Shown here: in pieces, positions 1-64,000 of the stretch | How positions within the stretch are numbered: position 1 is the first letter of the stretch | Layout of the letters: every line of letters starts with the position of its first letter | Origin: Planctomycetota bacterium | GTDB taxonomy: Bacteria > Planctomycetota > Planctomycetia > Planctomycetales > Planctomycetaceae | Assembly (NCBI GenBank): GCA_003388505.1 | Contig: QQVO01000015.1 | Span: 62,001 to 126,000 of the forward strand | Reading direction: 5' to 3' | DNA length: 64,000 nt | Translations under genes and position numbers: made by a program | The notes under the pieces: generated by a model | The model's database searches: none | The model's input: only the letters and a program-made list of their open reading frames with translations | Told to the model about the DNA's origin: nothing

Positions 1-14
1 ATCGTTCGGCCGGC

Positions 15-1298
15 GTGCTCGGCGTCAGCCTGCTGCTGCTGGCGTGCGAGCTCACCTTATGCGCTGAGCCAGCCGACGAACCGGATTTGACGGATCAGAT
101 CGCCGGCTACGTCGAATCGCTCTCTTCAGACGCGCTCGCCGAACGGACGGCGGCGGAACGCGCTCTACTGGAGATCGGTCCCCCACTCCTCGACCTGCTC
201 CCCCCGCCCGACCTGATCGACGACCCCGCCGCGCGGGACGCTCTCGGCAGAATCCGGCAGCAGATCGAAATCGAGGCGGCTGAGGAGTCGATCGGCGCTA
301 CGCACGTCACGCTAGCCGGAGAGTATTCGCTGGCTGAGATCGCCGCCGAAATCTCACGGCAGACCGGGAACACCGTCGTGGTCGATCGTCTGCCGCAGGA
401 TGTCCCGGCTCAAGTCGTCGACGTCCAGTTTGACGAGACGCCGTTCTGGGAATGCGTCGCCGAGTTAACCGCGACGACAGAACTGTCGTGGTCGATCGAC
501 GGTGACGCACACGCCTTGGTGTTGATCGATCCAGGCCCCGACGACTCCGCTCCGATCGCTGCGGCGACTCGCGGTGCGTTTCGAGTTGAACTGGAATCGG
601 TTGCCCCGAAACGGTCCACGCTGCGAGCGCAGATGCGGATCGTCGCGGAACCACGTCTGCGGCCGCTGTTCCTGAGCGTGACCGACGCCGATTTCAGTGC
701 CTCCGCGGGCCACCGGGAACTTTCGTTGTTTAACCCCAACGCCCACACGGAACTGCCGATGACGTCCCGCGAGCCGGTCGAATTCGCCGTCATTTTCTCC
801 GCCGGGAACGAACAAAGCGGCGGTGCCACCATGTCGATCGACGGTCGTGTCACCATTCATACGGCCGCGCTGCCCCGCGAGGTCCGCTTTCGTGATCTGA
901 CGGCCGAAACGCGCGTGGCCCGCCGCCGGGGCGGCGTCACCGTGACCCTGACTCGCAGCCGTTTCGGGACAACTAACGCCGGCGACCGCACAGGGCGCTT
1001 CCGACTCACCGTCGCCTACGACACCGGCGGACCGGCGTTCGAGTCGCACCGCACGTGGATCTATCACAACGAGGTCTATCTCGAAGCGCTCGACGGCACA
1101 CGGATCGCCGTCAACGACGGCTTCGACACCACCGCCCAGGCCGACGGCGGCGTCGGCCTCGAATACCGCTTCAAGGAACTGCCCGACGTTCCCCCCCAGG
1201 AGTGGGAACTCGTCTACATCGCGTCCACGCTCCTGATCGACGTGCCGGTCGAATTTCAATTCGAGTCCGAGGCCCCATCCGCAGAGAAAACCGAGTAG
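15..1298 (+). CDS. Exported protein with N-terminal repeat and STN-like domain (5' end probably outside window)
   Basis: The frame is open to the left edge of the window, so the GTG at 15 is only the first in-window start and the true start may lie upstream. A hydrophobic stretch (LLLLAC) looks like the core of a signal peptide; LLAC fits a lipobox, though cleavage after the later LCA is equally possible. Residues about 25-90 resemble a short HEAT-like helical segment. Residues about 95-170 have the layout of a secretin/TonB short N-terminal (STN) domain: a strand, a helix ending in an RQTGN motif, and a second strand-helix unit. The C-terminal 250 residues look beta-rich and I do not recognise them. 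The exported protein at 61740-62903 begins with a similar helical segment. Function unknown; cell-envelope location is inferred. Confidence 0.75.
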   Translation: MLGVSLLLLACELTLCAEPADEPDLTDQIAGYVESLSSDALAERTAAERALLEIGPPLLDLLPPPDLIDDPAARDALGRIRQQIEIEAAEESIGATHVTLAGEYSLAEIAAEISRQTGNTVVVDRLPQDVPAQVVDVQFDETPFWECVAELTATTELSWSIDGDAHALVLIDPGPDDSAPIAAATRGAFRVELESVAPKRSTLRAQMRIVAEPRLRPLFLSVTDADFSASAGHRELSLFNPNAHTELPMTSREPVEFAVIFSAGNEQSGGATMSIDGRVTIHTAALPREVRFRDLTAETRVARRRGGVTVTLTRSRFGTTNAGDRTGRFRLTVAYDTGGPAFESHRTWIYHNEVYLEALDGTRIAVNDGFDTTAQADGGVGLEYRFKELPDVPPQEWELVYIASTLLIDVPVEFQFESEAPSAEKTE

Positions 1299-1401
1299 CT
1301 CGGACAGATGAGTCGTCTGTCGACGACGCGGCGCCTGCCGCCGACGACATTCGCGCATGGCACGAAGAAACCCAGCACGGGCGTTGCCCGCAACCCAACC
1401 A

Positions 1402-1474
1402 CGTAGCGCACGCAGCCTTGCGTGCGTCCCGCTGATCGCAAAAACGCTGACGCACGCAGGCAGCGTGCGCTACG
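1402..1474. repeat. Inverted repeat, GTAGCGCACGC family (G)
   Basis: CGTAGCGCACGC at the left end is matched by GCGTGCGCTACG at the right end, with a second, inner pair of CGCACGC/GCGTGCG arms. The same GTAGCGCACGCTGCCAGCGTGCG core occurs inside both copies of the 160-bp MITE-like element (2209-2368 and 25105-25264). The gap 1299-1901 holds only this palindrome, the one at 1642-1735 and repeat A1; I see no gene in it. Confidence 0.7.
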
Positions 1475-1641
1475 GACAAACGCGACAATTTCCGCACGAC
1501 GACAAACTTTCGCTGGTGCGTAGCACAATATGTGTTGTGCAGAACGAGTTGACACGATGCTCGAAAGATGCGGGAATTTGCGGCTGCCGTGTGATTCTGG
1601 TTGAATGAGAAGCAAGCCTGGCGGTTGTTCGATCCTCAAGT

Positions 1642-1735
1642 GACGGGTTGGGTGCCACTGGCGTTCCGCCAGTGCATCGCGGAGTAGACGTCCTCTCTGG
1701 TTCGCACTGGCAGAGCCAGTGGCGCCCGTCAACCC
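1642..1735. repeat. Nested palindrome (family I)
   Basis: GACGGGTTG...GTGCCACTGGC pairs with GCCAGTGGCGCCCGTCAACCC about 70 bases later. Each arm also contains its own small hairpin (ACTGGC-GTTCC-GCCAGT and CACTGGC-AGA-GCCAGTG). The transcript could fold into a long cruciform-like structure. No coding potential is visible. Confidence 0.6.
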
Positions 1736-1751
1736 AGCCTCGATGAGCGAC

Positions 1752-1872
1752 TAGTGGTCCGTCAATCGAAGATTTTCGGATAGAGCGGTTCGCTCGGAAG
1801 CACGAATCCCGCAGGGTTTCGTGCGGATTGGCATTTCGGCCAACCCGAAAATAAGGCTCTGACAGGGCACCA
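1752..1872. repeat. Dispersed repeat A, copy 1
   Basis: About 120 bp containing a perfect hairpin (CACGAA-TCCC-GCA-GGG-TTTCGTG) followed by a conserved tail ending in CCCTGACAGGGCAC. Closely related copies lie at 7431-7548 and 5946-6042, with fragments at 5512-5545 and 33686-33720. All lie in gaps between genes. Confidence 0.75.
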
Positions 1873-1901
1873 GTCTCTCAACTCGCGGCGAACTGCAAGC
1901 C

Positions 1902-2208
1902 ATGACAGCCGCCACCCAGGAGCGACAAAGACCATTGGGGTTGTTCCCGAACAAGCCCGCGCCCCGGCTGTACGACCGGATCGTGGAGGTGCTGCGAGTA
2001 ATCGACGCACGCGTTTGGGCACTCATTCGCCACACACCTGCCGGAATCCGGTTCGGACTTCCGCACGGTGCAGGAGTTGCTCGGCCACAAGGATCTCCGC
2101 ACGACAATGCCAACTCTCTTGCGACAGGGCACCCACGTCCTGAATGGCGGCGGACGCGGCGTCCGCAGTCCCGCGGAAGGGCTGCGCCACCGTCCCGATG
2201 AGCGCTAG
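1902..2208 (+). pseudogene. Integron-type tyrosine recombinase (IntI-like), internally deleted
   Basis: From ATG 1902 the frame encodes an IntI-like N-terminus (APRLYDRIVEVLRV, the start of the SAM-like core-binding domain). Sense then jumps to another frame at 2020-2208, which encodes a clear IntI/Xer C-terminal block: [11 protein letters not shown], then [17 protein letters not shown], then [14 protein letters not shown], ending at TAG 2206-2208. The middle of the protein, including the first catalytic Arg, is missing. The usual IYTHV, which carries the catalytic Tyr, is replaced by a seven-residue insertion before THVLN. The GGRGVRSP ending is typical of integron integrases rather than XerC/XerD. 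Not functional as read; its position just upstream of attC-like sites supports an integron origin. The MITE-like element abuts its stop codon. Confidence 0.8.
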
Positions 2209-2368
2209 CCCGGATTATTCGTAGCGCACGCTGCCAGCGTGCGTCACCGTTGACTTGGCGTCGGCGTGTAATGCGTTCGAAAAGCGCGGCGCTTTGGGCA
2301 ACTTCTCGATAACCTGCTGTTTGGCGAACGCTTATAGTGAACCGGGCCCTCGTCATGAATAATCCGGG
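2209..2368. mobile_element. 160-bp MITE-like element, copy 1
   Basis: Bounded by perfect 12-bp terminal inverted repeats (CCCGGATTATTC / GAATAATCCGGG). A copy of identical length and nearly identical sequence lies at 25105-25264. Flanks here are CTAG on the left and TTAG on the right, so the putative 4-bp target duplication is imperfect; copy 2 has a perfect TTAT/TTAT. It is too short to encode a transposase, so it is non-autonomous. It sits directly after the integrase pseudogene stop codon. An alternative is that it is a long attC-like recombination site, since its right end runs into GTTAGGC. Confidence 0.7.
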
Positions 2369-2381
2369 TTAGGCAGGGGCG

Positions 2382-2465
2382 GCCTATCACGCAGGGGTGC
2401 CGTGACAATGACGCAACTGACCGATACAATGCGACTTGCGGCGATCCACTGCCTGCGCGTTAGGC
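2382..2465 (+). other. attC-like recombination site 0
   Basis: Left arm GCCTATCACGCAGG pairs imperfectly with right arm CCTGCGCGTTAGGC over the outer 20 positions. The right end carries a canonical GTTAGGC (R' consensus GTTRRRY) and the left end GCCTATC (R'' consensus RYYYAAC, one mismatch). Length is 84 bp, in the usual attC range and like the three sites downstream. It could be attI or the attC of a lost cassette. Confidence 0.6.
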
Positions 2466-2536
2466 CGCACATCTGCGGCCTACAGGTGATAGGCAGAAAC
2501 TTCGTATCACCGAGTTTGTTGGGACCTTGGCCCAAC
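2463..2536. other. Two short perfect hairpins at the head of cassette 1
   Basis: TAGGCCGCA-CATC-TGCGGCCTA (2461-2482) is a 9-bp stem. GTTGGGACC-TT-GGCCCAAC (2518-2536) is a second. Neither is followed by a T-run, so they are not convincing Rho-independent terminators. Confidence 0.5.
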
Positions 2537-2711
2537 GAACGTTGCGGATGAGCTCCCGCAATGTTCGATTGAGCAGGGTTACCCTGTCTCGGAGGCCAAT
2601 TTGCGATCTCACGTCGTGGCCCAACGAACCACGCGGGTCGAGCGGTTCGGACCCTTCGTCATCCCAAGTGGCGGCGAATCTTCCGGCCACTCACCCGCAA
2701 CGTTCGCAGCC
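2529..2711 (+). other. Possible decayed attC-like inverted repeats
   Basis: TGGCCCAACGAAC occurs twice, 89 bp apart (2528-2540 and 2617-2629). Each copy contains GCCCAAC, a perfect match to the R'' consensus RYYYAAC. The first forms a short hairpin (CGAACGTTGCGG with CCGCAATGTTCG). The second pairs with ACCCGCAACGTTCG about 80 bases downstream. They may be remnants of earlier cassettes. The rest of 2484-2874 holds no recognisable gene. Confidence 0.35.
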
Positions 2712-2874
2712 GAAAATCGGCCCTCGATCACGGCGAATCACTTATCGCAATCCTTAAACTTGGAATTCACGTGTGAAGAATCGATGCAGCTTTCGTTTGG
2801 CAGAAATGCCATCTCAGTGATTGACGCATCGTTACTTTCCTCAGACAGTTAAACACAACAGGAGACACATCCAC

Positions 2875-3123
2875 ATGCAAGTCAGTATCAAGAGCTTTGA
2901 CGTCAACATGCAGGTCAAGTCGAACGGGATTGAGTTTGAAGTTCGATCGCCTGATGGTTCGACCCGACATGGCGACTGTTACCTTACAATGACCGGCTTG
3001 GTGTGGTGCCCCGGAAAGACATCAAAGAAGAACGGCACAAAAGTTAACTGGAACGACCTGATTGCTATTCTGCAATCTGACGAGACAAGGAAGGCTGCCG
3101 TCAAAGCTGCAAAGCAAGCGTAA
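2875..3123 (+). CDS. Small conserved-looking protein, cassette 1 (82 aa)
   Basis: I chose ATG 2875 because GGAG lies about ten bases upstream (2861) and the protein then starts MQVSIKSFDVNMQVK; an in-frame ATG at 2821 has no such support. The 82-residue product has no signal peptide or membrane segment. It looks like one small alpha/beta domain: alternating hydrophobic strands with FEVRSPDG and GLVWCPGK, then a WNDLIAIL helix and a Lys/Ala-rich tail. I associate similar small proteins with planctomycete accessory DNA but know no function. Its codons are more AT-rich than those of neighbouring core genes. It lies between attC-like sites, as expected for a one-gene integron cassette. Confidence 0.75.
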   Translation: MQVSIKSFDVNMQVKSNGIEFEVRSPDGSTRHGDCYLTMTGLVWCPGKTSKKNGTKVNWNDLIAILQSDETRKAAVKAAKQA

Positions 3124-3131
3124 ACGCAGCC

Positions 3132-3221
3132 TGCGAACCATTCCGTGAACGGCAGCGGCCGGCCACGTGTGTATTGAATTCAATGTCTTCTGCGGCCGCC
3201 CCGTTACGGCCGTCGTTCTGC
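3132..3221 (+). other. attC-like recombination site 1
   Basis: A 90-bp imperfect inverted repeat starting 9 bases after the stop of the 82-aa gene. Left arm TGCGAAC...CCGTGAACGGCAGCGGCC pairs with right arm GGCCGCCCCGTTACGG...GTTCTGC. R''-like TGCGAAC and R'-like GTTCTGC sit at the ends. The central 30 bases are unpaired. Stem complementarity here is the strongest of the four sites. Confidence 0.65.
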
Positions 3222-3243
3222 AAGAGTCGACGCGTAAGCTGAA

Positions 3244-3738
3244 ATGAAACCGAAGGCTTACATTGAAACAACCGTCGTCAGCTATTCGACCGCGTGGGCT
3301 TCGCGCGACGTTGTGATCGCTGGTTATCAACAAACGACGCGCGAATGGTGGCGAGATGCTGCCGACCGGTTCGATTTGGTCGCCTCAGAGCTCGTCATCA
3401 ACGAAGCCAGCGCAGGTGATCCCGATGCCGCTCAGGATCGTCTCTCCGCACTGGAAGCCGTAACGTTGCTGGACGCCACCGAAGAAGCCGCGGAATTGGC
3501 ACAACAGTTGATTGACGCCGGGGCGATTCCCAAAAACGCGGCCGAAGATGCTGCTCATATTGCCATCGCGGTGACGAACGGCATCGATTATCTGGTAACA
3601 TGGAATTGTCGGCATATCGCGAATGCAACCACGCGATCGCAGATTGAACTGGTCTGCCGTCACGCAGGTTACGAACCGACGATTATCTGCACACCGGCCG
3701 AACTCATGGACCCTGACGATGAAGACACCGACAAATGA
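3244..3738 (+). CDS. PIN-domain ribonuclease toxin (VapC-like)
   Basis: A 164-aa single PIN domain. Members act as Mg-dependent ribonucleases and, as type II toxins, are blocked by a co-encoded antitoxin. Acidic residues in the expected places are E8 (YIETTVVS, the variant with Glu for the usual first Asp), E54 (ELVINEAS) and D102 (AEDAAHIAIA); the fourth position lies in TWNCRH, with Asn 121. The gene overlaps the next one by 20 bp, which suggests translational coupling as in toxin-antitoxin operons, here with the toxin first. It is flanked by attC-like sites 1 and 2, so the pair forms a cassette. Toxin-antitoxin cassettes are a known stabilising feature of chromosomal integrons. Confidence 0.85.
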   Translation: MKPKAYIETTVVSYSTAWASRDVVIAGYQQTTREWWRDAADRFDLVASELVINEASAGDPDAAQDRLSALEAVTLLDATEEAAELAQQLIDAGAIPKNAAEDAAHIAIAVTNGIDYLVTWNCRHIANATTRSQIELVCRHAGYEPTIICTPAELMDPDDEDTDK

Positions 3739-3922
3739 TCCAATCGTTGCCGAAGTTCGGGCCGTCCGCGACAAACATGCGGCCCAGTTCGGCTACGACA
3801 TCAAGGAAATCTTCAAGAACATCAGGGCCCGGCAGAAATCTTCCGGCCGCAAATACGTGCGCTATCCTGCTCGTCCTGTGGCCGCCACAACCACTTCAGC
3901 ATCAACCAAAAAAGCGCGATAA
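3719..3922 (+). CDS. Putative antitoxin partner of the PIN toxin (67 aa)
   Basis: Starts at ATG 3719 inside the end of the PIN gene, giving MKTPTNDPIVAEVRAVRDKHAAQFGYDIKEIFKNIRARQ and a basic tail. This start is chosen because it fits the coupled arrangement. The sequence has the look of short helical proteins found directly after PIN toxins: a VRAVRDKHAAQFGYD helix followed by a basic GRKYVRYP strand. No named DNA-binding fold is recognisable, so the antitoxin role rests on size, charge and the 20-bp overlap. The stop codon TAA lies inside the R'' box of attC-like site 2, as is common for compact cassettes. Confidence 0.7.
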   Translation: MKTPTNDPIVAEVRAVRDKHAAQFGYDIKEIFKNIRARQKSSGRKYVRYPARPVAATTTSASTKKAR

Positions 3923-4002
3923 CGATCCGATGCACGCAAGTGGGATGGACCCTGTACGAAGTGGAACGGTTTCCGCCCGCCGTGTGATCTTGGTCGTTAT
4001 GT
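3917..4002 (+). other. attC-like recombination site 2
   Basis: An 86-bp imperfect inverted repeat. Left arm CGATAACGATCCGATGCACG pairs with right arm CGTGTGATCTTGGTCGTTATG; the outer ATAACGA/TCGTTAT pair is perfect. R'' is CGATAAC and contains the antitoxin stop codon; R' is GTTATGT. Cleavage at the usual G/TT point would place the next cassette start at about 3997. Confidence 0.65.
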
Positions 4003-4015
4003 GCCAAAGGCAGCC

Positions 4016-4642
4016 ATGACCGCGCAAGTCGAGTTCTTCTGTAGCCCCAGCGAAGAACGCGACGTCTTGCGATACCTTACCAAACATCCCGGCACGCTGG
4101 TCTACGACGTCACCGACGGTCGCATGCAACTTTGCGATCACTTCTCCGTTGACGATATCCCAGAACCTCCGGCTTCGTTGCTGCTTTACTTCCATCAACC
4201 GGCCCACGGCGACATCATCTGGCATACGACACGGCCAACTGTTGCTGGCCCAACGCATGGCAGCCTCGTCCAGAACCTATTCGCCGCCGAAGAATGGGAT
4301 AAACGCGGTCTGACCAACAACGACAAAATGGTCGATTCTGATTTGTCACCTGTGCTCTGCTACAAGCGCGGTGTCGAACGCGACGACCGAATCGGTCAAA
4401 ACACAGTGTTGGCTCCTTCCAGCAGCCTTAATCGCGTTAACCCCGAATACGAAAAATGGGTCAAGCGGTCACTGGCATGGGTTCGCCGCCGTGGGACGAT
4501 CATTCACGATTACCGCAAACAATCAGACACAATCCCAAACCCTTACTCAATCGTGAACACCATCTACGCATTGCCTGACGTTCTCGCAGATGTAGAATCC
4601 AACACTCACTCCTTCGCCATCTTGATCGACGGTGGCACATAA
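4016..4642 (+). CDS. Protein of unknown function, cassette 3 (208 aa)
   Basis: ATG 4016 is preceded by AAAGG at a good distance; a GTG at 4001 is the alternative. The 208-residue product is soluble, with no signal peptide or membrane segment, and starts MTAQVEFFCSPSEERDVLRYL, which suggests a small alpha/beta domain. I do not recognise it. The TAA stop falls within the R''-like box of attC-like site 3. Base composition is less GC-rich than the core genes. Best read as the single gene of an integron cassette. Confidence 0.75.
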   Translation: MTAQVEFFCSPSEERDVLRYLTKHPGTLVYDVTDGRMQLCDHFSVDDIPEPPASLLLYFHQPAHGDIIWHTTRPTVAGPTHGSLVQNLFAAEEWDKRGLTNNDKMVDSDLSPVLCYKRGVERDDRIGQNTVLAPSSSLNRVNPEYEKWVKRSLAWVRRRGTIIHDYRKQSDTIPNPYSIVNTIYALPDVLADVESNTHSFAILIDGGT

Positions 4643-4726
4643 CAAAGCCGTGAACCGGAGCACACATTCACGCGGCAACTGAAATCAAAGCCTTCCGTTC
4701 GTTCCCGGCTACGGCAGTCATTCGGC
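4637..4726 (+). other. attC-like recombination site 3
   Basis: A 90-bp imperfect inverted repeat. Left arm ACATAACAAAGCCGTGAACCGG pairs with right arm CCCGGCTACGGCAGTCATTCGG (GCCGT and CCGG blocks align). R'' is ACATAAC. The expected R' reads ATTCGGC, i.e. the conserved first G is changed, so this end may be inactive. It closes the cassette run; beyond it the strand switches to an ordinary gene. Confidence 0.55.
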
Positions 4727-4746
4727 CCCGCGCCGTCCGCTCCACT

Positions 4747-5496
4747 TCAAGAACGCGGCATCTCCGAGCCCAACCGCTCGTCGACGAATCCGATCGCACG
4801 CGGCGCCATGGCGTTAAAGTACCTCCAGTCGTGACCGCCGGCGGTGGTTTCCAGATCCGACTCGAACGGAATCCCCATCGAGTACAGCTTGCTCGCCAAC
4901 CGTTCGCACCCTTCGAACCAGTCCGCATCGGCCGGATCGCAGACGATAAGCTGATGCCGCGGCCAGTTGAGCGGGTGCAGGTTCAGCGTGGCGGTCTCCT
5001 GCCGGGCCGCCTCAGCGGAAGTGAACATCTCATCCAGCGGCAGTCCCAGGCCGTGCAGGTCATGAAAGTCGACCGCCGGTGAGATCGCCGCGACCACCGG
5101 GAACAGCCGCGCGTGCCGGTAGGCCAGTTGCAGCGCCCCCTGCCCTCCCATGCCGATCCCGATCAGTCCGATTGCGGGAGGCTGAACATTCCACCGCTCG
5201 CTGATCCACGGCACCACACCGTTCAACAGGTGCGCCATCGGCGTGATGGACCCGTCGAACTCCGGGCAGATGCGGTCGAGCCACCAGGACCGCCCTCCGT
5301 GCGGACAGACAGCCGGCAGACCGTGGTTCTGCAGTTCGGCGGTGAAGGCCGTATTGTCTTTCAGCGTCGCCAGATCGTGGTCGTGCAGATAGAGCACCGC
5401 CCGGCCGAAACTCTTTCCGCCGCTCGGCTCAAACACGTCCGCCGGCTTGCCGCCCATTTCGATCGTCGTCCAGCCAGACATGACGCGCCGCCTCAT
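4747..5496 (-). CDS. Esterase-family alpha/beta-hydrolase fold protein lacking the catalytic serine
   Basis: A 249-aa protein with the fold signature of the EstD / S-formylglutathione hydrolase family: a strand-HDH loop (LYLHDHD), a PHGGRSWW segment, the nucleophile-elbow region LIGIGMGGQGALQLAYRH, and a late AGGHDWRYFNAM that would carry the catalytic His. The elbow normally reads GxSMGGxGAL. Here residue 115 is Gly (codon GGC), so the nucleophile is absent and classical hydrolysis is not expected. It may be a pseudoenzyme, a lectin-like or regulatory relative, or a sequence error (one base separates GGC from AGC). No signal peptide. An alternative start is ATG 5481. The gene is convergent with the cassettes. 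Confidence 0.85.
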   Translation of the reverse strand: MRRRVMSGWTTIEMGGKPADVFEPSGGKSFGRAVLYLHDHDLATLKDNTAFTAELQNHGLPAVCPHGGRSWWLDRICPEFDGSITPMAHLLNGVVPWISERWNVQPPAIGLIGIGMGGQGALQLAYRHARLFPVVAAISPAVDFHDLHGLGLPLDEMFTSAEAARQETATLNLHPLNWPRHQLIVCDPADADWFEGCERLASKLYSMGIPFESDLETTAGGHDWRYFNAMAPRAIGFVDERLGSEMPRS

Positions 5497-6211
5497 TCTT
5501 GGAATCGATCGACTGGTGGTCAGTCAATTCAGATTTTCGGGGCTGAGGGGCTGTCAGCGACACGCATCTCGATCTCACACCGGTGGCGTCAATGGCGCTT
5601 ATGCCCGTCCAGTCCGTACGCTGAAAGCGTACCACAACTTAGCCCAGGGTCAGCGGCGCAGGGTTGTCGTGCGCGACGTTTCCGCATGAACTCTGAAAGA
5701 GTTCCACATCCGCTCGAATGGAACGCGGATGACCACGGATCGAACCGATTTTCGCTGCTTGCTTTTCTTGTGTGTCGACGCCATCCGCGCCTGTATCGAT
5801 GCGGTCTCGGCGCTGCCGCCTCTTGAGGAATACGCCGCGAAATCCGTGCTGATCCGCCAAATCCGCGGAAATCTGTGTCCTGTTCGAGAATCCCCTGGGC
5901 CCGGTTCTTCGTCGCCGCGCCTCACACGAGTTACCTGTAAACGGCAGGGTTGAGGGGTTTTCGCGGGAGCACGAATCCCGCAGGGTTTCGTGCGAATCTG
6001 CAGTCCAGGCAACCCCCGAAAACAGCCCTGACAGGGCACTCGGTTGCATTCGGCGATTCAGTGTCAATTCCCAGTTTTTCCCGAGCAGGCGGCCCCGGCC
6101 GGTGGAGTCTTGCCGGGTCTGCTTTCTACAATTCCCGCCACGATGGCAGCATAGATTTCGACGCACGATTGCCGTGCGCATGATGAACACCAGAATTCAG
6201 GAGTCAACCGC
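5497..6211. other. Gene-free repeat-rich gap
   Basis: Holds a fragment resembling the left part of repeat A (5512-5545), a stretch with CGCGGATGACCACGGATC and a later partly inverted AATCCGCGGAAATCTGTG (about 5720-5880), and repeat A copy 2. No coding region is convincing. A GGAG 8-12 bases before ATG 6212 serves the bacterioferritin gene. Confidence 0.5.
5946..6042. repeat. Dispersed repeat A, copy 2
   Basis: Contains the diagnostic CACGAATCCCGCAGGGTTTCGTG hairpin and the CCGAAAACAGCCCTGACAGGGCACT tail, as in copies at 1752-1872 and 7431-7548. Confidence 0.75.
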
Positions 6212-6694
6212 ATGCAGGGGAGCCAGCGCGTCATCGATGCACTCAACGACGGTCTTACGATCGAGTTGACTGCGATCAACCAGTATTTCTGCCAGGCCAA
6301 GATGTGCAAAAACTGGGGGCTGAACAAGCTCGCGGCGCATCATTACGAAGAGTCGATCGACGAGATGAAGCACGCCGAACTGCTGATCGACCGCATCCTG
6401 TTCCTCGACGGAGTGCCGGAAATCGCCCGCTACGACGTGATCCGCGTAGGCACCGACGTCAAGGAGCAACTGGAGAATGACCTCGCCATCGAAAAGAATG
6501 CCAGCGAGACGTACAACAACGGCGTCGTCATCTGCATGGAGGACAAGGATTCCGCCAGCCGCGAGGTCATGGAGCAGATCATCCGCGAATCTGAGGACAG
6601 CATCGACTGGCTCGAAGCCCAACTCGACCTGATCGAGAAGATCGGAATCGAGAACTACATGCTGTCCCAGATGGGCGAAGACGGCGGAGACTGA
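6212..6694 (+). CDS. bfr: Bacterioferritin, haem-ligand subunit with altered ferroxidase site
   Basis: A 160-aa four-helix ferritin collinear with E. coli Bfr, so numbering carries over directly. E18, E51, H54 and E94 of the di-iron site are present, and M52, the inter-subunit haem ligand, is present in DEMKHAE. The last two di-iron ligands are not: positions 127 and 130 (Glu and His in E. coli) are both Ser in RESEDSIDWLE. Iron oxidation at the standard centre should therefore be impaired. Some bacteria build heteropolymeric Bfr from one subunit with a ferroxidase site and one that supplies the haem ligand; this sequence would fit the second role, or D129/E128 may substitute. It converges on the Bfd gene 155 bp away, which supports a role in iron storage. 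Confidence 0.92.
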   Translation: MQGSQRVIDALNDGLTIELTAINQYFCQAKMCKNWGLNKLAAHHYEESIDEMKHAELLIDRILFLDGVPEIARYDVIRVGTDVKEQLENDLAIEKNASETYNNGVVICMEDKDSASREVMEQIIRESEDSIDWLEAQLDLIEKIGIENYMLSQMGEDGGD

Positions 6695-6849
6695 ATCAGC
6701 CAGCCGGCCCCGGCAAGGTGCGGATGCCGCTCGACTGACACATCGGGGATGCGCGCGATGGACCGTCGCGATTATTGCGGCGTAAGAGGACGCAATCAAA
6801 CGAAGAAATGCGTCCAGACGAAGCCACGATCAAGTGCCACTCACTGGCA

Positions 6850-7065
6850 TTAGCCGGCGGGGACGACCGCCACGTTCCTGCCCGCGCGGCAGCCGATCAA
6901 TTCGCGAATCCGGCAGTGGCAGGCGGTGCAGCCTGAGCCGGCCCCGGTCTGTTCCATCACGTCGCGAATGGTCGCCGCGCCGGTGATGGCGATGCTGTCA
7001 ATGATCTCCGCCTCTTCAACCTTGAGGCAGTGACAGAGCGCTCGAGAAGGAGAGTGCGTCTTCAT
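6850..7065 (-). CDS. bfd: Bacterioferritin-associated ferredoxin
   Basis: From ATG 7065 the product is 71 aa, the normal Bfd length; longer in-frame starts would only add an unstructured extension across the promoter. The [2Fe-2S] ligands are C11-x-C13 and C46-x2-C49, with the 32-residue spacing of the BFD-like domain (CHC...GCTAC). Bfd reduces iron inside bacterioferritin through its haem so that iron can be released. Convergent with bfr. The upstream region has a near-consensus promoter with a Fur-box-like palindrome just after the expected start of transcription, so expression should rise when iron is scarce. Confidence 0.9.
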   Translation of the reverse strand: MKTHSPSRALCHCLKVEEAEIIDSIAITGAATIRDVMEQTGAGSGCTACHCRIRELIGCRAGRNVAVVPAG

Positions 7066-7141
7066 CGGGCTTCGCAACAGTCCGTAAGAGCCGGTTCGTT
7101 TCCGCACCGGGAGAGCAATCCCGGCGGTGACCAGATGCACT

Positions 7142-7156
7142 TGAGACTCAGTCTCA
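7142..7156 (-). promoter_or_regulatory. Fur-box-like operator of bfd
   Basis: Perfect 7-1-7 palindrome TGAGACT-C-AGTCTCA, which fits the TGAnAnT-n-AnTnTCA pattern of Fur sites. It lies 10-24 bases downstream of the -10 hexamer on the minus strand, i.e. over the transcription start, where binding would block initiation. Its place upstream of bfd, an iron-repressed gene in other bacteria, supports the call; the regulator itself is not in the window. Confidence 0.7.
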
Positions 7157-7165
7157 GTTCGAGAA

Positions 7166-7194
7166 ATACTACTCTCTCCCCGAACCGCTGTCAA
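7166..7194 (-). promoter_or_regulatory. Sigma-70-type promoter of bfd
   Basis: On the minus strand TTGACA (7189-7194, perfect -35) is followed after exactly 17 bases by TAGTAT (7166-7171, -10). The predicted start lies near 7159, about 95 bases before the bfd ATG and next to the Fur-box-like palindrome. Confidence 0.75.
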
Positions 7195-7430
7195 TCACTC
7201 TCCGCAAGATTCGATCCGCCGCCGCCGGCGTTCCTGCCCTCCATCAGGATTGTCACGTAAGTTGTTTCTATAAAAGCGCTTGCGTTCATATTCTACTGTC
7301 GAGAATGCAGCGGCAACCGGGATTGCGGGAGCTTGACCAATGCGTTACCGTCCCGCTCCTTCCCGCAGGGGGTGATCGGGAGATTGGCGCGCTGACTCCG
7401 CTCGAACGCCCGCTGCGACACAACCTACGG

Positions 7431-7548
7431 GTTCGTCAATCCAACATTTTTTTCGGGTTGAGCGGTTCGCTCGGAAGCACGAATCCCGCAGGGTTTCGTG
7501 CGGACTCGCGGTCCGGCCGACCCGAAAACAAAGCCCTGACAGGGCACT
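7431..7548. repeat. Dispersed repeat A, copy 3
   Basis: Same hairpin and tail as copy 1 (GGTTCGCTCGGAAGCACGAA, then TTTCGTGCGGA, then CCCTGACAGGGCACT). Lies between the bfd promoter and the phosphoesterase gene; 7195-7623 otherwise holds no gene. Confidence 0.8.
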
Positions 7549-7623
7549 ACCGACCGAGGCGACGGATCGCTTTCCCACCTTTTCGGCAGCCCAACTGCTG
7601 CACGGCGCATGGAGGCCCACGGT

Positions 7624-8739
7624 ATGTCCGCCGACATCACACGATTTCTGCACGCTTCCGATTTTGATCTGAGCACGCCGATGTTCGGCGTTGCCGGTCT
7701 TCCCACCGATCTCCGCCAGACGATGGCGACCGCACGCTACCGGGCCGCCCAGCGGGTCTTCGACGTTGCGGTCTCAGAGGACGTCGATTTCGTTGTGCTC
7801 TCCGGCGGAATTCTCGGCGACATCGCCGCCGACTCGCGGAGCGCATGGTTCTTCGCGAATCAATGCGAGCGTCTCTCCGCCCGTCAGACCCCTGTTTACT
7901 GGATCGAAGAAGCCGGCGCGATCGCGCAGTGGGCCGACTACGTCCCCTTGCCGTCCAATGTGTATCAAGGCGACCCGGCACTCGGCCAGCAGTTTCTGTT
8001 CGAAACCGGGCGTCGCGCGCGAGTTCGCATCATCGCTGGCAGCGATCGACGCAGGGAATCAGACGACGACGAAGCCACAATCTGCGTGCTCCCGGGTGGA
8101 CTGGAGGATCAACCCCTCTCGGCCGCGGGAGTCGACTACTGGGCGCTCGGCAGTCGCGGCGCGCCCGGCGCCGTTCCGGCCGCATGCGGACTGGCTCAGT
8201 TCGCGGGGTCTCCCCAGGGGCGAACACCCTCCGATCCGGGCCCCAGAGGCTGCCAACTGGTCACGATCGACGGCGAGAAGATCGTGCGATCGAATCTGAA
8301 GACAACGGATGTCGTCCGTTGGCACGAGGAGCGCGTGCAGGTGTCGGAAGACGCCGACTGGGATCGGCTTTGCCAACTGCTGCTCACAAGAAAACAGCAC
8401 CTCGCGCGGCTGGCGGATGCCGAAGTCGTCATGGTCCGCTGGTCGCTCTACGGCCACGGCCCGCTCTGGGAACAACTTCTGCGTGAGGAATTGTGCGAAC
8501 GGCTGGTGAACACCCTCCGCGACCGGACAAACTCGCCCGGAGCGCAGATCTGGAGCCTGGTCGTCGAGCCCGTTCCCGACCAGGAAGAGATGGACTTCTG
8601 GAAACAGTTCGAGGCGCCGTTTTCCGACGCGGGTGCCGAACGTCAGGCACACGAACCGCTGGCGGGGCCCCACTTCCCCACAAGCATTCGGCCGAGAGTC
8701 GTTCGCGAAGCCGCCCGTGTTCTGGCGGACCAGAAGTGA
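7624..8739 (+). CDS. SbcD/YhaO-like metallophosphoesterase-fold protein with degraded metal motifs
   Basis: ATG 7624 is preferred over 7609 because GGAGG (7612-7616) sits eight bases before it. The 371-aa protein has the N-terminal layout of SbcD/Mre11-type nucleases: a RFLHASDF strand-loop, a VDFVVLSGG strand-loop and a YWALGSRG segment, with an ENPFxGSPQGRTPSD-like middle (FAGSPQGRTPSD). Motif I should read DxH but is D13-F-D15; motif II should read GDxxD but is G61-G62-I-L-G-D; no GNHD motif is seen. Two-metal catalysis is therefore doubtful. The gene directly downstream encodes an SbcC-like ATPase, the usual partner, so a DNA-end binding or repair complex is likely, perhaps with a structural rather than nucleolytic subunit. 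Confidence 0.8.
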   Translation: MSADITRFLHASDFDLSTPMFGVAGLPTDLRQTMATARYRAAQRVFDVAVSEDVDFVVLSGGILGDIAADSRSAWFFANQCERLSARQTPVYWIEEAGAIAQWADYVPLPSNVYQGDPALGQQFLFETGRRARVRIIAGSDRRRESDDDEATICVLPGGLEDQPLSAAGVDYWALGSRGAPGAVPAACGLAQFAGSPQGRTPSDPGPRGCQLVTIDGEKIVRSNLKTTDVVRWHEERVQVSEDADWDRLCQLLLTRKQHLARLADAEVVMVRWSLYGHGPLWEQLLREELCERLVNTLRDRTNSPGAQIWSLVVEPVPDQEEMDFWKQFEAPFSDAGAERQAHEPLAGPHFPTSIRPRVVREAARVLADQK

Positions 8740-8823
8740 TCGCGGGGCGAGCGGCAGAGTTCGCTGCAGACCAGGCTCTTGCTTACCCCATTTTCGTCAG
8801 TTGAGAGATTCCCAGGTTGACTC

Positions 8824-11634
8824 ATGACGTCACTAAGACTCGTTGACCTCCGGGTCGATCACTTCGGACCGCTCGAAAACCTGTCAGTGACCGGCCTGAC
8901 CGGCGGGCTCAACGTGATTTACGGACCGAACGGGTCGGGAAAGACCACCCTGCTCGAGTTTCTGGCGGGCGTCTGGTGCGGTTTCGGCGACCGCGCCTGG
9001 CGGTTCCTCCAGAGCGGAGAGGGGAAAGCTGCCGGCGCCGTCACGGTGCACGTCGACGGCGGAGAGTGCGTGATTCGCCGCCGCCGCCGCGCCGGGCACG
9101 GGGACAGCCTCGCAATCCAGGGAACCGGGGACGACCTGCTGCTCCTCTCCGGCGTTCGACGGTCCCTCTCGCGTCTGGATTCTGAGCGGCTCAGACTGGT
9201 TCACAACGTCGATTCTGCAGCTCTCCACCGGGCGCACGAACTGGCCGCACTGATCGCCGACTCGCAGCACTCGCGCATCGGTGACAGCGAAGTTCCGGGC
9301 CACGAAGCAAATACGGCTGACGCTCTGGTAGCAGCCGCTCTTCAAGAACAGCAGCAACGGCTGACCGCCCGGATCGCAGCACGCCGCCGGATGCTTCAGA
9401 TCTGCGAGAGGCGCGTCGCTGAAACACACGATCGACTGGAATCTGACATTTGCCGCCTCGAAGCCGAGTGGAGGCGTCTTGACGGCGACCTGCAGGCTGC
9501 GGTGACCGACCTGCGCGAGGCGGAGCAGCAGGCGCGACCGACCGAGATTTCGAGCGATTCCGGCGACCCGACCTGGGCGGCGGCTCGAACCTCGCGTACC
9601 GATCACTCGCGCCGCATCGAGGCGCTGCGAACCGTGCTGGCCGATCTGGCGGAGGACCGGTTGCGGCTCTCGCTGGAAATCTCACGCAGCCCGCTCATTC
9701 AAAGGCCCGCACTCGACGCGAAACGGGCGCGGCTCGATGCCTGCGAGCGTGAGAACCTGCATCAGTTGGGAATTCTGCTCGATCAACAGCACCAAACGCC
9801 GCGACGGCCGCACTTCTCCCCGGCAGGCCGGCCGTCAATGCAGGCTGCCGCACCGTCCTGCCACACCGGTCGACTGGAAGCACAGGTCGACTACCTTCGA
9901 CACCGGCTGGATCATATTCGCGCAACGCTGACCGATCGGTGGCGGCAACGGGAGACCGTTCTCGCACGGCAGCGACACACCGCCGCAACCGATACGCTGG
10001 ACCGGTTGAAATACTCCCTCGCAGTGGTCGAGCAACAACTGTCCGATCTCACGGAAAATCGCAAGATCAGACTCGGCGCCGATGTGCTGGTTCGCCAGTA
10101 CCGGAGCAGCCGAACGGAGAAACGTCTCGCTGCGGCGTCGCGCTTCTTTGCGACTCTGACGGCGGACCGTTATCAGCGCTTTCGATATGACCGCGAGCAT
10201 GAGGCGCTGATGTGCCGCGACCGGCTCGGCAGCGAAATTCCGGTCGAACTCTTCAGCCGGGGTACGCAGGAGCAGGCCGCGCTGGCGTTCCGGCTCGCTC
10301 TCCTGACCGTTCCCTCACGGCACGGCGTCAGCCTGCCGGCTGTCTGGGATGAACCGCTCGCCGACAGTGACGAAGCGCGATTGGAATCGGCGGCCGCCCT
10401 CCTGGCCGACGTTGCGTCACACGGATCGCAGATCATCCTCTTCACCTGCCGCGAGAATGTCGCCGCGATTCTCGAGCGGCACGGCGCTGCCGTGCACCGC
10501 TTGGACGGCCCGGCTGACTCGCGCATCCCGGGCGACGATGACGGCACCGATTCCAAAAGATCCGGTGCAGCCGTTGCAACGAACGCAAACGCACCGGAGT
10601 CCGCGTCAGCGGAGACCGACGTGGATGACGGCGGAGCCGCCGCAACCACGGAAACCAGCGAGCCTCGGTTCCGAGTGCATCCCGCGCCCCGCCACTGGCT
10701 GGACTCCGTCGCTCCGATCTCGGAACTGCCATCCATCGGTCCGCAGACCGCCCGCCGTCTCCAACTGGCCGGCGTGGAACGGATTATCGACCTGATCGAG
10801 TTCGACCAGCAGGTCGCTCTTGAAACATTGACTGAGCAGCAGCTTGAACTGGACCAGGTCCGACTCTGGCAGGCCGAGGCGAGACTTGTCTGCTCGGTCG
10901 CAGGACTCACCGGCCGCGACGCGCAATTGCTCGTCTCCTGTGGAGTGCTTTCCCCGAAAGAACTGGCCCAGACGTCTGCCGACGATCTGATTCGCAGGAT
11001 CGACCGCCTCAGCGGCGACGCCTTCTCCAGCTCACAGCCGATTTCCAGCAGCCGGTTGCGTCGCGCCACTGTGGAGAACTGGATCGCCGCAGCCCGGCAA
11101 CCGCGCCCTCTTGAAAGACCTGCACGGCAGGACGACTCCCGCTCACTCTCCCTGGAGGCAAATCAAAAAACCGCTCCGGCGACCCGGGATGAGCTACGGG
11201 CGTTCCGATTGCAACCGCAGAGTCCCGTGGTTGACGCTCCGTCCATCGGAGAAAAGACCGCCAGACTGCTCGGGCAGATCGGCATCGTCACCGTGGCCGA
11301 CCTGCTGGCGTGCGACGTCGATCAAACCGCAGCCAGGCTGCGACTCCGCCGAGTCACTCCGAAGACGCTGACCGCCTGGCAGCAACAGGCACGGCTGATG
11401 TGCTCGGTGCCGGGACTGCGCTGCGGCGACGCGCAGATTCTCGTGGCCTGCGGCATCGCGAATCCCAGCGACCTGCAACGCATCTCTGCCTCGTCCTTGA
11501 TCGCCATCGTCGACCCGTTCGTCCGCTCGCCGGCCGGGCGGCGTCTGCTGCGATCGGCCAAACCGCCGACGGCCGAAGACGTCCAACGCTGGATCGAAAC
11601 CGTCGAGGTGAAACGCACGCTGCGGGCCGCGTGA
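8824..11634 (+). CDS. SbcC/YhaN-like AAA ATPase with two C-terminal DUF4332 domains
   Basis: A 936-aa protein. Walker A GPNGSGKTT is at residues 34-42; a long charged helical region (about 165-435) looks like the coiled-coil of Rad50/SbcC proteins; an ABC-type signature region (SRGTQEQAALAF) lies near 475 and Walker B (LPAVWDEPLAD) near 508. Two similar DUF4332 units follow a Thr/Ala-rich linker: about 628-760 (ELPSIGPQTARRL) and 800-930 (APSIGEKTARLL). These contain helix-hairpin-helix-like elements and probably bind DNA. The normal SbcC/Rad50 has no such tail. It follows the SbcD-like gene by 84 bp on the same strand and is probably its partner in handling DNA ends. Confidence 0.88.
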   Translation: MTSLRLVDLRVDHFGPLENLSVTGLTGGLNVIYGPNGSGKTTLLEFLAGVWCGFGDRAWRFLQSGEGKAAGAVTVHVDGGECVIRRRRRAGHGDSLAIQGTGDDLLLLSGVRRSLSRLDSERLRLVHNVDSAALHRAHELAALIADSQHSRIGDSEVPGHEANTADALVAAALQEQQQRLTARIAARRRMLQICERRVAETHDRLESDICRLEAEWRRLDGDLQAAVTDLREAEQQARPTEISSDSGDPTWAAARTSRTDHSRRIEALRTVLADLAEDRLRLSLEISRSPLIQRPALDAKRARLDACERENLHQLGILLDQQHQTPRRPHFSPAGRPSMQAAAPSCHTGRLEAQVDYLRHRLDHIRATLTDRWRQRETVLARQRHTAATDTLDRLKYSLAVVEQQLSDLTENRKIRLGADVLVRQYRSSRTEKRLAAASRFFATLTADRYQRFRYDREHEALMCRDRLGSEIPVELFSRGTQEQAALAFRLALLTVPSRHGVSLPAVWDEPLADSDEARLESAAALLADVASHGSQIILFTCRENVAAILERHGAAVHRLDGPADSRIPGDDDGTDSKRSGAAVATNANAPESASAETDVDDGGAAATTETSEPRFRVHPAPRHWLDSVAPISELPSIGPQTARRLQLAGVERIIDLIEFDQQVALETLTEQQLELDQVRLWQAEARLVCSVAGLTGRDAQLLVSCGVLSPKELAQTSADDLIRRIDRLSGDAFSSSQPISSSRLRRATVENWIAAARQPRPLERPARQDDSRSLSLEANQKTAPATRDELRAFRLQPQSPVVDAPSIGEKTARLLGQIGIVTVADLLACDVDQTAARLRLRRVTPKTLTAWQQQARLMCSVPGLRCGDAQILVACGIANPSDLQRISASSLIAIVDPFVRSPAGRRLLRSAKPPTAEDVQRWIETVEVKRTLRAA

Positions 11635-11755
11635 GATCCGACTGAGCCAGCCGATCTGAAATCGGTGGCAGCGGACCTCGGTCACAACGCCAACGCGCAG
11701 GGTCATGTGCGGGTCTGTTCATCGAGCCACCCGCGAAAACAGCCCCGACTGCGGC

Positions 11756-12757
11756 TCACTGCCGGTCCTGGCTGCGGTAGCGTCCGCTCGCTTTCTCCAG
11801 GAAGCGGCGTTCCTCATCGGAGAGCGAACCCATCCCTTCGCGATGAACTTTGTCCAGCAGGGCGTCAACTCGCTGCTCGGTTTCAACTCGCTCCTGTTCG
11901 GCGCGCAGCCGCCGCTTCTCCTCCCGCCGTTCTTTCCAGCGGCGAATCGGTCCGGGTCGGTGTCCCGACGCCCCCCCCTCTTCGGTTCGCTCCAGGCTGG
12001 TGTAACCCTGGGAGAAGTCGTACCCGAGGAAGGAGTCGTCGTACTGGTCCGACAACTGGACCATGAAGAACTCGTACATGTCCATCGAAAAGACGAGAAA
12101 GCCCAGAAAGACGAGCCAGACGGCGTCGAACACGAGCCCGAGCACGGCCCCCACGATTCCGACCGCCATGCCGATTCGCAATGCCGTAAACCGCGCCGTC
12201 TCACGGTCGCCGCGTCGCGCGAGAACCGCGAGCAGCATCTGCCCGCCATCAAGCGGATAGACCGGCAGCAAATTGACCAGCAGCAGCAACCAGTTCAGGT
12301 CGAACGCCAGCACCGCCAGATCGCTCACCACGGTCTCTTCGACCGAAACCGCCGCGAGTTCAAATGGATGGAACACTCCGGGCGGCCAACCGGCCGCCGA
12401 AACGGCAGGAGTCAAAGCCAGACAGAACAGCAGGTTGGAGAAGGGGCCCGCCGCCGCCGTCAGAAACTCGGAACGAAACGTATCCGCCGGACGGGTTCGC
12501 GCCAGTCCGCCGGCCGGCCACATCAGAATCTCGTCGGCCGATCCCCCGGTCCAACGTGCGGCGAACACGTGGAAGAACTCGTGGATGATGACAATCGCGA
12601 ACAGCAGCAGCGTCACGATCAGGCCGAGACGCAGATCCTTCAGGTTCACGCACAGGATCAGCGCGACGATCGGAAACCACAGGCTGATGCGCACCCGTGT
12701 CCCGAACCAGGTTCCAAGCGAAATCGAAGCGTGGAAGGGGCTGGGATGCCCGTCCAT
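11756..12757 (-). CDS. Site-2-protease-family (M50) membrane metalloprotease
   Basis: A 333-aa multi-spanning protein. The zinc-binding HExxH is HEFFH in the membrane segment IVIIHEFFHVFAARW, and the third ligand motif is NLLPVYPLDGG; together these define peptidase family M50. About five to six hydrophobic segments precede a charged cytoplasmic tail (residues 255-333), which ends in a short acidic module (ALLDKVHREGMGSLSDEERRFL) seen at the C-terminus of many membrane proteins in this phylum. The substrate is unknown; family members cleave anti-sigma factors and other membrane regulators. Convergent with the DUF4332 ATPase gene. Confidence 0.88.
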   Translation of the reverse strand: MDGHPSPFHASISLGTWFGTRVRISLWFPIVALILCVNLKDLRLGLIVTLLLFAIVIIHEFFHVFAARWTGGSADEILMWPAGGLARTRPADTFRSEFLTAAAGPFSNLLFCLALTPAVSAAGWPPGVFHPFELAAVSVEETVVSDLAVLAFDLNWLLLLVNLLPVYPLDGGQMLLAVLARRGDRETARFTALRIGMAVGIVGAVLGLVFDAVWLVFLGFLVFSMDMYEFFMVQLSDQYDDSFLGYDFSQGYTSLERTEEGGASGHRPGPIRRWKERREEKRRLRAEQERVETEQRVDALLDKVHREGMGSLSDEERRFLEKASGRYRSQDRQ

Positions 12758-12968
12758 AACGCACTCTTTTTGCAGACCAGTCGCGCTTCAAGCCGGACGA
12801 ACGACGACGATGATCGCCGAGCACTTTATGCTACCAGCCGGGTCATCCGTCCGCAATTCGTGAATCGAGCACCCTGCCCGCCTGCCCGCCGCCGCGTGCG
12901 ACACGCCTGGCTTTCCCAGCCTCTACCTGCTTCGCGCCCCCGTACCGCGCTCGCGCGGTGGGCAAAAA

Positions 12969-14174
12969 TCAGCAACAACCGGACGGTCCGCAGCAGTCAC
13001 CGCCCGGAATCTGCGTCCCCGCTTGCGCTCCCCGTTTGGTCTCGGACGGGTCGCGAATGTCGGAGCGAAGACAGTCCATCTCAACGGCGTCTTCCAGCGG
13101 AACCGGCTCCACCGGCGGAACCGGAGTCATCTGATCCCGGTAGGGAGGACGTGAATAGATCTGGAACGTCTTGTCGCACACAGCGGTGCGTATCCCTCGA
13201 TTGAGTCTGTGGCCGTCGTCGTCGATCACCGCTTTCCAGGGACCGTTGTAAATCACCGCCTGACGACGGTCGAGACACGGACCGTCCTTCCCTTTGTAGG
13301 CTCTCACCGTCACGCTGCGGAATTCAATGCCTTCAACGACCGCCCAGGGCGCCTCCTGTCGGGTCACCAGTTCGATGCCGTAAAATCCCGCCTCTTCAAA
13401 CGCGGCGAGGAATTGATCCTCGCGAAACGCCCCGCTGATGCATCCGCTCCACAACCGGGGATCGTTTCTCATCGATTCCGGGACGACCTCGTCCGAGACG
13501 ATGTCGCTGATCACGGCGCGTCCTCCTCTTTTGAGCACGCGGTGCAGTTCGTTGAACAGGTCCCGCCGATCGTCGGGACGCACCAGATTGAGCACGCAGT
13601 TTGAGACGACCACGTCGATGCTGGCCTCTTCAATCAGCGGCCGCGTCTGCCGGAAATGCTCCAGTGTTTCGTGGAGTCGCAACCAGTCTCCACTGGTTTT
13701 CGCAGGTTGCGCCGACAGGTACTCGTCGACCAGGTCGAGATTCAGCCGCAGATCCTGAATCCGGCCTCTGCGAAACTCCACGTTGCCGTACCCGAGTCGC
13801 TCCGCGACCGTTGGCTGATGCGTCCGCGCGAGAGCCAGCATTTCGTCATTGCAATCGACGCCGATCACCCGCCCTGCAGGTCCGACGACCTGCGCCGCAA
13901 TCATGCAGATCTTTCCGCCCCCGGAACCGAGATCGAGCACCGTCTCCCCCGGTTCCACGTAGCGCGACGGATCACCGCAACCGTAATCCCGTTCGAGAAT
14001 CTCGTCCGGGATCACTTCCAGGTAGCGCGCGTCATAATCGACCGGACAGCACAGCGCCTGTTCCGACTCGCGGGCGGCGGCGGAATATCGCTCCCGAACC
14101 GCCGATTCCACATCGAGCGGGCCGCCATTCGTCTCGATGATCGTCAATGCCCCGTCCAGATCCTGCGACATCAC
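12969..14174 (-). CDS. ArsM-like SAM-dependent methyltransferase, Cys-rich
   Basis: A 401-aa protein with SAM motif I VLDLGSGGGK and the cysteine pattern of arsenite methyltransferases: ALCCPVD and YGCGDPS near the N-terminus, VVSNCVLNL after the SAM domain, and SGCISGAF. ArsM enzymes bind As(III) through such cysteines and methylate it; a related branch serves arsenosugar synthesis. The C-terminal 130 residues carry a second domain and end in a Cys cluster (GGDCCGPSGCC) that could bind metal. No ars operon genes are adjacent, so the substrate is inferred only from the cysteines. Confidence 0.78.
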   Translation of the reverse strand: MMSQDLDGALTIIETNGGPLDVESAVRERYSAAARESEQALCCPVDYDARYLEVIPDEILERDYGCGDPSRYVEPGETVLDLGSGGGKICMIAAQVVGPAGRVIGVDCNDEMLALARTHQPTVAERLGYGNVEFRRGRIQDLRLNLDLVDEYLSAQPAKTSGDWLRLHETLEHFRQTRPLIEEASIDVVVSNCVLNLVRPDDRRDLFNELHRVLKRGGRAVISDIVSDEVVPESMRNDPRLWSGCISGAFREDQFLAAFEEAGFYGIELVTRQEAPWAVVEGIEFRSVTVRAYKGKDGPCLDRRQAVIYNGPWKAVIDDDGHRLNRGIRTAVCDKTFQIYSRPPYRDQMTPVPPVEPVPLEDAVEMDCLRSDIRDPSETKRGAQAGTQIPGGDCCGPSGCC

Positions 14175-14562
14175 TGTTCTTTCGTTTCACGGGCGTCCGT
14201 GACTGAGCGTCGTTTGCTCTCCGACGCCGACCACCGGAACGCAATCGTCAGCGATTCAGTGTAGGCCATCGCTGATCGCGGCGTCGATTCTGTCAAGCGC
14301 GGCGCCGTTTGTTTGTAAACTGCACCACAATCTGTCGTGGAAAGTGAAAGTTGCTCGGATGTTGCCGTATCCTTCTAGAAAGGGCAATCGACGCATGAGC
14401 CTTCGGGATCCGCCCGGGGGGGGGTGAACCACACTGGGCGCAGCCGGTTTCCACCGGAGTGTTGCGCCGCATACAATGCATGCGCGGTTTCGCCCGATCA
14501 GAAGCGACGGGTCAACACCGCAAAACCCGTCTTGACCACTCACGATCATCCGGAAGACCAGT
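14175..14562. other. Divergent intergenic region
   Basis: 388 bases between the minus-strand methyltransferase and the plus-strand zinc-ribbon protein. It must carry both promoters, but I see no convincing -35/-10 pair, no gene and no repeat-family copy; only a run of G (GGGGGGGGG near 14417) stands out. GGAAG precedes ATG 14563. Confidence 0.4.
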
Positions 14563-17091
14563 ATGGATTTTCGAACGTGTCCCGCCTGCCAGGCGTCCGT
14601 TCTGGAAGACGACGTCGACGACTGCCCATTCTGCGGCGCGTCCATGACCGGCAAGCCCTCTGCAAGGCCGGCGGCAGCGGCTCCGGCTCAGAAGAAAGAA
14701 GCCGCGGCGCCGGCCGAACCGAAAGCGGCTCCCAAGTCGAAACCCGCTGCGGCGTCCAAGCGGGCCGCCTCGGCCCCGTCAGAGCCGGCTTTCGACGAGG
14801 GCGATCCGTTCGAGGTCGATACGCGGGCTATGGTGAAAGCTTCGCCCGTGAGTCGGAAGCCGGCCAAGGGACGCATGATGCGCGTCGTCTGTCCAATGTG
14901 CGAGACGCCCGGGTTCATCTCGCCGAGACAGGCGGGCCAGGAGGTAAAGTGCGTCAATCCGAAATGTCTCGTCCCGGTCTTCACCGCGCCCGAACCCAAG
15001 GCCGCTCCCGAACCGGATCCGGAACCGTCGCGCGGTCTGACCGGAACAGTGTTCACCATCGCCGCGCTGGTCCTGATCGCCGCCGTCGGCGCCGGGCTCT
15101 ACTTCGTGTTCCTAGGGGGAGAAGAGTCGGGAAATTCCGGCATTGAGTCGCCAGACGTCGTTGACTCGCCGGTCACCACGCCGGGAGATGGGGACGACTC
15201 CCAACCGGAGGAGGGTGAAAAACCGCCTCCGCCTCCCCCGCCCGTCGACCTGGAGGTCGTGAAGAAAACCTCGTTGACGGAAATCGTCAAGGCGGCCCAG
15301 CAGCGCGATCGTAACCGCAGTAAGCCGTATGGCCGCCGCCTCGCCGCAGAGTCGTTCGTTGACGTCGGCGACCTTCAGAAAGCGGACGTCCAACTCAACG
15401 ACATGCGCAACGTGCCGGGCTATGTCCCGTTCTATGAGATTGAACCGCTCGTCATGATCGCGATCGCGCGGTATCAGAACGGGAACCTGGAGGGCGCGCG
15501 GGCGGCGATCGACGACGCGTTGTCGAAAGCCGATCTGCCGCAAGTCGGGCGGACTCCGCTGGACGCGGCCGGAGTTCTCGCTGCGGCGCTGTACTTCCTG
15601 GGACGCACGGACGACGCCGTCCAGCTCGCGTCGACGCCCGCCGCCGACGTGCAGGAACCGCGTGCACGGCTCTCCACTCTCTGGCGCGGTGCAATCGACG
15701 CGGAAACTTATTCCATAGAACACGATGTTTCGACGCCGGCGCTCACGAACATGCCGCGGCCGCAATGGGTCACCGTGACGCGGACCCTGCTCGCCTGGGA
15801 CAAGCCGGACCTTGCATTGCAATGGGTTCGTGCAGCGCCCGATCGGGCGACCCTGGAAAACTGTGCCGCCGTCTGGGCGGCTGCTGAGCACGCCCGAAAT
15901 CCTGCTGCCACGTCAGAGTCGATCGGAGCGCTCGCAGGAGAACTCGAGGCGTCGGGGCAGGCGCGACTCTGGGCGGCGGTTGCGTATTCTCACATCCGGC
16001 AAGGCGATGATTCGGGCGCCGCTGAGTACTTGCAGCGCGCCGTTGCGGCGCTTCAGGCCGCTCCGTCACCCTCCGATCCGATGCCGACGCCCAGTATGAA
16101 AGACATCAGCGAAGGCGAGGACAAGCCCCGCCTCGGATTGCCCGATCCAATGCCGTTGATCGCGACGTCTTACGCGGCTCTCGACGTCGCCGAAGTGCAG
16201 GTTGCAATGGGGGATGCGGAAGCCGGTTGGAGCAGTGTCGAACAGGCCCTGCATTGCCTGCGAGCGACTGCGCCCAGTCCGGAGGCGACCGAGGCGCTCG
16301 TTGAGGAATGCCAGCGATCCCGTCAGGCGGTCGAGTCCCGCCTGGCCAGCCAGCTTGGCGTCGACCAGTCGCGCCTCTTTCTGGCCTTCAACCGCTACCG
16401 GAAGCAGTGCGGGCGGTTGCACGAACTGGCGCTGGAACGCATGGAACGGGAGGTGCGCCTGATCAAACGCGCCATTGATTTGTCCTTCGTCCAGCCGGTT
16501 TGGGAAGAGATCCTGGCGAAACAACAGGCGACGGACCTCGAACAGGCGGAACCCTGGTTTGCCACGACCGTTCCGGCCATGGTGCTCGCCTACGCGCGAT
16601 TCCGGGAACAGTCAGACCTGGTCGCAGCGATCGCTGAAGGGCTGGCCGGAGCGAACCCGCCCGCCGACCCGGTCGACGAGGTCAAGTTGCAGTTGCCCGT
16701 GGCCGTTGAGGAAAACGACTTCTCCCAGGCCAGGTCGGTGTTGCAGAAATACCAGCAGCGAACTTCGGGAGACCGCTCAGAGGCGCACTTGCTCGTCCTC
16801 GCGGCTGTCTCACGATTGATTTCTCAGGACGACTACAAGTCGGCGATCGCCTTGGCGCTGGCCGCGCCGGATCCGCTGGCGCAAGAGGATGCGCTGTGGT
16901 GGATCGCCGCGTCGTCCGTCCGCGACGGTCGGCACTCGCTGCTCTGGCGCGAATATGAAAAGTGGAACCTGCCCGCCACGTCGAGAGCGGCTCTGTATCG
17001 AGGATTAATCGCCGGCCTGGACCACGCGCCCCAACCCGCCGAGCCTTCAGAAACCGACGAGCCGGCCGCTGAAGTCTCCGTGACGGACTAA
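14563..17091 (+). CDS. Zinc-ribbon / single-TM / TPR-like repeat protein
   Basis: An 842-aa protein. Two zinc ribbons are in the cytoplasmic N-terminus: CPAC...CPFC at residues 6-24, and CPMC...NPKC near 110-135. They are separated by an Ala/Pro/Lys-rich linker. One transmembrane helix (about 167-188) precedes a long extracytoplasmic alpha-helical region with TPR-like helix pairs, rich in Ala and Glu. Such N-terminal ribbons followed by a helix and repeats are frequent in planctomycetes, and their roles are unknown. The start is supported by GGAAG upstream. It is alone in its transcription unit. Confidence 0.8.
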   Translation: MDFRTCPACQASVLEDDVDDCPFCGASMTGKPSARPAAAAPAQKKEAAAPAEPKAAPKSKPAAASKRAASAPSEPAFDEGDPFEVDTRAMVKASPVSRKPAKGRMMRVVCPMCETPGFISPRQAGQEVKCVNPKCLVPVFTAPEPKAAPEPDPEPSRGLTGTVFTIAALVLIAAVGAGLYFVFLGGEESGNSGIESPDVVDSPVTTPGDGDDSQPEEGEKPPPPPPPVDLEVVKKTSLTEIVKAAQQRDRNRSKPYGRRLAAESFVDVGDLQKADVQLNDMRNVPGYVPFYEIEPLVMIAIARYQNGNLEGARAAIDDALSKADLPQVGRTPLDAAGVLAAALYFLGRTDDAVQLASTPAADVQEPRARLSTLWRGAIDAETYSIEHDVSTPALTNMPRPQWVTVTRTLLAWDKPDLALQWVRAAPDRATLENCAAVWAAAEHARNPAATSESIGALAGELEASGQARLWAAVAYSHIRQGDDSGAAEYLQRAVAALQAAPSPSDPMPTPSMKDISEGEDKPRLGLPDPMPLIATSYAALDVAEVQVAMGDAEAGWSSVEQALHCLRATAPSPEATEALVEECQRSRQAVESRLASQLGVDQSRLFLAFNRYRKQCGRLHELALERMEREVRLIKRAIDLSFVQPVWEEILAKQQATDLEQAEPWFATTVPAMVLAYARFREQSDLVAAIAEGLAGANPPADPVDEVKLQLPVAVEENDFSQARSVLQKYQQRTSGDRSEAHLLVLAAVSRLISQDDYKSAIALALAAPDPLAQEDALWWIAASSVRDGRHSLLWREYEKWNLPATSRAALYRGLIAGLDHAPQPAEPSETDEPAAEVSVTD

Positions 17092-17130
17092 GTGGTCCGT
17101 TTCAAAAACGTCACATGGTCTCAAGCATCC

Positions 17131-17161
17131 TGTTTAGCCGCGACCCGCAGGGGAGCGCTTC
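17131..17161. repeat. Dispersed repeat H, copy 1
   Basis: TGTTTAGCCGCGACCCGCAG followed by GGGAGCGCTT. A near-identical copy is at 34821-34852 and a diverged one at 49971-50000. All lie just upstream of genes or at gene ends. Confidence 0.6.
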
Positions 17162-17241
17162 GATTCGAACGTTCATCGAGCGAGTGAACGCGCGAACGCC
17201 CCCTCCCAACAATAGACTGACCGTCCCGCCGTCGAATCCCG

Positions 17242-17751
17242 ATGACGACATACTTCGCCTACGGTTCCAATATGCTCACCGCGCGCGTCACGCGGCGCAC
17301 CCCCAGCGCCGTGCCGGTCGGGCGTGCGCGTCTCGAAGGGTTCCAACTCTGTTTTCACAAGCGCGGCATGGACGGGTCCGGCAAATGTTCCATTGCACCG
17401 GCTGCCGACCGCCAGGCGTGCGTGTGGGGCGTCCTGTTCGAGATCCCCAGGAATGAGCATGCGTTGCTCGATCTCGCGGAAAGTCTGGGCGCGGGCTACA
17501 TCCGGAAGAGCGTGGTTGTCCAACGCGCCGGGTCGACTCTCCCCGCCTGGACCTACCAGGCGCAGGCAGGATTTATCGACGGCGATCTGTCGCCGTTCGA
17601 CTGGTATCACGCGCTTGTACTCGCCGGCGCGGTCGAGCATGGTCTGCCGCCTGGCTATGTGGAGCAGATCGAAATGATCGCCTCAGTGGTCGACCCTTCG
17701 CCCGGCCGGACCGAACAGATGAAAGCGCTGCTTTCCGCGCCCGCCGGATGA
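17242..17751 (+). CDS. Gamma-glutamylcyclotransferase-like protein
   Basis: A 169-aa protein with the GGCT-fold signature YFAYGSNM at residues 4-11 (substrate-binding loop) and a Glu in LDLAESLGAGYIRKSV at the place of the catalytic acid. Family members turn gamma-glutamyl amino acids into 5-oxoproline or act on related amides. Its ATGA stop/start overlap with the next gene shows the two are co-translated. Cytoplasmic; the exact substrate is not deducible. Confidence 0.85.
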   Translation: MTTYFAYGSNMLTARVTRRTPSAVPVGRARLEGFQLCFHKRGMDGSGKCSIAPAADRQACVWGVLFEIPRNEHALLDLAESLGAGYIRKSVVVQRAGSTLPAWTYQAQAGFIDGDLSPFDWYHALVLAGAVEHGLPPGYVEQIEMIASVVDPSPGRTEQMKALLSAPAG

Positions 17752-18266
17752 CACAGGCGAATGTGGCCCGCGGCGAATTCGAGGAGAACCGATTCTTGCT
17801 CGAGACGTGGCAACAACATGGCTGGATCGAGCACACGCAGAGGCTTCTCGACTCGTATCGCCAGTGGCTCGGCCGTGAACTGACCGACCGCTCCGGCTCG
17901 GTCGAAAAACAGGCCGAGCGACTCTTTCAGTCCCCGTTCATCGTCGTCTCTCACACAGCCGACGACGATCCGATCCTCAGCTACGCGAATGAAGCCGCCT
18001 TGCGGCTTTGGGAAACCGACGTTTCCACGCTGCTGCGGACCCCCTCGCGACTGACAGCCGAACCGGTCCACCGGGACGAAAGAGCCAGGCTGCTCGAACA
18101 GACCGCAACTCATGGATACGTCGACGACTACTCGGGAGTTCGCATCTCCTTTTCCGGCCGGAGGTTTCGCATCTTTCGCGCGACAGTGTGGAATCTGGTT
18201 GATGACGCCGGAAAACTCGCCGGCCAGGCCGCAACCTTCCAGCACTGGCAGTACCTCGATGCGTAA
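17748..18266 (+). CDS. MEKHLA-domain (PAS-like) protein
   Basis: A 172-aa protein whose body matches the MEKHLA type of PAS-like domain: a WQQHGWIEHTQRLLDSY helix, PFIVVSHTADDDPILSYANEAALRLWE, then RLTAEPVHRDERARLL. MEKHLA domains are found at the C-terminus of plant HD-ZIP III proteins and alone in bacteria, where they are thought to sense small molecules or redox state. It shares a 4-bp ATGA overlap with the GGCT gene. A small cytoplasmic sensor or enzyme accessory is plausible; the ligand is unknown. Confidence 0.8.
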   Translation: MTQANVARGEFEENRFLLETWQQHGWIEHTQRLLDSYRQWLGRELTDRSGSVEKQAERLFQSPFIVVSHTADDDPILSYANEAALRLWETDVSTLLRTPSRLTAEPVHRDERARLLEQTATHGYVDDYSGVRISFSGRRFRIFRATVWNLVDDAGKLAGQAATFQHWQYLDA

Positions 18267-18410
18267 TCTCCGTCCAATCACGCTCGCCCGATCCCGCCCG
18301 CACCGTTTCAACTCCCCGCCGCGTCCCTCGCCGAGTATGATACGTTCGATTCGATGTCGCCCGGTCCTCTGTCGAATTCGGCTGCGGCACGCACCCTCGG
18401 AGCCATCCCC

Positions 18411-21155
18411 ATGCAACGTGTTCTTGCAATTTCGATCGCATTTCTCGTCCTGAGCCTCGCCGCGCGATTGCCCGCGCAGGATCAGAATGCAGACGAGCCG
18501 ACCGTCGAGGAGTTGCTCCAGAAACTTGAGAGGCTGCGCAACCACTTAAGCGGAGTCCCTCCCCAGCGGGGAGAGGCGTCCGAGAGCCTCGCGTTGATGC
18601 TCGAAGACTCGAACCTGCTCAACACGAACAACTACGGACCGGAGGGCGTTCGTTACTTCAGCACTCGACTGGTTGTCATCAATCTTTCCGAAGAGCCCGT
18701 CACGATCGATCCCGAGACGATCGAATTGATCGCCGACGGCGATCGCAAGCCGTTGCTCACCGATAAAGAGCGAATCCAGGGAATGGTCTTCCGCCTCGGC
18801 GACCAGACCCGCCGCTATTCGGATGTCCGCCCCACGGAACCTGTCGAAATCGCCCCGGGAGCGACGGCGTCCGTCTGGCTCCTGTTCGTCGACTTGGAAC
18901 CCGGCGCCGACGTGCCGCCCTTGGAATTGCGGATCCCTCTGGCAGACGAACTGATGACCTTGGACGTCAACGCCTACCACCGGGGATTGCTCGGGCTGGG
19001 TGTGGAACGGATCGGCCCCAAGAACTGCCTGGCGAAGCTGACGATCGCCGGCGAACTCAACAGCATCAATGCAGGGTCGCTGATCGCGGAACTCGACAGG
19101 CTCGCGGAGGCCGACGTTTCGCGCGTCGTAATCTCCTGGACCGACTCGGCAGCCGCTGTCGCCGAATCCTTGACCACCTGGCTCACGTCCGCGCACGTGC
19201 CGAACCAGCAGCGACGCTACATCCCCTTTCCGAGCCTGCCGGTAACCATCACCGAACTGCACCTCGCCGGCGTCGTGGACGCCGCCAATTCGCAGCCGCT
19301 CGCTGCCGGCAACCACGACGGCGTCGTCGTTCACGAGTCGCTCGACGCCGCTGCGATCGCCGCCTTGGAAACAGCGTACGCGGTTCTCCCGCGGGCCGCG
19401 GTTCGCCGCGAGATCGTGCTCGGGCACCGCCTGTCGCGCGCAGCCGCTTTGACCCACGGCGCATCCCGGCTCACCATTGACGACCTGCCGATGATTCTCA
19501 GCGCGGTTGACGACCCCGATCCCGTGATTCGAAAAAGCGCGCTCATCGCGGCTCGGTATTTCGGGCAGCCCGAGGCGATCACCGCCCTCATGCACGCCGT
19601 GCGGGGCGACAATCCCGAACTGGCGGAAGTCGCCCTGGCCAGCCTCGCGGGGTCAAGATACCCGGCAGCCCATGCCGCCTTGCTCTCTTATCTCGGCGAA
19701 TTGCCCCCCGAGCGGCAATTGCCGGCCGTTGAGATTCTGGCGCAGTTCCCGCGTCCGATCTGGTCCGACCTGCTGTATCAGTATTTTCATTCAGGCGACC
19801 ATCAACTGCAACTCGCGGCCCTGCGGGCCCTCTCCCGCATCGGTCATCCCAGGCTCTTCGAAGTCCTCGCCGACGGTATGGAGTCTGAACACGAAGACTT
19901 GCGACAGGAAGCCTTCATCCGGCTGTCTCAGCGGACCGACGCCCCCAGTGACAAGCTGGCCACAGAATACGCCCTGCAGTTGCTCGAGGAGAAACCGCCG
20001 ACCGGTCACGTGGAGTCGCTGCTGACCCGCACGCGGGAGCCGCGCGCGGTGCCGCTGCTTCTCAAACACCTCGATTCCGCGGACACCAACCATTCCGCTC
20101 TGATTCGACTCCTCGTGGTCGTCGGCGGTGCGGACGTAATCGACGAATTGACAGACCGCTATCCAGACTTCGAAGACCAGCAGAAACAGGAGGTTCTGCG
20201 CGAGTTGATCAAGGTGCGGTCGCCGGCCGCCCGGCCGCTCGCGTTGCAGGCGTTCAAAGCCAACGAAACGGCGCTCCTCCCCGCCGCCGCGCAGGTGCTC
20301 TCCGTAGAGGCGGACAGCGAAGCGGTCGCGCTGATTGCGAAGACGCTCCACGAATCGGAAGACGCCTCGATCTGGAACTCCATGGCCAACGTTCTCGGCA
20401 GCATCGGAACTTCGGAGGCCCGCGAAGAACTCCTGATCGCGCGCGGCTCCGACGAAGAGGGAAAACGCACCGCCGCCGCACACGCGCTGCAGCGGATCAA
20501 ACAGTCCTCCCCCGCCTGGCACTACACCGACCGCGAGGCCGTGCAGGCGATCCGCGACCGGGAATTCGAGAAGGCGATCGAACTTCTCGACCTCGCGATC
20601 CAGTTTGATCCGCAGTTGGCCGAAGCCTACTCCCATCGGGGCCACGTCCGCCTGCTCCAGGAGCAACCCGCCGAGGCCCGCCCGGACTTTGCACGCGCCG
20701 CCGAACTCGACCCCTACGAACCGCTCGGAGTCACCGGACTCGCCATCGTCACAGCGCTCGAAGGCAAACACGAGGAAGCCGTCCGGCAGATCACCGAGGC
20801 CGCAGAAAGGTTTCCCGACGATCCCACCTTCGAATACAACACCGCCTGCGTGTACGGGCGGGCCATTGAGCAGGTTGCCGCCGAAGAGGAATCGCAGCAG
20901 CGCGACGAAACGCTCTCAGAGTATCAGGCCGCCGCCATGCAGCACCTGAGCCGGTCGGTCGAACTCGGTTTCGCGGACTTCGAACACATTCGGAACGACC
21001 CCGACCTGGAAACGCTGAGAGAACTTCCCGAATTCGAGGAACTCCTGAGCAAAGCCCCCGAGCCCGACGAGTCTTCGGAGGAAGAAGAAGAGGAAAAGCT
21101 CCGCGCCAGACCCGCCCCCGCAGGCGTCCGGCAGAAAATCCAGATTCAGTTCTGA
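18411..21155 (+). CDS. Exported HEAT-repeat / TPR protein
   Basis: ATG 18411 is chosen because it gives a normal signal peptide (MQRVLAISIAFLVLSLAARLPAQ); ATG-like starts upstream (18354) do not. The 914-aa product has an N-terminal beta-rich part, HEAT-like helix pairs from about 370 to 660 (for example DPVIRKSALIAARYFG), two to three TPR units from about 690 (REFEKAIELLDLAIQFDP, AEAYSHRGHVRLLQ), and the TPR end-of-group segment FADFEHIRNDPDLETLRELPEF. It ends in an acidic run. The repeats suggest a scaffold outside the cytoplasm; no partner is evident. mnmE follows 50 bp downstream. Confidence 0.82.
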   Translation: MQRVLAISIAFLVLSLAARLPAQDQNADEPTVEELLQKLERLRNHLSGVPPQRGEASESLALMLEDSNLLNTNNYGPEGVRYFSTRLVVINLSEEPVTIDPETIELIADGDRKPLLTDKERIQGMVFRLGDQTRRYSDVRPTEPVEIAPGATASVWLLFVDLEPGADVPPLELRIPLADELMTLDVNAYHRGLLGLGVERIGPKNCLAKLTIAGELNSINAGSLIAELDRLAEADVSRVVISWTDSAAAVAESLTTWLTSAHVPNQQRRYIPFPSLPVTITELHLAGVVDAANSQPLAAGNHDGVVVHESLDAAAIAALETAYAVLPRAAVRREIVLGHRLSRAAALTHGASRLTIDDLPMILSAVDDPDPVIRKSALIAARYFGQPEAITALMHAVRGDNPELAEVALASLAGSRYPAAHAALLSYLGELPPERQLPAVEILAQFPRPIWSDLLYQYFHSGDHQLQLAALRALSRIGHPRLFEVLADGMESEHEDLRQEAFIRLSQRTDAPSDKLATEYALQLLEEKPPTGHVESLLTRTREPRAVPLLLKHLDSADTNHSALIRLLVVVGGADVIDELTDRYPDFEDQQKQEVLRELIKVRSPAARPLALQAFKANETALLPAAAQVLSVEADSEAVALIAKTLHESEDASIWNSMANVLGSIGTSEAREELLIARGSDEEGKRTAAAHALQRIKQSSPAWHYTDREAVQAIRDREFEKAIELLDLAIQFDPQLAEAYSHRGHVRLLQEQPAEARPDFARAAELDPYEPLGVTGLAIVTALEGKHEEAVRQITEAAERFPDDPTFEYNTACVYGRAIEQVAAEEESQQRDETLSEYQAAAMQHLSRSVELGFADFEHIRNDPDLETLRELPEFEELLSKAPEPDESSEEEEEEKLRARPAPAGVRQKIQIQF

Positions 21156-21205
21156 ATCGCAACTTCGCTCGGCCTGGACGGATTCGAATTGACAACCGAC
21201 TCGTC

Positions 21206-22579
21206 ATGGAAGCGCTTCTCCACGAGACGATCGCAGCCGCCGCGTCCGCAACCGGATCCGGTCTGCGTGCCGTAATTCGCGTTTCCGGCCCCGAAACAAA
21301 GGCCCTCCTCGACGACGCCTTCGAACCCGATCGCCCTGAGGAGTGGCGCGCCTGCCGCTCCGCATTAAGGCATTCCGGCAGCATTCGGCTGCCCGAAACG
21401 CCCACCCCCCTCCCGGTGCACGTCCTGCTGTGGCCGAACGCCCGCAGCTACACAGGTCAGCCCGCCGCCGAGGTGCACATGGTCGGGTCTCCGCCGCTCG
21501 TGGAAGCAGTCCTCGAGCGACTCTACCTGGCCGGCGCGCGACCGGCCCAGGCCGGTGAATTCACGCTCCGCGCCTTTCTGGCCGGGCGAATCGACCTCTT
21601 GCAGGCGGAAGCGGTCCTCGGCGTGATCGACGCGCCCGACGACGCCTGGCTGCGCACGGCGCTCGCGCAACTGGCGGGAGGCGTCTCGGGCAAACTGGCC
21701 GAGATTCACGAGCAACTGCTGATCGACCTGGCCGACCTCGAAGCCGGTCTCGACTTCGTGGACGAGGACATCGACTTCGTCTCGCGGACCGAATTCGCCG
21801 CGCGGCTCGCTGCAGCGGCCGATTTCCTCGCCCGTCTGCTCGAACAGGCTTCAGGCCGCTGGCACGCGCACGCTGCGCCCAGCGTCGTCATCGCCGGCCT
21901 GCCCAACGCCGGCAAAAGCACGCTCTTCAACCTCCTGATCGAAGACCATGCAGCGATTGTCACCGAATACGCCGGGACGACGCGAGACTACCTCCGCGCC
22001 CCGTGCAAGGTCGGCCGGCTCGCGATCGAACTGGTCGATACCGCCGGCCGCGAACCGATCAGAAACGAACTGCATCAAGCCGCCCAGGGAGCCAGCGAAA
22101 ACGCCCTGCTCTCCGCCGACCTGATTCTGTGGTGCACCCCCTCCGACGCATCGCAATCGTCCCGCGCCGAGGACGAACGGTTCTTCGCCATGCTGCGCGA
22201 GAAACGTGCGAACTGCCTCCGCGTCGCGACGAAAGCCGACCTCGCGCAGGATCCTGATCAATCGTCGTTCATTGCAGTCAGCGCGCGGAACGGGACCGGA
22301 ATCGACGCGCTGCGAACTGCCATCGCAGACCGCCTCCTCGCGGCGCCGGCCGCCGGTCAGGAACTGCTTGGCTCGACGGCCGCCCGCTGCCGCGATAGCC
22401 TGCGCAAGGCGCTGGAGGCCGTGGAACGCGCGCGGGCCTTGGCGTCCCAGGGCGCGGGGGACGAGTTGATCGCACTTGAAATCCGCGAAGCGCTCGAACA
22501 GACCGGCCGCATCGCCGGCCGCGTCTATACCGACGATCTCCTCGACCGAATCTTCAGCCGCTTCTGCATCGGCAAATGA
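21206..22579 (+). CDS. mnmE: tRNA modification GTPase MnmE
   Basis: A 457-aa protein with the full MnmE plan: an N-terminal tetrahydrofolate-binding domain (RAVIRVSGPE, PGEFT-like AGEFTLRAFLAGR), a helical domain, an inserted G domain with G1 GLPNAGKST, G2 GTTRD, G3 DTAG and G4 TKAD (Thr replaces the usual Asn), and the C-terminal FCIGK. With MnmG it installs the 5-carboxymethylaminomethyl group on wobble U34 of certain tRNAs. MnmG is not in the window. The Thr in G4 is a mild oddity and occurs in other MnmE-like GTPases. Confidence 0.95.
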   Translation: MEALLHETIAAAASATGSGLRAVIRVSGPETKALLDDAFEPDRPEEWRACRSALRHSGSIRLPETPTPLPVHVLLWPNARSYTGQPAAEVHMVGSPPLVEAVLERLYLAGARPAQAGEFTLRAFLAGRIDLLQAEAVLGVIDAPDDAWLRTALAQLAGGVSGKLAEIHEQLLIDLADLEAGLDFVDEDIDFVSRTEFAARLAAAADFLARLLEQASGRWHAHAAPSVVIAGLPNAGKSTLFNLLIEDHAAIVTEYAGTTRDYLRAPCKVGRLAIELVDTAGREPIRNELHQAAQGASENALLSADLILWCTPSDASQSSRAEDERFFAMLREKRANCLRVATKADLAQDPDQSSFIAVSARNGTGIDALRTAIADRLLAAPAAGQELLGSTAARCRDSLRKALEAVERARALASQGAGDELIALEIREALEQTGRIAGRVYTDDLLDRIFSRFCIGK

Positions 22580-22605
22580 GCGCGATGAAACTCACTGAGG
22601 CCAAA

Positions 22606-22638
22606 GTTGCCGACTCTCCGACGAGTCGGTTGTCGACG
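22606..22638. repeat. Palindromic repeat F, copy 1
   Basis: GTTGCCGACTCTCCGACGAGTCGGTTG forms a hairpin (CCGACTC/GAGTCGG). Similar hairpins are at 25011-25040 and 41795-41825. Confidence 0.6.
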
Positions 22639-22709
22639 ATGTAGAACCTTCGGTCGGCGATATTTGCGCACGGCTCGAAGATTATCGACATTGCCTGTAA
22701 AGTTGGCGT

Positions 22710-23036
22710 ATGGATTCCACGTACGACAACCAGACTTGGATCGTTGAAGTTGGCGGAGACGTGGTCGAGAAGCGCGCCGATGTTGGATTGGACGAACTCT
22801 CCACTATTGAACGCCTGATCTATTGGCTCTGGTGGGCGGATTACATGATGAGAAATGCTGGAGACTTCGCGGACGCGCAGTCCCTTGAGCATGATTTTCA
22901 ACGAGAAGTCACCGTCAATGCCAAGCAGCTTGGCCTGTCGTTCACACAGGAGTCGTTTTCGCTTTCACGTGCTGACTTTCAAGCTGAGTATTTCGACCGG
23001 TTCGACCGAATCTGTGACGAAGTCCGCCACGCATAA
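22710..23036 (+). CDS. Small acidic protein of unknown function (possible solitary cassette)
   Basis: A 108-aa protein, MDSTYDNQTWIVEVGGDVVEK followed by a helical region with LIYWLWWADYMMRNAGDF. It has no signal peptide; the Trp-rich stretch is a helix rather than a membrane span. I do not recognise the family. Its codons are AT-richer than those of mnmE and the RNase-like gene that flank it. Its TAA stop lies in GCATAAC, the same context as the cassette gene stops at 3922 and 4642. GTTGGCG occurs seven bases before its start codon. It could therefore be a solitary integron cassette, though the 3' arm is poor. Confidence 0.7.
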   Translation: MDSTYDNQTWIVEVGGDVVEKRADVGLDELSTIERLIYWLWWADYMMRNAGDFADAQSLEHDFQREVTVNAKQLGLSFTQESFSLSRADFQAEYFDRFDRICDEVRHA

Positions 23037-23104
23037 CAAGTCATTGCACTTGATCGAACACTCCGGCGGCGGACATGTTTCCGTCAAGCATCACGTCAAA
23101 TTCC
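23031..23104 (+). other. Weak attC-like sequence after the 108-aa gene
   Basis: GCATAACAAGTCATTGCACTTGA resembles the left arm of attC-like site 3 (ACATAACAAAGCCGTG). It pairs only partly (about 10 of 17 positions) with the CGTCAAGCATCACGTCAAA segment at 23082-23100, and no clear R' box follows at the right place. Confidence 0.25.
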
Positions 23105-23174
23105 TCCGTGTCTCCGTGTCTCCGTGGTGCATAATGTGGGTTAGACGTTTGCAATACAGAAAGGGCTCCGACGA

Positions 23175-24143
23175 ATGGGACTCGTAATCGGGATGGACGA
23201 AGCCGGTTACGGTCCCAATCTCGGTCCGCTCGTCATCTCCGTCACGGCATGGGAGATCCCCGGCGATCCCCAGCAGTTCGACTTCTGGTCGCGACTGGAG
23301 AACTGCGTCAGTCGCGAAGCCGCCTCCCCCTCCAGCAACCGCGAACCTGCCAGGCTCCACTTCGCAGACTCCAAGCAGGTCTACTCTCCCTCGCGAGGAC
23401 TTGCCTCGCTGGAGACCTCGGTGCTGGCGCTCCTTTCACTGACCAACCCTGCAAGCGATTCCCTGCACAGTGTCTGGAAACACCTTGCAGGCGGAGTGCC
23501 GGCGGGTCCGCATGTGGAACCGTGGTTCGACCGCGCGGCGCTCGATCTGCCCCTCCCCCTCTCGGCCTCGTCGGAGCGAGTCAGTGCAGCCGCCGAGGGG
23601 TTGCGGGGGGCGCTCAATGCCTGCGGAGTTCGACTGCGGACCGCGCGCAGCGACATCATGCTGACCGATCGCTTCAACAGGGAATCAAAGGCCGCCGGGA
23701 GCAAGGGGGCCGTCCTGTCGCGCGCCAGTCTCGAATTGCTCCGGACCGTCTGGAACCCCGACACCGACGGTCCCGCCCTGATCCTGGCCGACAAACACGG
23801 CGGCCGGAACCGCTACCGCGCACTCCTCGCGAACGTCCTCGCCGGCCGTCTGCCGCTCTGCCTGGGTGAGCAGAGGGCCCAGAGCCGTTATCGCATCTGC
23901 GAGGCGGAGATTCGTTTCGAGACCGGCGCCGAGCGGCATTTTCCGGTCGCTGCGGCCTCGATGGTCTCGAAGTATGTCCGTGAGGTCGCCATGGAAGTCT
24001 TCAACCGCTTCTGGGCTCGCCGCATCCCCGCCCTCAAGCCGACCAAAGGCTACCCGACCGACGCCCGCCGCTTTCGATCGGACATCGCCACCGTGCAGCA
24101 GCAACTCGGAATCCCCGACCAACTCCTCTGGCGCGAACGTTGA
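23175..24143 (+). CDS. RNase HII-like protein
   Basis: A 322-aa protein starting VIGMDEAGYGPNLGPLVISVT, a clear variant of the RNase HII motif (DEAGRGPLAGPV) with D8 and E9 in place. HFADSKQV matches the family's DSKKL block, ILADKHGGRN supplies a candidate third acidic residue, VAAASMVSKYVREV matches AAASIxAKxxRD, and KPTKGYPTDARRF matches KGYxTxxH. The protein is about 100 residues longer than E. coli RNase HII, with an insertion after the DSK block. It probably cuts RNA in RNA/DNA hybrids, but the divergence and extra length leave room for another role. The SDR gene follows closely. Confidence 0.75.
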   Translation: MGLVIGMDEAGYGPNLGPLVISVTAWEIPGDPQQFDFWSRLENCVSREAASPSSNREPARLHFADSKQVYSPSRGLASLETSVLALLSLTNPASDSLHSVWKHLAGGVPAGPHVEPWFDRAALDLPLPLSASSERVSAAAEGLRGALNACGVRLRTARSDIMLTDRFNRESKAAGSKGAVLSRASLELLRTVWNPDTDGPALILADKHGGRNRYRALLANVLAGRLPLCLGEQRAQSRYRICEAEIRFETGAERHFPVAAASMVSKYVREVAMEVFNRFWARRIPALKPTKGYPTDARRFRSDIATVQQQLGIPDQLLWRER

Positions 24144-24197
24144 TTGCCCACTTCCCGTGCCCGCCGGCGGCGCACCTCTTTGCGATCGGACGACACC

Positions 24198-24956
24198 ATG
24201 ACTTCCACGCACCGCGTTGCAATTGTCACGGGCGCCGGCAGCGGCATCGGCCGCGCGGCATCGCTGGCCCTGCTCAAGGAGGGTGTTCACGTCGTCCTCG
24301 CAGGCCGCCGGGAAGACAAACTGCGCGAAACGGCAGAGCAAGCCGGTGCGGGAGGCGGAACGGCGCTCCCCTGCCCCGCCGACGTCTCCTGTGAGGCAGA
24401 CGTCCGGCGTCTCTTCAAACAGACGATCGATCGGTTCGGCCGTGTCGACGTCCTCTTCAACAACGCCGGGATCGGCGCACCCGCCGTTCCGCTGGAAGAC
24501 CATTCGCTGGACGACTGGAAGCAGGTCGTCGACGTCAACCTGACCGGGCTGTTCCTCTGCACGCGCGAAGCATTCCGTGCGATGAAAAATCAATCCCCGC
24601 AGGGCGGCCGCATCATCAACAACGGGTCAATCTCCGCTCACGTCCCGCGCCCGAATTCAATCGCCTATACCGCCACCAAGCACGCCGTCACCGGACTGAC
24701 CCGGTCCACCTCGCTCGACGGGCGGCAGTACAACATCGCCTGCAGTCAGATCGACATCGGCAATGCGGCCACCGAAATGACCGCCCGCATGCAGCAGGGA
24801 GTTCCCCAGGCCGACGGATCCCGCAAGGTCGAACCGACCATGGACACCCGGCACGTCGCCCGGGCAGTCCTCTACATCGCATCCCTCCCGCTCGAGGCGA
24901 ACGTCCAGTTCATGACCGTCATGGCCACAAACATGCCCTACATCGGCCGAGGCTGA
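24198..24956 (+). CDS. Short-chain dehydrogenase/reductase
   Basis: ATG 24198 gives [21 protein letters not shown]; the 18-residue extension to 24144 is basic, unlike the family, and was excluded. The 252-aa product has the classical SDR features: TGAGSGIG cofactor loop, NNAG (LFNNAGIG), catalytic Ser in NNGSISAH and YxxxK as YTATK. GRREDK after the second strand suggests NADP preference. Substrate unknown. Fifty-four bases separate it from the RNase HII-like gene, so the two may be co-transcribed. Confidence 0.9.
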
Positions 24957-25010
24957 GCGGGATTCACCACGAAGTCGCGGAGACACCGAGTGCCCTGAAG
25001 CCACAACCAA

Positions 25011-25040
25011 AGTGGCCGACTCACTCCGCTGAGTCGGCTG
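25011..25040. repeat. Palindromic repeat F, copy 2
   Basis: GGCCGACTCACTCCGCTGAGTCGGCTG hairpin, related to 22606-22638 and 41795-41825. The gap 24957-25432 holds this copy and the MITE-like element, with no gene. Confidence 0.65.
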
Positions 25041-25104
25041 TCAACCCGCGCAAGTCAACCAGAAGGTTCTCGAGAGCACTCACAGGTCGTCCGGAATGCC
25101 TTAT

Positions 25105-25264
25105 CCCGGATTATTCGTAGCGCACGCTGCCAGCGTGCGTCACCGTTGACTTGGCGTCGGCGTGCAATACGTTCGAAAAGCGCGGCGCTTTGGGCAACTT
25201 CTTGATAACCTGCTGTTTGGCAAACACTTATAGTGAACCGGGCCCTCGCCATGAATAATCCGGG
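25105..25264. mobile_element. 160-bp MITE-like element, copy 2
   Basis: Same length and near-identical sequence as 2209-2368, with the same 12-bp terminal inverted repeats, and flanked by a perfect TTAT direct repeat (25101-25104 and 25265-25268). That is what a 4-bp target-site duplication looks like and argues for transposition rather than chance. No transposase is encoded in the window. Confidence 0.75.
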
Positions 25265-25432
25265 TTATGCGCGTCGCAAAAACTTGCGCAGGAAACGAAC
25301 GAATCAGGAATTAGTAGTACGGAGGCTTCGCGGAGGCGGATACCCCAGATAGGGCGGGGCGAAGCCCCAACGCGCTTTCGTGAAAGGCAGCGACATCGCG
25401 TGCAAGCGCGGCGGGACGCGGTCCCCTGCCCT

Positions 25433-26053
25433 TCACAGCGGCAGGGCGACCCCCCAATAGTTGAAACCCAGCAGACGCGGTGTGCGCCGCAGGTACCCGG
25501 TTTCGATTCGGTCGATCTCAAAGCCGGCGTCCAGGATCAGTCCGGCGATGTCGCGATTCAGATGGCATCCGCCCGCCAGTCGGCCCCACATCCGGTCGAG
25601 GCGGTCCTGCCAGCGCGCCACACCCTCATCCGGCGCGCGGCCGTGTTCACAGAACAGCATCCGCCCGCCCGGCTTCAGCACGCGCCGGATTCCCTCCAGC
25701 GCGCTCGCCGCATCCGGGATCGTGCACATCGTGTACGTGATCACGACGGTGTCTGCGCTGTCATCGTCGAGCGGGATCTCCTCGCCCGGCAGGTCGAGCA
25801 ACTCGATCGGAAATGGCGCGGCCGCCATCCGCTTCGCCGCGAGCGAACGCATCGTCTCCGAAGGCTCCAGCGCCCAGAGATGGTCGATCTTCTCCGCATC
25901 GTAATGCGGCAGGTTGAGTCCGCTGCCGAACCCGACTTCCAGCACGCGCCCGCCGGCCAGCGGTGTCACGTTCCGACGCTGCTCCGAAATCACGTTCATT
26001 CCGCACAGGCAACTCACCAGCCGCGGCTCAATATGTCTCGCGTAAAATCCCAT
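25433..26053 (-). CDS. Class I SAM-dependent methyltransferase (METTL7/UbiE-like)
   Basis: A 206-aa protein with SAM motif I VLEVGFGSGLNLPHY, an acidic loop ALEPSETM, motif III RVLKPGGRMLF and the ending CEHGRAPD...GGCHLNRDI, which resembles thiol and phospholipid methyltransferases of the METTL7 group. Single domain, no membrane segment. Substrate unknown. Divergent from the sulfatase gene. Confidence 0.85.
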   Translation of the reverse strand: MGFYARHIEPRLVSCLCGMNVISEQRRNVTPLAGGRVLEVGFGSGLNLPHYDAEKIDHLWALEPSETMRSLAAKRMAAAPFPIELLDLPGEEIPLDDDSADTVVITYTMCTIPDAASALEGIRRVLKPGGRMLFCEHGRAPDEGVARWQDRLDRMWGRLAGGCHLNRDIAGLILDAGFEIDRIETGYLRRTPRLLGFNYWGVALPL

Positions 26054-26108
26054 CTCGCATCAACCCGTTTCTGGCAATTCTGCTCGACTCATCCGACAAG
26101 CTACTCAC

Positions 26109-26139
26109 GGCGAGCCGGAGGCGTCAGCCTCCGGTTGCC
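26109..26139. repeat. Palindromic repeat D, copy 1
   Basis: GGCGAGCCGGAGGCGTCAGCCTCCGG forms a GGAGGC/GCCTCC hairpin. Other copies: 34732-34761, 40740-40770, 45461-45490, 59203-59230 and, inverted, 63928-63958. Confidence 0.75.
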
Positions 26140-26216
26140 AACGACCGCACCCCACGCCCATACTGAAGCCCCACTCCCACGGCGAAAGTCCCCGCCGGTT
26201 GTTACAGGAGATCGTC

Positions 26217-27506
26217 ATGATCCAGCGAATCGCGCTACTGTCAATTGCTTGCCTCGCTTCCATCTCCGCCGGCGTCGCCGATGACGCCCATCGACCCAAC
26301 TTCCTGATCATTCTCGCAGACGACGTCGGCCGCGACGCCGTCGGCTGTTACGGAGGACAGTCCTACCCCACCCCACACATCGACGCCCTCGCCGAAACCG
26401 GCCTCAGGTTCGATCACGGCTACGTCATGCCCTCCTGCCACCCGACGCGCATCACGCTGCTTTCCGGCAAATACCCGTTTCGCACCGGCCACGCCAGGTG
26501 GGGCAGCTATCCGTCCGACGAGGAAAACCGCACGTTCGCCGCGCGGTTGCGCGAGGCGGGATACGCCACGGCGGTCGCCGGGAAATGGCAACTCTCGTTG
26601 CTCACGAAAAATCCGGACCAGCCGCATCGGATGGGGTTCGACGAGTATTGCCTGTTCGGCTGGCATGAAGGCCCCCGCTACTGGCAGCCGATGCTGATTC
26701 AGAACGGAACGATCCGCGACGACGTCGCCGACCGCTACGGACCCGACGTCTACGTCGAGTTCCTTACGGAGTTCATCGAGAATCACCGCGAGGTCCCGTT
26801 TCTTGCGTATTATCCAATGGCCCTGTGCCATGATGTGACCGACGATCTCGACGAGCCAGTCCCCTACGGTCCTGGCAAGGATCGGTATGAGGATTACGCC
26901 GAGATGATGCGCGAGATGGACGAGCGCGTCGGACAAATCGTGGCCGTCCTCGACCGTTTGGATCTCCGCGAAGACACGATGATTCTCTTCCTCGGCGACA
27001 ACGGCACGCCGGCCCGCTCGATCATCCGGGCCGAAGACGGCAAGTACATTCGCGAACCGGTCTATTCGGAGACCACCTGGGGCCGCGTTCAGGGAGGCAA
27101 GACCCAACTGACCGACTCCGGCACCCGTGTGCCGTGGATCGTCAATTGGCCGGGACACGTGGAAGCCGGCGGCGTCACCGACGCGCTCGTCGACGCCAGC
27201 GATCTGCTCCCCACACTGCTCGAATTAGCCGGTGTTGACCTGGAAGACTCGGGCGCGATCGACGGCCAGAGTTTTGCACGGACGCTCACGGACCCGACCC
27301 ACTCCGCCCGCGACTGGGTCTTCGCAGAGGCCCGCGGCAAATCCTGGGTCGCCGACCAACGCTGGAAACTCTACACCGACGGCCGCCTCTTCGACCGCAA
27401 CGCCGACCCGCTGGAAAAAGCTCCTGTCAAGAACCCGTCCAGTCCCGAAGCGCAAGACGCCATCGCCCGCCTTCGCTCGATCCACAAATCGCTGGATCGC
27501 AAGTAG
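26217..27506 (+). CDS. Formylglycine-dependent sulfatase
   Basis: ATG 26217 gives a Sec signal (MIQRIALLSIACLASISAGVAD) and has AGGAG upstream; 26199 is less likely. The 429-aa product has the arylsulfatase signature C74-H-P-T-R78 followed by ITLLSGKYPFRTG, where Cys is converted to formylglycine by a maturase not seen here. Metal ligands are in LADDVGRD near residue 35 and in FLGDNGTP. Planctomycetes carry many exported sulfatases to strip sulfate from algal polysaccharides; the sugar here cannot be told. Standalone gene, with a palindromic repeat directly after the stop. Confidence 0.92.
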   Translation: MIQRIALLSIACLASISAGVADDAHRPNFLIILADDVGRDAVGCYGGQSYPTPHIDALAETGLRFDHGYVMPSCHPTRITLLSGKYPFRTGHARWGSYPSDEENRTFAARLREAGYATAVAGKWQLSLLTKNPDQPHRMGFDEYCLFGWHEGPRYWQPMLIQNGTIRDDVADRYGPDVYVEFLTEFIENHREVPFLAYYPMALCHDVTDDLDEPVPYGPGKDRYEDYAEMMREMDERVGQIVAVLDRLDLREDTMILFLGDNGTPARSIIRAEDGKYIREPVYSETTWGRVQGGKTQLTDSGTRVPWIVNWPGHVEAGGVTDALVDASDLLPTLLELAGVDLEDSGAIDGQSFARTLTDPTHSARDWVFAEARGKSWVADQRWKLYTDGRLFDRNADPLEKAPVKNPSSPEAQDAIARLRSIHKSLDRK

Positions 27507-27510
27507 CGAA

Positions 27511-27584
27511 GTAGGGCCGGCTATGCCGGCCGCCTCCTTCAAATATTCCGCTGCACTTCCACGGCCGGCATAGCCGGCCCTACT
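27511..27584. repeat. Inverted repeat E, copy 1
   Basis: GTAGGGCCGGCTATGCCGGCCG at the left pairs with CGGCCGGCATAGCCGGCCCTAC at the right across about 30 bases. Related copies: 55276-55350 and 55934-56000. It lies directly after the sulfatase stop and could stop transcription, but there is no T-run. Confidence 0.75.
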
Positions 27585-27594
27585 TGCTAGTTGC

Positions 27595-28149
27595 TTATAA
27601 CCCAAGCTCACTCGGCAGTTCTCTTGTGCCGTCTCGCATCCTGGCGATCCAGTCATCATATTCTTCTGGCGAAAACTCGCCGAAGACAACTCGCCCATCT
27701 GACAGTAAAAACATCGCCAGCATTGTCAGGCCACTGGAATCAACAGCCGAATCATGCAATGATTCTGCACTATCGCATGCTATGACAACCACCCGACGCC
27801 CTTCTTCGCCCGCTGCTATGTCATCATGAGTCATTGAGCTATTCACCACATACTCCCCGTGCTCTGGGTTCGATGAGGCTGGGCAACGAAGAACCACTTC
27901 AGGTACGCAATGCGGCGACTTCCAATGGTCACAGTCCAACCCGTGAAGAGTAAACTCGCCATCCGTGTTCCGGGGAAGGTCGTGATTTGCGGATCCGTAG
28001 CTACGCAACGCACTGTGAATCTGGTTCAGGTGTTCTCTGCATTGTGTGCGCAGTCTTGCGTTCCTCACGTCAGCGCATGATGTAAGTGCAACCACGATCA
28101 CGGCAGTTGCACAGAACCAAGTTACTGCACGACACCATCGGTCCCGCAT
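27595..28149 (-). CDS. DUF1559-like lipoprotein, downstream of orphan Rhs tip
   Basis: ATG 28149 gives a lipoprotein signal (VIVVALTSC, lipobox LTSC) and lies 35 bp after the stop of the Rhs fragment. The 184-aa product continues RNARLRTQCREHLNQIHSALRSYGSANHDLP, which resembles the start of DUF1559 proteins after their pilin-like helix, but the type IV pilin cleavage motif is replaced by a lipobox. The C-terminal part is acidic and unrecognised. It has lower GC than core genes. By position it could be the immunity or accessory partner of the Rhs tip; the DUF1559 resemblance gives no function. Confidence 0.7.
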   Translation of the reverse strand: MRDRWCRAVTWFCATAVIVVALTSCADVRNARLRTQCREHLNQIHSALRSYGSANHDLPRNTDGEFTLHGLDCDHWKSPHCVPEVVLRCPASSNPEHGEYVVNSSMTHDDIAAGEEGRRVVVIACDSAESLHDSAVDSSGLTMLAMFLLSDGRVVFGEFSPEEYDDWIARMRDGTRELPSELGL

Positions 28150-28184
28150 ATTGGCCCCATTGCCACCCGATTTGCGTTTTCCAC

Positions 28185-30041
28185 TCAGAAGTTGGAAGTC
28201 CACCCGAATCCATCCTTTCCCGGTGCCCAATACCATTGTCCCCCACACCAGAAGTCGATGGCTGCAACAGTCTTTCCCGTCCGTTTACAGTTGATAATTC
28301 CCCACATGTGATCGCCGACAGGCCATGACGTATCGTATCCAGTGCCTGTATAATCGAAGTAATCATCGACTGCGCCGATTACCTTGTCTATCTCGTCTTC
28401 AACATGTTGCTGGCACGCGGTGCACACTTGTCCAAAATACGAGAATCGTGCAGGTCCGCCACCTTCACTGATCCTATCGCGAGCCTTTCCGAGCGCGCCG
28501 ATGATCTCCGTAACCTCCGTTTCACACTTGCCTTTCTGAACTGGTGTTGGTAGCCCAGCGCAACATTCAGCAATAAGATGCGATGTGAGACCCTCATCTG
28601 CGGCGCGGTCCAGCGCGGCGATATACCTGATTCCGCAGTCGTTGTAGCACCTGGAGCGAGGGAGAATCCAAAAGTGTTTGGACAAGCAGTTCTCCATACA
28701 GGCGACTAGCGCATCTTCGCATTCCGTGTTTGTAGAACAGTCGTCAAGCGTAATGAGGCCTGAAGCATCGGTCAGGTTCAACGGATTGTTGAGGACAAAC
28801 GTGTAGCAGTTTGCGACCGCATCGAGCAAGACTGAAGTGACGTCGCAGAGTGGATCAATACTCAACCATTGTCCTTGGCCTGGATGGTAGGCCCGAGCGC
28901 GGACGTACATCTGCCCATACACTTTGTTGGTGAAGTAGCCATGCGCACCGCTGAAGCCAAATGAAGACTCCGTTGTCCCCAAAGTGACGAGGCGCCTGCC
29001 CCAAGCGTCGTATAGTCGCTGGGCCGTGGTGGTTTCATTGGAGTCAGTCAGTTCCCTAGTCGATCCGATTGCGTCGAAGTGAAAATAGTGAGCCTCGGTG
29101 TCCCGCCTCTGGCTGACCAGGTTCCCGTACAGCCGGGGCTCATTCGTGTACACCACCTGCGTGTCGTCGTTCTCATCCGTCTCCGCCAGATAGTTCTGTC
29201 CGTCCCACACGAACTTCTTCGTGCCGGTCGACTCCTCCAGCTTCACCCGCAGACCGTCCGGTTCGTAGGCCATCGTGTTGCGGACGCCTGACGGGAGTTG
29301 AGCCGAAGTCATCCGGTTCTCGTAATCCCACACGTACGTCGTCCGCTCGCCGGAGGGCTGCTCGACGACCTCCTGGTTGCCGTCCGCATCGAACGTGTAC
29401 GTCGTCCGGCCGGAGGCGTCCTCGCTGTAGATGATCTGATTCGCCGCATCGTAGCTATAGCTGGTCCGGGCGCCGTCGTGGATCTTCAACAGCCGGTTTC
29501 CGGCCGGGTCGTAGGTGTAGGTGTCCCGGTAGGCATTACTGCCGGTGCGGTGTTCTCCGGTGAGCTGGTAGGTGGCGTCGTAGCTCCAGGTGACGCGGCT
29601 GCCGTCCGCCTCCAGGACAGCCGTGCGGTTGCCGACCTTGTCGTAATCGTAATCGAAACTGGAGATCGTTGTGCCGTCGCTCTTGAGGTTGGCCAGCCGG
29701 GTGAGATTCCCAGCAGCGTCGTACGAGAACGACGCCCGCGTGCCGTTCGCCAGTTTCTTGACGGTCCGCCGTCCGGCCGGATCGTAGCCGTACGTCGCCC
29801 GCTCCCTCTGCGGGTTGACGACTTCCTTGATGCGGTTCACCGAATCATACGCGTAGGTGAACCGTCCCCCGTCCGGATCGGTCATCCCCACACGGTTGCG
29901 GACCGAAACATAACGAGCAGGTGACGGACTACTTCGGACTTTCCATGATCCTGCACTCCAATACTTGAATCCATCCGTTGTTCGCGTTCGACCTGACGCG
30001 CTACGGTGAATTGAGATCGCGCAAGGCACTTGAAGACCCAC
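28185..30041 (-). CDS. Rhs/YD-repeat core fragment with Cys-rich tip B (orphan)
   Basis: Residues about 46-370 are YD repeats and the Rhs-associated core (repeats of GRxTxYxYDxxGN type, then GQWLSIDP...NNPLNLTDASG). They are nearly identical to the core of the Rhs gene at 31562-33454. The first 45 residues do not match Rhs, overlap the 3' end of the propeller gene by 41 bp, and are probably not real, so the fragment is 5'-truncated; an internal GTG or ATG near 29895 may be used, or it may be silent. After the core an unrelated tip of about 190 residues holds some 14 cysteines and ends DGFGWTSNF. Architecture fits orphan Rhs tip modules that feed tip exchange. The toxic activity is unknown. 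Confidence 0.75.
   Translation of the reverse strand: MGLQVPCAISIHRSASGRTRTTDGFKYWSAGSWKVRSSPSPARYVSVRNRVGMTDPDGGRFTYAYDSVNRIKEVVNPQRERATYGYDPAGRRTVKKLANGTRASFSYDAAGNLTRLANLKSDGTTISSFDYDYDKVGNRTAVLEADGSRVTWSYDATYQLTGEHRTGSNAYRDTYTYDPAGNRLLKIHDGARTSYSYDAANQIIYSEDASGRTTYTFDADGNQEVVEQPSGERTTYVWDYENRMTSAQLPSGVRNTMAYEPDGLRVKLEESTGTKKFVWDGQNYLAETDENDDTQVVYTNEPRLYGNLVSQRRDTEAHYFHFDAIGSTRELTDSNETTTAQRLYDAWGRRLVTLGTTESSFGFSGAHGYFTNKVYGQMYVRARAYHPGQGQWLSIDPLCDVTSVLLDAVANCYTFVLNNPLNLTDASGLITLDDCSTNTECEDALVACMENCLSKHFWILPRSRCYNDCGIRYIAALDRAADEGLTSHLIAECCAGLPTPVQKGKCETEVTEIIGALGKARDRISEGGGPARFSYFGQVCTACQQHVEDEIDKVIGAVDDYFDYTGTGYDTSWPVGDHMWGIINCKRTGKTVAAIDFWCGGQWYWAPGKDGFGWTSNF
29040..29905 (-). repeat. 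Direct repeat of Rhs core, copy 1
   Basis: About 0.86 kb highly similar to 32555-33410 in the same orientation. Similarity ends abruptly at GCGGAC near 29905 and fades after the RSTREL-encoding region near 29040. Long enough for homologous recombination between the two Rhs genes. Confidence 0.8.
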
Positions 30042-31536
30042 TTTCCCTGAGCCTCATTTGCAACAGAGTGTAGTCCAGCGCATATAACTGCCCCTTTGTG
30101 GGCACGTAAAGCACCCCATCGGATACTTCGGGCGATCCGATCAGTAGTTCGTCAAATTCGAGAACGGCAATCTTTTCCATGTTCTCATCAGCCGTCACGC
30201 CCAGCAAACCATCCAATGTCGGAATCCACAACACGCCATCCGGTGTAACACACGGAGATGGGAATCCATTCAATCGTGGACCATTGATCACGTCCAGCAG
30301 TGATTTTCGGCATTCACCTGTCACCCGGTCGACGGCGAAAATGGACCCTGTGTCCTCGCTGACGGTGAACACGTGCGGGCCATGGACGATCGCACGACTG
30401 TACGTGCAGTCAAAGTCACGATCGTGGAACTTCCACGCAGCCGACGCCGTCAATCCGTCTCCATGCCGAAGAGACACCGCGACCAGCGGCGAATCAAGTG
30501 TTTTCCCATACAGATCAGTTGCCAAGCCGACATAGATGACGTTCTCGTCGATCACCAACGGGGCTACAAAGAAGCACCGAGTTCCCCTCTCTCTCGTCCA
30601 GTAGGTGGCACTTGGTTTGTTCAGATCAAGTTGGGTCTTCAGTTCGCCTGTCCGAGCTGCAAAGCAGTACAGAATTCCGTCTCCTCCAGGAAATACGACA
30701 ATCGGTTCGGGCCCGCCAGTCCACACAACCGGAGATGACCAGGAGTACACCAGATTCAGCCCTGGCGCCTTGCTCGACCAGACGACATCGCCAGACGAAC
30801 GCCGTACCGCGATAAAGGACGGGGCGTTTGGCGCTCGAATACGATCCACGCCAGTAGGACCGCTTTCCTCGAATGCTCGCCCATTTCCCGTCACACAGAA
30901 GACCATGTCTTCCCACACGCACGGACTGCATGCTGGATTGCCGCCACTCGAGTCAACTCGGTAAACACCAAGTTGCGAGATCATATCAAGCTTCCAAACG
31001 ACATCGGCCGCCGGTAGATTTGCCCCCGCTAGCGCGCTCCCCATGGGATATTTGGCAACGCCGTCATCCTCACCATCGGCGAATCCGTGAATGTCGAGAC
31101 ACACCAGTTCGCCACGATTGCTTACGTAGAAGACTTGCTCGGAGTCAATTGTTGGGCGTGACATCACGCCCAAGAATGATTGGCAAAAAGAGTCATCGTT
31201 GTCTCGGTGGCTGTGAGTGATGTGCCAGAGCAATTCTCCTTGTTCTGCATCTATGTAGACTACTGCTCCTCGGGCACTTCTCGCACCGCCGCCCGTTTCT
31301 CGACCATTTCGAAGCGCACTAGTTGCAACGACAACCCCATCGTCCGCGATGGAGATCTGCGCTGCCGCATGTCCGATTGGATGCCTCCATAAAACACACT
31401 CATTACCGTCCTCTCCCAGTGTGATATGAGTGACTGCGGTTGCATCTTGTCCCGACGCAGTTCGGAGAGACTGAATGCTGGAAGCCAGAACAATGGCAAC
31501 CCAAACAACAGAACCGACCATATGTGATGCTGGCAT
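30001..31536 (-). CDS. Exported PQQ-type beta-propeller protein in the Rhs locus
   Basis: ATG 31536, 25 bp after the stop of the upstream Rhs gene, gives a Sec signal (MPASHMVGSVVWVAIVLASS); longer in-frame starts would run into the Rhs gene. The 511-aa product has propeller blades of the BamB/PQQ type (VVYIDAEQGELLWHI, GILYCFAARTGELKTQLDL, GSIFAVDRVTGECRK). No quinoprotein active-site residues can be assigned by eye. It is AT-richer than the core genes. Its place right after an Rhs tip is where an immunity gene is normally found, but a propeller of this size would be unusual in that role; it may instead bind or display the tip at the cell surface. Confidence 0.75.
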   Translation of the reverse strand: MPASHMVGSVVWVAIVLASSIQSLRTASGQDATAVTHITLGEDGNECVLWRHPIGHAAAQISIADDGVVVATSALRNGRETGGGARSARGAVVYIDAEQGELLWHITHSHRDNDDSFCQSFLGVMSRPTIDSEQVFYVSNRGELVCLDIHGFADGEDDGVAKYPMGSALAGANLPAADVVWKLDMISQLGVYRVDSSGGNPACSPCVWEDMVFCVTGNGRAFEESGPTGVDRIRAPNAPSFIAVRRSSGDVVWSSKAPGLNLVYSWSSPVVWTGGPEPIVVFPGGDGILYCFAARTGELKTQLDLNKPSATYWTRERGTRCFFVAPLVIDENVIYVGLATDLYGKTLDSPLVAVSLRHGDGLTASAAWKFHDRDFDCTYSRAIVHGPHVFTVSEDTGSIFAVDRVTGECRKSLLDVINGPRLNGFPSPCVTPDGVLWIPTLDGLLGVTADENMEKIAVLEFDELLIGSPEVSDGVLYVPTKGQLYALDYTLLQMRLRESGSSSALRDLNSP

Positions 31537-31561
31537 GCTGAACACCGTTGTCTTCCACGAT

Positions 31562-33454
31562 TCAGTTGGATGGCGGGAGTGTTTTCCCAGCGGAGGGAAG
31601 TCCGTCTGGACATGGCCCCTTGTTGGGGTCACCGGGATGCAACTGTGCGATAAGATCACACAGTTCAGAAGCAACGTGGTCCACATCGTACCAATTCGTC
31701 GGAACAAAGTGAGTGCTCCCGCCATCAATACACCCCCCCAGCGTATGTTCGTGGATGCCGACGACGAGCGGACAGAATTGAAAGTACGATTGATCTTCTC
31801 CACAAGTGCTGTTACGAATCTGCACGTTGACAAGCGTGGTCAAGGCATTGTTCCACGGATCGGCCTTTACGCCCACCTTGCCATGACAACCCACGTATCC
31901 CACACCGCCGTCACCTTTGAACGGACCGTCGCGTCTGTCGCACCGGAAGAAGCTAAGTACGATTTCGAGATCGAACGTGCAGCAGGTATTCGGGTCGGTT
32001 ACGCCAGTTTGCCTAAACGTCTGGGGGAGATGGTATTGCTTTATCCAACGATAGTCCTGCTGTCTATCAGGATCATATGGCACCTTCTCCGGAAACGGCA
32101 CAATTGGTAAGTCCACAATGCCGTTACGCGAGCAAGGAAGGAAGACTGCTTTCGACAGATCACACCCGGGACACCATGGAGGGCATGGGTCGACAGCTTC
32201 GGGGAGCACAATCTTTACACTTGGCCCCCCATTGGCAATTTGTGAAGGGGGCGGTGGCGGGACATCCGGAGGGAGTGGTTGCCAACCGGATGGGTCAAGC
32301 GCCATAGTCGGGGCGTTCTTGACGTAAGCATACGCATTGAGGACACGCATGCGCCCTGCTGCATCCACTGCCATCCATGAACCACGAGCCGGAATATAAC
32401 TACGAGCGCGTACATACATTCCACTCCAGTCCACCTGACTATAATAGCCAACTTGGCCGAAGCTCAGAAAAACGAATGACGTCGATCCAGTGGAATGCAA
32501 GACAGCACCCCAGGCATCATAGAATCGAGTGTCTGTGACGATCTCACTGGAATCGGTGAGCTCCCTCGTCGACCCGATCGCGTCGAAGTGATACCAGTGC
32601 GTGTCACTCCTCCGCCTCTGGCTGACCAGGTTCCCGTACAGCCGCGGCTCATTTGTGTACACCACCTGCGTGTCGTCGTTGCCGTCCGTCTCGGCCAGGT
32701 AGTTCTGCTCGTCCCACACGAACTTCTTTATGCCGGTCGATTCCTCCAGCTTCACCCGCAGGCCGTCCGGCTCGTAGGCCATTGTGTTGCGGACGCCTGA
32801 GGGAAGCTCTACGAGCGTGGTGCGGTTCTCGTAGTCCCAGCTTGTCGTCGTGCGGTCAACACTCGGCTCGACCACCAGTTCCTGGTTGCCGTCCGCGTCA
32901 AACATGTACGTCGTCCTCCCGGAGGCGTCTTCACTCCACTCAAGCTGATTGGCCGCATCGTAGCTGTAGCTCGTCCGGGCGCCGTCGTGGATCTTCAGCA
33001 GCCGGTTTCCGGCCGGGTCGTAGGTGTATGTGTCCCGGTAGGCGTTGCTGCCGGTGCGGTGTTCGCCGGTAAGCTGATAGGTATCGTCGTAACTCCAGGT
33101 GACCCGGCTACCGTCCGCCTCCAGCACGGCCGTGCGATTGCCGACCTTGTCGTAGTCGTAGTTGAAGCTCGAAATCGTCGTGCCGTCGCTCTTGAGATTG
33201 GCCAGCCGGGTGAGATTCCCAGCAGCGTCGTACGAGAACGACGCCCGCGTGCCGTTGGCCAGTTTCTTGACCGTCCGTCGACCGGCCGGATCGTAGGCGT
33301 ACGTCGTCCGCTCGCCCTGCGGGTTGACCATATGAGTCATCCGGTTGACCGAATCGTAGGCGTACGTAAATCGTCCGCCGTCGGAATCAGTCATGCCCAC
33401 GCGATTGCGGACGGAGTCGTAGCGGTAAGAGATGGTTTTCCTGGTGCCGGCCAT
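31562..33454 (-). CDS. Short Rhs/YD-repeat protein with Cys-rich tip A
   Basis: ATG 33454 is fixed by a strong ribosome-binding site (AAGGAGG six bases upstream). The 630-aa product begins almost at once with YD repeats (KTISYRYDSVRNRVGM), so it lacks the long N-terminal shell, signal peptide or PAAR domain of full Rhs toxins. The core ends in YVRARSYIPARGSW...LDPSGWQPLPP, followed by a Pro-rich hinge and a tip of about 220 residues with over a dozen Cys (PCPPWCPGCDLSK onward). The tip is AT-richer than the core and unrelated to tip B. Rhs proteins deliver toxic tips to neighbours; with no delivery domain here, the route of export is unclear. Confidence 0.82.
   Translation of the reverse strand: MAGTRKTISYRYDSVRNRVGMTDSDGGRFTYAYDSVNRMTHMVNPQGERTTYAYDPAGRRTVKKLANGTRASFSYDAAGNLTRLANLKSDGTTISSFNYDYDKVGNRTAVLEADGSRVTWSYDDTYQLTGEHRTGSNAYRDTYTYDPAGNRLLKIHDGARTSYSYDAANQLEWSEDASGRTTYMFDADGNQELVVEPSVDRTTTSWDYENRTTLVELPSGVRNTMAYEPDGLRVKLEESTGIKKFVWDEQNYLAETDGNDDTQVVYTNEPRLYGNLVSQRRRSDTHWYHFDAIGSTRELTDSSEIVTDTRFYDAWGAVLHSTGSTSFVFLSFGQVGYYSQVDWSGMYVRARSYIPARGSWMAVDAAGRMRVLNAYAYVKNAPTMALDPSGWQPLPPDVPPPPPSQIANGGPSVKIVLPEAVDPCPPWCPGCDLSKAVFLPCSRNGIVDLPIVPFPEKVPYDPDRQQDYRWIKQYHLPQTFRQTGVTDPNTCCTFDLEIVLSFFRCDRRDGPFKGDGGVGYVGCHGKVGVKADPWNNALTTLVNVQIRNSTCGEDQSYFQFCPLVVGIHEHTLGGCIDGGSTHFVPTNWYDVDHVASELCDLIAQLHPGDPNKGPCPDGLPSAGKTLPPSN
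32555..33410 (-). repeat. Direct repeat of Rhs core, copy 2
   Basis: Partner of 29040-29905. Recombination between them would remove about 3.5 kb and join tip B to the well-translated start at 33454. Confidence 0.8.
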
Positions 33455-33460
33455 GAGGGG

Positions 33461-33467
33461 CCTCCTT
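33461..33467 (-). promoter_or_regulatory. Strong ribosome-binding site of the Rhs gene
   Basis: AAGGAGG on the minus strand, six bases before ATG 33454. It is the best Shine-Dalgarno match I noticed in the window and decides the start of the otherwise N-terminally short Rhs protein. Confidence 0.85.
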
Positions 33468-33647
33468 GAAGCGTGCGGCAGGGGAGTGCGAAGTCTCCAG
33501 ACGAGAAAGGAAGACGGCGGCGGGTGGCGTGTCCAGAGCCCACCGCCGGGAACGGTCAGCAGTCAGCATACGCGCAGGCAACCGCCCATCAAGGAGATTC
33601 GGAGGAAATCCCGAACATATGCAGCAGCCCGGATGCGTCCAAAAAAA

Positions 33648-33697
33648 GTAGGCCGGAACCAGGAGCGCAGCGACGCCGCTCCGGCAACGCAACTCCA
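33648..33697. repeat. Dispersed repeat J (partial), followed by tail of repeat A
   Basis: GTAGGCCGGAACCAGGAGCG with CGCTCCGGCAACGC; the full palindromic form is at 59960-60065. Immediately after it, 33686-33720 matches the tail of repeat A (AAACAAAGCCCTGACAG). Confidence 0.6.
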
Positions 33698-33718
33698 AAA
33701 CAAAGCCCTGACAGTGCC

Positions 33719-34720
33719 CTACTCCCCCTTCGCCGCCAGCCGCGTCACACGCACGTTCCGGTCGTAGTGCGCCGTCGCAACGTGAATCCCGTCCGCGTGC
33801 AGGTCCATGTCCCGCAGCAGATTCGGCAACTGAAAGCGGTGTACGTCCTTTTCCCCCTCGGCATTCCAGAACAGCAGAAAGCCGCCATCCGCGCCGCCGC
33901 ATGCCCCCATCAACGTCGTCCCGTCCGGGAGATAACGCAGCCGCCAGATCACCCCCCGTGCGATCCCTTCCGCGATCTGCGATTTCACAACCTCCTGCGT
34001 CTCCCAGTCGAAGAGTTGCACCAACGGCTCATGCACCGATCCCAGTGGATTCGACGCCTTGTGCAATCCCCCGGCAGCGACGTACTTGCTGTCGGGACTC
34101 ACGGCGATGCCCCGCACTCCGCCGAAGTCAACCTGTTGCCCGCCGTTGTAATTGTGCAGCGCGGAGGCGTCGAATTCCCGCACCACTTCGCCGGTCGCGA
34201 CGTTCCACTGCTTCAGCGTCCCCATCAAATCGCCCGACATCAGGAACTGACCATTGGGATGAAACGCCGTACAGTAAATGTGCCGCTCATGCCCCGCCAG
34301 TTCCCGCACCAGCGTCCCGTCGGCCGCGTTCCACAGCCGCACAATCAAATCGTTCCCCGCCGTCGCCAGCAGCGTCCCGTCCGGGCTCAGGTCCATCGAG
34401 CGGATCCAACCTTTGTGCCCGTCGATCGACCGCGCCGGCTGTGGCGCCTCCGCCGCCGCTTCCCACCACACCAGCCGTCCCTCCGCACCGCCCGTCATCA
34501 CGTAGTTCCCGTCCTTCGAGAACGCCAGCGCCATCACCCAGGAATCGTGGCCGCCCGTAAAGCTCGTCTTCGCACCGTCCGCCATCGCAAACCGGTGCAC
34601 CCCCTTGTCCTCGGCCCCGCACACGACATACCGGCCCAATGGATCAAACCGGCAACAAACCAGCGGCCGGTCGTGCGCCCATTCCGAAACAACATGCGCC
34701 TGCGTAAAGTCCAGCTCCAT
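33719..34720 (-). CDS. WD40-repeat protein
   Basis: A 333-aa protein made almost wholly of WD40 blades: GHDSWVMALAFSKDGNYVMTGG, GHKGWIRSMDLSPDGTLLATAG, GHERHIYCTAFHPNGQFLMSGD and further degenerate ones, about seven in all, enough for a closed propeller. No signal peptide, so cytoplasmic. It is the last gene in a minus-strand run after DUF1549/DUF1553 and DUF1501 genes, a typical planctomycete grouping of unknown purpose; the WD40 protein is likely a protein-interaction platform in that set. Confidence 0.88.
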   Translation of the reverse strand: MELDFTQAHVVSEWAHDRPLVCCRFDPLGRYVVCGAEDKGVHRFAMADGAKTSFTGGHDSWVMALAFSKDGNYVMTGGAEGRLVWWEAAAEAPQPARSIDGHKGWIRSMDLSPDGTLLATAGNDLIVRLWNAADGTLVRELAGHERHIYCTAFHPNGQFLMSGDLMGTLKQWNVATGEVVREFDASALHNYNGGQQVDFGGVRGIAVSPDSKYVAAGGLHKASNPLGSVHEPLVQLFDWETQEVVKSQIAEGIARGVIWRLRYLPDGTTLMGACGGADGGFLLFWNAEGEKDVHRFQLPNLLRDMDLHADGIHVATAHYDRNVRVTRLAAKGE

Positions 34721-34731
34721 AATGTCCCCCC

Positions 34732-34761
34732 GGCGAGCCGCGCGGCGTCAGCCCGCGGATC
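34732..34761. repeat. Palindromic repeat D, copy 2
   Basis: GGCGAGCCGCGCGGCGTCAG with CCCGCGGAT; see 26109-26139. Confidence 0.7.
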
Positions 34762-34820
34762 CCCTCGCAGTCAATCGACCCCTCAATGCTCCGTTTGAAG
34801 AACGAAAATTCACACGTCCT

Positions 34821-34852
34821 TGTTTAGCCGCGACCCCCAGGGGAGCGCTCCG
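34821..34852. repeat. Dispersed repeat H, copy 2
   Basis: TGTTTAGCCGCGACCCCCAG followed by GGGAGCGCTCC, almost identical to 17131-17161. Confidence 0.65.
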
Positions 34853-34854
34853 TT

Positions 34855-36144
34855 CTATGCCAGCACCCCCGCAATCCCATGGCTGGCCGGATCAGCCAGC
34901 GGCACGTCCCGCCCGTCAATGACGAACGAGCCGGTCGAATCAAGCCCCACCGCCTGCAGATAGGTGTGGAACAGATTCGCATGGTCGACCTGTCCCTCCT
35001 CAACGGCAGTCCCCTCGGAGTTCGTCTTCCCGTAGGCGACGCCCCGCTGCACGCGCCCTCCCGCCAGCGCCACCGACCACGCCCCCGACCAGTGATCCCG
35101 TCCGTAATACTGGTTGATGTTCGGCGTGCGTCCAAACTCCGAGAGAACGACAATCAACGTACTGTCGAGCATTCCCCGGTCGGCGATGTCCGCGACGAAG
35201 TTCGAGAACGCCCTGTCGAACTCCGCCACCTGTTCCAGGTGGAAATTGAAGTTCTCGTTGTGGGTGTCGTAATTCGAATGCGACACCTGCACGAACGTAA
35301 TCCCGTTCTCGAGCAGCCTCCGCGCCAACAGCGTCATCCGCCCCAGGTCATGAGCTCCGTATCGCTCGGCGTCCGCAGCCGGCTCCTGCGTCACGTCGAA
35401 GATCGCCCGCTGCTGCATGAGTCCGATTGCCTGTTCGTAACTGTACGTGTAAGCATCCGTGATGGCCGTCCGCCGCCGCGAAAGAAACCGCTCGTTCGCC
35501 CGCCGGCGGAAATCGTGGCGCGCATCGTCCACCTCCGCCGTCATGTTGGCCGGCAGACTCGTGTGCGGAGGCGGATTCCCGTTCCCCACAGTGATGCTGG
35601 AGTAGCGCGGCCCCAGGTAAGACGCATCATTGCCCCGTCCCCCTCCTCCGCCCGGCGTCACCACGATATGCCCCGGCAGTTCGCTCTCTGCCGGCGTCAG
35701 CGCCTTCGCGGCCACCGCCCCCAGCACCGGGAAATCGCCGCCCGGCATCTGCCGCCGGCCGTGAGTCATCATGTACGCGCCCTTGCCGTGGTCGTTCTCC
35801 GCCGTATTCACTCCCCGCACAAGACACAGGTGCTGCATCTGTTGCGCCGTCAGCGGCAGCAGTTCGCTGATCTGGATCCCGGGCACTGAGGTCGGAATCG
35901 CCAGGAACGGACCTCCCGTCGTCGCCCCCGGCTTCGGATCCCAACTCTCCAGTTGCGACAACCCCCCGTGCATGTTGAACACGACGATCCGCTTCTGGTC
36001 CTTCGCAAGTTGTGCGGATGCGGCGGGTCGCGCGAAGCCCCCCAGCCCACCGACGACAGCCCCTCCCGCGAGCGCGGTTCCCTGCAGAAACCGCCGTCGC
36101 GCCATCGCATGGTCCGCCGTCCCGCAGGCATATGTGCACTTCAT
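34855..36144 (-). CDS. DUF1501 protein, Tat-exported
   Basis: A 429-aa protein with a twin-arginine signal (A-R-R-R-F-L at residues 15-20, then a GTALAGGAVVGGLGG hydrophobic stretch). The body is DUF1501, a family related to the alkaline phosphatase/sulfatase fold: VVFNMHGGLSQLESWDPKPG at the start, ENDHGKGAYMMTHGR, VSHSNYDTHNENF, and VVLSEFGRTPNINQYYGRDHW near the end. Planctomycete genomes hold dozens of these, usually next to DUF1549/DUF1553 genes, as here (68 bp downstream of it on the same strand). Enzymatic role not established. Confidence 0.93.
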   Translation of the reverse strand: MKCTYACGTADHAMARRRFLQGTALAGGAVVGGLGGFARPAASAQLAKDQKRIVVFNMHGGLSQLESWDPKPGATTGGPFLAIPTSVPGIQISELLPLTAQQMQHLCLVRGVNTAENDHGKGAYMMTHGRRQMPGGDFPVLGAVAAKALTPAESELPGHIVVTPGGGGGRGNDASYLGPRYSSITVGNGNPPPHTSLPANMTAEVDDARHDFRRRANERFLSRRRTAITDAYTYSYEQAIGLMQQRAIFDVTQEPAADAERYGAHDLGRMTLLARRLLENGITFVQVSHSNYDTHNENFNFHLEQVAEFDRAFSNFVADIADRGMLDSTLIVVLSEFGRTPNINQYYGRDHWSGAWSVALAGGRVQRGVAYGKTNSEGTAVEEGQVDHANLFHTYLQAVGLDSTGSFVIDGRDVPLADPASHGIAGVLA

Positions 36145-36212
36145 CGGATCGCCCCTGATTCAGTTCTTCGTATCCGCGAAAACCCGTCAGATCCGCGTCC
36201 TCCGCGGCCCAT

Positions 36213-39083
36213 TCAGTGATTAAACCGGAACTCAACCGACGTCAGCAGTCCCCACACCAGTTCCTGCGCCGCCGCCGGTTTGTCGTCCGGACGGGACGCC
36301 AGATAGTTCGTCGCATCGCTCACCTCGTCCGCCGTTGGCATTCGCGACAGCACCGCCAGATAAAGCTCTTGGATGCCCTGCTGCGGATCGGCTGCGTTCG
36401 CCACTCGCGCTGTCACGTTGTCTCCCGCTGCCGCCGCCCAACTCAAGATGGACCCGCCGTTCGCTGCATACAGCGCCTGGTCGGCCGTGGCGAAAAAGTC
36501 CGTCTGAGGCTGACCGGCCCCCGCGCCATACACACTCACAAACGCGGCGACGTTCCCTTTCAGCTTGTCGTATGTCCGTTGTTCGACGGCCCGTTCCCGT
36601 GCAGCCAGCGCCGCCGGATCCTGGCTCGCTTCCTCGCTCAGTGGACTCTCGGTCTCAAGCGCCGCCGCCTCCGCCGCCCACGTGCGATCATACACGCCGG
36701 TCGCCTTCAACATACTCCAGCACATCTGCTCCGGGCTGAGCGGTTGCAGCGCAGCCAGTGAAAACTCCTCACTCCACGATTTCGTCAGCGAATCGACCGC
36801 TTCCGCGACCGCCGCGCGATCCGTCTCGGCTTGCGCACGTGCGCCGCTCAAGGCAGTCTCCGCAGTCGCCACCGTCTGATTCCGCCGCGACATCTCCACC
36901 CCTGCCGCATCCAGCGCCGCTTTTGCCGCCGCTGTTTTCTCGACCGCAGCCTGATTCGCCGCCGCTGCGGCATCCACCAGTTTCTGGTGCTCGGACAGTG
37001 CCGCGGCCAACTCCTCGGAGCGGGTTTTCAGCTTCGCCGCCGCATCAACCAGCACGGCGTCTTCAGGCAACTTCTGACGCGCCGCCTCGGCGCTCTGATA
37101 CGCCACCGCCACCGACTTGGCGGTCTCCGATTGAACGCTGTGTTCCTGCTGAATGGCCGCCAATGCCTCCGCTGCCGCACTCTGCGCCTGACCGGCCGCA
37201 GCCAGATCAGCCTCATGCTGTGTCACGACGGCCCCGTATTCAGCAACCGCCGCCTGTGCAGCGTCCAACTCCCCCTGCCGCGCGTTGATCGCCTGCGCCG
37301 ATGCAACCGCCGCATCCTCCAGAACTTTGATGCTCGCCAGCAGCCGCATTGTGCTCAGTCGCTCATCGTGCTGATTAAGCGCCTCGGCGTCCGCCGTCAT
37401 CTCCTTCCGATTTGTCACGACCGCTTGCTCTGCCTGCCGCATCGCGTCCCGCAGAGGAGCTGCCTTCTGCTGCGCCGCTTCCACCGCGCCGCGATTGGCG
37501 TCCAACTCCCCTTGCGGACCCGCCAGCGCGGCAGTCCTCTCTTCAACAACCTTCTGCAGCGCGGCGACCTCCGCGTTGAGTTGGCCGGTTCGTTCGGTGA
37601 ACTTGTCTGCGGCCCCCTTCAGTTCCGCGTCGTCCGGCAGTTTCGCGGCCGCCTCCTGGGCTTTGGCCGCCGCCTCCGAAACAGCCGTGGCAACGGCCTG
37701 CTTCGCATCGACCTGCGCCTGCGCGTCGGACAAGGCTTTCTGTGCCTCGGCGACCTTACCCAGCGACTCCGTATACTTCGCCCGAGCCGCTTCCACTTCC
37801 GCCACCACCGGCAGCAACGCCGCTTCCGCCGCGCGCCACGCTTCAATCGTCTGGTTGAAGGCCACCGCCGATGCTTCCGATTTCGCCGCGATCGCCTCGC
37901 GCTCCGACTCGAGCTGAGCCACGACCGCGCCGGCCGCCGCTGATCGCGCCAGTACGTCCGCCGGGACGTCCAGCGGCCTCTGATACGTCTGCGTCAGCGC
38001 CAGTTCGCGCAGAAATCCCTTCACGTCGAAATTCATCGCCGCAAATCGCTCACCCAGAAGTCGCATCAGCGCCGGGTTCGACGGCGGATTGCTCGAATGA
38101 TGCAGATCCACCGGATGCACCAGCCCGCGGCCCATCATCAGCGCCCACAGCCGGTTGGCGATGTTCTCATTGAACGCGCGGTTCGTCCCGCCCGTCGCGG
38201 CGTCGACCAGCATCGACCGCCGGCTGTGCTTCGGAACCGGGCGCACGTTCTCAGCCTGAGCAACCGTGTATTCCTCCCCCGGCAGGAACACCGGTTCAAC
38301 CATCTCCGGCCCGCCCGGTGCGCGCGGCCCGGTATAGTGTTTCACACCCTCTTCAAACACCGACTCGTAATGCAGGTCGCCCCCCGCGCGCTCGGCGTAA
38401 TAAGCGGTCTCCTTGTCCCCCTCCGTGATCTTCATCTCGAAACCCGGCGTAAAGAACGCCAGCAAACCGTGATAATCCGCCTGCAGATAATCGTCGATCA
38501 ACGGGTGGTTGTGGCATTGGGCGCACTGCAAGTCCCGGCCGAAGAAGATCCGTCCCACGTCCCGCGTCAGCAGATTCGGCTCCGAACCGCGGTCAAGATA
38601 GAACCGCACGGCCGCGCGCGGAGCGGCGTCACCGCCGTCAGCAATCAGAATCTCCCGCGCCAGTTGATTCCAGGGCTTGTTGTACCGCACCGATTGCAGC
38701 AGATAAGCCGCCCACTCCTCCTGCGGAACGTGAGTGTTGCCGCGCCGTTCCATCAGCATCACGTCGAAGAATTCCGCCATCCGCCGCTCGTACAGCGGGC
38801 TGCCGAGCAACCGCTCGACCAGCAGCTCGCGCTTGTTGGGCGTCTCATCCGCCAGGAATGCCCGCACCTCCTCCGCCGAGGGCGGAACGCCGGCCAGGTC
38901 CAGCGACACGCGCCGCACGAACTCAGCATCCGATGCCGTGATCCCCGCCACAGCGCCGGGCTGTTGTCCCAGCAGTTGATCGATCTGCTCATGCAGCGGG
39001 GCGTCCTGCCCGGTCGCCAGATTCCCCCACCACAACAGCAGCGCGACCCCGGAAGCCGCGAACAGTGAATGATTTCGAGTCAT
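36213..39083 (-). CDS. DUF1549/DUF1553 (PSD1-type) protein with long coiled-coil insert
   Basis: ATG 39083 gives a Sec signal (MTRNHSLFAASGVALLLWWG). The 956-aa protein has DUF1549 at about 27-240, including a CAQCH motif at 187-191 that could bind c-type haem, and the start of DUF1553 at about 300-375 (SRRSMLVDAATGG, NRLWALMMGRGLVHPVD). A block of roughly 390 Ala/Glu/Gln-rich residues (about 380-770) with heptad-like spacing, which looks like a long coiled coil, follows. The rest of DUF1553 comes after it (LSPEQMCWSMLKATG, QELYLAVLSRMPTADEV, SVEFRFNH). The insert is unusual in length for the family as I know it. Operon partner of the DUF1501 gene. Confidence 0.9.
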   Translation of the reverse strand: MTRNHSLFAASGVALLLWWGNLATGQDAPLHEQIDQLLGQQPGAVAGITASDAEFVRRVSLDLAGVPPSAEEVRAFLADETPNKRELLVERLLGSPLYERRMAEFFDVMLMERRGNTHVPQEEWAAYLLQSVRYNKPWNQLAREILIADGGDAAPRAAVRFYLDRGSEPNLLTRDVGRIFFGRDLQCAQCHNHPLIDDYLQADYHGLLAFFTPGFEMKITEGDKETAYYAERAGGDLHYESVFEEGVKHYTGPRAPGGPEMVEPVFLPGEEYTVAQAENVRPVPKHSRRSMLVDAATGGTNRAFNENIANRLWALMMGRGLVHPVDLHHSSNPPSNPALMRLLGERFAAMNFDVKGFLRELALTQTYQRPLDVPADVLARSAAAGAVVAQLESEREAIAAKSEASAVAFNQTIEAWRAAEAALLPVVAEVEAARAKYTESLGKVAEAQKALSDAQAQVDAKQAVATAVSEAAAKAQEAAAKLPDDAELKGAADKFTERTGQLNAEVAALQKVVEERTAALAGPQGELDANRGAVEAAQQKAAPLRDAMRQAEQAVVTNRKEMTADAEALNQHDERLSTMRLLASIKVLEDAAVASAQAINARQGELDAAQAAVAEYGAVVTQHEADLAAAGQAQSAAAEALAAIQQEHSVQSETAKSVAVAYQSAEAARQKLPEDAVLVDAAAKLKTRSEELAAALSEHQKLVDAAAAANQAAVEKTAAAKAALDAAGVEMSRRNQTVATAETALSGARAQAETDRAAVAEAVDSLTKSWSEEFSLAALQPLSPEQMCWSMLKATGVYDRTWAAEAAALETESPLSEEASQDPAALAARERAVEQRTYDKLKGNVAAFVSVYGAGAGQPQTDFFATADQALYAANGGSILSWAAAAGDNVTARVANAADPQQGIQELYLAVLSRMPTADEVSDATNYLASRPDDKPAAAQELVWGLLTSVEFRFNH

Positions 39084-39417
39084 GCCCCGCATTTCTCTGA
39101 GTGCCCCCCGCCGGTCGGGAATCGCGTCGCCCAAGCGTCATGCTTCCCCAACGCCGCTGTCCCGAGACAACTCGCAGCGATTCGTCTCCTGACCCGGAAC
39201 GCATCACTGTTCGCTTATGTGAGGATTCTACGACCGATTACGCAAACTGGTCAATCCCGGCTGACGCTATCGACCGCAGGCTCCGGCCCGCGTGACAATC
39301 TCGCCGCCTCGCCGGCCGCTTTTCCCGTCGGTTGCGAACACTGGTGCGGCTTGTTCAACTGATGACGCCAACCAGATCTATAAATCCCTCTCACGTGGAA
39401 GACAGGAAACGATCCAC

Positions 39418-40725
39418 ATGATCCGAACGATCCGCGTCCTCGGCTGTTTCATCGCTGCTGCGCACCTGTCAACCGGCGTCGGCCCGCTCCACGCGGACGA
39501 ATGGCCGCAGTTTCGGGGACACACCGGCAGCGGCGTTTCTGACGAAAAAAACCTGCCCGTTGAATGGGCTGCCGGGAAACGAATCGTCTGGTCGGTCGAA
39601 CTGCCCGGCCGGGCAAATTCCTCCCCCGCAGTGACGCGCGACCGGATCGACCTCACAACGCGCACCAACGACAGAGGATTGTGGGTCCTCTCCTACTCGC
39701 GCGATGACGGCGAACTCATTCACAAGATCAAGGTCGGCGCCGGAACACTCGCGGCCCCCGGACCGGAGAACCTCTGGGCGTTCCGGCACAACGCCGCCAC
39801 CCCAACTCCCTGCAGCGACGACGACCACATCTGGGCGTTTTTCGGCTCCGGTCTACTCGTCTGCGTCGACGCCGCCTCGGGCCACGTCGTCTGGCGAAAG
39901 GACATGAACGACGAATACGGACCCTACGACATCACCTTCGGCATGGGCTCATCACCCCGGCTGTGGGGCGATCACGTCTACGTCGCCTGCATGACCAAAG
40001 GCCCCTCCTACGTCGTCGCCTTCGACAAGCTGACCGGCGAAGAAGCCTGGAAGTCAGATCGCACGTATGACGTCGCGGACGACCACCCTGACGCCTACTC
40101 CTCGCCCGTTGTCCGCCAGCACGGCGACGCAGCCGAACTCATCGTCTCCGGCGCCGGCTTCGTGGATGCCTGGGATCTCAGCTCCGGAAAGCGAAACTGG
40201 TCGCTGGGCGGGCTCACTATCGACAGCCCCTACGGCCGCATCATCGCCTCCGCCGTCCCCTCGCCGGACGGCCAGTCGGTCGTTGCGACCACCGGCAATC
40301 CGGGCGGCGGCGGTTTGGGACACCTCCAGACCGTCCATCTCGGCCGGGACGACGCCGAAATCGCCTGGAAATACGCCCGCCAAACCCCCGACTCGTCCAC
40401 TCCCGTCATCGTGGACGATCTCCTCTACACCATGACCGACAACGGCATCGCCACCTGCTTCGAAGTCGACTCCGGCGAGATCGTCTGGCAGGAGCGGCTC
40501 GGAGACGGCGCAGGACCATTCCATGCGGCGCTCGTCGCCGGCGACGACAAAGTGTACTTCCTCGGCATCGACGGCCTCTGCATCGTCGTCGAACACGGCC
40601 GCGAGGGAAAAGTCCTCGCCCGCAACACGCTCCCCGGCACGTTTTACGCCACCCCCGCGATCAGCGACGGCATCCTCTACCTCCGCGCCTACGAACGCCT
40701 CTACGCGATTGGCGACGAAAGCTGA
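39418..40725 (+). CDS. Exported PQQ-type beta-propeller protein
   Basis: ATG 39418 has AGGAAA upstream and gives a signal peptide (MIRTIRVLGCFIAAAHLSTG); the longer frame from 39292 has no such support. The 435-aa product starts WPQFRGHTGSGVSDE, the hallmark of planctomycete PQQ-like propellers, and has repeated blades (GLLVCVDAASGHVVWRKD, YVVAFDKLTGEEAWKSD, GIATCFEVDSGEIVWQERL). Related to BamB and quinoprotein dehydrogenases, but no dehydrogenase active site is evident. Divergent from the DUF1549/DUF1553 gene with a 334-bp gap in which I see no feature. Confidence 0.88.
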   Translation: MIRTIRVLGCFIAAAHLSTGVGPLHADEWPQFRGHTGSGVSDEKNLPVEWAAGKRIVWSVELPGRANSSPAVTRDRIDLTTRTNDRGLWVLSYSRDDGELIHKIKVGAGTLAAPGPENLWAFRHNAATPTPCSDDDHIWAFFGSGLLVCVDAASGHVVWRKDMNDEYGPYDITFGMGSSPRLWGDHVYVACMTKGPSYVVAFDKLTGEEAWKSDRTYDVADDHPDAYSSPVVRQHGDAAELIVSGAGFVDAWDLSSGKRNWSLGGLTIDSPYGRIIASAVPSPDGQSVVATTGNPGGGGLGHLQTVHLGRDDAEIAWKYARQTPDSSTPVIVDDLLYTMTDNGIATCFEVDSGEIVWQERLGDGAGPFHAALVAGDDKVYFLGIDGLCIVVEHGREGKVLARNTLPGTFYATPAISDGILYLRAYERLYAIGDES

Positions 40726-40739
40726 GTACCGCCCACCCC

Positions 40740-40770
40740 GGCGAGCCGCGCGGCGTCAGCCCGCGGATTC
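40740..40770. repeat. Palindromic repeat D, copy 3
   Basis: GGCGAGCCGCGCGGCGTCAG with CCCGCGGATT, nearly identical to copy 2 at 34732. Confidence 0.7.
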
Positions 40771-40948
40771 CCACGATCCCCAGCCAGATCGCATGATCCA
40801 CCATCCGCGGCCCCTCCGGCCCTGCCAACGGTTGGCTCGTGTCCCGTCATCGCGCAAAATAGAAATCGAACCTCCCGGTCAGCCGCCAGGTCGTTGGCTG
40901 ATCCAGAACCTGCCTGATTGACCCTCAATTCATCGAGTCGAACCACCC

Positions 40949-41788
40949 ATGCACTCACTCGCCCGCTTCACCGTCGCATCGCTCGCATGCCTGTTGCTGC
41001 TTAACGTGCCTCACATAGCCGCCGCCGATGAGATCTTCCCCGATGAAAATCTCCGGGCCGTCATCAAGGAAATCCTCGTCAAAAAGCAGATCAACAAGGA
41101 ACAGATCGAAGAGGAAGACCTCAAGACGATCTTTTTCCTCAATGCGCCCGAGCGCGGCATCAAGGATCTCACCGGTCTCGAGAAATGCACCAACCTCGCA
41201 TCGATCAAACTTCCCGGCAACGAAATCGAGGACGCCGCACCTCTCGCGGCCCTCAAGAACGTTCAGGAACTCCATCTCCAGAACAACAGGATTTCCGACG
41301 TCTCTCCCATCGGCGAGATGCCCAAACTCCAGTACATCCAACTTGAGAACAACCAGGTGACCGCCCTGGACGGCCTCGAAAAACTCGAAAACCTCCGCTC
41401 CCTGTATCTCTCGGGCAACCAGGTCGAGTCGCTCGCCCCCCTCGCGGCCCTCTCAAAGCTCACGTCCCTCTATCTCAATGACAACAAGGTCTCCGATCTC
41501 TCGCCTCTCAAGGATCTCAAGTGGATCGAACTCCTCGGCCTGAAGAACAACCAGATCAGCGATCTCTCGCCTCTGGCCGGCTTCACCGAACTCCGCTTCA
41601 CGTTCCTCGAAGGCAATCCGCTGGAAGACCTTTCACCCCTCCTCGAAATGGCAAAAAAAGACATCGAAGGCGATCAGCGCTTCGCCCCCTACTGGCGGCT
41701 CTACATCGATGCGGAGTCCCTCCCCGATCCCGCCAAGGCGCAACTCGCCGAACTCGAAGCCCTCGGCGTCCGCGTCAACCAGAAGTGA
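40949..41788 (+). CDS. Exported leucine-rich-repeat protein (internalin-type)
   Basis: A 279-aa protein with a Sec signal (SLACLLLLNVPHIAAA) and about seven 22-residue LRR units of the LxxLxxLxLxxNxIxDLSPL type (for example VQELHLQNNRISDVSPI and LTSLYLNDNKVSDLSPL). The N-terminal cap IFPDENLRAVIKEIL is typical of this LRR class. No membrane anchor at the C-terminus, so probably periplasmic or secreted; likely a binding protein. Single gene. Confidence 0.9.
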   Translation: MHSLARFTVASLACLLLLNVPHIAAADEIFPDENLRAVIKEILVKKQINKEQIEEEDLKTIFFLNAPERGIKDLTGLEKCTNLASIKLPGNEIEDAAPLAALKNVQELHLQNNRISDVSPIGEMPKLQYIQLENNQVTALDGLEKLENLRSLYLSGNQVESLAPLAALSKLTSLYLNDNKVSDLSPLKDLKWIELLGLKNNQISDLSPLAGFTELRFTFLEGNPLEDLSPLLEMAKKDIEGDQRFAPYWRLYIDAESLPDPAKAQLAELEALGVRVNQK

Positions 41789-41794
41789 AGCAAT

Positions 41795-41825
41795 GTAGCC
41801 GACTCGCTCCGCCGAGTCGGTCGGC
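41795..41825. repeat. Palindromic repeat F, copy 3
   Basis: GTAGCCGACTCGCTCCGCCGAGTCGG hairpin directly after the LRR gene; see 22606 and 25011. Confidence 0.65.
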
Positions 41826-41996
41826 AGTTCGCTCCCGATGAGCGTGCCGCATCGAAGCGAGACGGCGTCGGAACGTACACTCAAACCGTATTCGTACGGT
41901 TTGGATGGATTGAATGCCCATGCGACTCGCAGCGCGAGTCGCCTGCATCGGCTCTCACTCAGTGTGTGAAGGCGGCGGATGCGAGCTGCGCCGCTC

Positions 41997-42980
41997 TCAC
42001 CGCCGCGCGTAAACCAGCACCAGCGCGCCAACGATCAACAGCGTCACCAGCGCGGCGTCCGGCTCGATGAACCAGAACCGCTTCTCGGCGCGATACAGCA
42101 GTCCCAGGGTTGCCACGGCCGTAACAAGGATCACCGCCGCCGCCGTAATCGCGTGCGTTGGTGCAGCCAGCGAAAGTATCGATTCCGGACTCGCCAGGTC
42201 CGCCACCGCCGGCACGATCATGTTGAACGCATTGCTCCCGAACACGTTCCCCACAGCCATGTCCCGCGCCCCCAGCCGCAGAGCTTCAATCGTGGTGACG
42301 ACTTCCGGCAACGATGTGATGCCGGCCACGAACACGGTTCCGAAGAACGTCCGACCCAGACCGGTGGCCACCGCCAGTTGATCCGCCGTGTGAGCCAGCC
42401 GCGGACCCGCGAACAGAATCACGCCCGCTCCTCCCACAAAGCCCAGCAGGTACTTCCCCCACTTTCCGGTCTCAGCCTCTTCCGGCTTCGGTTCCTGCTG
42501 CATTGCGAACTGCTGGTCAAAGTACACCAGCCGCAACGTCAACACATACGCCGCCAGCACCCCCAGCGTCCCCGGCCCGAATCGCCACAGGGTCAGCTTC
42601 GTCTCGAGTAACAGCGAAATCAGGACGATCGTCGTCAGCAATATCGCGGTCGTCGCCGACAGCGCATGCGCAGCCGCCATCTTCGAGAGCATCTGGCCCC
42701 GTTGACGCGAAACAAGATCCAGCACGGAAAGTATCAACAGGTTGATCAGCGAACTTCCCAGCACGTCCCCCACCGTCAGGTCGATCGCTCCAATCCGCAC
42801 GGCGTTCCAGCCGACCGTGAACTCCGGCAGACTCGTCGCCGACGCCAGCAGCACCAGCCCCACCAGCGAACGTCCCAGTCCGCTCAGTTCCGCGATCCTG
42901 TCGCAGCACCTCGCCAGCACCACGCCCGCCGCAATCACAACGGCCGCCAGCACCACAAACTCAATCACCAGTCCCGTCAT
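41997..42980 (-). CDS. Calcium/sodium antiporter, CaCA family
   Basis: A 327-aa membrane protein with about ten transmembrane helices and the two alpha repeats of the Ca2+/cation antiporter family: alpha-1 ASATSLPEFTVG with GDVLGSSLINL, and alpha-2 AGITSLPEVVTT with GNVFGSNAFNM. The Glu in each SLPE and the polar GS(S/N) motifs form the ion site in known exchangers such as NCX and YrbG. Expected to export Ca2+ in exchange for Na+ or H+. A hydrophilic loop of about 30 residues separates the halves. Confidence 0.92.
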   Translation of the reverse strand: MTGLVIEFVVLAAVVIAAGVVLARCCDRIAELSGLGRSLVGLVLLASATSLPEFTVGWNAVRIGAIDLTVGDVLGSSLINLLILSVLDLVSRQRGQMLSKMAAAHALSATTAILLTTIVLISLLLETKLTLWRFGPGTLGVLAAYVLTLRLVYFDQQFAMQQEPKPEEAETGKWGKYLLGFVGGAGVILFAGPRLAHTADQLAVATGLGRTFFGTVFVAGITSLPEVVTTIEALRLGARDMAVGNVFGSNAFNMIVPAVADLASPESILSLAAPTHAITAAAVILVTAVATLGLLYRAEKRFWFIEPDAALVTLLIVGALVLVYARR

Positions 42981-43043
42981 GAAATCCCACCCATCCCCGT
43001 CTGTTCGCTGTGCACCGTTTAACGTTCACCGCTCACCGCTCTC

Positions 43044-43865
43044 TCAACCCCGCAGCCCCGCCTCCTCCAGCAGCCGATCGGTCGCTGAATACGCCTCCGC
43101 CACCCACGCTTCGATCTGATCCGGCTCCGGCGAATACTCCAGTTCGATCGAAATCGCGCCGTCAATTCCCAGCGCCTTGATCTCCTTGAGATACGGTGCG
43201 AAATCGACCACACCCCGACCCGGCGGAAGATCCCCGTGCTTCTTACCGTCGCAGTCTGAAATGTGAACATGCAGCGCCTTCCCCTGCAGTCGACGCAACT
43301 CCTCCGGGGCGACACCCGCCAGATGCAGATGCGACACATCGATATTCGCCCCCAGCGCCGGATGCCCCACGTCATCCACGAACCGCACCATCGTCTCCAC
43401 GCTGTTCACCAGCGACAGCGGAAACGGCTCGAGTTCCAGGGCAATTTCGACGCCCAGTGACTCGGCATGCTCGGCCAGCCGCCGGCAGTTTTCCACCCCG
43501 GTCCGCCATTGCTCCTCCGGCGGAATCACCTCCTGATTCCAGATGTACTCCCCCAGCACCAGCAGCAGGTTCTTCGCTTCGCATTCGTACACCAGGTCAA
43601 GAAACGCCCGGCAGCGTTTCACGTGAAACGATTGAACGCTCGGATTGAAATCAATCAGCCCCACCGCCACACAGCAGATCGAAACAATCGGCAGCCCGTT
43701 CCGGTCGCATTCCCGCTTGATCAACCTCCGCTCCCGAATATCGATCTCCAGGGGGTCGGTGAAGATATCGATCGTGTCAAAGCCGATCTCTTTCGTCTTC
43801 GCAATCCCCCACGCCGTATCCCGCCCCGCCTGCGCCCACGCCGAGTTGATCAGTCCCAATCTCAC
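43044..43865 (-). CDS. Sugar phosphate isomerase/epimerase-family TIM-barrel protein
   Basis: GTG 43865 is chosen: it follows a GGGGGG tract and gives VRLGLINSAWAQAGRD, the usual family start; the frame upstream to 44009 lacks family features. The 273-aa xylose-isomerase-like barrel has candidate metal ligands in ALELEPF (Glu), GANIDVSHLHLAG (Asp, His), HVHISDCDG (His, Asp) and SIELEY (Glu). Family members isomerise or epimerise sugars or inositols. pgk lies divergently upstream. Substrate unknown. Confidence 0.85.
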   Translation of the reverse strand: MRLGLINSAWAQAGRDTAWGIAKTKEIGFDTIDIFTDPLEIDIRERRLIKRECDRNGLPIVSICCVAVGLIDFNPSVQSFHVKRCRAFLDLVYECEAKNLLLVLGEYIWNQEVIPPEEQWRTGVENCRRLAEHAESLGVEIALELEPFPLSLVNSVETMVRFVDDVGHPALGANIDVSHLHLAGVAPEELRRLQGKALHVHISDCDGKKHGDLPPGRGVVDFAPYLKEIKALGIDGAISIELEYSPEPDQIEAWVAEAYSATDRLLEEAGLRG

Positions 43866-44213
43866 GACATCCCCCCCGGACAGAACCGCACCGGTCGAAC
43901 AATAACAACACCAACCGAAAGGTAACGACGACGCCTGAGAATTCCCAATCACGCCACTCACAGTCATTTCCAATTCGCGGCGATTCAGCGGACTCCCCCT
44001 CACCGCCAAACCGGCAACGCATCAATCGACGATGCTTCACAACACCCAGCCTTTGCGCCTTCGCGACTTTGCGTGAGTTCCGATTCAGACGGAGACACGT
44101 AGCAACCGGTTTCCCGCCCGTCCTTGGCACACTCTCTCACCTTCCATACGATTCCCGGCAGTCCAGCTCAACCACCAGCGACTTCATTTCCCGTTGCACG
44201 ACAGGGTGACAAG

Positions 44214-45455
44214 GTGAACAAACGCAACATTCAGGACGTCGACGTCGATGGAAAAACCGTCCTCATGCGGGTCGATTTCAACGTTCCCCAGGACTCCGAC
44301 GGGACAATCACAGACCCCCGCCGCATCGAGGCCGCCCTCCCCTCCATCCGCTCCGTCGTCGACCGCGGCGGCAAGTTGATCCTGATGAGTCACCTCGGCC
44401 GGCCTGAAGGCGCGCCCCATCCGAAATTCTCGCTCCGCCCCTGTGCGGAAAAACTCCAGGAACTGCTCGGCCGGCCCGTCGCCTTCGCCGGCGACACCGT
44501 CGGCGATGAGGCGCAACAGGCCGCCGCCCGACTCACACCCGGAGACGTTCTGCTCCTCGAAAACGTCCGCTTCCATCCGGAGGAGGAGATCAAGGACAAG
44601 AAGGCGACGCCCGAAGAAAAAAACGCGAAGGAGAGCTTCGCCCGCAAGCTGGCCGATCTGGCCGACGTTTACTGCAACGACGCTTTCGGCACCTGCCACC
44701 GCGACAACGCCTCGATGCTCACCGTCCCGCAGCAGATGGGAGACAAACCAAAGGTCGTCGGTTTCCTGGTCGAAAAGGAGATTCAATACCTCTCCGGCGT
44801 CATCTCGAAACCGGAGCGCCCCTTCGTCGCGATCATCGGCGGGGCCAAAGTCTCCAGCAAGATCGACGTCATCCGCAAGCTGCTCGGCCTGTGCGACCAC
44901 GTCCTGATCGGTGGAGCAATGGCTTACACGTTCTCGCTCGCAAAGGGAGGCAGCGTCGGAAAAAGCCTGGTCGAGTCAGACAAGGTCGATCTCGCCAATG
45001 AACTGATGCAAACCGGGAAAGACAAACTCGTCCTGCCGGTCGATACTCACTGCGCCGACGTCGACTGGGACGAAGGCTTCAAACGCATCGTCAATACACG
45101 CCAAGCGCAAACCGTTCCCGCCGGAGAAATCCCCGAAGGCTTCGAAGGTCTCGACATCGGCCCCCGGACTGCCGAGCGCTATTCAGAGATCGTCGGCGCG
45201 GCGAAAACAGTCGTCTGGAACGGACCGATGGGTGTCTTCGAATGCTCCCCCTTCGATGAAGGCACCAAGGCCGTCGCTCAGGCCATCGCCGATTCCGACG
45301 CCACCAGCATCATCGGGGGAGGCGACAGCGCGGCTGCAATCGAGCAGCTCGGATTCGCAGACCGCGTCACCCACGTCAGCACCGGCGGCGGCGCCAGCCT
45401 CGAAATGCTCGAAGGAAAACAGTTCGCCGCCGTCGACATCCTCGACGACGCATAA
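44214..45455 (+). CDS. pgk: Phosphoglycerate kinase
   Basis: GTG 44214 is chosen because AGGG lies about seven bases before it and the 413-aa product then has the normal family length and start ([25 protein letters not shown]). Other hallmarks are [50 protein letters not shown] and GGGDSAAA (nucleotide site). It makes ATP from 1,3-bisphosphoglycerate in glycolysis. Single gene here; repeat D follows the stop. Confidence 0.97.
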
Positions 45456-45460
45456 CAACC

Positions 45461-45490
45461 GGCGAGCCGGAAGGCGTCAGCCTCCGGATA
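45461..45490. repeat. Palindromic repeat D, copy 4
   Basis: GGCGAGCCGGAAGGCGTCAG with CCTCCGGAT, a few bases after the pgk stop codon. Confidence 0.7.
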
Positions 45491-45659
45491 AGTCCGAATC
45501 GTGCGCAGGCCACAACCGCGACGAATAGAACGCGGAAGGGCATGGATGCAGTTCACCGCGAAGCCGCGGTGATCGGCCTGACCCGCTGAAATCCGCGGTC
45601 CATTCGAACCGGGATACGCAAAATCGAGCGAACTCGTGCGGGTCGCGACAGGCTGCCTG

Positions 45660-48383
45660 TCAGGCGGACTCGTGCGCGGGCACCGGCGGCGAGGCCGTTG
45701 TGTCTGTCTGCGTGGTCTCGCTGCTCTGCTTCTCCCGCAGCACCGCTCGCTCGATCAGCGCCCCCATCGGCCCCGCCAGCAGCGCCGGCGTGATGACGAC
45801 GTCGGCGATCAACGCCGCTCCCACCGCGGCCGACATCACCCACCCGAAACGGCCGATCAGCAACAGATCGCAGAACATCAGCATCAGCATCGCCAGCCCG
45901 ATGGCGCAACTCGTCTGAAACAGCGCCGGTCCGCAATGCGCCAGCGCCTTGCCGATCGCCTCCCGCCGCGAGAGTCCGTCCGCAACTCCTTCACGGAACC
46001 ATGTCAGCAGGTGCACCGTCCCGTCGATCGCGATTCCCAAAGCCACCGACGCCGTAATCATCGTCCCGATGTCCACCGGAACCCCCGCCAACGAGATCGC
46101 GCCGAACACTACCACGCTCGGCCAGGTGTTCGGGATCATCGACAGCAACCCCGACGGCACGCTTCGCAGCAACACGATCATCGTGATCGCAATCACGATA
46201 AACGCCAGACCGAAACTCATCACCAGGCTCTCGATCACCGCCTGCTGCGTCCGCAAGAAAAGCGGCACCATCCCGGTCACAACGTGCTCCACACCGGCCT
46301 CCTCCTCCAGCACGCCCTGTACACGGCTCTGCAACTCGGAGACGACGTCCCCGTAGTTCAGGTCCGACATCATTTCGGTCTGCGCCCGAATCCGCCAGAT
46401 TTCGTTCCCCTCCGAAATCTGAACCGGCCGGCCGTTCCGCACAAACTCCAGCGGACTCCCTTCCCGCACATGCGTGATCAGATGACTCGCCGACTCCTCT
46501 TCGTCGCCGAACACCGCTCCCTCCATCCGCTGGGCGTTCTTTCCATATCGGACTCTTGCGAACGTTGAAGCTCCTTCGCCCGGCGGCTCCGAAACCGGAC
46601 GCAAATCAGCCAGCGACAACGTCCCGCTGACTCCGCGTGCGCCCCGGATCTCCTCTTCAACCGCCCGCACCAGTTCCATCCGCTCCAGGATGTTTCGCTC
46701 GTCTCGCGCCGCATCGTCGAACGAGACGACCGTGTCGATCGTCACGACGCCCGCCAGCGACTCCTCGATCGCGTTGTAATCCTGCACGATCCGCTTGTCT
46801 TCCGGAAAATACCGGATGACTTTCGTCTCCGTCCGAAACCACTGCAATCCGTAGATTCCCAGCCCGAACACTGCCAGAGAAAGCACGCTGCAAACCACAT
46901 GACGTCCCGCCACCCAACGCCCGAACCGTTCCCAGCCGCTTGTATCCATTGCCTCGAACCGTTTCGGCAAACCGCCCATCACGGCCAGAATCGACGGAAA
47001 GCCGTACAAGATCATCCCCAGCGACAGCACCACGCCCAGCGCGGAGTACAACCCGAAATCCCGCACCGGGATCAGCCCGCTCACCGTCAGCGACGCCATC
47101 CCCACCGCCGTCGTGAAACTCGCCATCGCGCATGGCTTCCAGGCCACGTTGACGGCTCTTGCAATCGGATTCTTTGCATCCGTCTCCGATGCATGCCGCC
47201 AGTAGTTCGCAACGTGAATCGCTCCCGAGGCCGTCAGCACGAGCAACAGGTTCGGCATGACCGAGAGCACGATGTTCAGTTCCGGCCCCGACCCGATCAC
47301 CGGACCCAGTATCGGCACGAGCACCACGCACAACATCGCCGAGTAAATTGAAACCAGCAGCACCAGGCTCGCCAGCCGCAGACTCTTCAGCAGCACGAAT
47401 GCCACCGCCATCCCCACCAGCCCCGACATCAGGAACGGCGACCGTTTCCAGATCATCCAGGCGGGAACGTCTCGATTCCAGATCGACTTCGTCGACTCCT
47501 CGTCGAGCTGCCACTGCCCGACCGGCGTCCCCGCCATGTGGAACGCCTCCTCGTCGATCCCCACCTCGACAGCCGCGTCCCTCACCGCCGGCAGAATCTC
47601 TTCCAGAGCCTCCGAGTCACCCACGTCCAACCGAACAAATAGCGCCACCGGGGCGCCCGGTGCGAAAAAGCAGGCCTCCACCAACCGCTCGCCCTCGAAT
47701 TCCAGATCGAGCGCGAACTGCCGCAGTTCGTCCACGCCCGGTGCGCGGGGATGAATCCCGGTCCAGTGCACTTGAAAATCGTGTTCCGGAACGGGCGCCG
47801 CCGGATGTTCTGAGCCCGTCTGCGGCGCCGGCGTCTCGACGGGCGGCAGAATTTCGGCGTCGACCTTCAGTTCCCGTGCAGCGAACGAACGAAGCTCGCC
47901 GGCAACCGCATCCTGCCGCAACCGCCCGGCCTCCGTCAGCCTTACTTTGAGGTCGCCCGAACCGATCAGCACGCCCTGCAACCGCGACACCGCTTCCGCG
48001 CGCGGCACTCCGGCGTCCTCCATCCGTTCGATCAGATCGAGCGGCGAACTGACGCCTTCAATCCCTTCCAGACCGCCGACGCGGTTTCCTTCCTCGTCGG
48101 TCGACCCCTCCAGGCGTTCGATGAGACGCCCGATGCGCGGATCGTCGAGCGAACTGTCATCCCACGAAATCAGGAAGGTCGGTTGCCGCTGAAAGTGTTC
48201 GTCATGCCACGTCAGGATCTGAGCGTCCTGATCCCCGTGCGGCAGCCAGTCCTTGACGTTATTATTGAAATGGACGCCCCTGAGTTGATAGCCGATCAGC
48301 GGCAGCAGAAACACAAGCGCGCCAAGGACGTACACGGCCATGCCGTTGCCCCAGCGGTCCCGCTTTTCGAAAAAACTCGGCAT
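45660..48383 (-). CDS. RND/MMPL-family transporter
   Basis: A 907-aa membrane protein with the RND duplication: an N-terminal helix, a large extracytoplasmic loop (about 37-330), five helices with a sterol-sensing-like segment (LSVMPNLLLVLTASGAIHVANYW), then helix 7, a second loop (about 560-690), and five more helices (DIGTMITASVALGIAIDGTVHLL). This architecture fits MMPL transporters that move lipids or hydrophobic compounds. No membrane-fusion or outer-membrane partner is adjacent. A second, shorter relative lies at 52961-55279. Confidence 0.9.
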   Translation of the reverse strand: MPSFFEKRDRWGNGMAVYVLGALVFLLPLIGYQLRGVHFNNNVKDWLPHGDQDAQILTWHDEHFQRQPTFLISWDDSSLDDPRIGRLIERLEGSTDEEGNRVGGLEGIEGVSSPLDLIERMEDAGVPRAEAVSRLQGVLIGSGDLKVRLTEAGRLRQDAVAGELRSFAARELKVDAEILPPVETPAPQTGSEHPAAPVPEHDFQVHWTGIHPRAPGVDELRQFALDLEFEGERLVEACFFAPGAPVALFVRLDVGDSEALEEILPAVRDAAVEVGIDEEAFHMAGTPVGQWQLDEESTKSIWNRDVPAWMIWKRSPFLMSGLVGMAVAFVLLKSLRLASLVLLVSIYSAMLCVVLVPILGPVIGSGPELNIVLSVMPNLLLVLTASGAIHVANYWRHASETDAKNPIARAVNVAWKPCAMASFTTAVGMASLTVSGLIPVRDFGLYSALGVVLSLGMILYGFPSILAVMGGLPKRFEAMDTSGWERFGRWVAGRHVVCSVLSLAVFGLGIYGLQWFRTETKVIRYFPEDKRIVQDYNAIEESLAGVVTIDTVVSFDDAARDERNILERMELVRAVEEEIRGARGVSGTLSLADLRPVSEPPGEGASTFARVRYGKNAQRMEGAVFGDEEESASHLITHVREGSPLEFVRNGRPVQISEGNEIWRIRAQTEMMSDLNYGDVVSELQSRVQGVLEEEAGVEHVVTGMVPLFLRTQQAVIESLVMSFGLAFIVIAITMIVLLRSVPSGLLSMIPNTWPSVVVFGAISLAGVPVDIGTMITASVALGIAIDGTVHLLTWFREGVADGLSRREAIGKALAHCGPALFQTSCAIGLAMLMLMFCDLLLIGRFGWVMSAAVGAALIADVVITPALLAGPMGALIERAVLREKQSSETTQTDTTASPPVPAHESA

Positions 48384-48707
48384 GACTGTTCCCGCCTCAG
48401 TGCATCAGAATAAGCAATCACCGTCACACCGCATAGTGGCTCACAGACCGCGTCGCGCTATGATGCACTGAGAGACCTCTTCCGTCACGCAAGAACCTTT
48501 TACTCGTCGCAGATTGCCGTACTTACCAGATTGAGAGTCCTGCCGGCGCCACAACTGCGCATACGCTACGCCGCTGACGGGCGGCGACCCGGCAACGACC
48601 CACTGGTTGACCGCCCCGCGCGGCCGCACACATAATGGGCCAAACGACAATGCCCACCGACTCACGGGGACTCCCCGAACCCGGTGGTCAACGAAAGCCA
48701 TCCCTTG
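48384..48707. other. Gap before trpB
   Basis: 324 bases divergent between the RND gene and trpB. No repeat-family copy, leader peptide with clustered Trp codons, or attenuator-like hairpin with T-run is visible. Confidence 0.4.
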
Positions 48708-49919
48708 ATGAATACTGCACTTGCAACAACCAGCGTTCCCGACAGCCAGGGACGTTTCGGCGAATTCGGCCGCCGATTCGTCCCTGAGACGCTCATGCAG
48801 GCTCTCGAAGAGCTGACCGCAGAATACACCAAGGCCCGGCAGAACCCCGATTTCCAGGCCCGCTTCGACCATCTGTTGAGAACGTTCGTCGGGCGGCCGA
48901 ACCCTCTCTATTTTGCGGAACGGCTGACCGAACACTGCGGGGGCGCCCGCATTTATCTCAAGCGTGAGGATCTCAATCACACCGGCGCGCACAAGATCAA
49001 CAACACCATCGGCCAGGCGCTCCTCACCCTGCAGATGGGCAAACAGCGGGTCATCGCCGAAACCGGCGCGGGACAGCACGGCGTCGCCACCGCGACCGCC
49101 TGCGCGCGGTTCGGCCTCAAATGCGTCGTCTACATGGGAGAGGAGGACATTCGACGGCAGGCGCTCAACGTCTTCAACATGAAAACGATGGGAGCCGAAG
49201 TCCGCCCGGTCACCTCCGGTTCCCGCACGCTCCGGGACGCCATCAACGAAGCGATGCGCGACTGGATGGCCAGTGTCGCAACGACGCACTACATCATCGG
49301 CTCGGTCGTCGGACCGCACCCCTTTCCGATGATCGTCCGCGACTTCCAGTCCGTCATCGGCCGCGAAACACGACAGCAGTGCCTCGACGAACTCGGCAGG
49401 CTTCCCGATGAAGTCATCGCCTGTGTCGGCGGCGGATCGAATTCCGCCGGTATGTTTCACCCCTTCGTCGAGGATGAATCAGTCGCTCTCACCGGTGTCG
49501 AAGCCGGCGGTCGCGGACCTCAGCCCGGCGACCACGCCAGCACGCTCAGCTACGGCAACAAGGGCGTGTTGCACGGCAGCTACAGCTACGTCCTGCAGGA
49601 TGACGACGGGCAGACGCTCGACGTCCATTCCATCTCCGCCGGTCTCGATTACCCCGGCGTCGGACCTGAACACAGCTTCTGGAAAGACGCCGGACGCGTC
49701 ACCTACACCAGCATCCGCGACGATGAGGCGCTGGAGACGTTCAAACTCGTTGCCCGCTGCGAAGGAATCCTCCCCGCCATCGAAAGCTCCCACGCCCTCG
49801 CCCAAGCCCTTAAAGTCGCGCGACAGCGAAGCAGCGAAGACGCGATTGTCGTCTGCCTCTCCGGCCGGGGCGACAAAGACGTCAACGAAGTCGCCCGCCT
49901 CACGGGCGAGAAGATATAA
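48708..49919 (+). CDS. trpB: Tryptophan synthase beta chain
   Basis: ATG 48708 is preferred; a GTG at 48684 would add eight residues. The 403-aa product has the PLP lysine K96 in HTGAHKINN, the phosphate-binding [10 protein letters not shown] and the C-terminal SGRGDKD. With TrpA it condenses indole and serine to tryptophan. trpA lies 898 bp downstream, separated by two small genes, whereas trpB and trpA are usually adjacent or overlapping. Confidence 0.97.
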
Positions 49920-49970
49920 TGCTTGTGGCGGCGCAGTCGACGACGGCCACCCGCTAGACGTTCAGTCAAG

Positions 49971-50000
49971 TGTTTAGCGGCGACCCCATGAGAAGCGCGA
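49971..50000. repeat. Dispersed repeat H, copy 3 (diverged)
   Basis: TGTTTAGCGGCGACCCCATG followed by AGAAGCGCG. It matches the other two copies over the first 17 bases with one change and lies at the left edge of the insertion between trpB and trpA. Confidence 0.5.
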
Positions 50001-50035
50001 ACAGGCCAGAAAACCTCACATTCGGAACGACGACC

Positions 50036-50305
50036 ATGACACTCGCCGAAGCATTGGAACAGGTCGATCTGGAACCGGGGCGCACGTATCAATGTCGCGT
50101 GCGGGGCATGACGGTGGAGCTGCGCGTGGCCCCCGCGCAAGAGAAGACGCTGCTGTCCAAGCCGCTCTGCGAAGAAGACATCATGCTCGACCCCTGGTGC
50201 GAACTGCCGCAGCCGAAATGGGGCACGACATTCAAAGCGAAGCCGGGCCCGCGCCTGATGCCGGATATCCCGGAGATCCCGCGCGACGATGAGGTGGCGG
50301 AATGA
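50036..50305 (+). CDS. Small protein of unknown function between trpB and trpA (89 aa)
   Basis: ATG 50036 gives MTLAEALEQVDLEPGRTYQCRVRGMTVELRV, a compact alpha/beta start; the longer frame from 49970 would include repeat H and was excluded. The rest is Pro-rich and acidic (LPQPKWGTTFKAKPGPRLMPDIPEIPRDDE). No signal peptide. It overlaps the next gene by the ATGA motif, so the two form a translationally coupled pair. I do not recognise it; size, order and coupling would also fit an antitoxin or small partner subunit. Confidence 0.75.
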   Translation: MTLAEALEQVDLEPGRTYQCRVRGMTVELRVAPAQEKTLLSKPLCEEDIMLDPWCELPQPKWGTTFKAKPGPRLMPDIPEIPRDDEVAE

Positions 50306-50805
50306 TCTTCGATCGTCCGGACTCGGGAGACTCGATCGATCAGGGAGACATTATACGCGATTGTACCGTCGTCCACGTTGTCTCACTCGATCCTCAGACG
50401 CCAGACGTTCCGGATGTTCAAAGCAGTCTGGAAAGGGTCGTCGTTCTGACGCAAACATGTGACCTGGCGCAGCGCAAAGTCACTCAGGTTGTTGTCGCCG
50501 TCGCGGTCGAAGCCGAAGAGATCGTGGCTCGCGGACAACTCAAGGCCTCCGACATCCGCGGTCCGGTGCGTGCCGGGCGCGTCTTCGGCTGGTACTTTCT
50601 GCCGGCGGATGACGCACTGGAAATCCCCGAGTTGATCGTCGACCTGCGGCAGCTTCACACCGTTCCGCTCGAACTCTTGGAGAACCTGTGCGGAACGGGG
50701 AAGCGCGACGGCCGGATTCGACCGCTGTTTCGCGAACATCTCGCCAAGCATTTCGCCGACACCTACAGCCGCATCGGGTTGCCGGAGCCGTACGCGACTG
50801 AGTAA
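50302..50805 (+). CDS. Protein of unknown function between trpB and trpA (167 aa)
   Basis: Starts inside the previous gene (ATGA overlap). The 167-aa product has the segment RVVVLTQTCDLAQRKVTQVVVA in its first half and ends PLFREHLAKHFADTYSRIGLPEPY. I recall this TQTCDL plus FREHLAKxFAxxxxRxGLP layout from uncharacterised bacterial proteins near accessory genes, with no known function. Cytoplasmic. trpA starts only 11 bases after its stop, so the pair is probably transcribed with the trp genes. Confidence 0.75.
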   Translation: MIFDRPDSGDSIDQGDIIRDCTVVHVVSLDPQTPDVPDVQSSLERVVVLTQTCDLAQRKVTQVVVAVAVEAEEIVARGQLKASDIRGPVRAGRVFGWYFLPADDALEIPELIVDLRQLHTVPLELLENLCGTGKRDGRIRPLFREHLAKHFADTYSRIGLPEPYATE

Positions 50806-50816
50806 ACGCCGTCAGT

Positions 50817-51638
50817 ATGTCCATGCCGAGCCAGATTGAAAACTGTTTCCGCGCGTTGGGGGAGTCGCAACGCACCGCCTTCATGCCGTTCATCACGGCC
50901 GGCGATCCCGACATGGGGATGACGCGGGCTCTCATCCGTGAACTCAGTGCAAGCGGCGTCGACCTGATCGAGGTCGGATTCCCCTACAGCGATCCCATCG
51001 CCGACGGACCGGTCATTCAGGCGTCCTACACCCGCGCGCTGGAAAAACAACTGCACGTGCGGGACATTTTCGCCGGCATCTCGGAACTGGACACCCAATC
51101 GCTCCCTCCTCTGGTCGCGATGGTCTCCTACGCCATCATTTTTCGCATCGGCGCTGAAGCGTTTCTCTCCCAGGCGGCCCAGGCCGGCTTCTCCGGGATG
51201 ATCGTTCCCGATCTCCCCGGCGACGAAGCGGCCGACTTCTTCCAGTTGGTCCGTGCCGAGAATCTCGACCTGGTCCAACTCGTCGCCCCCACGACGCCTC
51301 GCGAGCGCGTGCGCGAAATCCTCAAGTCCTGCTCCGGCTTCGTCTACTGCATCGCCGTCTCCGGCACCACCGGCGTTCGCGAAGAGATTGCCGAAGAACT
51401 CCTCGCCCAACTCCGCTGGCTGCGTGAGGAGACAGACCTGCCGCTCTGCGTCGGCTTCGGCATCTCCCGGCCCGAGCACATCGATCCCCTTCGCGGCCTC
51501 GCCGACGGCGCAATCGTCGGTTCCGGCATCGTCCGCCACCTCGAGTCACTCGCCGACGGCGACGCCGACCGCGAGACCGTCGTCAAACTCATCGGCAATT
51601 TCGCCGCCCGGATGTCCGCCGCCTGTCACAGAGAATAG
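50817..51638 (+). CDS. trpA: Tryptophan synthase alpha chain
   Basis: A 273-aa TIM barrel with the catalytic Glu in LIEVGFPYSDPIADGPVIQ, which also holds the catalytic Asp, and the phosphate site VGFGISRPEHI...GAIVGSGIV. It splits indole-3-glycerol phosphate and passes indole to TrpB. Normal family length. It follows the 167-aa gene at 11 bp. Confidence 0.97.
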   Translation: MSMPSQIENCFRALGESQRTAFMPFITAGDPDMGMTRALIRELSASGVDLIEVGFPYSDPIADGPVIQASYTRALEKQLHVRDIFAGISELDTQSLPPLVAMVSYAIIFRIGAEAFLSQAAQAGFSGMIVPDLPGDEAADFFQLVRAENLDLVQLVAPTTPRERVREILKSCSGFVYCIAVSGTTGVREEIAEELLAQLRWLREETDLPLCVGFGISRPEHIDPLRGLADGAIVGSGIVRHLESLADGDADRETVVKLIGNFAARMSAACHRE

Positions 51639-51682
51639 CGTCTGCCAGGCCTGCTGATTGCAATCGGCGGGACCTCCAGCCC

Positions 51683-52705
51683 TCATTCATCCCCCGCCAG
51701 CGTGACCCCGAATCCCAACTCCTCCGGCACCTCGATCAGCCCCTCCCTGATCGCCGGTTGCCCCCGCACCCACGACATCCACGGACGCCCCGACTCCGCC
51801 AGCGGCCGTGAATCGAGCGCCGCAATCGCATGCAACCCCCACACTTCCGAGCCCCGGTGCGGAACCACCCGCAACCCGGCCTCCGCCGCCATTTGATAGA
51901 TCTTCACCAGTTCCGTCAGCCCGCCGCACCAGCAGACGTCCGGCTGCAGCACCTGATGCAATCGCTCCTCGATTAACGGCGCGAAACCGATCGCCGTGAA
52001 TTCATGCTCGCCCCCCGCGATTGGAATCGGACATTCATCCCGCAGCCTTCGATACCCCTCCAGATCGTCCGCTGAGATCGGCTCCTCGATCCAGCCGATC
52101 CGCAGACCCTCGATCTGCCGCGCGATCTCCAGCGTCGTGTCGACGTCCCACTCCATCCAGGCGTCGATCATCAGTTCGCGATCCGGGCCAAGCGCTTCAC
52201 GCGCCGCCGCCACGCGCGTCACCACCTGGTCCACCGGTTGCGACCGATCCTCCAGACGAACATGCAGCTTTACGGCCTGCCCCCCGGTCAGAGTCTCCGC
52301 GTCGACGACGTTCCACAACGTCGTGTAGGTCGGCAGAGTCCGCCCCGTGCCGCCTCCCAGCAACTCCGCCACACTCTGGTTTGCCCGCTTCGCTCTCAAA
52401 TCCCACAGCGCCAGGTCCACACCGCTCAGCGCCATCACCGCGATCCCCTTCCGCCCGAACGGCAGCGTCGCCCCGTACATTTCCTCCCACATGGATTCCA
52501 GCGGCTCCGCATCCCGGCCGATCAGCATCGGCCCCAGAACCGCATCGATCACATGCATCCCCGCCGCACCGCCCCCACCGACGCCGTAACCGACCACCCC
52601 CTCCGCCGTCTCCACCGCAACCGCAATCTGCCCGAGACTCGTCCGCCAGTCCGGCGGCGAGTTCGCATCCACCGGCTGCCACGTTCGCACGTTGGTGATG
52701 ACCAA
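51683..52705 (-). CDS. Enolase-superfamily acid-sugar dehydratase (rhamnonate dehydratase-like)
   Basis: A 340-aa protein of the mandelate racemase/muconate lactonising group. Metal ligands are in LMIDAWMEWD (Asp), GWIEEPIS (Glu) and AGGEHEFT (Glu). LQPDVCWCGGLTELVKI and VVPHRGSEVWGLHA closely follow the L-rhamnonate dehydratase pattern, where His and the preceding Asp act as base. The N-terminal capping domain is shortened. It probably dehydrates a sugar acid in a carbohydrate breakdown route; no other genes of such a route are adjacent. Confidence 0.85.
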   Translation of the reverse strand: MVITNVRTWQPVDANSPPDWRTSLGQIAVAVETAEGVVGYGVGGGGAAGMHVIDAVLGPMLIGRDAEPLESMWEEMYGATLPFGRKGIAVMALSGVDLALWDLRAKRANQSVAELLGGGTGRTLPTYTTLWNVVDAETLTGGQAVKLHVRLEDRSQPVDQVVTRVAAAREALGPDRELMIDAWMEWDVDTTLEIARQIEGLRIGWIEEPISADDLEGYRRLRDECPIPIAGGEHEFTAIGFAPLIEERLHQVLQPDVCWCGGLTELVKIYQMAAEAGLRVVPHRGSEVWGLHAIAALDSRPLAESGRPWMSWVRGQPAIREGLIEVPEELGFGVTLAGDE

Positions 52706-52825
52706 TTCTTTCCCCCTTCTCGCGCTGGAAACACGTCAAGCGACGCGCCGGCCCCAAGTGTCGGCCCGCATCCTTGCCGATTCAAGCCGATGATTCAGTC
52801 CCTTGTCGCCGCTGCCGGCGTTCGC

Positions 52826-52930
52826 TAGAGCAAATTGCTCTACCATGTGTCCGCGTCTAGCGGTGTTTGGACTGTCGAGGACGAGAATCCGCGAGACAGA
52901 TCGCCGACACTGACTTGCAAAGCGCTATCA
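52826..52930. repeat. Dispersed repeat C, copy 1 (105 bp)
   Basis: Starts with the palindrome TAGAGCAAATTGCTCTA and ends near TTGCAAAGCGCTAT. It is about 85-90 percent similar by eye to 63781-63885, of the same length. Copy 2 ends in TTTGCAAATCGCTCTAA, an imperfect inverse of its start, so the element has terminal inverted repeats. Confidence 0.75.
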
Positions 52931-52960
52931 CTATCGGGTTTTACCGAACCGCCACAGCGC

Positions 52961-55279
52961 ATGTTCGATCGCCTCGCCAACCTCTTGACCCGCCGCGCTC
53001 CGTTCGTCGCGCTCCTGCTGCTGTCGCTGACAGCCCTCGCAGCCGTCCAGGCGACGCAGATTCAATTCGAGTTCTCGCCCCAGGCGCTGATGCGCGGCGA
53101 AGACGAGTCGTATCAGCAATTGCAGGACTTCAAACAGACCTTCGCCTACGAAGACTCCGTCCTGATGATCATCGTCGAGGCGACGGGCGACGCCAATGTC
53201 CTCGACCACCGCCTGCTCAACTGGCAGGCGCACGTTGCCGAGCAATTGCGCGCCGTCCCGCACGTCGACGAAGTGGCGACGCTGGCAACGATCGAAATTC
53301 CGCGGCGCACCCTGGAGTTCCCCCCTTCCGTCACGGCGCGGCCGTTTATCGCCGAATTTCCTGCCGACGAAACCGACAGCCGCCGGCTCCGCCGGCTCGT
53401 TGATGAGTCGCCGCTTCTCGCCGGCACGCTCGTCAGTTCCGACCTGCAGGTCGCTGCCCTGCTCGCGTTCATCGACCCGGAGTTGCAGCGCGTCCGCGAA
53501 TTATCAGTCGTCATCGACGACGTCCAACAGTTGCTCCAGTCTTCCCCCCCACCCACCGGGTACCGCACGTCACTCAGCGGACTGCCCTTCATCCGCACAG
53601 ACACCATCAAGAACCTGCAGCAGGACCAGCAGCGGCTGCTGCCGATCGCAGCGATCCTCTACCTCCTCACGCTGGCCATCATCTTTCGCCGCGTCTCCGG
53701 CAGCCTGTTGCCCCTGCTGGCTGTCGGCATGGGGCTGGCGTGGACCATCGGCGCCGTCGTTGCGGTCGGTGCAACATTCAACCTTGTCAGCAACGTGCTG
53801 CCCATCCTGCTCATCGTCGTAGGCGTCTCAAACTGCGTCCACGTGCTGGACGAGTATGCAGAACAGTTGCCTTTGGCCCGCGGCGACCGCATCGCAGCCG
53901 CCAGAAACACCGTGCGGCACATGAGCCGCTCCTGCCTGCTCACGCTCTTCACCACCGCCGTCGGCTTCGCCTGCCTCGGGACCGCTCAATCGGATGTGCT
54001 CCGGGAATTCGGCTGGCAGGCCGCGCTCGGCATGGGATTCATGTACGTCACCATCATCGGCGGGCTCGGCAGCCTCATGCAGTACTTCCGCCCGCCCCGC
54101 CGCAGCACCCGCGGCGCGCCCCTCGGCCACGTCACGGCCGCCGCCGGACGCGTCATCGATCGTCACCCCCGCATCACGCTGACCTTCAGTGGACTCCTGA
54201 TCGCCGCCTCCGTCTGGCTCGGCCTCCATGTCCCGGTCGATTCGTTCATGATTGAGACCTACGACGACGACCATCCCACCCTCCAGACCTTGCGTCTCGT
54301 CGACAACAAGCTCTCCGGACTCCTTCCCATTGAGGTGCGGCTGCACGCCGATGACCCCGAACGACTGCTCGACCCGGACGTCTTCCGCAAGGTTCGGCAA
54401 TTCGAAGAACATGCGCTGCAGGAGGACGGCGTCCTGTTCGCCCGCTCCTACGCCGATGTGCTGCAGTCCATCTCGACCGGCACGCCTTCGCCGACTGCCG
54501 CAGACGACGAATTGCCCGTCTCCGACGAGGAGCTCACGCGAGACATCCGGCTCGGCGTGTGGGTCGTCAACCGCGTCGGTGCGACGCTCGGCTATCCCAA
54601 CTTCATGACCGAAGACGGCCGCGACGGCCGCATCCTCATCAAAGTGCAGGACATCGGCACACTCCGCCTCAAAAAGCTCATCAACCAACTCGAAGCAGAA
54701 CTGCTCCAGGCCTTTCCCCCGGGCAGCGGCGTCACGCCCACTCTCACCGGCGACGCCTACCTCAACACCATCGCCATGAACGCCGTCATTCACGACCTCT
54801 TCTATTCGCTGCTGACCGCTTCGCTCATCATCTTCGCCACCATCGCCCTCATCTTCCGCTCGCTCAGGACGGGACTGATCGCCGCCATCCCCAATCTCAC
54901 ACCCCTCGCGCTCACGCTCGGTTACATGCGGCTCAGAGGCTACGACATGAACGTCGGCAACGTGATCGTGTTCACCATCAGTCTGGGGATTGCGGTCGAC
55001 GATTCGATTCACTTCCTGTTTCGCTTCCGCGAAGAGATGAAACGGACCGGCTGCGTCGAGGAGGCGGTGGTGCGCACGTTCGAGGGGACCGGGCGGGCGA
55101 TCGTGATCACCAGCATCCTGATCGTGGCGGGGCTGGCGGTGCTGCTCTTTTCAGACTTCGTGCCGACGCGGCGGTTCGCCGAACTCACCTGCGTGACGAT
55201 GGTGGGCGCCCTGATCGGCGTCCTGCTCCTGCTGCCGGCGTGCCTGGTGCTCTTCTGGAAACGGCCGCCAACCTCGTAG
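52961..55279 (+). CDS. RND/MMPL-family transporter
   Basis: ATG 52961 is used because the upstream in-frame part (from 52835) is repeat C. The 772-aa product has an N-terminal helix (PFVALLLLSLTALAAV), a first loop (about 35-210), helices with VLPILLIVVGVSNCVHVLDEY, a second loop (about 410-590) and a closing five-helix block containing FTISLGIAVDDSIHFLFRFREE. The two conserved DD/D-bearing helices are those used for proton relay or lipid passage in MMPL proteins. No partner genes nearby. Shares its plan with 45660-48383. Confidence 0.9.
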   Translation: MFDRLANLLTRRAPFVALLLLSLTALAAVQATQIQFEFSPQALMRGEDESYQQLQDFKQTFAYEDSVLMIIVEATGDANVLDHRLLNWQAHVAEQLRAVPHVDEVATLATIEIPRRTLEFPPSVTARPFIAEFPADETDSRRLRRLVDESPLLAGTLVSSDLQVAALLAFIDPELQRVRELSVVIDDVQQLLQSSPPPTGYRTSLSGLPFIRTDTIKNLQQDQQRLLPIAAILYLLTLAIIFRRVSGSLLPLLAVGMGLAWTIGAVVAVGATFNLVSNVLPILLIVVGVSNCVHVLDEYAEQLPLARGDRIAAARNTVRHMSRSCLLTLFTTAVGFACLGTAQSDVLREFGWQAALGMGFMYVTIIGGLGSLMQYFRPPRRSTRGAPLGHVTAAAGRVIDRHPRITLTFSGLLIAASVWLGLHVPVDSFMIETYDDDHPTLQTLRLVDNKLSGLLPIEVRLHADDPERLLDPDVFRKVRQFEEHALQEDGVLFARSYADVLQSISTGTPSPTAADDELPVSDEELTRDIRLGVWVVNRVGATLGYPNFMTEDGRDGRILIKVQDIGTLRLKKLINQLEAELLQAFPPGSGVTPTLTGDAYLNTIAMNAVIHDLFYSLLTASLIIFATIALIFRSLRTGLIAAIPNLTPLALTLGYMRLRGYDMNVGNVIVFTISLGIAVDDSIHFLFRFREEMKRTGCVEEAVVRTFEGTGRAIVITSILIVAGLAVLLFSDFVPTRRFAELTCVTMVGALIGVLLLLPACLVLFWKRPPTS

Positions 55280-55350
55280 GGCCGGCTGTGCCGGCCGACG
55301 TTTCTCACCGAGAATGACGACGACCAGCGGCCGGCACAGCCGGCCCTACT
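55276..55350. repeat. Inverted repeat E, copy 2
   Basis: GTAGGGCCGGCTGTGCCGGCCG pairs with CGGCCGGCACAGCCGGCCCTAC. It overlaps the stop codon of the RND gene (TAG is its second to fourth base), so the repeat supplies the stop. Confidence 0.75.
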
Positions 55351-55400
55351 TGACTATTCGAGAATCCCTCCGCCGCAGGTCCTCCACCGCGAACAGTGAC

Positions 55401-55772
55401 CTATTCCGGCTTCACGCCGTCGCCCGGCGGCCGCGTAAAACGCAGCGTTGTCAGACACAGCACACACACCATCACGCCTGTCGCGAGGTTCAGCCCGAAC
55501 AGCGACATCATGTGTTCTTCGATTTCGTTGCCCAGTCGCGCCGGAGCATCAATCATCGACCGGTCCACAAACTGGATCGTCACCTCCTGCGTTGCGATCG
55601 ACGCCTCTGTTCCCACCGGAGTCACGACCGCACGAAACGCCGGATCACGGGACTTGCGCGCAGGCCGAATGTGATCGTTGTAAGCCACCTGCTGCTGAAT
55701 CAGAAACGCCGCCGACGCTCCCACCACAACAAGGAGATAACCGGCGATTGCAACCTTCAGGATTTGTCTCAT
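55401..55772 (-). CDS. Small membrane protein of unknown function (123 aa)
   Basis: ATG 55772 is chosen because GGGGAAG precedes it and the product then starts at a membrane helix (VAIAGYLLVVVGASAAFLI). A periplasmic segment of about 65 residues (VVTPVGTEASIATQEVTIQFVD) and a second helix (LATGVMVCVLCLTTLRF) follow. The two-helix hairpin resembles small envelope components, but I recognise no family. Single gene. Confidence 0.75.
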   Translation of the reverse strand: MRQILKVAIAGYLLVVVGASAAFLIQQQVAYNDHIRPARKSRDPAFRAVVTPVGTEASIATQEVTIQFVDRSMIDAPARLGNEIEEHMMSLFGLNLATGVMVCVLCLTTLRFTRPPGDGVKPE

Positions 55773-55890
55773 CTCTGCTTCCCCTTTGCTGTCCTTTCTG
55801 GCGCTGTCCGCATTGGCACAGCCATCGACCAATCGACCATCGTACATCGTTGACACAGCCCAGCCCCAAGCCAAAAATCGTGCTCTTCCG

Positions 55891-55928
55891 GCCCCCATCG
55901 TCTAGTGGCCCAGGATGCAGGATTCTCA
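55891..55928 (+). pseudogene. 5' half of a tRNA-Glu (anticodon CTC) gene
   Basis: 38 bases match the 5' half of bacterial tRNA-Glu: acceptor strand GCCCCCA, T8-C9, the tRNA-Glu-specific D-arm GTCTAGTGGCCCAGGAT, the anticodon 5' strand GCAGGA and loop TTCTCA with anticodon CTC. The match stops after position 37: no 3' anticodon strand, T-arm (GTTCGAATC) or acceptor 3' strand follows, and an inverted repeat E begins six bases later. It is a relic, possibly left by recombination or integration within a tRNA gene. Confidence 0.75.
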
Positions 55929-55933
55929 GAGCC

Positions 55934-56000
55934 AGTAGGGCCGGCTGTGCCGGCCGGGAATAGGAAGTACGCGGATTCGGCCGGCACAGCCGGCCCTACT
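55934..56000. repeat. Inverted repeat E, copy 3
   Basis: AGTAGGGCCGGCTGTGCCGG with CCGGCACAGCCGGCCCTACT, six bases after the tRNA-Glu fragment. Confidence 0.75.
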
Positions 56001-56073
56001 CTGCTTCCATTCTACACGCACGTCCGCGAATCGTGAGACCGAAATCTCTCGACACCGCCGTACGCGCGTTGCC

Positions 56074-57951
56074 TCACTCGGCCGCGCGTACCGAGTGCGC
56101 AAACTTCAGATCCCCAGTCCGACCGTCGTAATAGCGGAAGATCACCTGCGGACGCGGAAACGCCACCCACCTTGGCTCTCCCGGCTGATCGGGTTGGTTC
56201 GTCACCAGCGGGTTGTCGAACACGTTGTTCACCTGCACCACGCAGTAGTTGGGGTGCATCAACTGCGGGCGCGGCACGTCAGACCGGTAGAACGTCGACC
56301 ACAGAATGTCGCATTCGCGCGGTCCGTACCGGAACTTGCCGTTCGCCGGCCGGTCTCCTTCGTCGCTCGCCCAGTGGTTGTTTGAGTTATGCGGACCGGA
56401 GGCGAACTCGTACACGTTGTCGGTGATCGAAATCGCGAAGCTGTTGTGCAGGTCGCCCGTCAGCACAAACACCGGCTGCTTGAGCTGGTCAAACGTGTCG
56501 ATCAGCATCTCCCGCTCGTGGAAGAACACCGTCCACGCATCGTCCTTGTTGTCCGCCCGCACCGCTCCGCCGCCGACGTGCGGCACCATGAAGTTCACGC
56601 TCGACACAACGAAAATGAAATCGGCGTCCGAGTTCTGCACACCGTCAATCAGCCACTCCCGCTGCACCCGCCCCAGCATCGAGATGTCCTTGTGCGGCTC
56701 GGACGTGTCGTGCATCTCCCGCTGGCCGCGCGTGTCGAGCACGAAGAAATCGCAGTTGCTGAACCGCATGTGATAGTACGACCGCCGCCCGATCGAGTAG
56801 CTCACCGCGCCGTTCGCCTTCGCCGCCGGACTGACTCGGACCTCGTGCGGTCCCAGTATTTCCTCGATCGCATAGACGGCCGCATTCGGGTCGCCGTCGT
56901 CGAGGTCGTCCAGTGCGTTGTCATTCACGCCCGCCGTCGGCGTGCCCCAGTGCACGTGCAGGTTGTTGTGATCGGCCAGCTTGAGCTTCGTGAAGTCCGC
57001 CTCTTCGTCGACCAGTACGTCGCTTCCCTGTTCCATCGTTCCTTTGCCGAAGTGAACCCGCGAGGCGAACTCGGTCGGATTGCTCCAGGCGAGGTAGTCG
57101 TACCAGGCCCGCACGCCGATATCGCGGAACACAGCCCGCCGGTCCCGCAGCCCGGGCGTCCCCGCGCCCCAGATGTCGTTCAGACACTCGTGATCGTCAT
57201 ACGTGAAGAACGACGGCACTTCCCGGTGCCAGTGCGTCAGGTTCTCTCCCTGCTCCAGGAAGAACTTGTAGTTTTCCCACACGCCCGTCAGCGTCGGCGC
57301 GATCCGCAGCACGTCCGGAATCTCGTCTGTTGAGATGTCGACCTGCCCCGCCCATTGCTCCGGCGTGTACTCCCGGCGGACTTCATACAGCCAGTCTCCG
57401 TTCAGGATGGCAAAGTGAATCTCGTCTTCGATCTCGCGCAGCATGGTCCCAAACGTCGGCAGCGCCGGCCCGGAACTGTGTCGCGGATTCTGATTGTTTC
57501 CGCAGGCGAACTCGAAGCTAAAGTTGTACAGCCCCCCGGGATTGAGTTCCGGGTCGCGCACGGAGTCTGCATCGGGCATCGTCCGGAAATCGCCGCTCCG
57601 CCCCGTCCGCCCCGACGACTCCGGAATCTTCACCTCGTAGTAGTACTTCGTATTCGGCTCCAGACCGCTGACATGAATCCAACCGGTGTTGTCGTGCTCT
57701 AGCGTCGTCGTCACCGGCCCGGCCGTCTGATCGAGCCGCTCCGGGTCGGTGCCGTATAAAACGGTGAACTCACCCGGCCTGAGCGTCCGCGCCCACACCC
57801 CCACCCCGTCGCTCGACAGCCGCCCCAGAATCGGCCCGTGCGTCACCATATTCTCGTCGACAAAATCGGGCGGAGCATCCGCCGCCGTGACGAAGGCCGA
57901 AAGGAACAGCGTGATGAACAGAGCGAGGCATCCCGTCAGCAAGCGCAACAT
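56074..57951 (-). CDS. PhoD-family alkaline phosphatase/phosphodiesterase
   Basis: ATG 57951 gives a Sec signal (MLRLLTGCLALFITLFLSAF); upstream in-frame sequence has no signal or family match. The 625-aa product has the N-terminal Ig-like PhoD domain (MVTHGPILGRLSSDGVGVWAR...LEPNTKYYYEV) and metallophosphatase motifs FAILNGDWLYE, FFTYDDHECLNDIWG and FVLTGDLHNS. PhoD enzymes use Ca/Fe to release phosphate from phosphoesters outside the cytoplasm. No Pho box is evident upstream. Standalone gene. Confidence 0.9.
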   Translation of the reverse strand: MLRLLTGCLALFITLFLSAFVTAADAPPDFVDENMVTHGPILGRLSSDGVGVWARTLRPGEFTVLYGTDPERLDQTAGPVTTTLEHDNTGWIHVSGLEPNTKYYYEVKIPESSGRTGRSGDFRTMPDADSVRDPELNPGGLYNFSFEFACGNNQNPRHSSGPALPTFGTMLREIEDEIHFAILNGDWLYEVRREYTPEQWAGQVDISTDEIPDVLRIAPTLTGVWENYKFFLEQGENLTHWHREVPSFFTYDDHECLNDIWGAGTPGLRDRRAVFRDIGVRAWYDYLAWSNPTEFASRVHFGKGTMEQGSDVLVDEEADFTKLKLADHNNLHVHWGTPTAGVNDNALDDLDDGDPNAAVYAIEEILGPHEVRVSPAAKANGAVSYSIGRRSYYHMRFSNCDFFVLDTRGQREMHDTSEPHKDISMLGRVQREWLIDGVQNSDADFIFVVSSVNFMVPHVGGGAVRADNKDDAWTVFFHEREMLIDTFDQLKQPVFVLTGDLHNSFAISITDNVYEFASGPHNSNNHWASDEGDRPANGKFRYGPRECDILWSTFYRSDVPRPQLMHPNYCVVQVNNVFDNPLVTNQPDQPGEPRWVAFPRPQVIFRYYDGRTGDLKFAHSVRAAE

Positions 57952-58216
57952 CGAACAGGCTCCCAACTGAGGCAAATCAATAGCATCATTCAATCGTTCG
58001 CCGAGACTACCACCCCCCACAAACCGAAACAACTCGCCCCCCCAGGTCAAGTATTCCATGAGCTTACGCTCACGGCTAAACGCTTGCGCGGCTTCGCCGC
58101 TCAGTTTCGATTCGCCTCCGGTTGGATTGCGGCCGGAGGCCTGCGCTGGGTTCTCCGTGCCTTTGCGTTGAAAAGGGCGCGACAACTTGCGCTACTCACA
58201 GCAGAAAGCACCCGCC

Positions 58217-59191
58217 ATGCCCCCCACCCGCCAACTCGGCAACACCGACATCCACGTTACTCCCGTGGCCATGGGCTGCTGGCCCATCACCGGCATTACC
58301 AGCATCGATGTCAACGAAGCCGACAGCCTCGCCACGCTCCAGGCCGCCGTGGACGCCGGCATCAACTTCTTTGACACCGCTTACATCTATGGCTACGACG
58401 GCGAGAGCGAACGGATGATCGCCCGCGCACTCGGCCCGCAGCGCGACCGCATTGTCATCGCCACCAAATGTGGGCTGCACTGGGACGAGAACAAGACCCA
58501 AGCGCGCGACGCCCGCCCCGAAACGATCCAGCGCGAATGCGAAGAGAGCCTCCGCCGGCTCAACACCGACCGCATCGACCTCTACTACCTCCACGCCCCC
58601 GACCCGAACGTCCCGCTGGCCGAGTCCGCCGGGGCATTTCGCGAACTGCTCGACGCCGGCAAGATCCGCTCCGTCGGCGTCTCGAATCTCTCCACCACCG
58701 CCCAGTTCGAGGAGTTCCACGGCGTCTGCCCGATCACGGCATCACAGCCGCACTACAACATGCTGCAGCGCGAGATCGAAGCCGATCAGGTTCCCTGGTG
58801 CGTCGAGCACGATGTCTCGCTCTGCGTCTACTGGCCCCTGATGAAAGGCTTTCTCGCCGGGAAGCTTCCGCGTGACCATGTCTGGGATCCGAAAGACGGC
58901 CGGCAGAAATATCCCGTCTTTCAGGGGGAGCAGTGGGACCGTACCCACGACTTCCTCGACAAACTCCGCCCCTTGGCTGAGGAGTCCGGTCTCACGCTGC
59001 CCCAACTCGTCATCGCCTGGACGATCCGCAGGCCCGGCATCACCGCCGCGCTGTGCGGCGCGAAACGCCCCGACCAGATCCGCGACACCGCCGCCGCCAT
59101 GACCGCCGACCTCTCCCCCGACACCCTCTCCGCCATCGACCAGGCCATTCAGGAGCGAGGAGAAGTCGCCTCCCGCCCCGCCGTCAAGTGA
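58217..59191 (+). CDS. Aldo/keto reductase
   Basis: ATG 58217 gives the family start RQLGNTDIHVTPVAMGCW; an earlier in-frame start at 58187 is less likely. The 324-aa barrel has the catalytic tetrad in FDTAYIYG (Asp, Tyr), IATKCG (Lys) and YYLHAPD (His), and the NADPH-binding end LCGAKRPDQIRD. It reduces carbonyls or oxidises sugars; substrate unknown. Convergent with the QueD-like gene. Confidence 0.92.
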   Translation: MPPTRQLGNTDIHVTPVAMGCWPITGITSIDVNEADSLATLQAAVDAGINFFDTAYIYGYDGESERMIARALGPQRDRIVIATKCGLHWDENKTQARDARPETIQRECEESLRRLNTDRIDLYYLHAPDPNVPLAESAGAFRELLDAGKIRSVGVSNLSTTAQFEEFHGVCPITASQPHYNMLQREIEADQVPWCVEHDVSLCVYWPLMKGFLAGKLPRDHVWDPKDGRQKYPVFQGEQWDRTHDFLDKLRPLAEESGLTLPQLVIAWTIRRPGITAALCGAKRPDQIRDTAAAMTADLSPDTLSAIDQAIQERGEVASRPAVK

Positions 59192-59202
59192 CACCCCCCG
59201 CA

Positions 59203-59230
59203 GGCGAGCCGGAAGGCGTCAGCCTCCGGA
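59203..59230. repeat. Palindromic repeat D, copy 5
   Basis: GGCGAGCCGGAAGGCGTCAG with CCTCCGGATG. It overlaps the 3' end of the QueD-like gene, so its sequence supplies the last few residues (DASGG) and the stop of that protein. Confidence 0.7.
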
Positions 59231-59674
59231 TGCGTCCGATGAAGATTCGACGCAATCACCCCCGGGCCGGTACGTCGCACACGACCGGGCCGTCTCCCAC
59301 AGCGAGACTTCCACCACGGGAAACCCGAGTTCCTGTGCCCGGTCATAGATCAGGCGGGCGATGTTCTCCGCCGTGGGATTCACCGGGATCACATGCACCG
59401 GCTCATCGAGTTCCCTCAGCATCGGCAGCGCCGGATCGGACTCGCACAGAATCATCCGGTGATCCAGCGTCTCCTCGATCCAGTCCCGCAGCGCCGTCTT
59501 GATGTCGGAGAAATCGACCAGCATCCCACGCCCGTCCAGCCGCTCCCCCTCCAGCACAATCACCGCCCGCCCGTTATGCCCATGCAGATGCCGGCACTTC
59601 CCCTCATAGTCGAGCAACCGGTGCCCGTAACAGAAATCGATCTCCTTGCTGACGCGGTACATCGTGTGACTCAT
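59219..59674 (-). CDS. queD: 6-carboxytetrahydropterin synthase / PTPS-family protein
   Basis: ATG 59674 gives MSHTMYRVSKEIDFCYGHRLL. The 151-aa protein has the three Zn-binding His in CYGHRL and HLHGHNG, the catalytic Cys in KCRHLHGH, the DHRMIL motif with catalytic Asp-His, and the pterin-anchoring Glu in NPTAENIAR. QueD makes 6-carboxytetrahydropterin, the second step of queuosine precursor synthesis; related PTPS enzymes make pterin cofactors. No other queuosine genes are adjacent, so the exact branch is uncertain. The C-terminal tail is encoded by repeat D. Confidence 0.85.
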   Translation of the reverse strand: MSHTMYRVSKEIDFCYGHRLLDYEGKCRHLHGHNGRAVIVLEGERLDGRGMLVDFSDIKTALRDWIEETLDHRMILCESDPALPMLRELDEPVHVIPVNPTAENIARLIYDRAQELGFPVVEVSLWETARSCATYRPGGDCVESSSDASGG

Positions 59675-59959
59675 TCCAGAAGCCTCAGAAACCGGGCTTC
59701 TCCCGGAAAACCGGTTTCTCGCGATCTCCAATCCACTCAACCCCGATTCTAAAGCCGCCCCCAGAGCCCGTCGATAGCATCGTCGGAACCCTCCACTCCA
59801 AGCACACTCACCCTCGTCTTGCGTTTTGTGACTTGGTGGTGAACCACGAAGGCACGAAGGGCACCAAGGTCTGCGTAACCCCCGTCACATTCTGCGGTCA
59901 GCGCTGCGACAGCAAGCCGCGAACACGGCGACAGCACTCAGAAAACCGCGAAAGCAGAC

Positions 59960-60065
59960 GTAGGCCGGATCAGGCGCAGCGCCGTTCCGGCAGGTTTCTG
60001 CCGAGCGGTCCTGCCACTCATTCAATTGCCGGAGCGGCGTCGCTGCGCTGGTTGATCCGGCCTAC
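59960..60065. repeat. Long palindrome J
   Basis: GTAGGCCGGATCAGGCGCAG with GCCGTTCCGGCA on the left mirrors TGCCGGAGCGGC and CTGCGCTGGTTGATCCGGCC on the right across 106 bp. A partial relative is at 33648-33697. The gap 59675-60120 holds nothing else recognisable. Confidence 0.7.
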
Positions 60066-60120
60066 TCAACACTTCGTGCCCGTCGTGTCTTTGTGGTTCA
60101 CGACCCAGACGCCTACCGCC

Positions 60121-61380
60121 CTACTCCTCCACGGACGCCGACGCGCGATACGCCGACAGGGTGCGGACGCTGGATGCGAACCAGATCGGCATCAGCACGG
60201 CTGCCACGACAAACAGCGATTCCGTCCGGTTGGCCAGGAAGCCGATCGCGAAGATCCCGAAAACGACGGCCGCTTCCATCACCGGCTTCAGCAATCCGTT
60301 CACCATGCCGATCACCTGCCTGCGCCGCACGGCCTGAATCGGCCCGTAGATGATCATCAGCGTCGGGTCGTGCAGCCCCCGCCGCAGCACATCCGCCCCC
60401 TTGGCGCACGTCATCCAGAACAGCAGGGCGGCCGAGGAGACAGACAGCAATCCGCCGAGCAGGCACAGCCCGAGCGCGACCGGCAGGGCCGCCAGCCCGA
60501 CCGCGATCCCGTATCGTCGCAGCAGTCCGCCGGCCGCGAAGAACTGGATCAACAGCGTCACGACGTCACAGACGGCATAGAACAGGGCGAAGTAGCGCGA
60601 CAGGTCTTCGTCCCGGTGGCTGAATACGGTCGCTGCCGCGACCTTCCATTCAAAGCTTGCGATTGTCAGCACGGCGACTTTGACCGAGATCAGGATCACC
60701 AGCGAGCGGACGATCGCGCTCTCGAACGGCGCGACTGGCTCGGCCTCGCCGGTCTCGATCGCCGTCCCGTCTTCGCGCGCCTCGGTGGAATCACCCGTGC
60801 GCAGAATCAGCGGAATGATCGACGCGAGGTCAAGGATTGCAGCGCCGATCAGCAGTTGCGCATAGCTGACCGTGCCGAGTTCCAGACCGATCACCAGCCC
60901 CGTCGCGATGCCCGCGAGCGGCGCCCCGGCGGCAACGGACGGCGCCAGATGATGAGCGCTGCGCGGCAGCGTCTCGTTCAGCAGCGTGGTGAGTTGAATC
61001 GTATTCAGGCAGCCGCGCAGTTCCGCGATCAGATAGAGCACCCACAGCAGCGCAACGGATTCCATCCTCGCGGGCAACAGCCATGCCACCGCCGAAGTCG
61101 CGACTGCGAGCGCGATACGGGTCACAATGACGACGCGGATCATCGAAATGCGGCGCGACGCCCACGTCCAGAAGACCGAACAGGGCGTCACGACGCAGGC
61201 CGCCATGAGCATCGCGAGCGGCAGCGCGCCCGGCCCCAGCGACCCCAGAAACAGCCCGTCCGCCAGCGTGCGGGCGATGAGGTAACTGCCGGAGGTGAGA
61301 AACGCATAGGAGAAGAGTCGCAGGGCCGCCTTCCGGCCGCCGTCCCCCGGTGCAAACGAGTCGTCGACGGGATTCGTCAT
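60121..61380 (-). CDS. Npt1/Npt2-like (ATP/ADP carrier-related) MFS transporter
   Basis: A 419-aa protein with about ten to twelve transmembrane helices. SYAFLTSGSYLIARTLADGLFLGSLGP at the N-terminus matches the first helix pair of the nucleotide-transporter (NPT) branch of the major facilitator superfamily. A charged loop of about 30 residues (RTGDSTEAREDGTAIETGE) separates the two halves. Free-living bacteria carry NPT relatives of unknown substrate, often fused to HEAT or cyclic-nucleotide domains, which are absent here. Confidence 0.75.
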   Translation of the reverse strand: MTNPVDDSFAPGDGGRKAALRLFSYAFLTSGSYLIARTLADGLFLGSLGPGALPLAMLMAACVVTPCSVFWTWASRRISMIRVVIVTRIALAVATSAVAWLLPARMESVALLWVLYLIAELRGCLNTIQLTTLLNETLPRSAHHLAPSVAAGAPLAGIATGLVIGLELGTVSYAQLLIGAAILDLASIIPLILRTGDSTEAREDGTAIETGEAEPVAPFESAIVRSLVILISVKVAVLTIASFEWKVAAATVFSHRDEDLSRYFALFYAVCDVVTLLIQFFAAGGLLRRYGIAVGLAALPVALGLCLLGGLLSVSSAALLFWMTCAKGADVLRRGLHDPTLMIIYGPIQAVRRRQVIGMVNGLLKPVMEAAVVFGIFAIGFLANRTESLFVVAAVLMPIWFASSVRTLSAYRASASVEE

Positions 61381-61739
61381 GGCGGCCGCATGTTAGAGCG
61401 CTGTGCAGAATTGTGCTCGTGCTGAGAGGGGAGGTTGGCTGGAGTTCGTCATCTCCGGCGAAGTGGCGGATTGAGAGCCGAGAGTCAAGGGGCCCGAATC
61501 GTTGACGCCTCGTTGGTCAGGTCGCTGGACTCCTGACTCTCAGCCCTCAGCTCATTCTCGGTGATGCATCTGTGAATCGAGAACAGATCGTTCCCGGAAC
61601 CACATACCGAACTGCAAAGCGCTCCAGGCACCTCGGATCGCGCCCGCGGCGCCACAGCGTAGAAACTCCCGCCTCAATCAACCACAGCACCTCCCATTCT
61701 CCCCTTGCCCGCCAACCACCGATCAAGGAAACTTACCTC
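61381..61739. other. Divergent gap with no recognisable feature
   Basis: 359 bases between the transporter and the exported protein at 61740. A partly repeated TGAGAGCCGAGAGTC / GACTCTCAGCCCTCA inverted pair (about 61471-61552) is the only structure seen. Confidence 0.35.
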
Positions 61740-62903
61740 TTGACTGCGCCGCAACAACGCCAAACCGGGAGCCTCGCCGTGCTTGCCCCAAGCGAACTCG
61801 CTCGCAAACTATTCGCCTGTCTCATGGCAGTCTCGCTCAGCCTGGCCGCCGCCGGCCTCTCGGCCGAAGACGCGGCACCCGCGTCCGGGGCGCAGATTAA
61901 TCGGTGGATCCTGCAACTCTCCGACGCCGACTTCACCACCCGCCGGGCCGCCGAAGCGGAACTCCTCGCCCAGGGCGCCACCGCCGTCGACGCTCTCACC
62001 GAAGCGGCCGAGTCGGGGAACCGCGAAACGGCCCTCCGCTGCATCGATGTGCTCGCCCGACTGAAGGAGTCTGACAATGAGGAAACGGTCAAGCAGGCGA
62101 CCGCCGCCATCGAAGCCCTTGCTGTATCGGACAACGCCCCGATCGCTCAGCGTGCCCAGAGACTTCTGGCCGATCCGCCCGACATCAAGCAGCTCCAGCA
62201 GAACGGGCTGAACCGCATCCAGGCGATTGGGCCGATCCAGATCCAGGTTCAGGGCCGCCCGCTGCCCTTCGACGCCAACGGCCAACGTCGCGCAGAAGTC
62301 GAAGAAGACGGCAAGCAGATTGTCATCGAAGAGACTCGCGGCGAGGAGATCGTCGTCACCATCACAGAGACGATCGACGGAGAAGAGAAGACGACGGAGA
62401 TCAAAGCGAAGAACGTCCAGGATCTGCGGAACAAGGACAAAGAGGCGTTTCAGCTTTACCGCCGCCACATCCGGCAGGGAGGTGTTCAAAACCAGGCGCA
62501 GATTCAGGCCCAGGCGATCGTCATCGGCGGCGTGGCCAACCGGCAGGTCAAAGTCTCAATCGTCAACGGCCGGCGGACCATCGAAGTCGAGGAGGACGGC
62601 AAGAAAATCGAAATCCACGACAAGGACGGCAAGGACATCTCCCTCAAAGTGACCGAAAAAGAGGGGGACAAGCAGGAAACCCGCGAATACGAGGCGGCCG
62701 ATCTGGACGAACTCAAGGAGAAGCACCCCGAAGCCGCCGAACTCTATGAGAAGTACACGAAGCAGCCGGGGGCCGCGATCCAGATCCAGATCAACGGCGC
62801 GAGACTCAACCTCAAGCAGTTGCAGCGGCGGGCCCTCCCCCCGCAACGCGTTCGGCCGCAGGGCGAGAACGACGCCGACGAAGAGGCTCCGGCTGACGAA
62901 TAA
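61740..62903 (+). CDS. Exported protein with helical N-terminal repeats and beta-rich Gln-rich core
   Basis: TTG 61740 is proposed as start: AAGGA lies about ten bases upstream and the signal peptide (FACLMAVSLSLAAAGLSAED) then begins after a 27-residue basic N-region; a GTG near 61780 is the alternative. Residues about 50-135 are HEAT-like (INRWILQLSDADFTTRRAAEAELL), as in the first gene of the window. A long region with two similar units follows (RRAEVEEDGKQIVIEETRGEEIVVTI and RRTIEVEEDGKKIEIHDKDGKDISLKV), each leading to a helix of LRNKDKEAFQLYRRHI or LKEKHPEAAELYEKYT type. It is an internal duplication of about 110 residues. Function unknown. Confidence 0.7.
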   Translation: MTAPQQRQTGSLAVLAPSELARKLFACLMAVSLSLAAAGLSAEDAAPASGAQINRWILQLSDADFTTRRAAEAELLAQGATAVDALTEAAESGNRETALRCIDVLARLKESDNEETVKQATAAIEALAVSDNAPIAQRAQRLLADPPDIKQLQQNGLNRIQAIGPIQIQVQGRPLPFDANGQRRAEVEEDGKQIVIEETRGEEIVVTITETIDGEEKTTEIKAKNVQDLRNKDKEAFQLYRRHIRQGGVQNQAQIQAQAIVIGGVANRQVKVSIVNGRRTIEVEEDGKKIEIHDKDGKDISLKVTEKEGDKQETREYEAADLDELKEKHPEAAELYEKYTKQPGAAIQIQINGARLNLKQLQRRALPPQRVRPQGENDADEEAPADE

Positions 62904-62912
62904 CCGTCGGCG

Positions 62913-63758
62913 CTACTCCCCCGGCCCGGACTTCTCGCCTGGGACGCCGACCTGTACGCAGAGCCGGTCTTTTCCGGAGTGCTTCGCCTCATACATGGCG
63001 GCGTCGGCGCAACTGAGCATTTCCTGAGCGTCTCCCGGCGTTCCGAAGACGGCGACGCCGATGCTGAAGGTCACCGGCCAGCCCCTCTCGTGCATTGCCG
63101 TTCGGAGCGAATCCAGCAGGCGCGCTCCGGCGGCGCGAGCGTCGGCCTCGCTGCACTCCGGGAAGACCACCACGAACTCATCGCCTCCAAGCCGACCCGC
63201 CGCGTCATAATTGCGGATGCCCGACGACAACCGCTCCGCGGCAACGCACAGCAACCGGTCCCCTGCCGCATGACCGCGTGAGTCGTTGAACGCCTTGAAG
63301 TGATCGCAGTCGACAAACGCGACGGCCAGCGAGCGTCCCCCCCGCCGGCAACGGTTGCTCTCCATCTCCAGCCGCGCAACGATTCCGCGACGGTTGAGCA
63401 GTCCGGTCAGCGGGTCGACTTCCGCAGCGACCGTGGCGGCGTGCAGCGTGTCGCTCCACCGCGCCGTGAGCAGGGCGAACGCAATCTGAATGCCCGTTCC
63501 GAGCAGCATCGAACTGTGATCGACGTCCGACAGGCCGATGCCTGACAGAAAGAAAACCGGCAGATACCAGCCGCAGGCCGAGGCGGCGGCAACGCCCATT
63601 CCGGCCCAGCGGCCCGCCACCCAGGCGACCGCGCAGGTCAAGGGGGCGGCCACCGCGACCGCTGCCAGCGGCGCGCCTGCAACGGTGCCGACCAGCCCCG
63701 AACAGGCGGGCGCAAGCACGATTCCAAACGCCGGCAATATCAGCCGCGTCGCGGTCAT
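62913..63758 (-). CDS. Membrane-bound diguanylate cyclase (GGDEF)
   Basis: A 281-aa protein with three to four N-terminal transmembrane helices (about 5-110) and a GGDEF domain from about residue 115 (DPLTGLLNRRG). The active site GRLGGDEFVVVF is intact, and the product-inhibition I-site RxxD (RNYD) sits exactly five residues before GGDEF. It should make cyclic-di-GMP with feedback inhibition. The membrane part is not a known sensor domain. It is convergent with the preceding exported-protein gene, 9 bp apart. Confidence 0.92.
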   Translation of the reverse strand: MTATRLILPAFGIVLAPACSGLVGTVAGAPLAAVAVAAPLTCAVAWVAGRWAGMGVAAASACGWYLPVFFLSGIGLSDVDHSSMLLGTGIQIAFALLTARWSDTLHAATVAAEVDPLTGLLNRRGIVARLEMESNRCRRGGRSLAVAFVDCDHFKAFNDSRGHAAGDRLLCVAAERLSSGIRNYDAAGRLGGDEFVVVFPECSEADARAAGARLLDSLRTAMHERGWPVTFSIGVAVFGTPGDAQEMLSCADAAMYEAKHSGKDRLCVQVGVPGEKSGPGE

Positions 63759-63780
63759 CCAACTCGTGCCCTGATAGGCC

Positions 63781-63885
63781 TAGAGCAAATTGCTCTACCA
63801 TGTCTCCGCGTTGAGCGGTGTTCGGACTGTCGGAAACGAGAATCCGCGAGACAGATCGCCAACATTGATTTGCAAATCGCTCTAA
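63781..63885. repeat. Dispersed repeat C, copy 2 (105 bp)
   Basis: Same length as and closely similar to 52826-52930, with TAGAGCAAATTGCTCTA at the left end and TTTGCAAATCGCTCTAA at the right. Lies just upstream of the cyclase start codon. Confidence 0.75.
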
Positions 63886-63927
63886 CGAGGCAGTGCCTCG
63901 GACCATGCAAGCTGCCGGTTCCTGGAC

Positions 63928-63958
63928 GCATCGGCGGGCTGACGCCGCGCCGCTCGCC
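63928..63958. repeat. Palindromic repeat D, copy 6 (inverted)
   Basis: Reverse complement reads GGCGAGCGGCGCGGCGTCAG with CCCGCCGATG, matching copies 2 and 3. No gene is visible from 63886 to the window end. Confidence 0.6.
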
Positions 63959-64000
63959 TGGACCGCTCCCGTTGGTCGCTGAAACTTGACTCAACTGCAA

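Follow-up and report, generated by a model that had tools for sequence, protein, structure and literature searches.

What becomes of an Mre11-type nuclease once the residues that hold its metals are gone, and why would it stay beside an ATPase? The question is raised by two adjacent genes in the window, as we call the whole 64,000-nucleotide stretch of planctomycete DNA (contig QQVO01000015.1) analyzed here. A sequence-only reading had placed these genes at 7624-8739 and 8824-11634 on the + strand, and both were recovered there. The pair is probably a branch of an old planctomycete Mre11/SbcD/YhaO-like lineage in which the nuclease has been lost and the protein kept as partner of an SMC/Rad50/YhaN-like ATPase, in a complex that would hold, bridge, or sense DNA. 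Searches of CC-licensed PubMed Central text found no earlier description of such a pair.

Fold and active-site positions of the phosphoesterase

The phosphoesterase reading frame is open from 7609 (7609-8739, + strand, 376 aa); the ATG at 7624 corresponds to the start in the closest relative. Residues are numbered as in PfMre11, a correspondence checked for five of the eight ligand positions.

7624..8739, + strand: putative pseudo-nuclease of Mre11/SbcD/YhaO fold, 371 aa, with nuclease domain, capping domain, and two short C-terminal helices (open reading frame and predicted fold)
7660..7668, + strand: degenerate motif I, Asp-Phe-Asp (DFD) replacing Asp-x-His (DxH) (alignment with 32 intact homologs)
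7804..7821, + strand: degenerate motif II, GGILGD replacing GDxxD, the metal-bridging Asp (D49) being Gly (alignment)
7900..7917, + strand: GNHD position, reading WIEEAG; equivalents of metal ligand N84 and catalytic H85 missing (alignment)
8149..8160, + strand: GHxH position, reading GSRG; equivalents of H206 and H208 missing (alignment)

The altered motifs I and II and the missing GNHD had been recognized from the sequence, and the alignment bears out all three. The active site proved to be degraded more widely than that, extending to GHxH and to the motif-IV His, such that one of eight residues (D8, H10, D49, N84, H85, H173, H206, and H208) is kept and seven are lost. Acidic residues stand at some of the lost positions of the window protein, with Asp at the motif-I His and Glu at the position of Asn84.

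Kinship with Mre11 is visible only through related proteins, through a profile, and through fold prediction. Pfam and NCBIfam searches assigned the phosphoesterase to no family, with no match to the NCBIfam SbcD model TIGR00619 or to Metallophos PF00149, and phmmer against the PDB returned chance matches only. The AlphaFold2 model (pLDDT 86.2, pTM 0.83) contains the nuclease and capping domains of the Mre11 fold when compared with the PDB; its best match is Mre11 3av0_A (Z 23.0, 273 residues, 4.1 A), and the top 39 structures, every one of them Mre11/SbcD, score Z 19.7 or higher; the phosphoesterase that comes next stands at Z 17.1. Retention of the Mre11 fold, as had been supposed, is predicted with good confidence. 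The region at the C-terminus that would bind Rad50 is short, and its prediction is poor (pLDDT about 50), which counts against the main reading.

Loss of metal ligands among homologs

The sequence-only reading had left to an alignment of orthologs whether the metal motifs are lost in the window alone, and the loss turns out to be common to them. The survey covered 76 such phosphoesterases from 59 related genomes, taken from the loci of search matches, so that intact copies unlike the window protein are under-counted; 32 of the 76 keep all eight residues, 44 keep four or fewer, and none lies between. Recurrence of the same degenerate pattern in 44 homologs indicates that the pattern of the window is not due to chance. 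The two classes form the two sides of one branch with support 100/99 in a tree of 75 rows (fragment L088 left out; bootstrap not fully settled), and the same split was recovered at SH-aLRT 97 after removal of the ligand columns and the columns adjacent to them.

Degenerate copies are present in 38 of the 59 genomes, many of which carry both kinds together, and a Walker A-bearing ATPase gene adjoins 39 of the 44. A further search for intact copies added YhaO-type proteins in G027 and G055 and SbcD-type proteins in G014 (two), G029, and G045, with types assigned by eye; this count leaves out G004 (L191, a weak TIGR00619 match) and G036 (weak matches). The window genome itself has a second degenerate pair; no intact SbcD or YhaO was detected in it, and TIGR00619 had no match anywhere in that genome.

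A collection of 57 Pirellulales-type relatives, in which a Walker A-bearing ATPase gene adjoins 52, was reduced to 52 scored proteins by dropping fragments and duplicates (L129, L180, L183, L184, and L158). D8 (51/52), H10 (49/52), D49 (46/52), and H208 (44/52) are kept; N84 (2/52), H85 (0/52), and H173 (16/52) are mostly lost. H206 is kept in 0/52, a figure that is biased, since some of these relatives were found with a pattern requiring Gly or Ser there; among the 28 scored copies of the larger degenerate group (pseudo-A), a set without this bias, no His occurs at that position either. By the metal-1 and metal-2 assignment of the PfMre11 ligands, most metal-1 ligands survive in the Pirellulales-type proteins and the metal-2 ligands and catalytic His have gone, so that the loss looks stepwise. 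Rhodopirellula baltica (L175) and Blastopirellula marina (L150) belong to the same degenerate lineage, each with an ATPase adjoining, and share with the window the loss of the catalytic His and N84, but differ from it in keeping D8, H10, D49, and mostly H208, the metal-1 side.

Very probably the old site no longer cleaves with the help of metals, which is the strongest step of our reading. Continued metal-dependent activity of the subunit, as a nuclease or phosphatase using other ligands in the same pocket, we consider improbable: the Asp at the motif-I His and the Glu at the Asn84 position would allow acidic chemistry and perhaps an alternative metal site, a point against the main reading, but not even the closest relative, G036, shares the replacements, having 47% of core positions in common with the window protein and one of seven ligand positions. 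Ligand columns are also less conserved than core columns in pseudo-A (0.138 versus 0.302), and the catalytic His is missing from every scored Pirellulales-type relative.

The ATPase and its DUF4332 tail

The ATPase gene lies directly downstream, starting 84 bases after the end of the phosphoesterase gene.

8824..11634, + strand: SMC/Rad50/YhaN-like ATPase with short coiled coil and tandem DUF4332 tail, 936 aa (motifs, domains, and model)
8923..8946, + strand: Walker A, GPNGSGKT (motif in sequence)
10252..10275, + strand: ABC-type signature motif, FSRGTQEQ (motif in sequence)
10333..10353, + strand: Walker B, LPAVWDE (motif in sequence)
10729..11100, + strand: first DUF4332 (PF14229) copy, with helix-hairpin-helix (HhH) motifs (Pfam)
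11239..11601, + strand: second DUF4332 (PF14229) copy (Pfam)

The three motifs lie in two head halves that a coiled coil connects; Walker A and Walker B (PAVWDE) are intact, in agreement with the sequence-only reading, and so is the signature. The two HhH-type DUF4332 domains that it described were matched strongly in two stretches (105.2 bits against a gathering cut-off of 23.2, E 3.2e-30), and PF13514 (AAA_27) was matched at 26.7 bits, above its cut-off of 22. The model of the ATPase is of low confidence (pLDDT 66.8, pTM 0.37) and was used for general layout only; in structure matches its heads resemble those of SMC and Rad50.

Mre11-Rad50 and SbcD-SbcC (PDB 3av0, 1ii7, and 6s85) resemble the window pair in the predicted nuclease and capping fold, in gene order (phosphoesterase, then SMC-like ATPase), and in Walker A, signature, and Walker B; the window pair differs in having no two-metal site, catalytic His, NCBIfam SbcD match, or zinc hook, and in its very short coil and added DUF4332 tail. 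The label "SbcD/SbcC-like" given earlier is loose: the NCBIfam SbcD model finds no match here, and the ATPases resemble the YhaN type (AAA_27) more than SbcC. The clearest sequence relatives are pairs of the YhaO-YhaN type, a name from Bacillus; the intact copies L068, L114, and others have the same gene order and an AAA_27-type ATPase without zinc hook, but all eight active-site residues (32/32) and their own side of the tree. The coil of the window ATPase is far shorter than in YhaN-type relatives, and it has no CxxC zinc hook (CPTC occurs in G036 and CANC in G014), which together weaken a model of long-range tethering.

Fusion of DUF4332 to such ATPases is confined to a small subset (10 of the 59 genomes) and is not general to the pseudo-nuclease lineage; in the Pirellulales relatives the tail is instead acidic and proline-rich. 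Between the window and G036 the DUF4332 tail is 49% identical and the ATPase part 32%. The literature passage in which the domain is named gives no function for it.

Gene context, selection, and proposed role

Four neighboring genes of the window were tested; their products are a ferritin, a BFD-like protein, an M50 peptidase, and an RNase HII-like protein. Besides the pair itself, no family recurs in more than 11 of the loci of the 57 relatives, so that context gave no function. A link to Ku-dependent end joining was dropped, Ku occurring in 10 of 59 genomes and being absent from that of the window.

An anti-phage or anti-plasmid defense system akin to Lamassu or MADS is highly improbable. 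When the two proteins were scanned, PADLOC matched the ATPase weakly to mad3 (E 3e-12) and LmuB (E 2e-8), and Lamassu and Jet structures are among its Foldseek matches, but all of these reflect the SMC-type ATPase that such systems have in common; PADLOC matched nothing in the phosphoesterase, the tested neighbors are those named above, and the spread of degenerate copies is usual for housekeeping genes. More weight, though still well short of likelihood, attaches to a chromosome-organizing complex rather than one for repair or end sensing, that is, a small clamp of SMC type whose structural part, filled by other proteins in SMC complexes, would be the Mre11-fold dimer. The intact SMC-type motifs, the head matches, and the tandem HhH tail would suit it, as would a setting like that of housekeeping genes, where the same ferritin-like gene lies upstream of the pair both in the window and in G036, and persistence of the pair in genomes where no intact SbcD/YhaO was detected; nothing, however, links the pair to segregation genes.

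In the favored reading of a non-cutting partner, the ATPase would dimerize on ATP and clamp DNA, a pseudo-nuclease dimer would brace its heads as Mre11 does, and both DUF4332 copies would add, through their HhH motifs, a sequence-independent grip. The complex could then keep hold of DNA, bridge it, or sense it and leave it uncut. This would resemble the nuclease-inhibited "sensing state" of human MRN, in which the Mre11-Rad50 clamp is on DNA and the nuclease does not act, being intact but shielded (PMC12446458); in the window, the nuclease is lost in sequence, not shielded. The sequence-only interpretation, a non-nucleolytic complex that tethers or senses DNA ends, is partly supported; a role at ends in particular, the weakest step, is possible but doubtful.

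A tentative history, to which we give a little less than an even chance, is that planctomycetes evolved a second, non-cutting Mre11-Rad50 branch, losing the second metal and the catalytic His first and the first metal later in some lines, so that the Mre11 fold was left with a structural role only, beside an ATPase that clamps DNA; the window line would have traded a long coil for tandem DNA-binding HhH domains, and the non-cutting kind seems to be all that some species have, this one among them. The loss of the metal site next to an ATPase that looks intact suggests that a whole bacterial lineage keeps an Mre11-Rad50-like machine for holding or sensing DNA, not cutting it. How much of Mre11-Rad50 biology needs cutting, and how much only ATP-driven holding of DNA, is a standing question, and evolution appears to have run a separation-of-function experiment here, with one-metal intermediates and no-metal end points. 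The degenerate kind often shares a cell with an intact copy, and the structural role is thereby directly testable in the culturable R. baltica and B. marina.

Close pairs of relatives are under purifying selection: two genomes gave a dN/dS of 0.056 between their degenerate copies and 0.062 between their intact ones, and four further close pairs gave 0.03-0.09. Selection was measured on these relatives, the single comparison for the window gene giving 0.29 with dS near saturation. That the genes are decaying and without function is scarcely credible. Catalytic residues have been lost, branches in the tree are long, and some DUF4332-tailed ATPases (those of G015 and G028) have no phosphoesterase gene upstream, which also counts against the main reading; but the frames are open, dN/dS is low, the ATPase motifs are intact, and Trp is conserved in the degenerate and not the intact class, at one column in 41/44 versus 0/32 and at another in 36/41 versus 1/32.

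The gene pair and the fold of its first protein

The pair consists of a phosphoesterase-like gene separated by 84 bases from that of an SMC/Rad50/YhaN-like ATPase.

Features of the pair, as gene calls or DUF4332 matches
7624-8739, + strand, phosphoesterase-like gene, first of the pair (gene call)
8824-11634, + strand, ATPase gene, second of the pair (gene call)
10729-11100, + strand, first DUF4332 copy in the ATPase (DUF4332 match)
11239-11601, + strand, second DUF4332 copy in the ATPase (DUF4332 match)

The first protein had no Pfam match at Pfam's cut-off, giving only a chance hit (E 0.13), and no match in NCBIfam or PADLOC. Its AlphaFold2 model (42 sequences in the input; mean pLDDT 86.2, pTM 0.83) returned Mre11 and SbcD as the top Foldseek matches in the PDB, and structural re-comparison gave a Z of 23.0 to Mre11 (3av0_A); rows 1 to 39 of the structural matches were Mre11 or SbcD throughout (Z at least 19.7), the next kind of phosphoesterase following at 17.1. 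The matched range, residues 1-320, comprises the nuclease and capping domains, and the last 50 residues, the Rad50-binding region in Mre11, are short and modelled with low confidence. The family profile also retrieved P. furiosus Mre11 (PfMre11, whose numbering is used here) by sequence (E 1.8e-8); aligned to it, the family consensus has Asp at D49, His at H208, Gly at H206, and other residues at N84 and H85.

Loss of the active site across homologues

The sequence-only reading had described lost metal motifs in the window protein and proposed an orthologue alignment to establish whether the loss was general. It is common to 44 of 76 homologues, taken from loci of related genomes among the 59 searched, and absent from the remaining 32, which keep all eight active-site residues scored. 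The degenerate class retains at most four (four in one homologue, three in two, two in five, one in seventeen, and none in nineteen, including one fragment), and no homologue scored 5 to 7. The window protein keeps one, like sixteen others. In the tree, the two classes lie on opposite sides of a single branch (support 100/99), which persisted when the eight ligand columns and their neighbours were removed (SH-aLRT 97). The loss therefore appears to fit one origin, provided that the root of this tree without outgroup lies on the intact side. Certain residues mark the degenerate class: one Trp is present in 41/44 degenerate and 0/32 intact proteins, and a second in 36/41 and 1/32, respectively.

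A scan of genome contigs yielded 57 related loci, every one with a planctomycete title, including Rhodopirellula baltica, Blastopirellula marina, and one MAG titled Phycisphaerae. We take D8, H10, D49, and H208 to be the metal 1 ligands of PfMre11, D49, N84, H173, and H206 those of metal 2, and H85 its catalytic His. Among the 52 usable relatives, D8 (51), H10 (49), D49 (46), and H208 (44) are mostly kept and N84 (2), H85 (0), and H173 (16) are mostly missing; these relatives therefore look like one-metal, non-catalytic forms, judged by their residues. The window's closest relatives, seven phosphoesterases adjoining DUF4332-tailed ATPases, have lost the remaining ligands too, with D8 kept in 2/7 and H10, D49, and N84 each in 0/7. 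The R. baltica protein matches both the window protein (27% over 286 residues, E 7e-30) and an intact copy (27% over 294 residues, E 5e-26), comparisons that link the steps of loss from window to intact.

The degenerate subunit appears to be still under selection. For the degenerate pair of related genomes G049 and G057, dN/dS was 0.056 for the phosphoesterase subunit and 0.067 for its ATPase, against 0.062 for the intact subunit of these genomes; four further close pairs ranged from 0.032 to 0.085, and two distant pairs gave 0.17 and 0.29. The window protein and that of G036 (dN/dS 0.29, dS near saturation) have 47% of core positions and 1/7 ligand positions in common, a pattern that suggests a maintained fold and a drifting old active site.

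Across the collected set (n = 59), 18 genomes carry degenerate copies only, 20 both kinds, 10 intact only, and 11 neither. After intact copies seen later were added, 14 of the 38 genomes with a degenerate copy had no intact SbcD or YhaO, one of them (G036) being only 78% complete. Another degenerate pair lies elsewhere in the window's genome, which is 98.76% complete (L039:4693-9261 on contig C8; phosphoesterase with 0/8 residues and a YhaN-like ATPase); it belongs to a group carried by many genomes of the family. The two degenerate genes were the only matches there to an intact YhaO-type query. The SbcD model, which matched 13/14 control genomes, found none in this genome, and no SbcD-type gene was seen in the eight stretches read among its twelve Metallophos hits.

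The ATPase partner and the likely role of the complex

The window ATPase has AAA_23 and AAA_27 matches at its N-terminus, all three of the Walker A, signature, and Walker B motifs, and two C-terminal DUF4332 copies (105.2 bits, E 3.2e-30), the only DUF4332 matches in its genome. A Walker A-bearing ATPase gene adjoins 39/44 degenerate subunits, the scripted search having found none beside L074, L089, L121, L123, and L125, and 52/57 of the relatives, where three of the five misses lie at contig ends. DUF4332-tailed ATPases occur in 10/59 genomes (G000, G004, G005, G011, G014, G015, G027, G028, G029, and G036). Those of G015 (L051) and G028 (L053) have no phosphoesterase upstream, and the G027 contig breaks off at that point. 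Between the window and G036, the tail is 49% identical and the remainder of the ATPase 32%. The signature motif lies at residue 477 in the window ATPase versus about 958 in its genome's second pair, and the window coil is therefore much shorter.

A lack of cutting at the old active site is well supported. An account of human MRN describes an ATP-dependent Mre11-Rad50 clamp that senses DNA without cutting, in a nuclease-inhibited 'sensing state' (PMC12446458), and a review passage presents tethering by the Rad50 coil and hook as distinct from cutting (PMC7260605). The planctomycete complex seems to be locked in such a non-cutting mode; it is likely, as a prediction, to bind DNA, and in the window's line HhH domains may substitute for long coils. 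DNA ends as its target are a guess, and the chief competing proposal is a role in organising the chromosome. No earlier account of the degenerate planctomycete pair was found in the literature searched; a fused Mre11/Rad50 of Mimivirus is described in one report as having one changed His (PMC3175470).

Minor observations on the ATPases and the window

Two DUF4332-tailed ATPases carry a mid-coil CxxC resembling a zinc hook (CPTC at residue 358 in L057 of G036; CANC at residue 353 in L054 of G014), a motif missing from the window ATPase and nearly all YhaN-type relatives. In G011 (L056:4529-7988), the ATPase and its DUF4332 tail are encoded in two reading frames that overlap, either a genuine split gene or an assembly frameshift. 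A gene named by eye as Hsp70-like lies upstream of the DUF4332-tailed ATPase of G015 (L051).

An intergenic repeat of about 100-120 bases at 7425-7560 is interspersed in the window's genome, with at least 41 matches counting this copy (the others 80-94% identical; 40 scored of 213 first-look candidates). Its predicted fold as single-stranded DNA is more stable than those of shuffled sequences (z -2.8), and it resembles a REP- or MITE-like element. Two similar YD-repeat proteins (RHS-like, named by eye) are encoded at 28185-33454 on the - strand, in a stretch of lower G+C (0.56 versus about 0.63).

Follow-up and report, generated by a model that had tools for sequence, protein, structure and literature searches.

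On the evidence of its sequence, the Rhs locus described here holds two different kinds of gene: copy A is a solitary, separately initiated C-terminal half (C-half) of a fissioned Rhs, and copy B is a start-less orphan cassette. That the variable tips and their partner genes form cassettes hung on a common Rhs core is well supported by base composition and by a ribonuclease tip paired with barstar on another Rhs of the genome. The explanation that we favour, at slightly better than even confidence, is that such cassettes encode envelope-acting polymorphic toxins and exported immunity proteins carried on a two-gene Rhs shell. It draws on conserved fission points with their own starts, the linkage and composition of tips and partners, export features (hydrophobicity, lipobox) and the enzyme families of some relatives' tips, and from these we infer toxicity, immunity, assembly in trans, autoproteolysis and delivery.

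Layout of the locus and divergence of the cores

The window, i.e. the whole 64,000-nt stretch of DNA analysed (G000:C1:62001-126000), comes from a 6.78-Mb host genome that is 98.8% complete. The PSCyt2/PSD1, DUF1501, WD40 and sulfatase genes that surround the Rhs locus suggest a planctomycete; on the minus strand, past the WD40 gene, the order is copy A, a PQQ propeller gene, copy B and a lipoprotein gene, with the following features.

33455..33602, minus strand: leader of copy A, with a promoter-like pair and AAGGAGG
31562..33454, minus strand: copy A, 630 aa, an independently started Rhs C-half (Rhs_assc_core 42.2 bits; RHS_repeat E 2.5e-20)
32507..33454, minus strand: copy A core, codons 1-316, to YDAWG (alignment to the C41 C-half and copy B)
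32285..32506, minus strand: copy A C-terminal plug with two Asp (VDAAG...LDPSG; alignment A1), divergence already present
31565..32284, minus strand: tip A, 240 aa, 13 Cys, no Pfam/NCBIfam match
30001..31536, minus strand: partner A, 511 aa, an exported beta-propeller protein resembling PQQ/BamB (PF13360 E 3.8e-15; alternative start 31545)
28998..29903, minus strand: copy B core, first residues VRNRVGMTD, without start codon or SD (alignment)
28758..28997, minus strand: copy B C-terminal plug (IDPLC...TDASG; alignment)
28185..28757, minus strand: tip B, 190 aa with 13 Cys (coordinates include the stop), no Pfam and no significant NCBIfam match
27595..28149, minus strand: partner B, lipoprotein with lipobox LTSC, weakly DUF1559-like (PF07596 E 0.022, below cut-off)

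Several elements of the initial annotation were borne out. Both Rhs ORFs share a core, with YD repeats and an Rhs-associated core (PF05593, TIGR03696) above cut-off in each copy (Rhs_assc_core cut-off 32.5 bits; copy A 42.2, copy B 49.2). Only the upstream copy has a real start, with AAGGAGG 6 nt 5' of the ATG at 33454 and no such signal at the copy B core, and a gene for an exported protein lies behind each tip, starting 16-25 nt past the stop of copy A and 35 nt past that of copy B. A palindromic TAGGGCCGGC...GCCGGCCCTA repeat is located at window positions 27512-27582, directly past the partner B gene, and recurs at 55277 and 55936.

The cores had also been described as nearly identical; they are indeed common to both copies, but the near-identity did not hold. 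Over 306 aligned codons, cores A and B share 82.8% nucleotide and 86.6% amino acid identity (dS 0.70, dN/dS 0.13), and their longest identical run is 59 nt. A third copy, on contig C41, is nearer to the copy A core than copy B is (85.3% nucleotide identity, dN/dS 0.10) and, by these measures, the cores of A, B and C41 are old paralogues evolving under purifying selection. Private changes in the copy B core number 30 silent and 14 amino-acid-changing (N/S 0.47 vs a neutral 3.27), indicating that it is still constrained despite the absent start, a constraint perhaps maintained by gene conversion. The homology of all three copies breaks at the same codon, 316 (YDAWG), ~75 codons short of DPxG, where the plug ends and tips usually begin. 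There, GC3 drops from 82-83% in the cores to 55-58% past the break, with the partner genes at 51-56%; overall, the tips have 54.5% and 53.1% GC and the cores 61.3% and 62.5%.

Fission points in family Rhs genes

The leader of copy A contains a TTGATG-16 nt-TATGCT pair at ~33592/33570, which we infer to act as a promoter, followed by AAGGAGG at 33467-33461. Its sequence is present at two genome sites only, the second being the leader of a broken Rhs start at G000:C36 (85.5% identity over 152 nt). At that second site (L032 5602-4500, minus strand), a further copy of the TAGGGCCGGC...GCCGGCCCTA palindrome interrupts the start, behind which lie a short remnant of an Rhs gene and a gene for a lipoprotein.

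In an alignment, the copy A start, MAGTRKTISYRYDSVRNR, coincides with the starts of independently initiated C-halves from C41, G070 and G004. In C41, a 1326-codon Rhs frame (protein ~1318 aa) ends ...VTTEYKV* and the C-half starts ~100 nt further on with MGSRKKTISYRYDAVRNR; in G070, an N-half ending ...LSTDYKV* is followed by a C-half starting MGTSKKTISYQYDSAGNR; and in G004, the N-half end ...VTTDYKI* is kept in a 108-codon frame with the C-half MGRSKKRIQYQYDAVGNR next to it. This first fission site therefore occupies the same place in three genera of the family (N-half end [TS]T[DE]YK[VI]*, C-half start MGxxKKxIxYxYD), between two repeats, at a point through which the unsplit Rhs proteins of the family continue uninterrupted. 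The conserved boundary, the AAGGAGG 6 nt from the ATG and the kept leader together argue that copy A is a C-half unit and not a truncated gene. The very short N-terminus without a delivery domain, as originally remarked, is thus confirmed as regards the missing domain but not as a truncation, the gene fission point being our candidate explanation for its shortness.

A second fission site lies ~240 residues past the first and recurs across the family in many genera, the N-half typically ending YNADxRRVxxE* and the C-half starting M..TxYxWDxxxDS or close to it. Here we identified 18 C-half ORFs with their own starts (L195 and L206 among them being the same cassettes repeated), most with an SD-like sequence 5' of the start and eight with a stop-to-start gap of -1 to 4 nt. 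Two C-half cassettes stand in tandem in L055, L093, L193, L195, L196 and L206. A split Rhs shell with an own start on its swappable rear half is a family-wide, apparently planctomycete design; no description of split or planctomycete Rhs was found in the part of the literature searched. The long N-halves in L053, L054 and L055 start with a Cys-rich stretch (e.g. CSPPCD...CCCPSTCG) without a signal peptide.

No N-half was found near the window, and the C41 protein is the only such N-half found in the genome. Broken C-halves are present at C41 (224 aa), C36 and L081.

Cysteine-rich tips and exported partners

Tips A and B proved to be unrelated, Cys-rich and AT-richer than the cores, as first proposed, with no detectable similarity to each other and no relatives among 398 genomes of the class. 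A scan of genome contigs for named relatives returned just two distant Desulfosporosinus loci. Structure prediction with AlphaFold2 gave no usable model for tip A (pLDDT 33) or tip B (pLDDT 48.5), and the latter returned nothing below E 0.1 in Foldseek. A papain/transglutaminase-like C-H-D pattern noticed by eye in tip B was unsupported by any profile and was set aside. No function is predicted for either tip, which counts against the envelope-toxin explanation. The two-Asp pair in the copy A plug fits the aspartyl-protease motif with an Asp pair described in PMC10684867.

Tips of several relatives were more readable. Two tips matched families above the Pfam cut-off, a phospholipase A2 (PLA2G12; L083) and a matrixin (L086), and a third gave an alpha/beta hydrolase match below it (L089; E 1e-4) with a weak Tle1-like match; all three are followed by exported partners. 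By eye, a PLA2-like CGPG...HDCC pattern was seen in L055 and HExxH in L049 and L085. As a class, the Cys-rich tips probably target the envelope. Some of the host genome's Rhs genes, at least, are polymorphic toxins, since a full-length 2459-aa Rhs on another contig (L031, G000:C53) has a ribonuclease-like tip (PF00545) followed by a barstar (PF01337), and a further Rhs tip, on C4, is followed by a SUKH-like protein.

Partner A has an N-terminal hydrophobic stretch (KD12 2.58) and a GC3 of 56, like tip A, while partner B has a GC3 of 51-52. Across 24 cassettes with exported partners, the mean GC3 gap is 4.2 points between tip and partner and 17.5 points between core and partner (p=7e-5, core vs partner); partner composition tracks the tip and not the core, an argument for joint transfer of the two. 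Both their joint GC3 and the unrelatedness of the tips identify variable tip and adjacent partner as one cassette.

A simple hydrophobicity rule decided which proteins counted as exported, and the partner was picked automatically as the longest ORF. On this basis, an exported partner lies behind 23/34 Cys-rich tips of the host family vs 2/15 Cys-poor tips. The first set, from which the idea of a link between Cys content and export arose, gave 16/23 vs 2/11, and a second set collected as a test gave 8/12 vs 0/4 (one-sided p=0.038; 7/11 and p ~0.05 after removal of one duplicate cassette, the sample being small). Outside the host family, the link fails (exported partners behind 1/9 Cys-rich tips vs 12/55; 13/64 overall), so the idea that every Cys-rich tip is followed by an exported protein does not hold there and the association is a property of the host family, not a general one. 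It had been considered odd that the partners are envelope proteins; they are indeed exported, but for the Cys-rich tips of this family that is the rule. In other families of the class, two loci (L160, G049:C50; L161, G207:C13) carry arrays of at least five short Rhs plug/tip/partner cassettes ~2 kb apart, with mostly soluble partners.

The adjacent exported protein probably protects the cell. Among the partner folds are LRR, ankyrin, WD40, PQQ propeller, small lipoproteins and one S1/P1 nuclease. The last is an unusual candidate immunity protein and follows a Cys-rich tip in L193 (4778-5323 and 3786-4802, minus strand). The expectation that homologous tips have homologous partners was true in 3/25 pairs, many of which may share only the pre-toxin region, and was abandoned. 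Only one pair of Cys-rich tips shows homology across most of its length (L082 5604-6230 and L194 1490-2119; blastp 5e-21); the two come from different genera and their exported partners are unrelated, which counts against the envelope-toxin explanation.

Proposed mechanism, alternatives and known systems

Under the proposed model, an N-half and a C-half would jointly close the Rhs shell, with copy A drawing on the C41 N-half for assembly. The two-Asp plug would cut off and release the tip, which would work outside the cytoplasm, and the exported neighbour of each tip would be its cognate immunity protein, stationed in the envelope at the site of toxin action. Copy B would represent a displaced reserve cassette, usable only once recombined behind a started core. 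The broader form of the model, in which one N-half shell is common to several separately translated, exchangeable C-halves on cassettes arranged in tandem or scattered, each with an envelope-acting enzyme and exported immunity (a planctomycete-type Rhs), is put forward tentatively, at somewhat less than even probability. As to delivery, no delivery domain was found in copy A or the C41 N-half, neither the N-half nor the C-half carries an obvious signal peptide, and the host genome returned no match to the T6SS sheath VipB/TssC (PF05943) and no phage-sheath gene.

Three other readings were weighed. Both copies may be ordinary displaced orphan Rhs debris, as in Enterobacteriaceae, with an accidental or non-functional start on copy A. 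The lack of a nearby N-half and of a copy B start, the broken C-halves elsewhere and the well-known occurrence of orphans without initiation signals (PMC3967940) are consistent with this; however, the copy A start coincides with a boundary conserved in three genera, its SD and leader also occur at C36 and the cores are under purifying selection, and we consider debris unlikely. Slightly less probable again is that the genes are not toxins at all, the C-halves serving to display enzymes or Cys-rich domains outside the cell and their partners being co-exported surface proteins that work with them. Such a role would suit the resemblance of Cys-rich tips to secreted proteins, the range of partner folds and the possibility of unrelated partners beside homologous tips. 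Yet a variable tip and neighbouring gene moved as one compositional unit is the layout of polymorphic toxins, the ribonuclease/barstar pair sits on a sister Rhs of the host genome, and PLA2 and metzincin tips suit toxins.

The initial annotation had instead proposed a hot recombining locus, with tips A and B swapped behind one start via near-identical cores. Although homology ends, and composition changes, at the same YDAWG codon in three copies of the genome, 17% of core bases differ (dS ~0.7) and no A/B recombinant was seen in the one genome of the genus compared. Frequent homologous recombination is not supported given such divergent cores, and we regard this reading as very improbable.

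If envelope-acting toxins on a two-gene shell are indeed encoded here, Rhs toxins would be able to diversify by whole-subunit swap in trans, beyond tip recombination, and to do so in bacteria without a T6SS sheath. The family would also offer a set of envelope-targeting tips and repeat-fold partners for studying immunity outside the cytoplasm.

The Tc toxin component TcB/TcC is a two-subunit Rhs cocoon in which the tip of TcC is variable. The arrangement proposed here resembles it, as a works-like comparison only, in having a two-polypeptide Rhs shell whose second member carries the plug and variable tip. Unlike in TcB/TcC, partner genes adjoin the tips, and the cut lies an estimated ~230 residues further inside than the TcC start: profile residue 21 aligns at ~1716 in TcdB2-TccC3, well inside TccC3 and away from the TcB/TcC junction, which was placed at the TccC3 start.

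The Salmonella orphan rhs-CT/rhsI modules (PMC3967940) share with this locus a conserved core, unrelated tips with their own partner genes and a start-less downstream copy. Orphan modules are usually without initiation signals (PMC3967940). Copy B is such a fragmented frame, so the initial suggestion of orphan tip/immunity modules recombining onto a main gene suits it, but not copy A, a conserved C-half with SD and ATG and no N-terminal delivery part. The locus also differs from the Salmonella modules in its exported partners and in the lack of a T6SS sheath gene in the host genome. Zhang and colleagues described most immunity proteins as cytoplasmic, with some of those for surface-acting toxins being secreted or transmembrane (PMC3482391). 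The surface-acting L,D-peptidase toxins (PMC3482391) are alike in that immunity is sited where the toxin acts; exported immunity is the exception there, whereas it would be the common state for Cys-rich tips in the host family.
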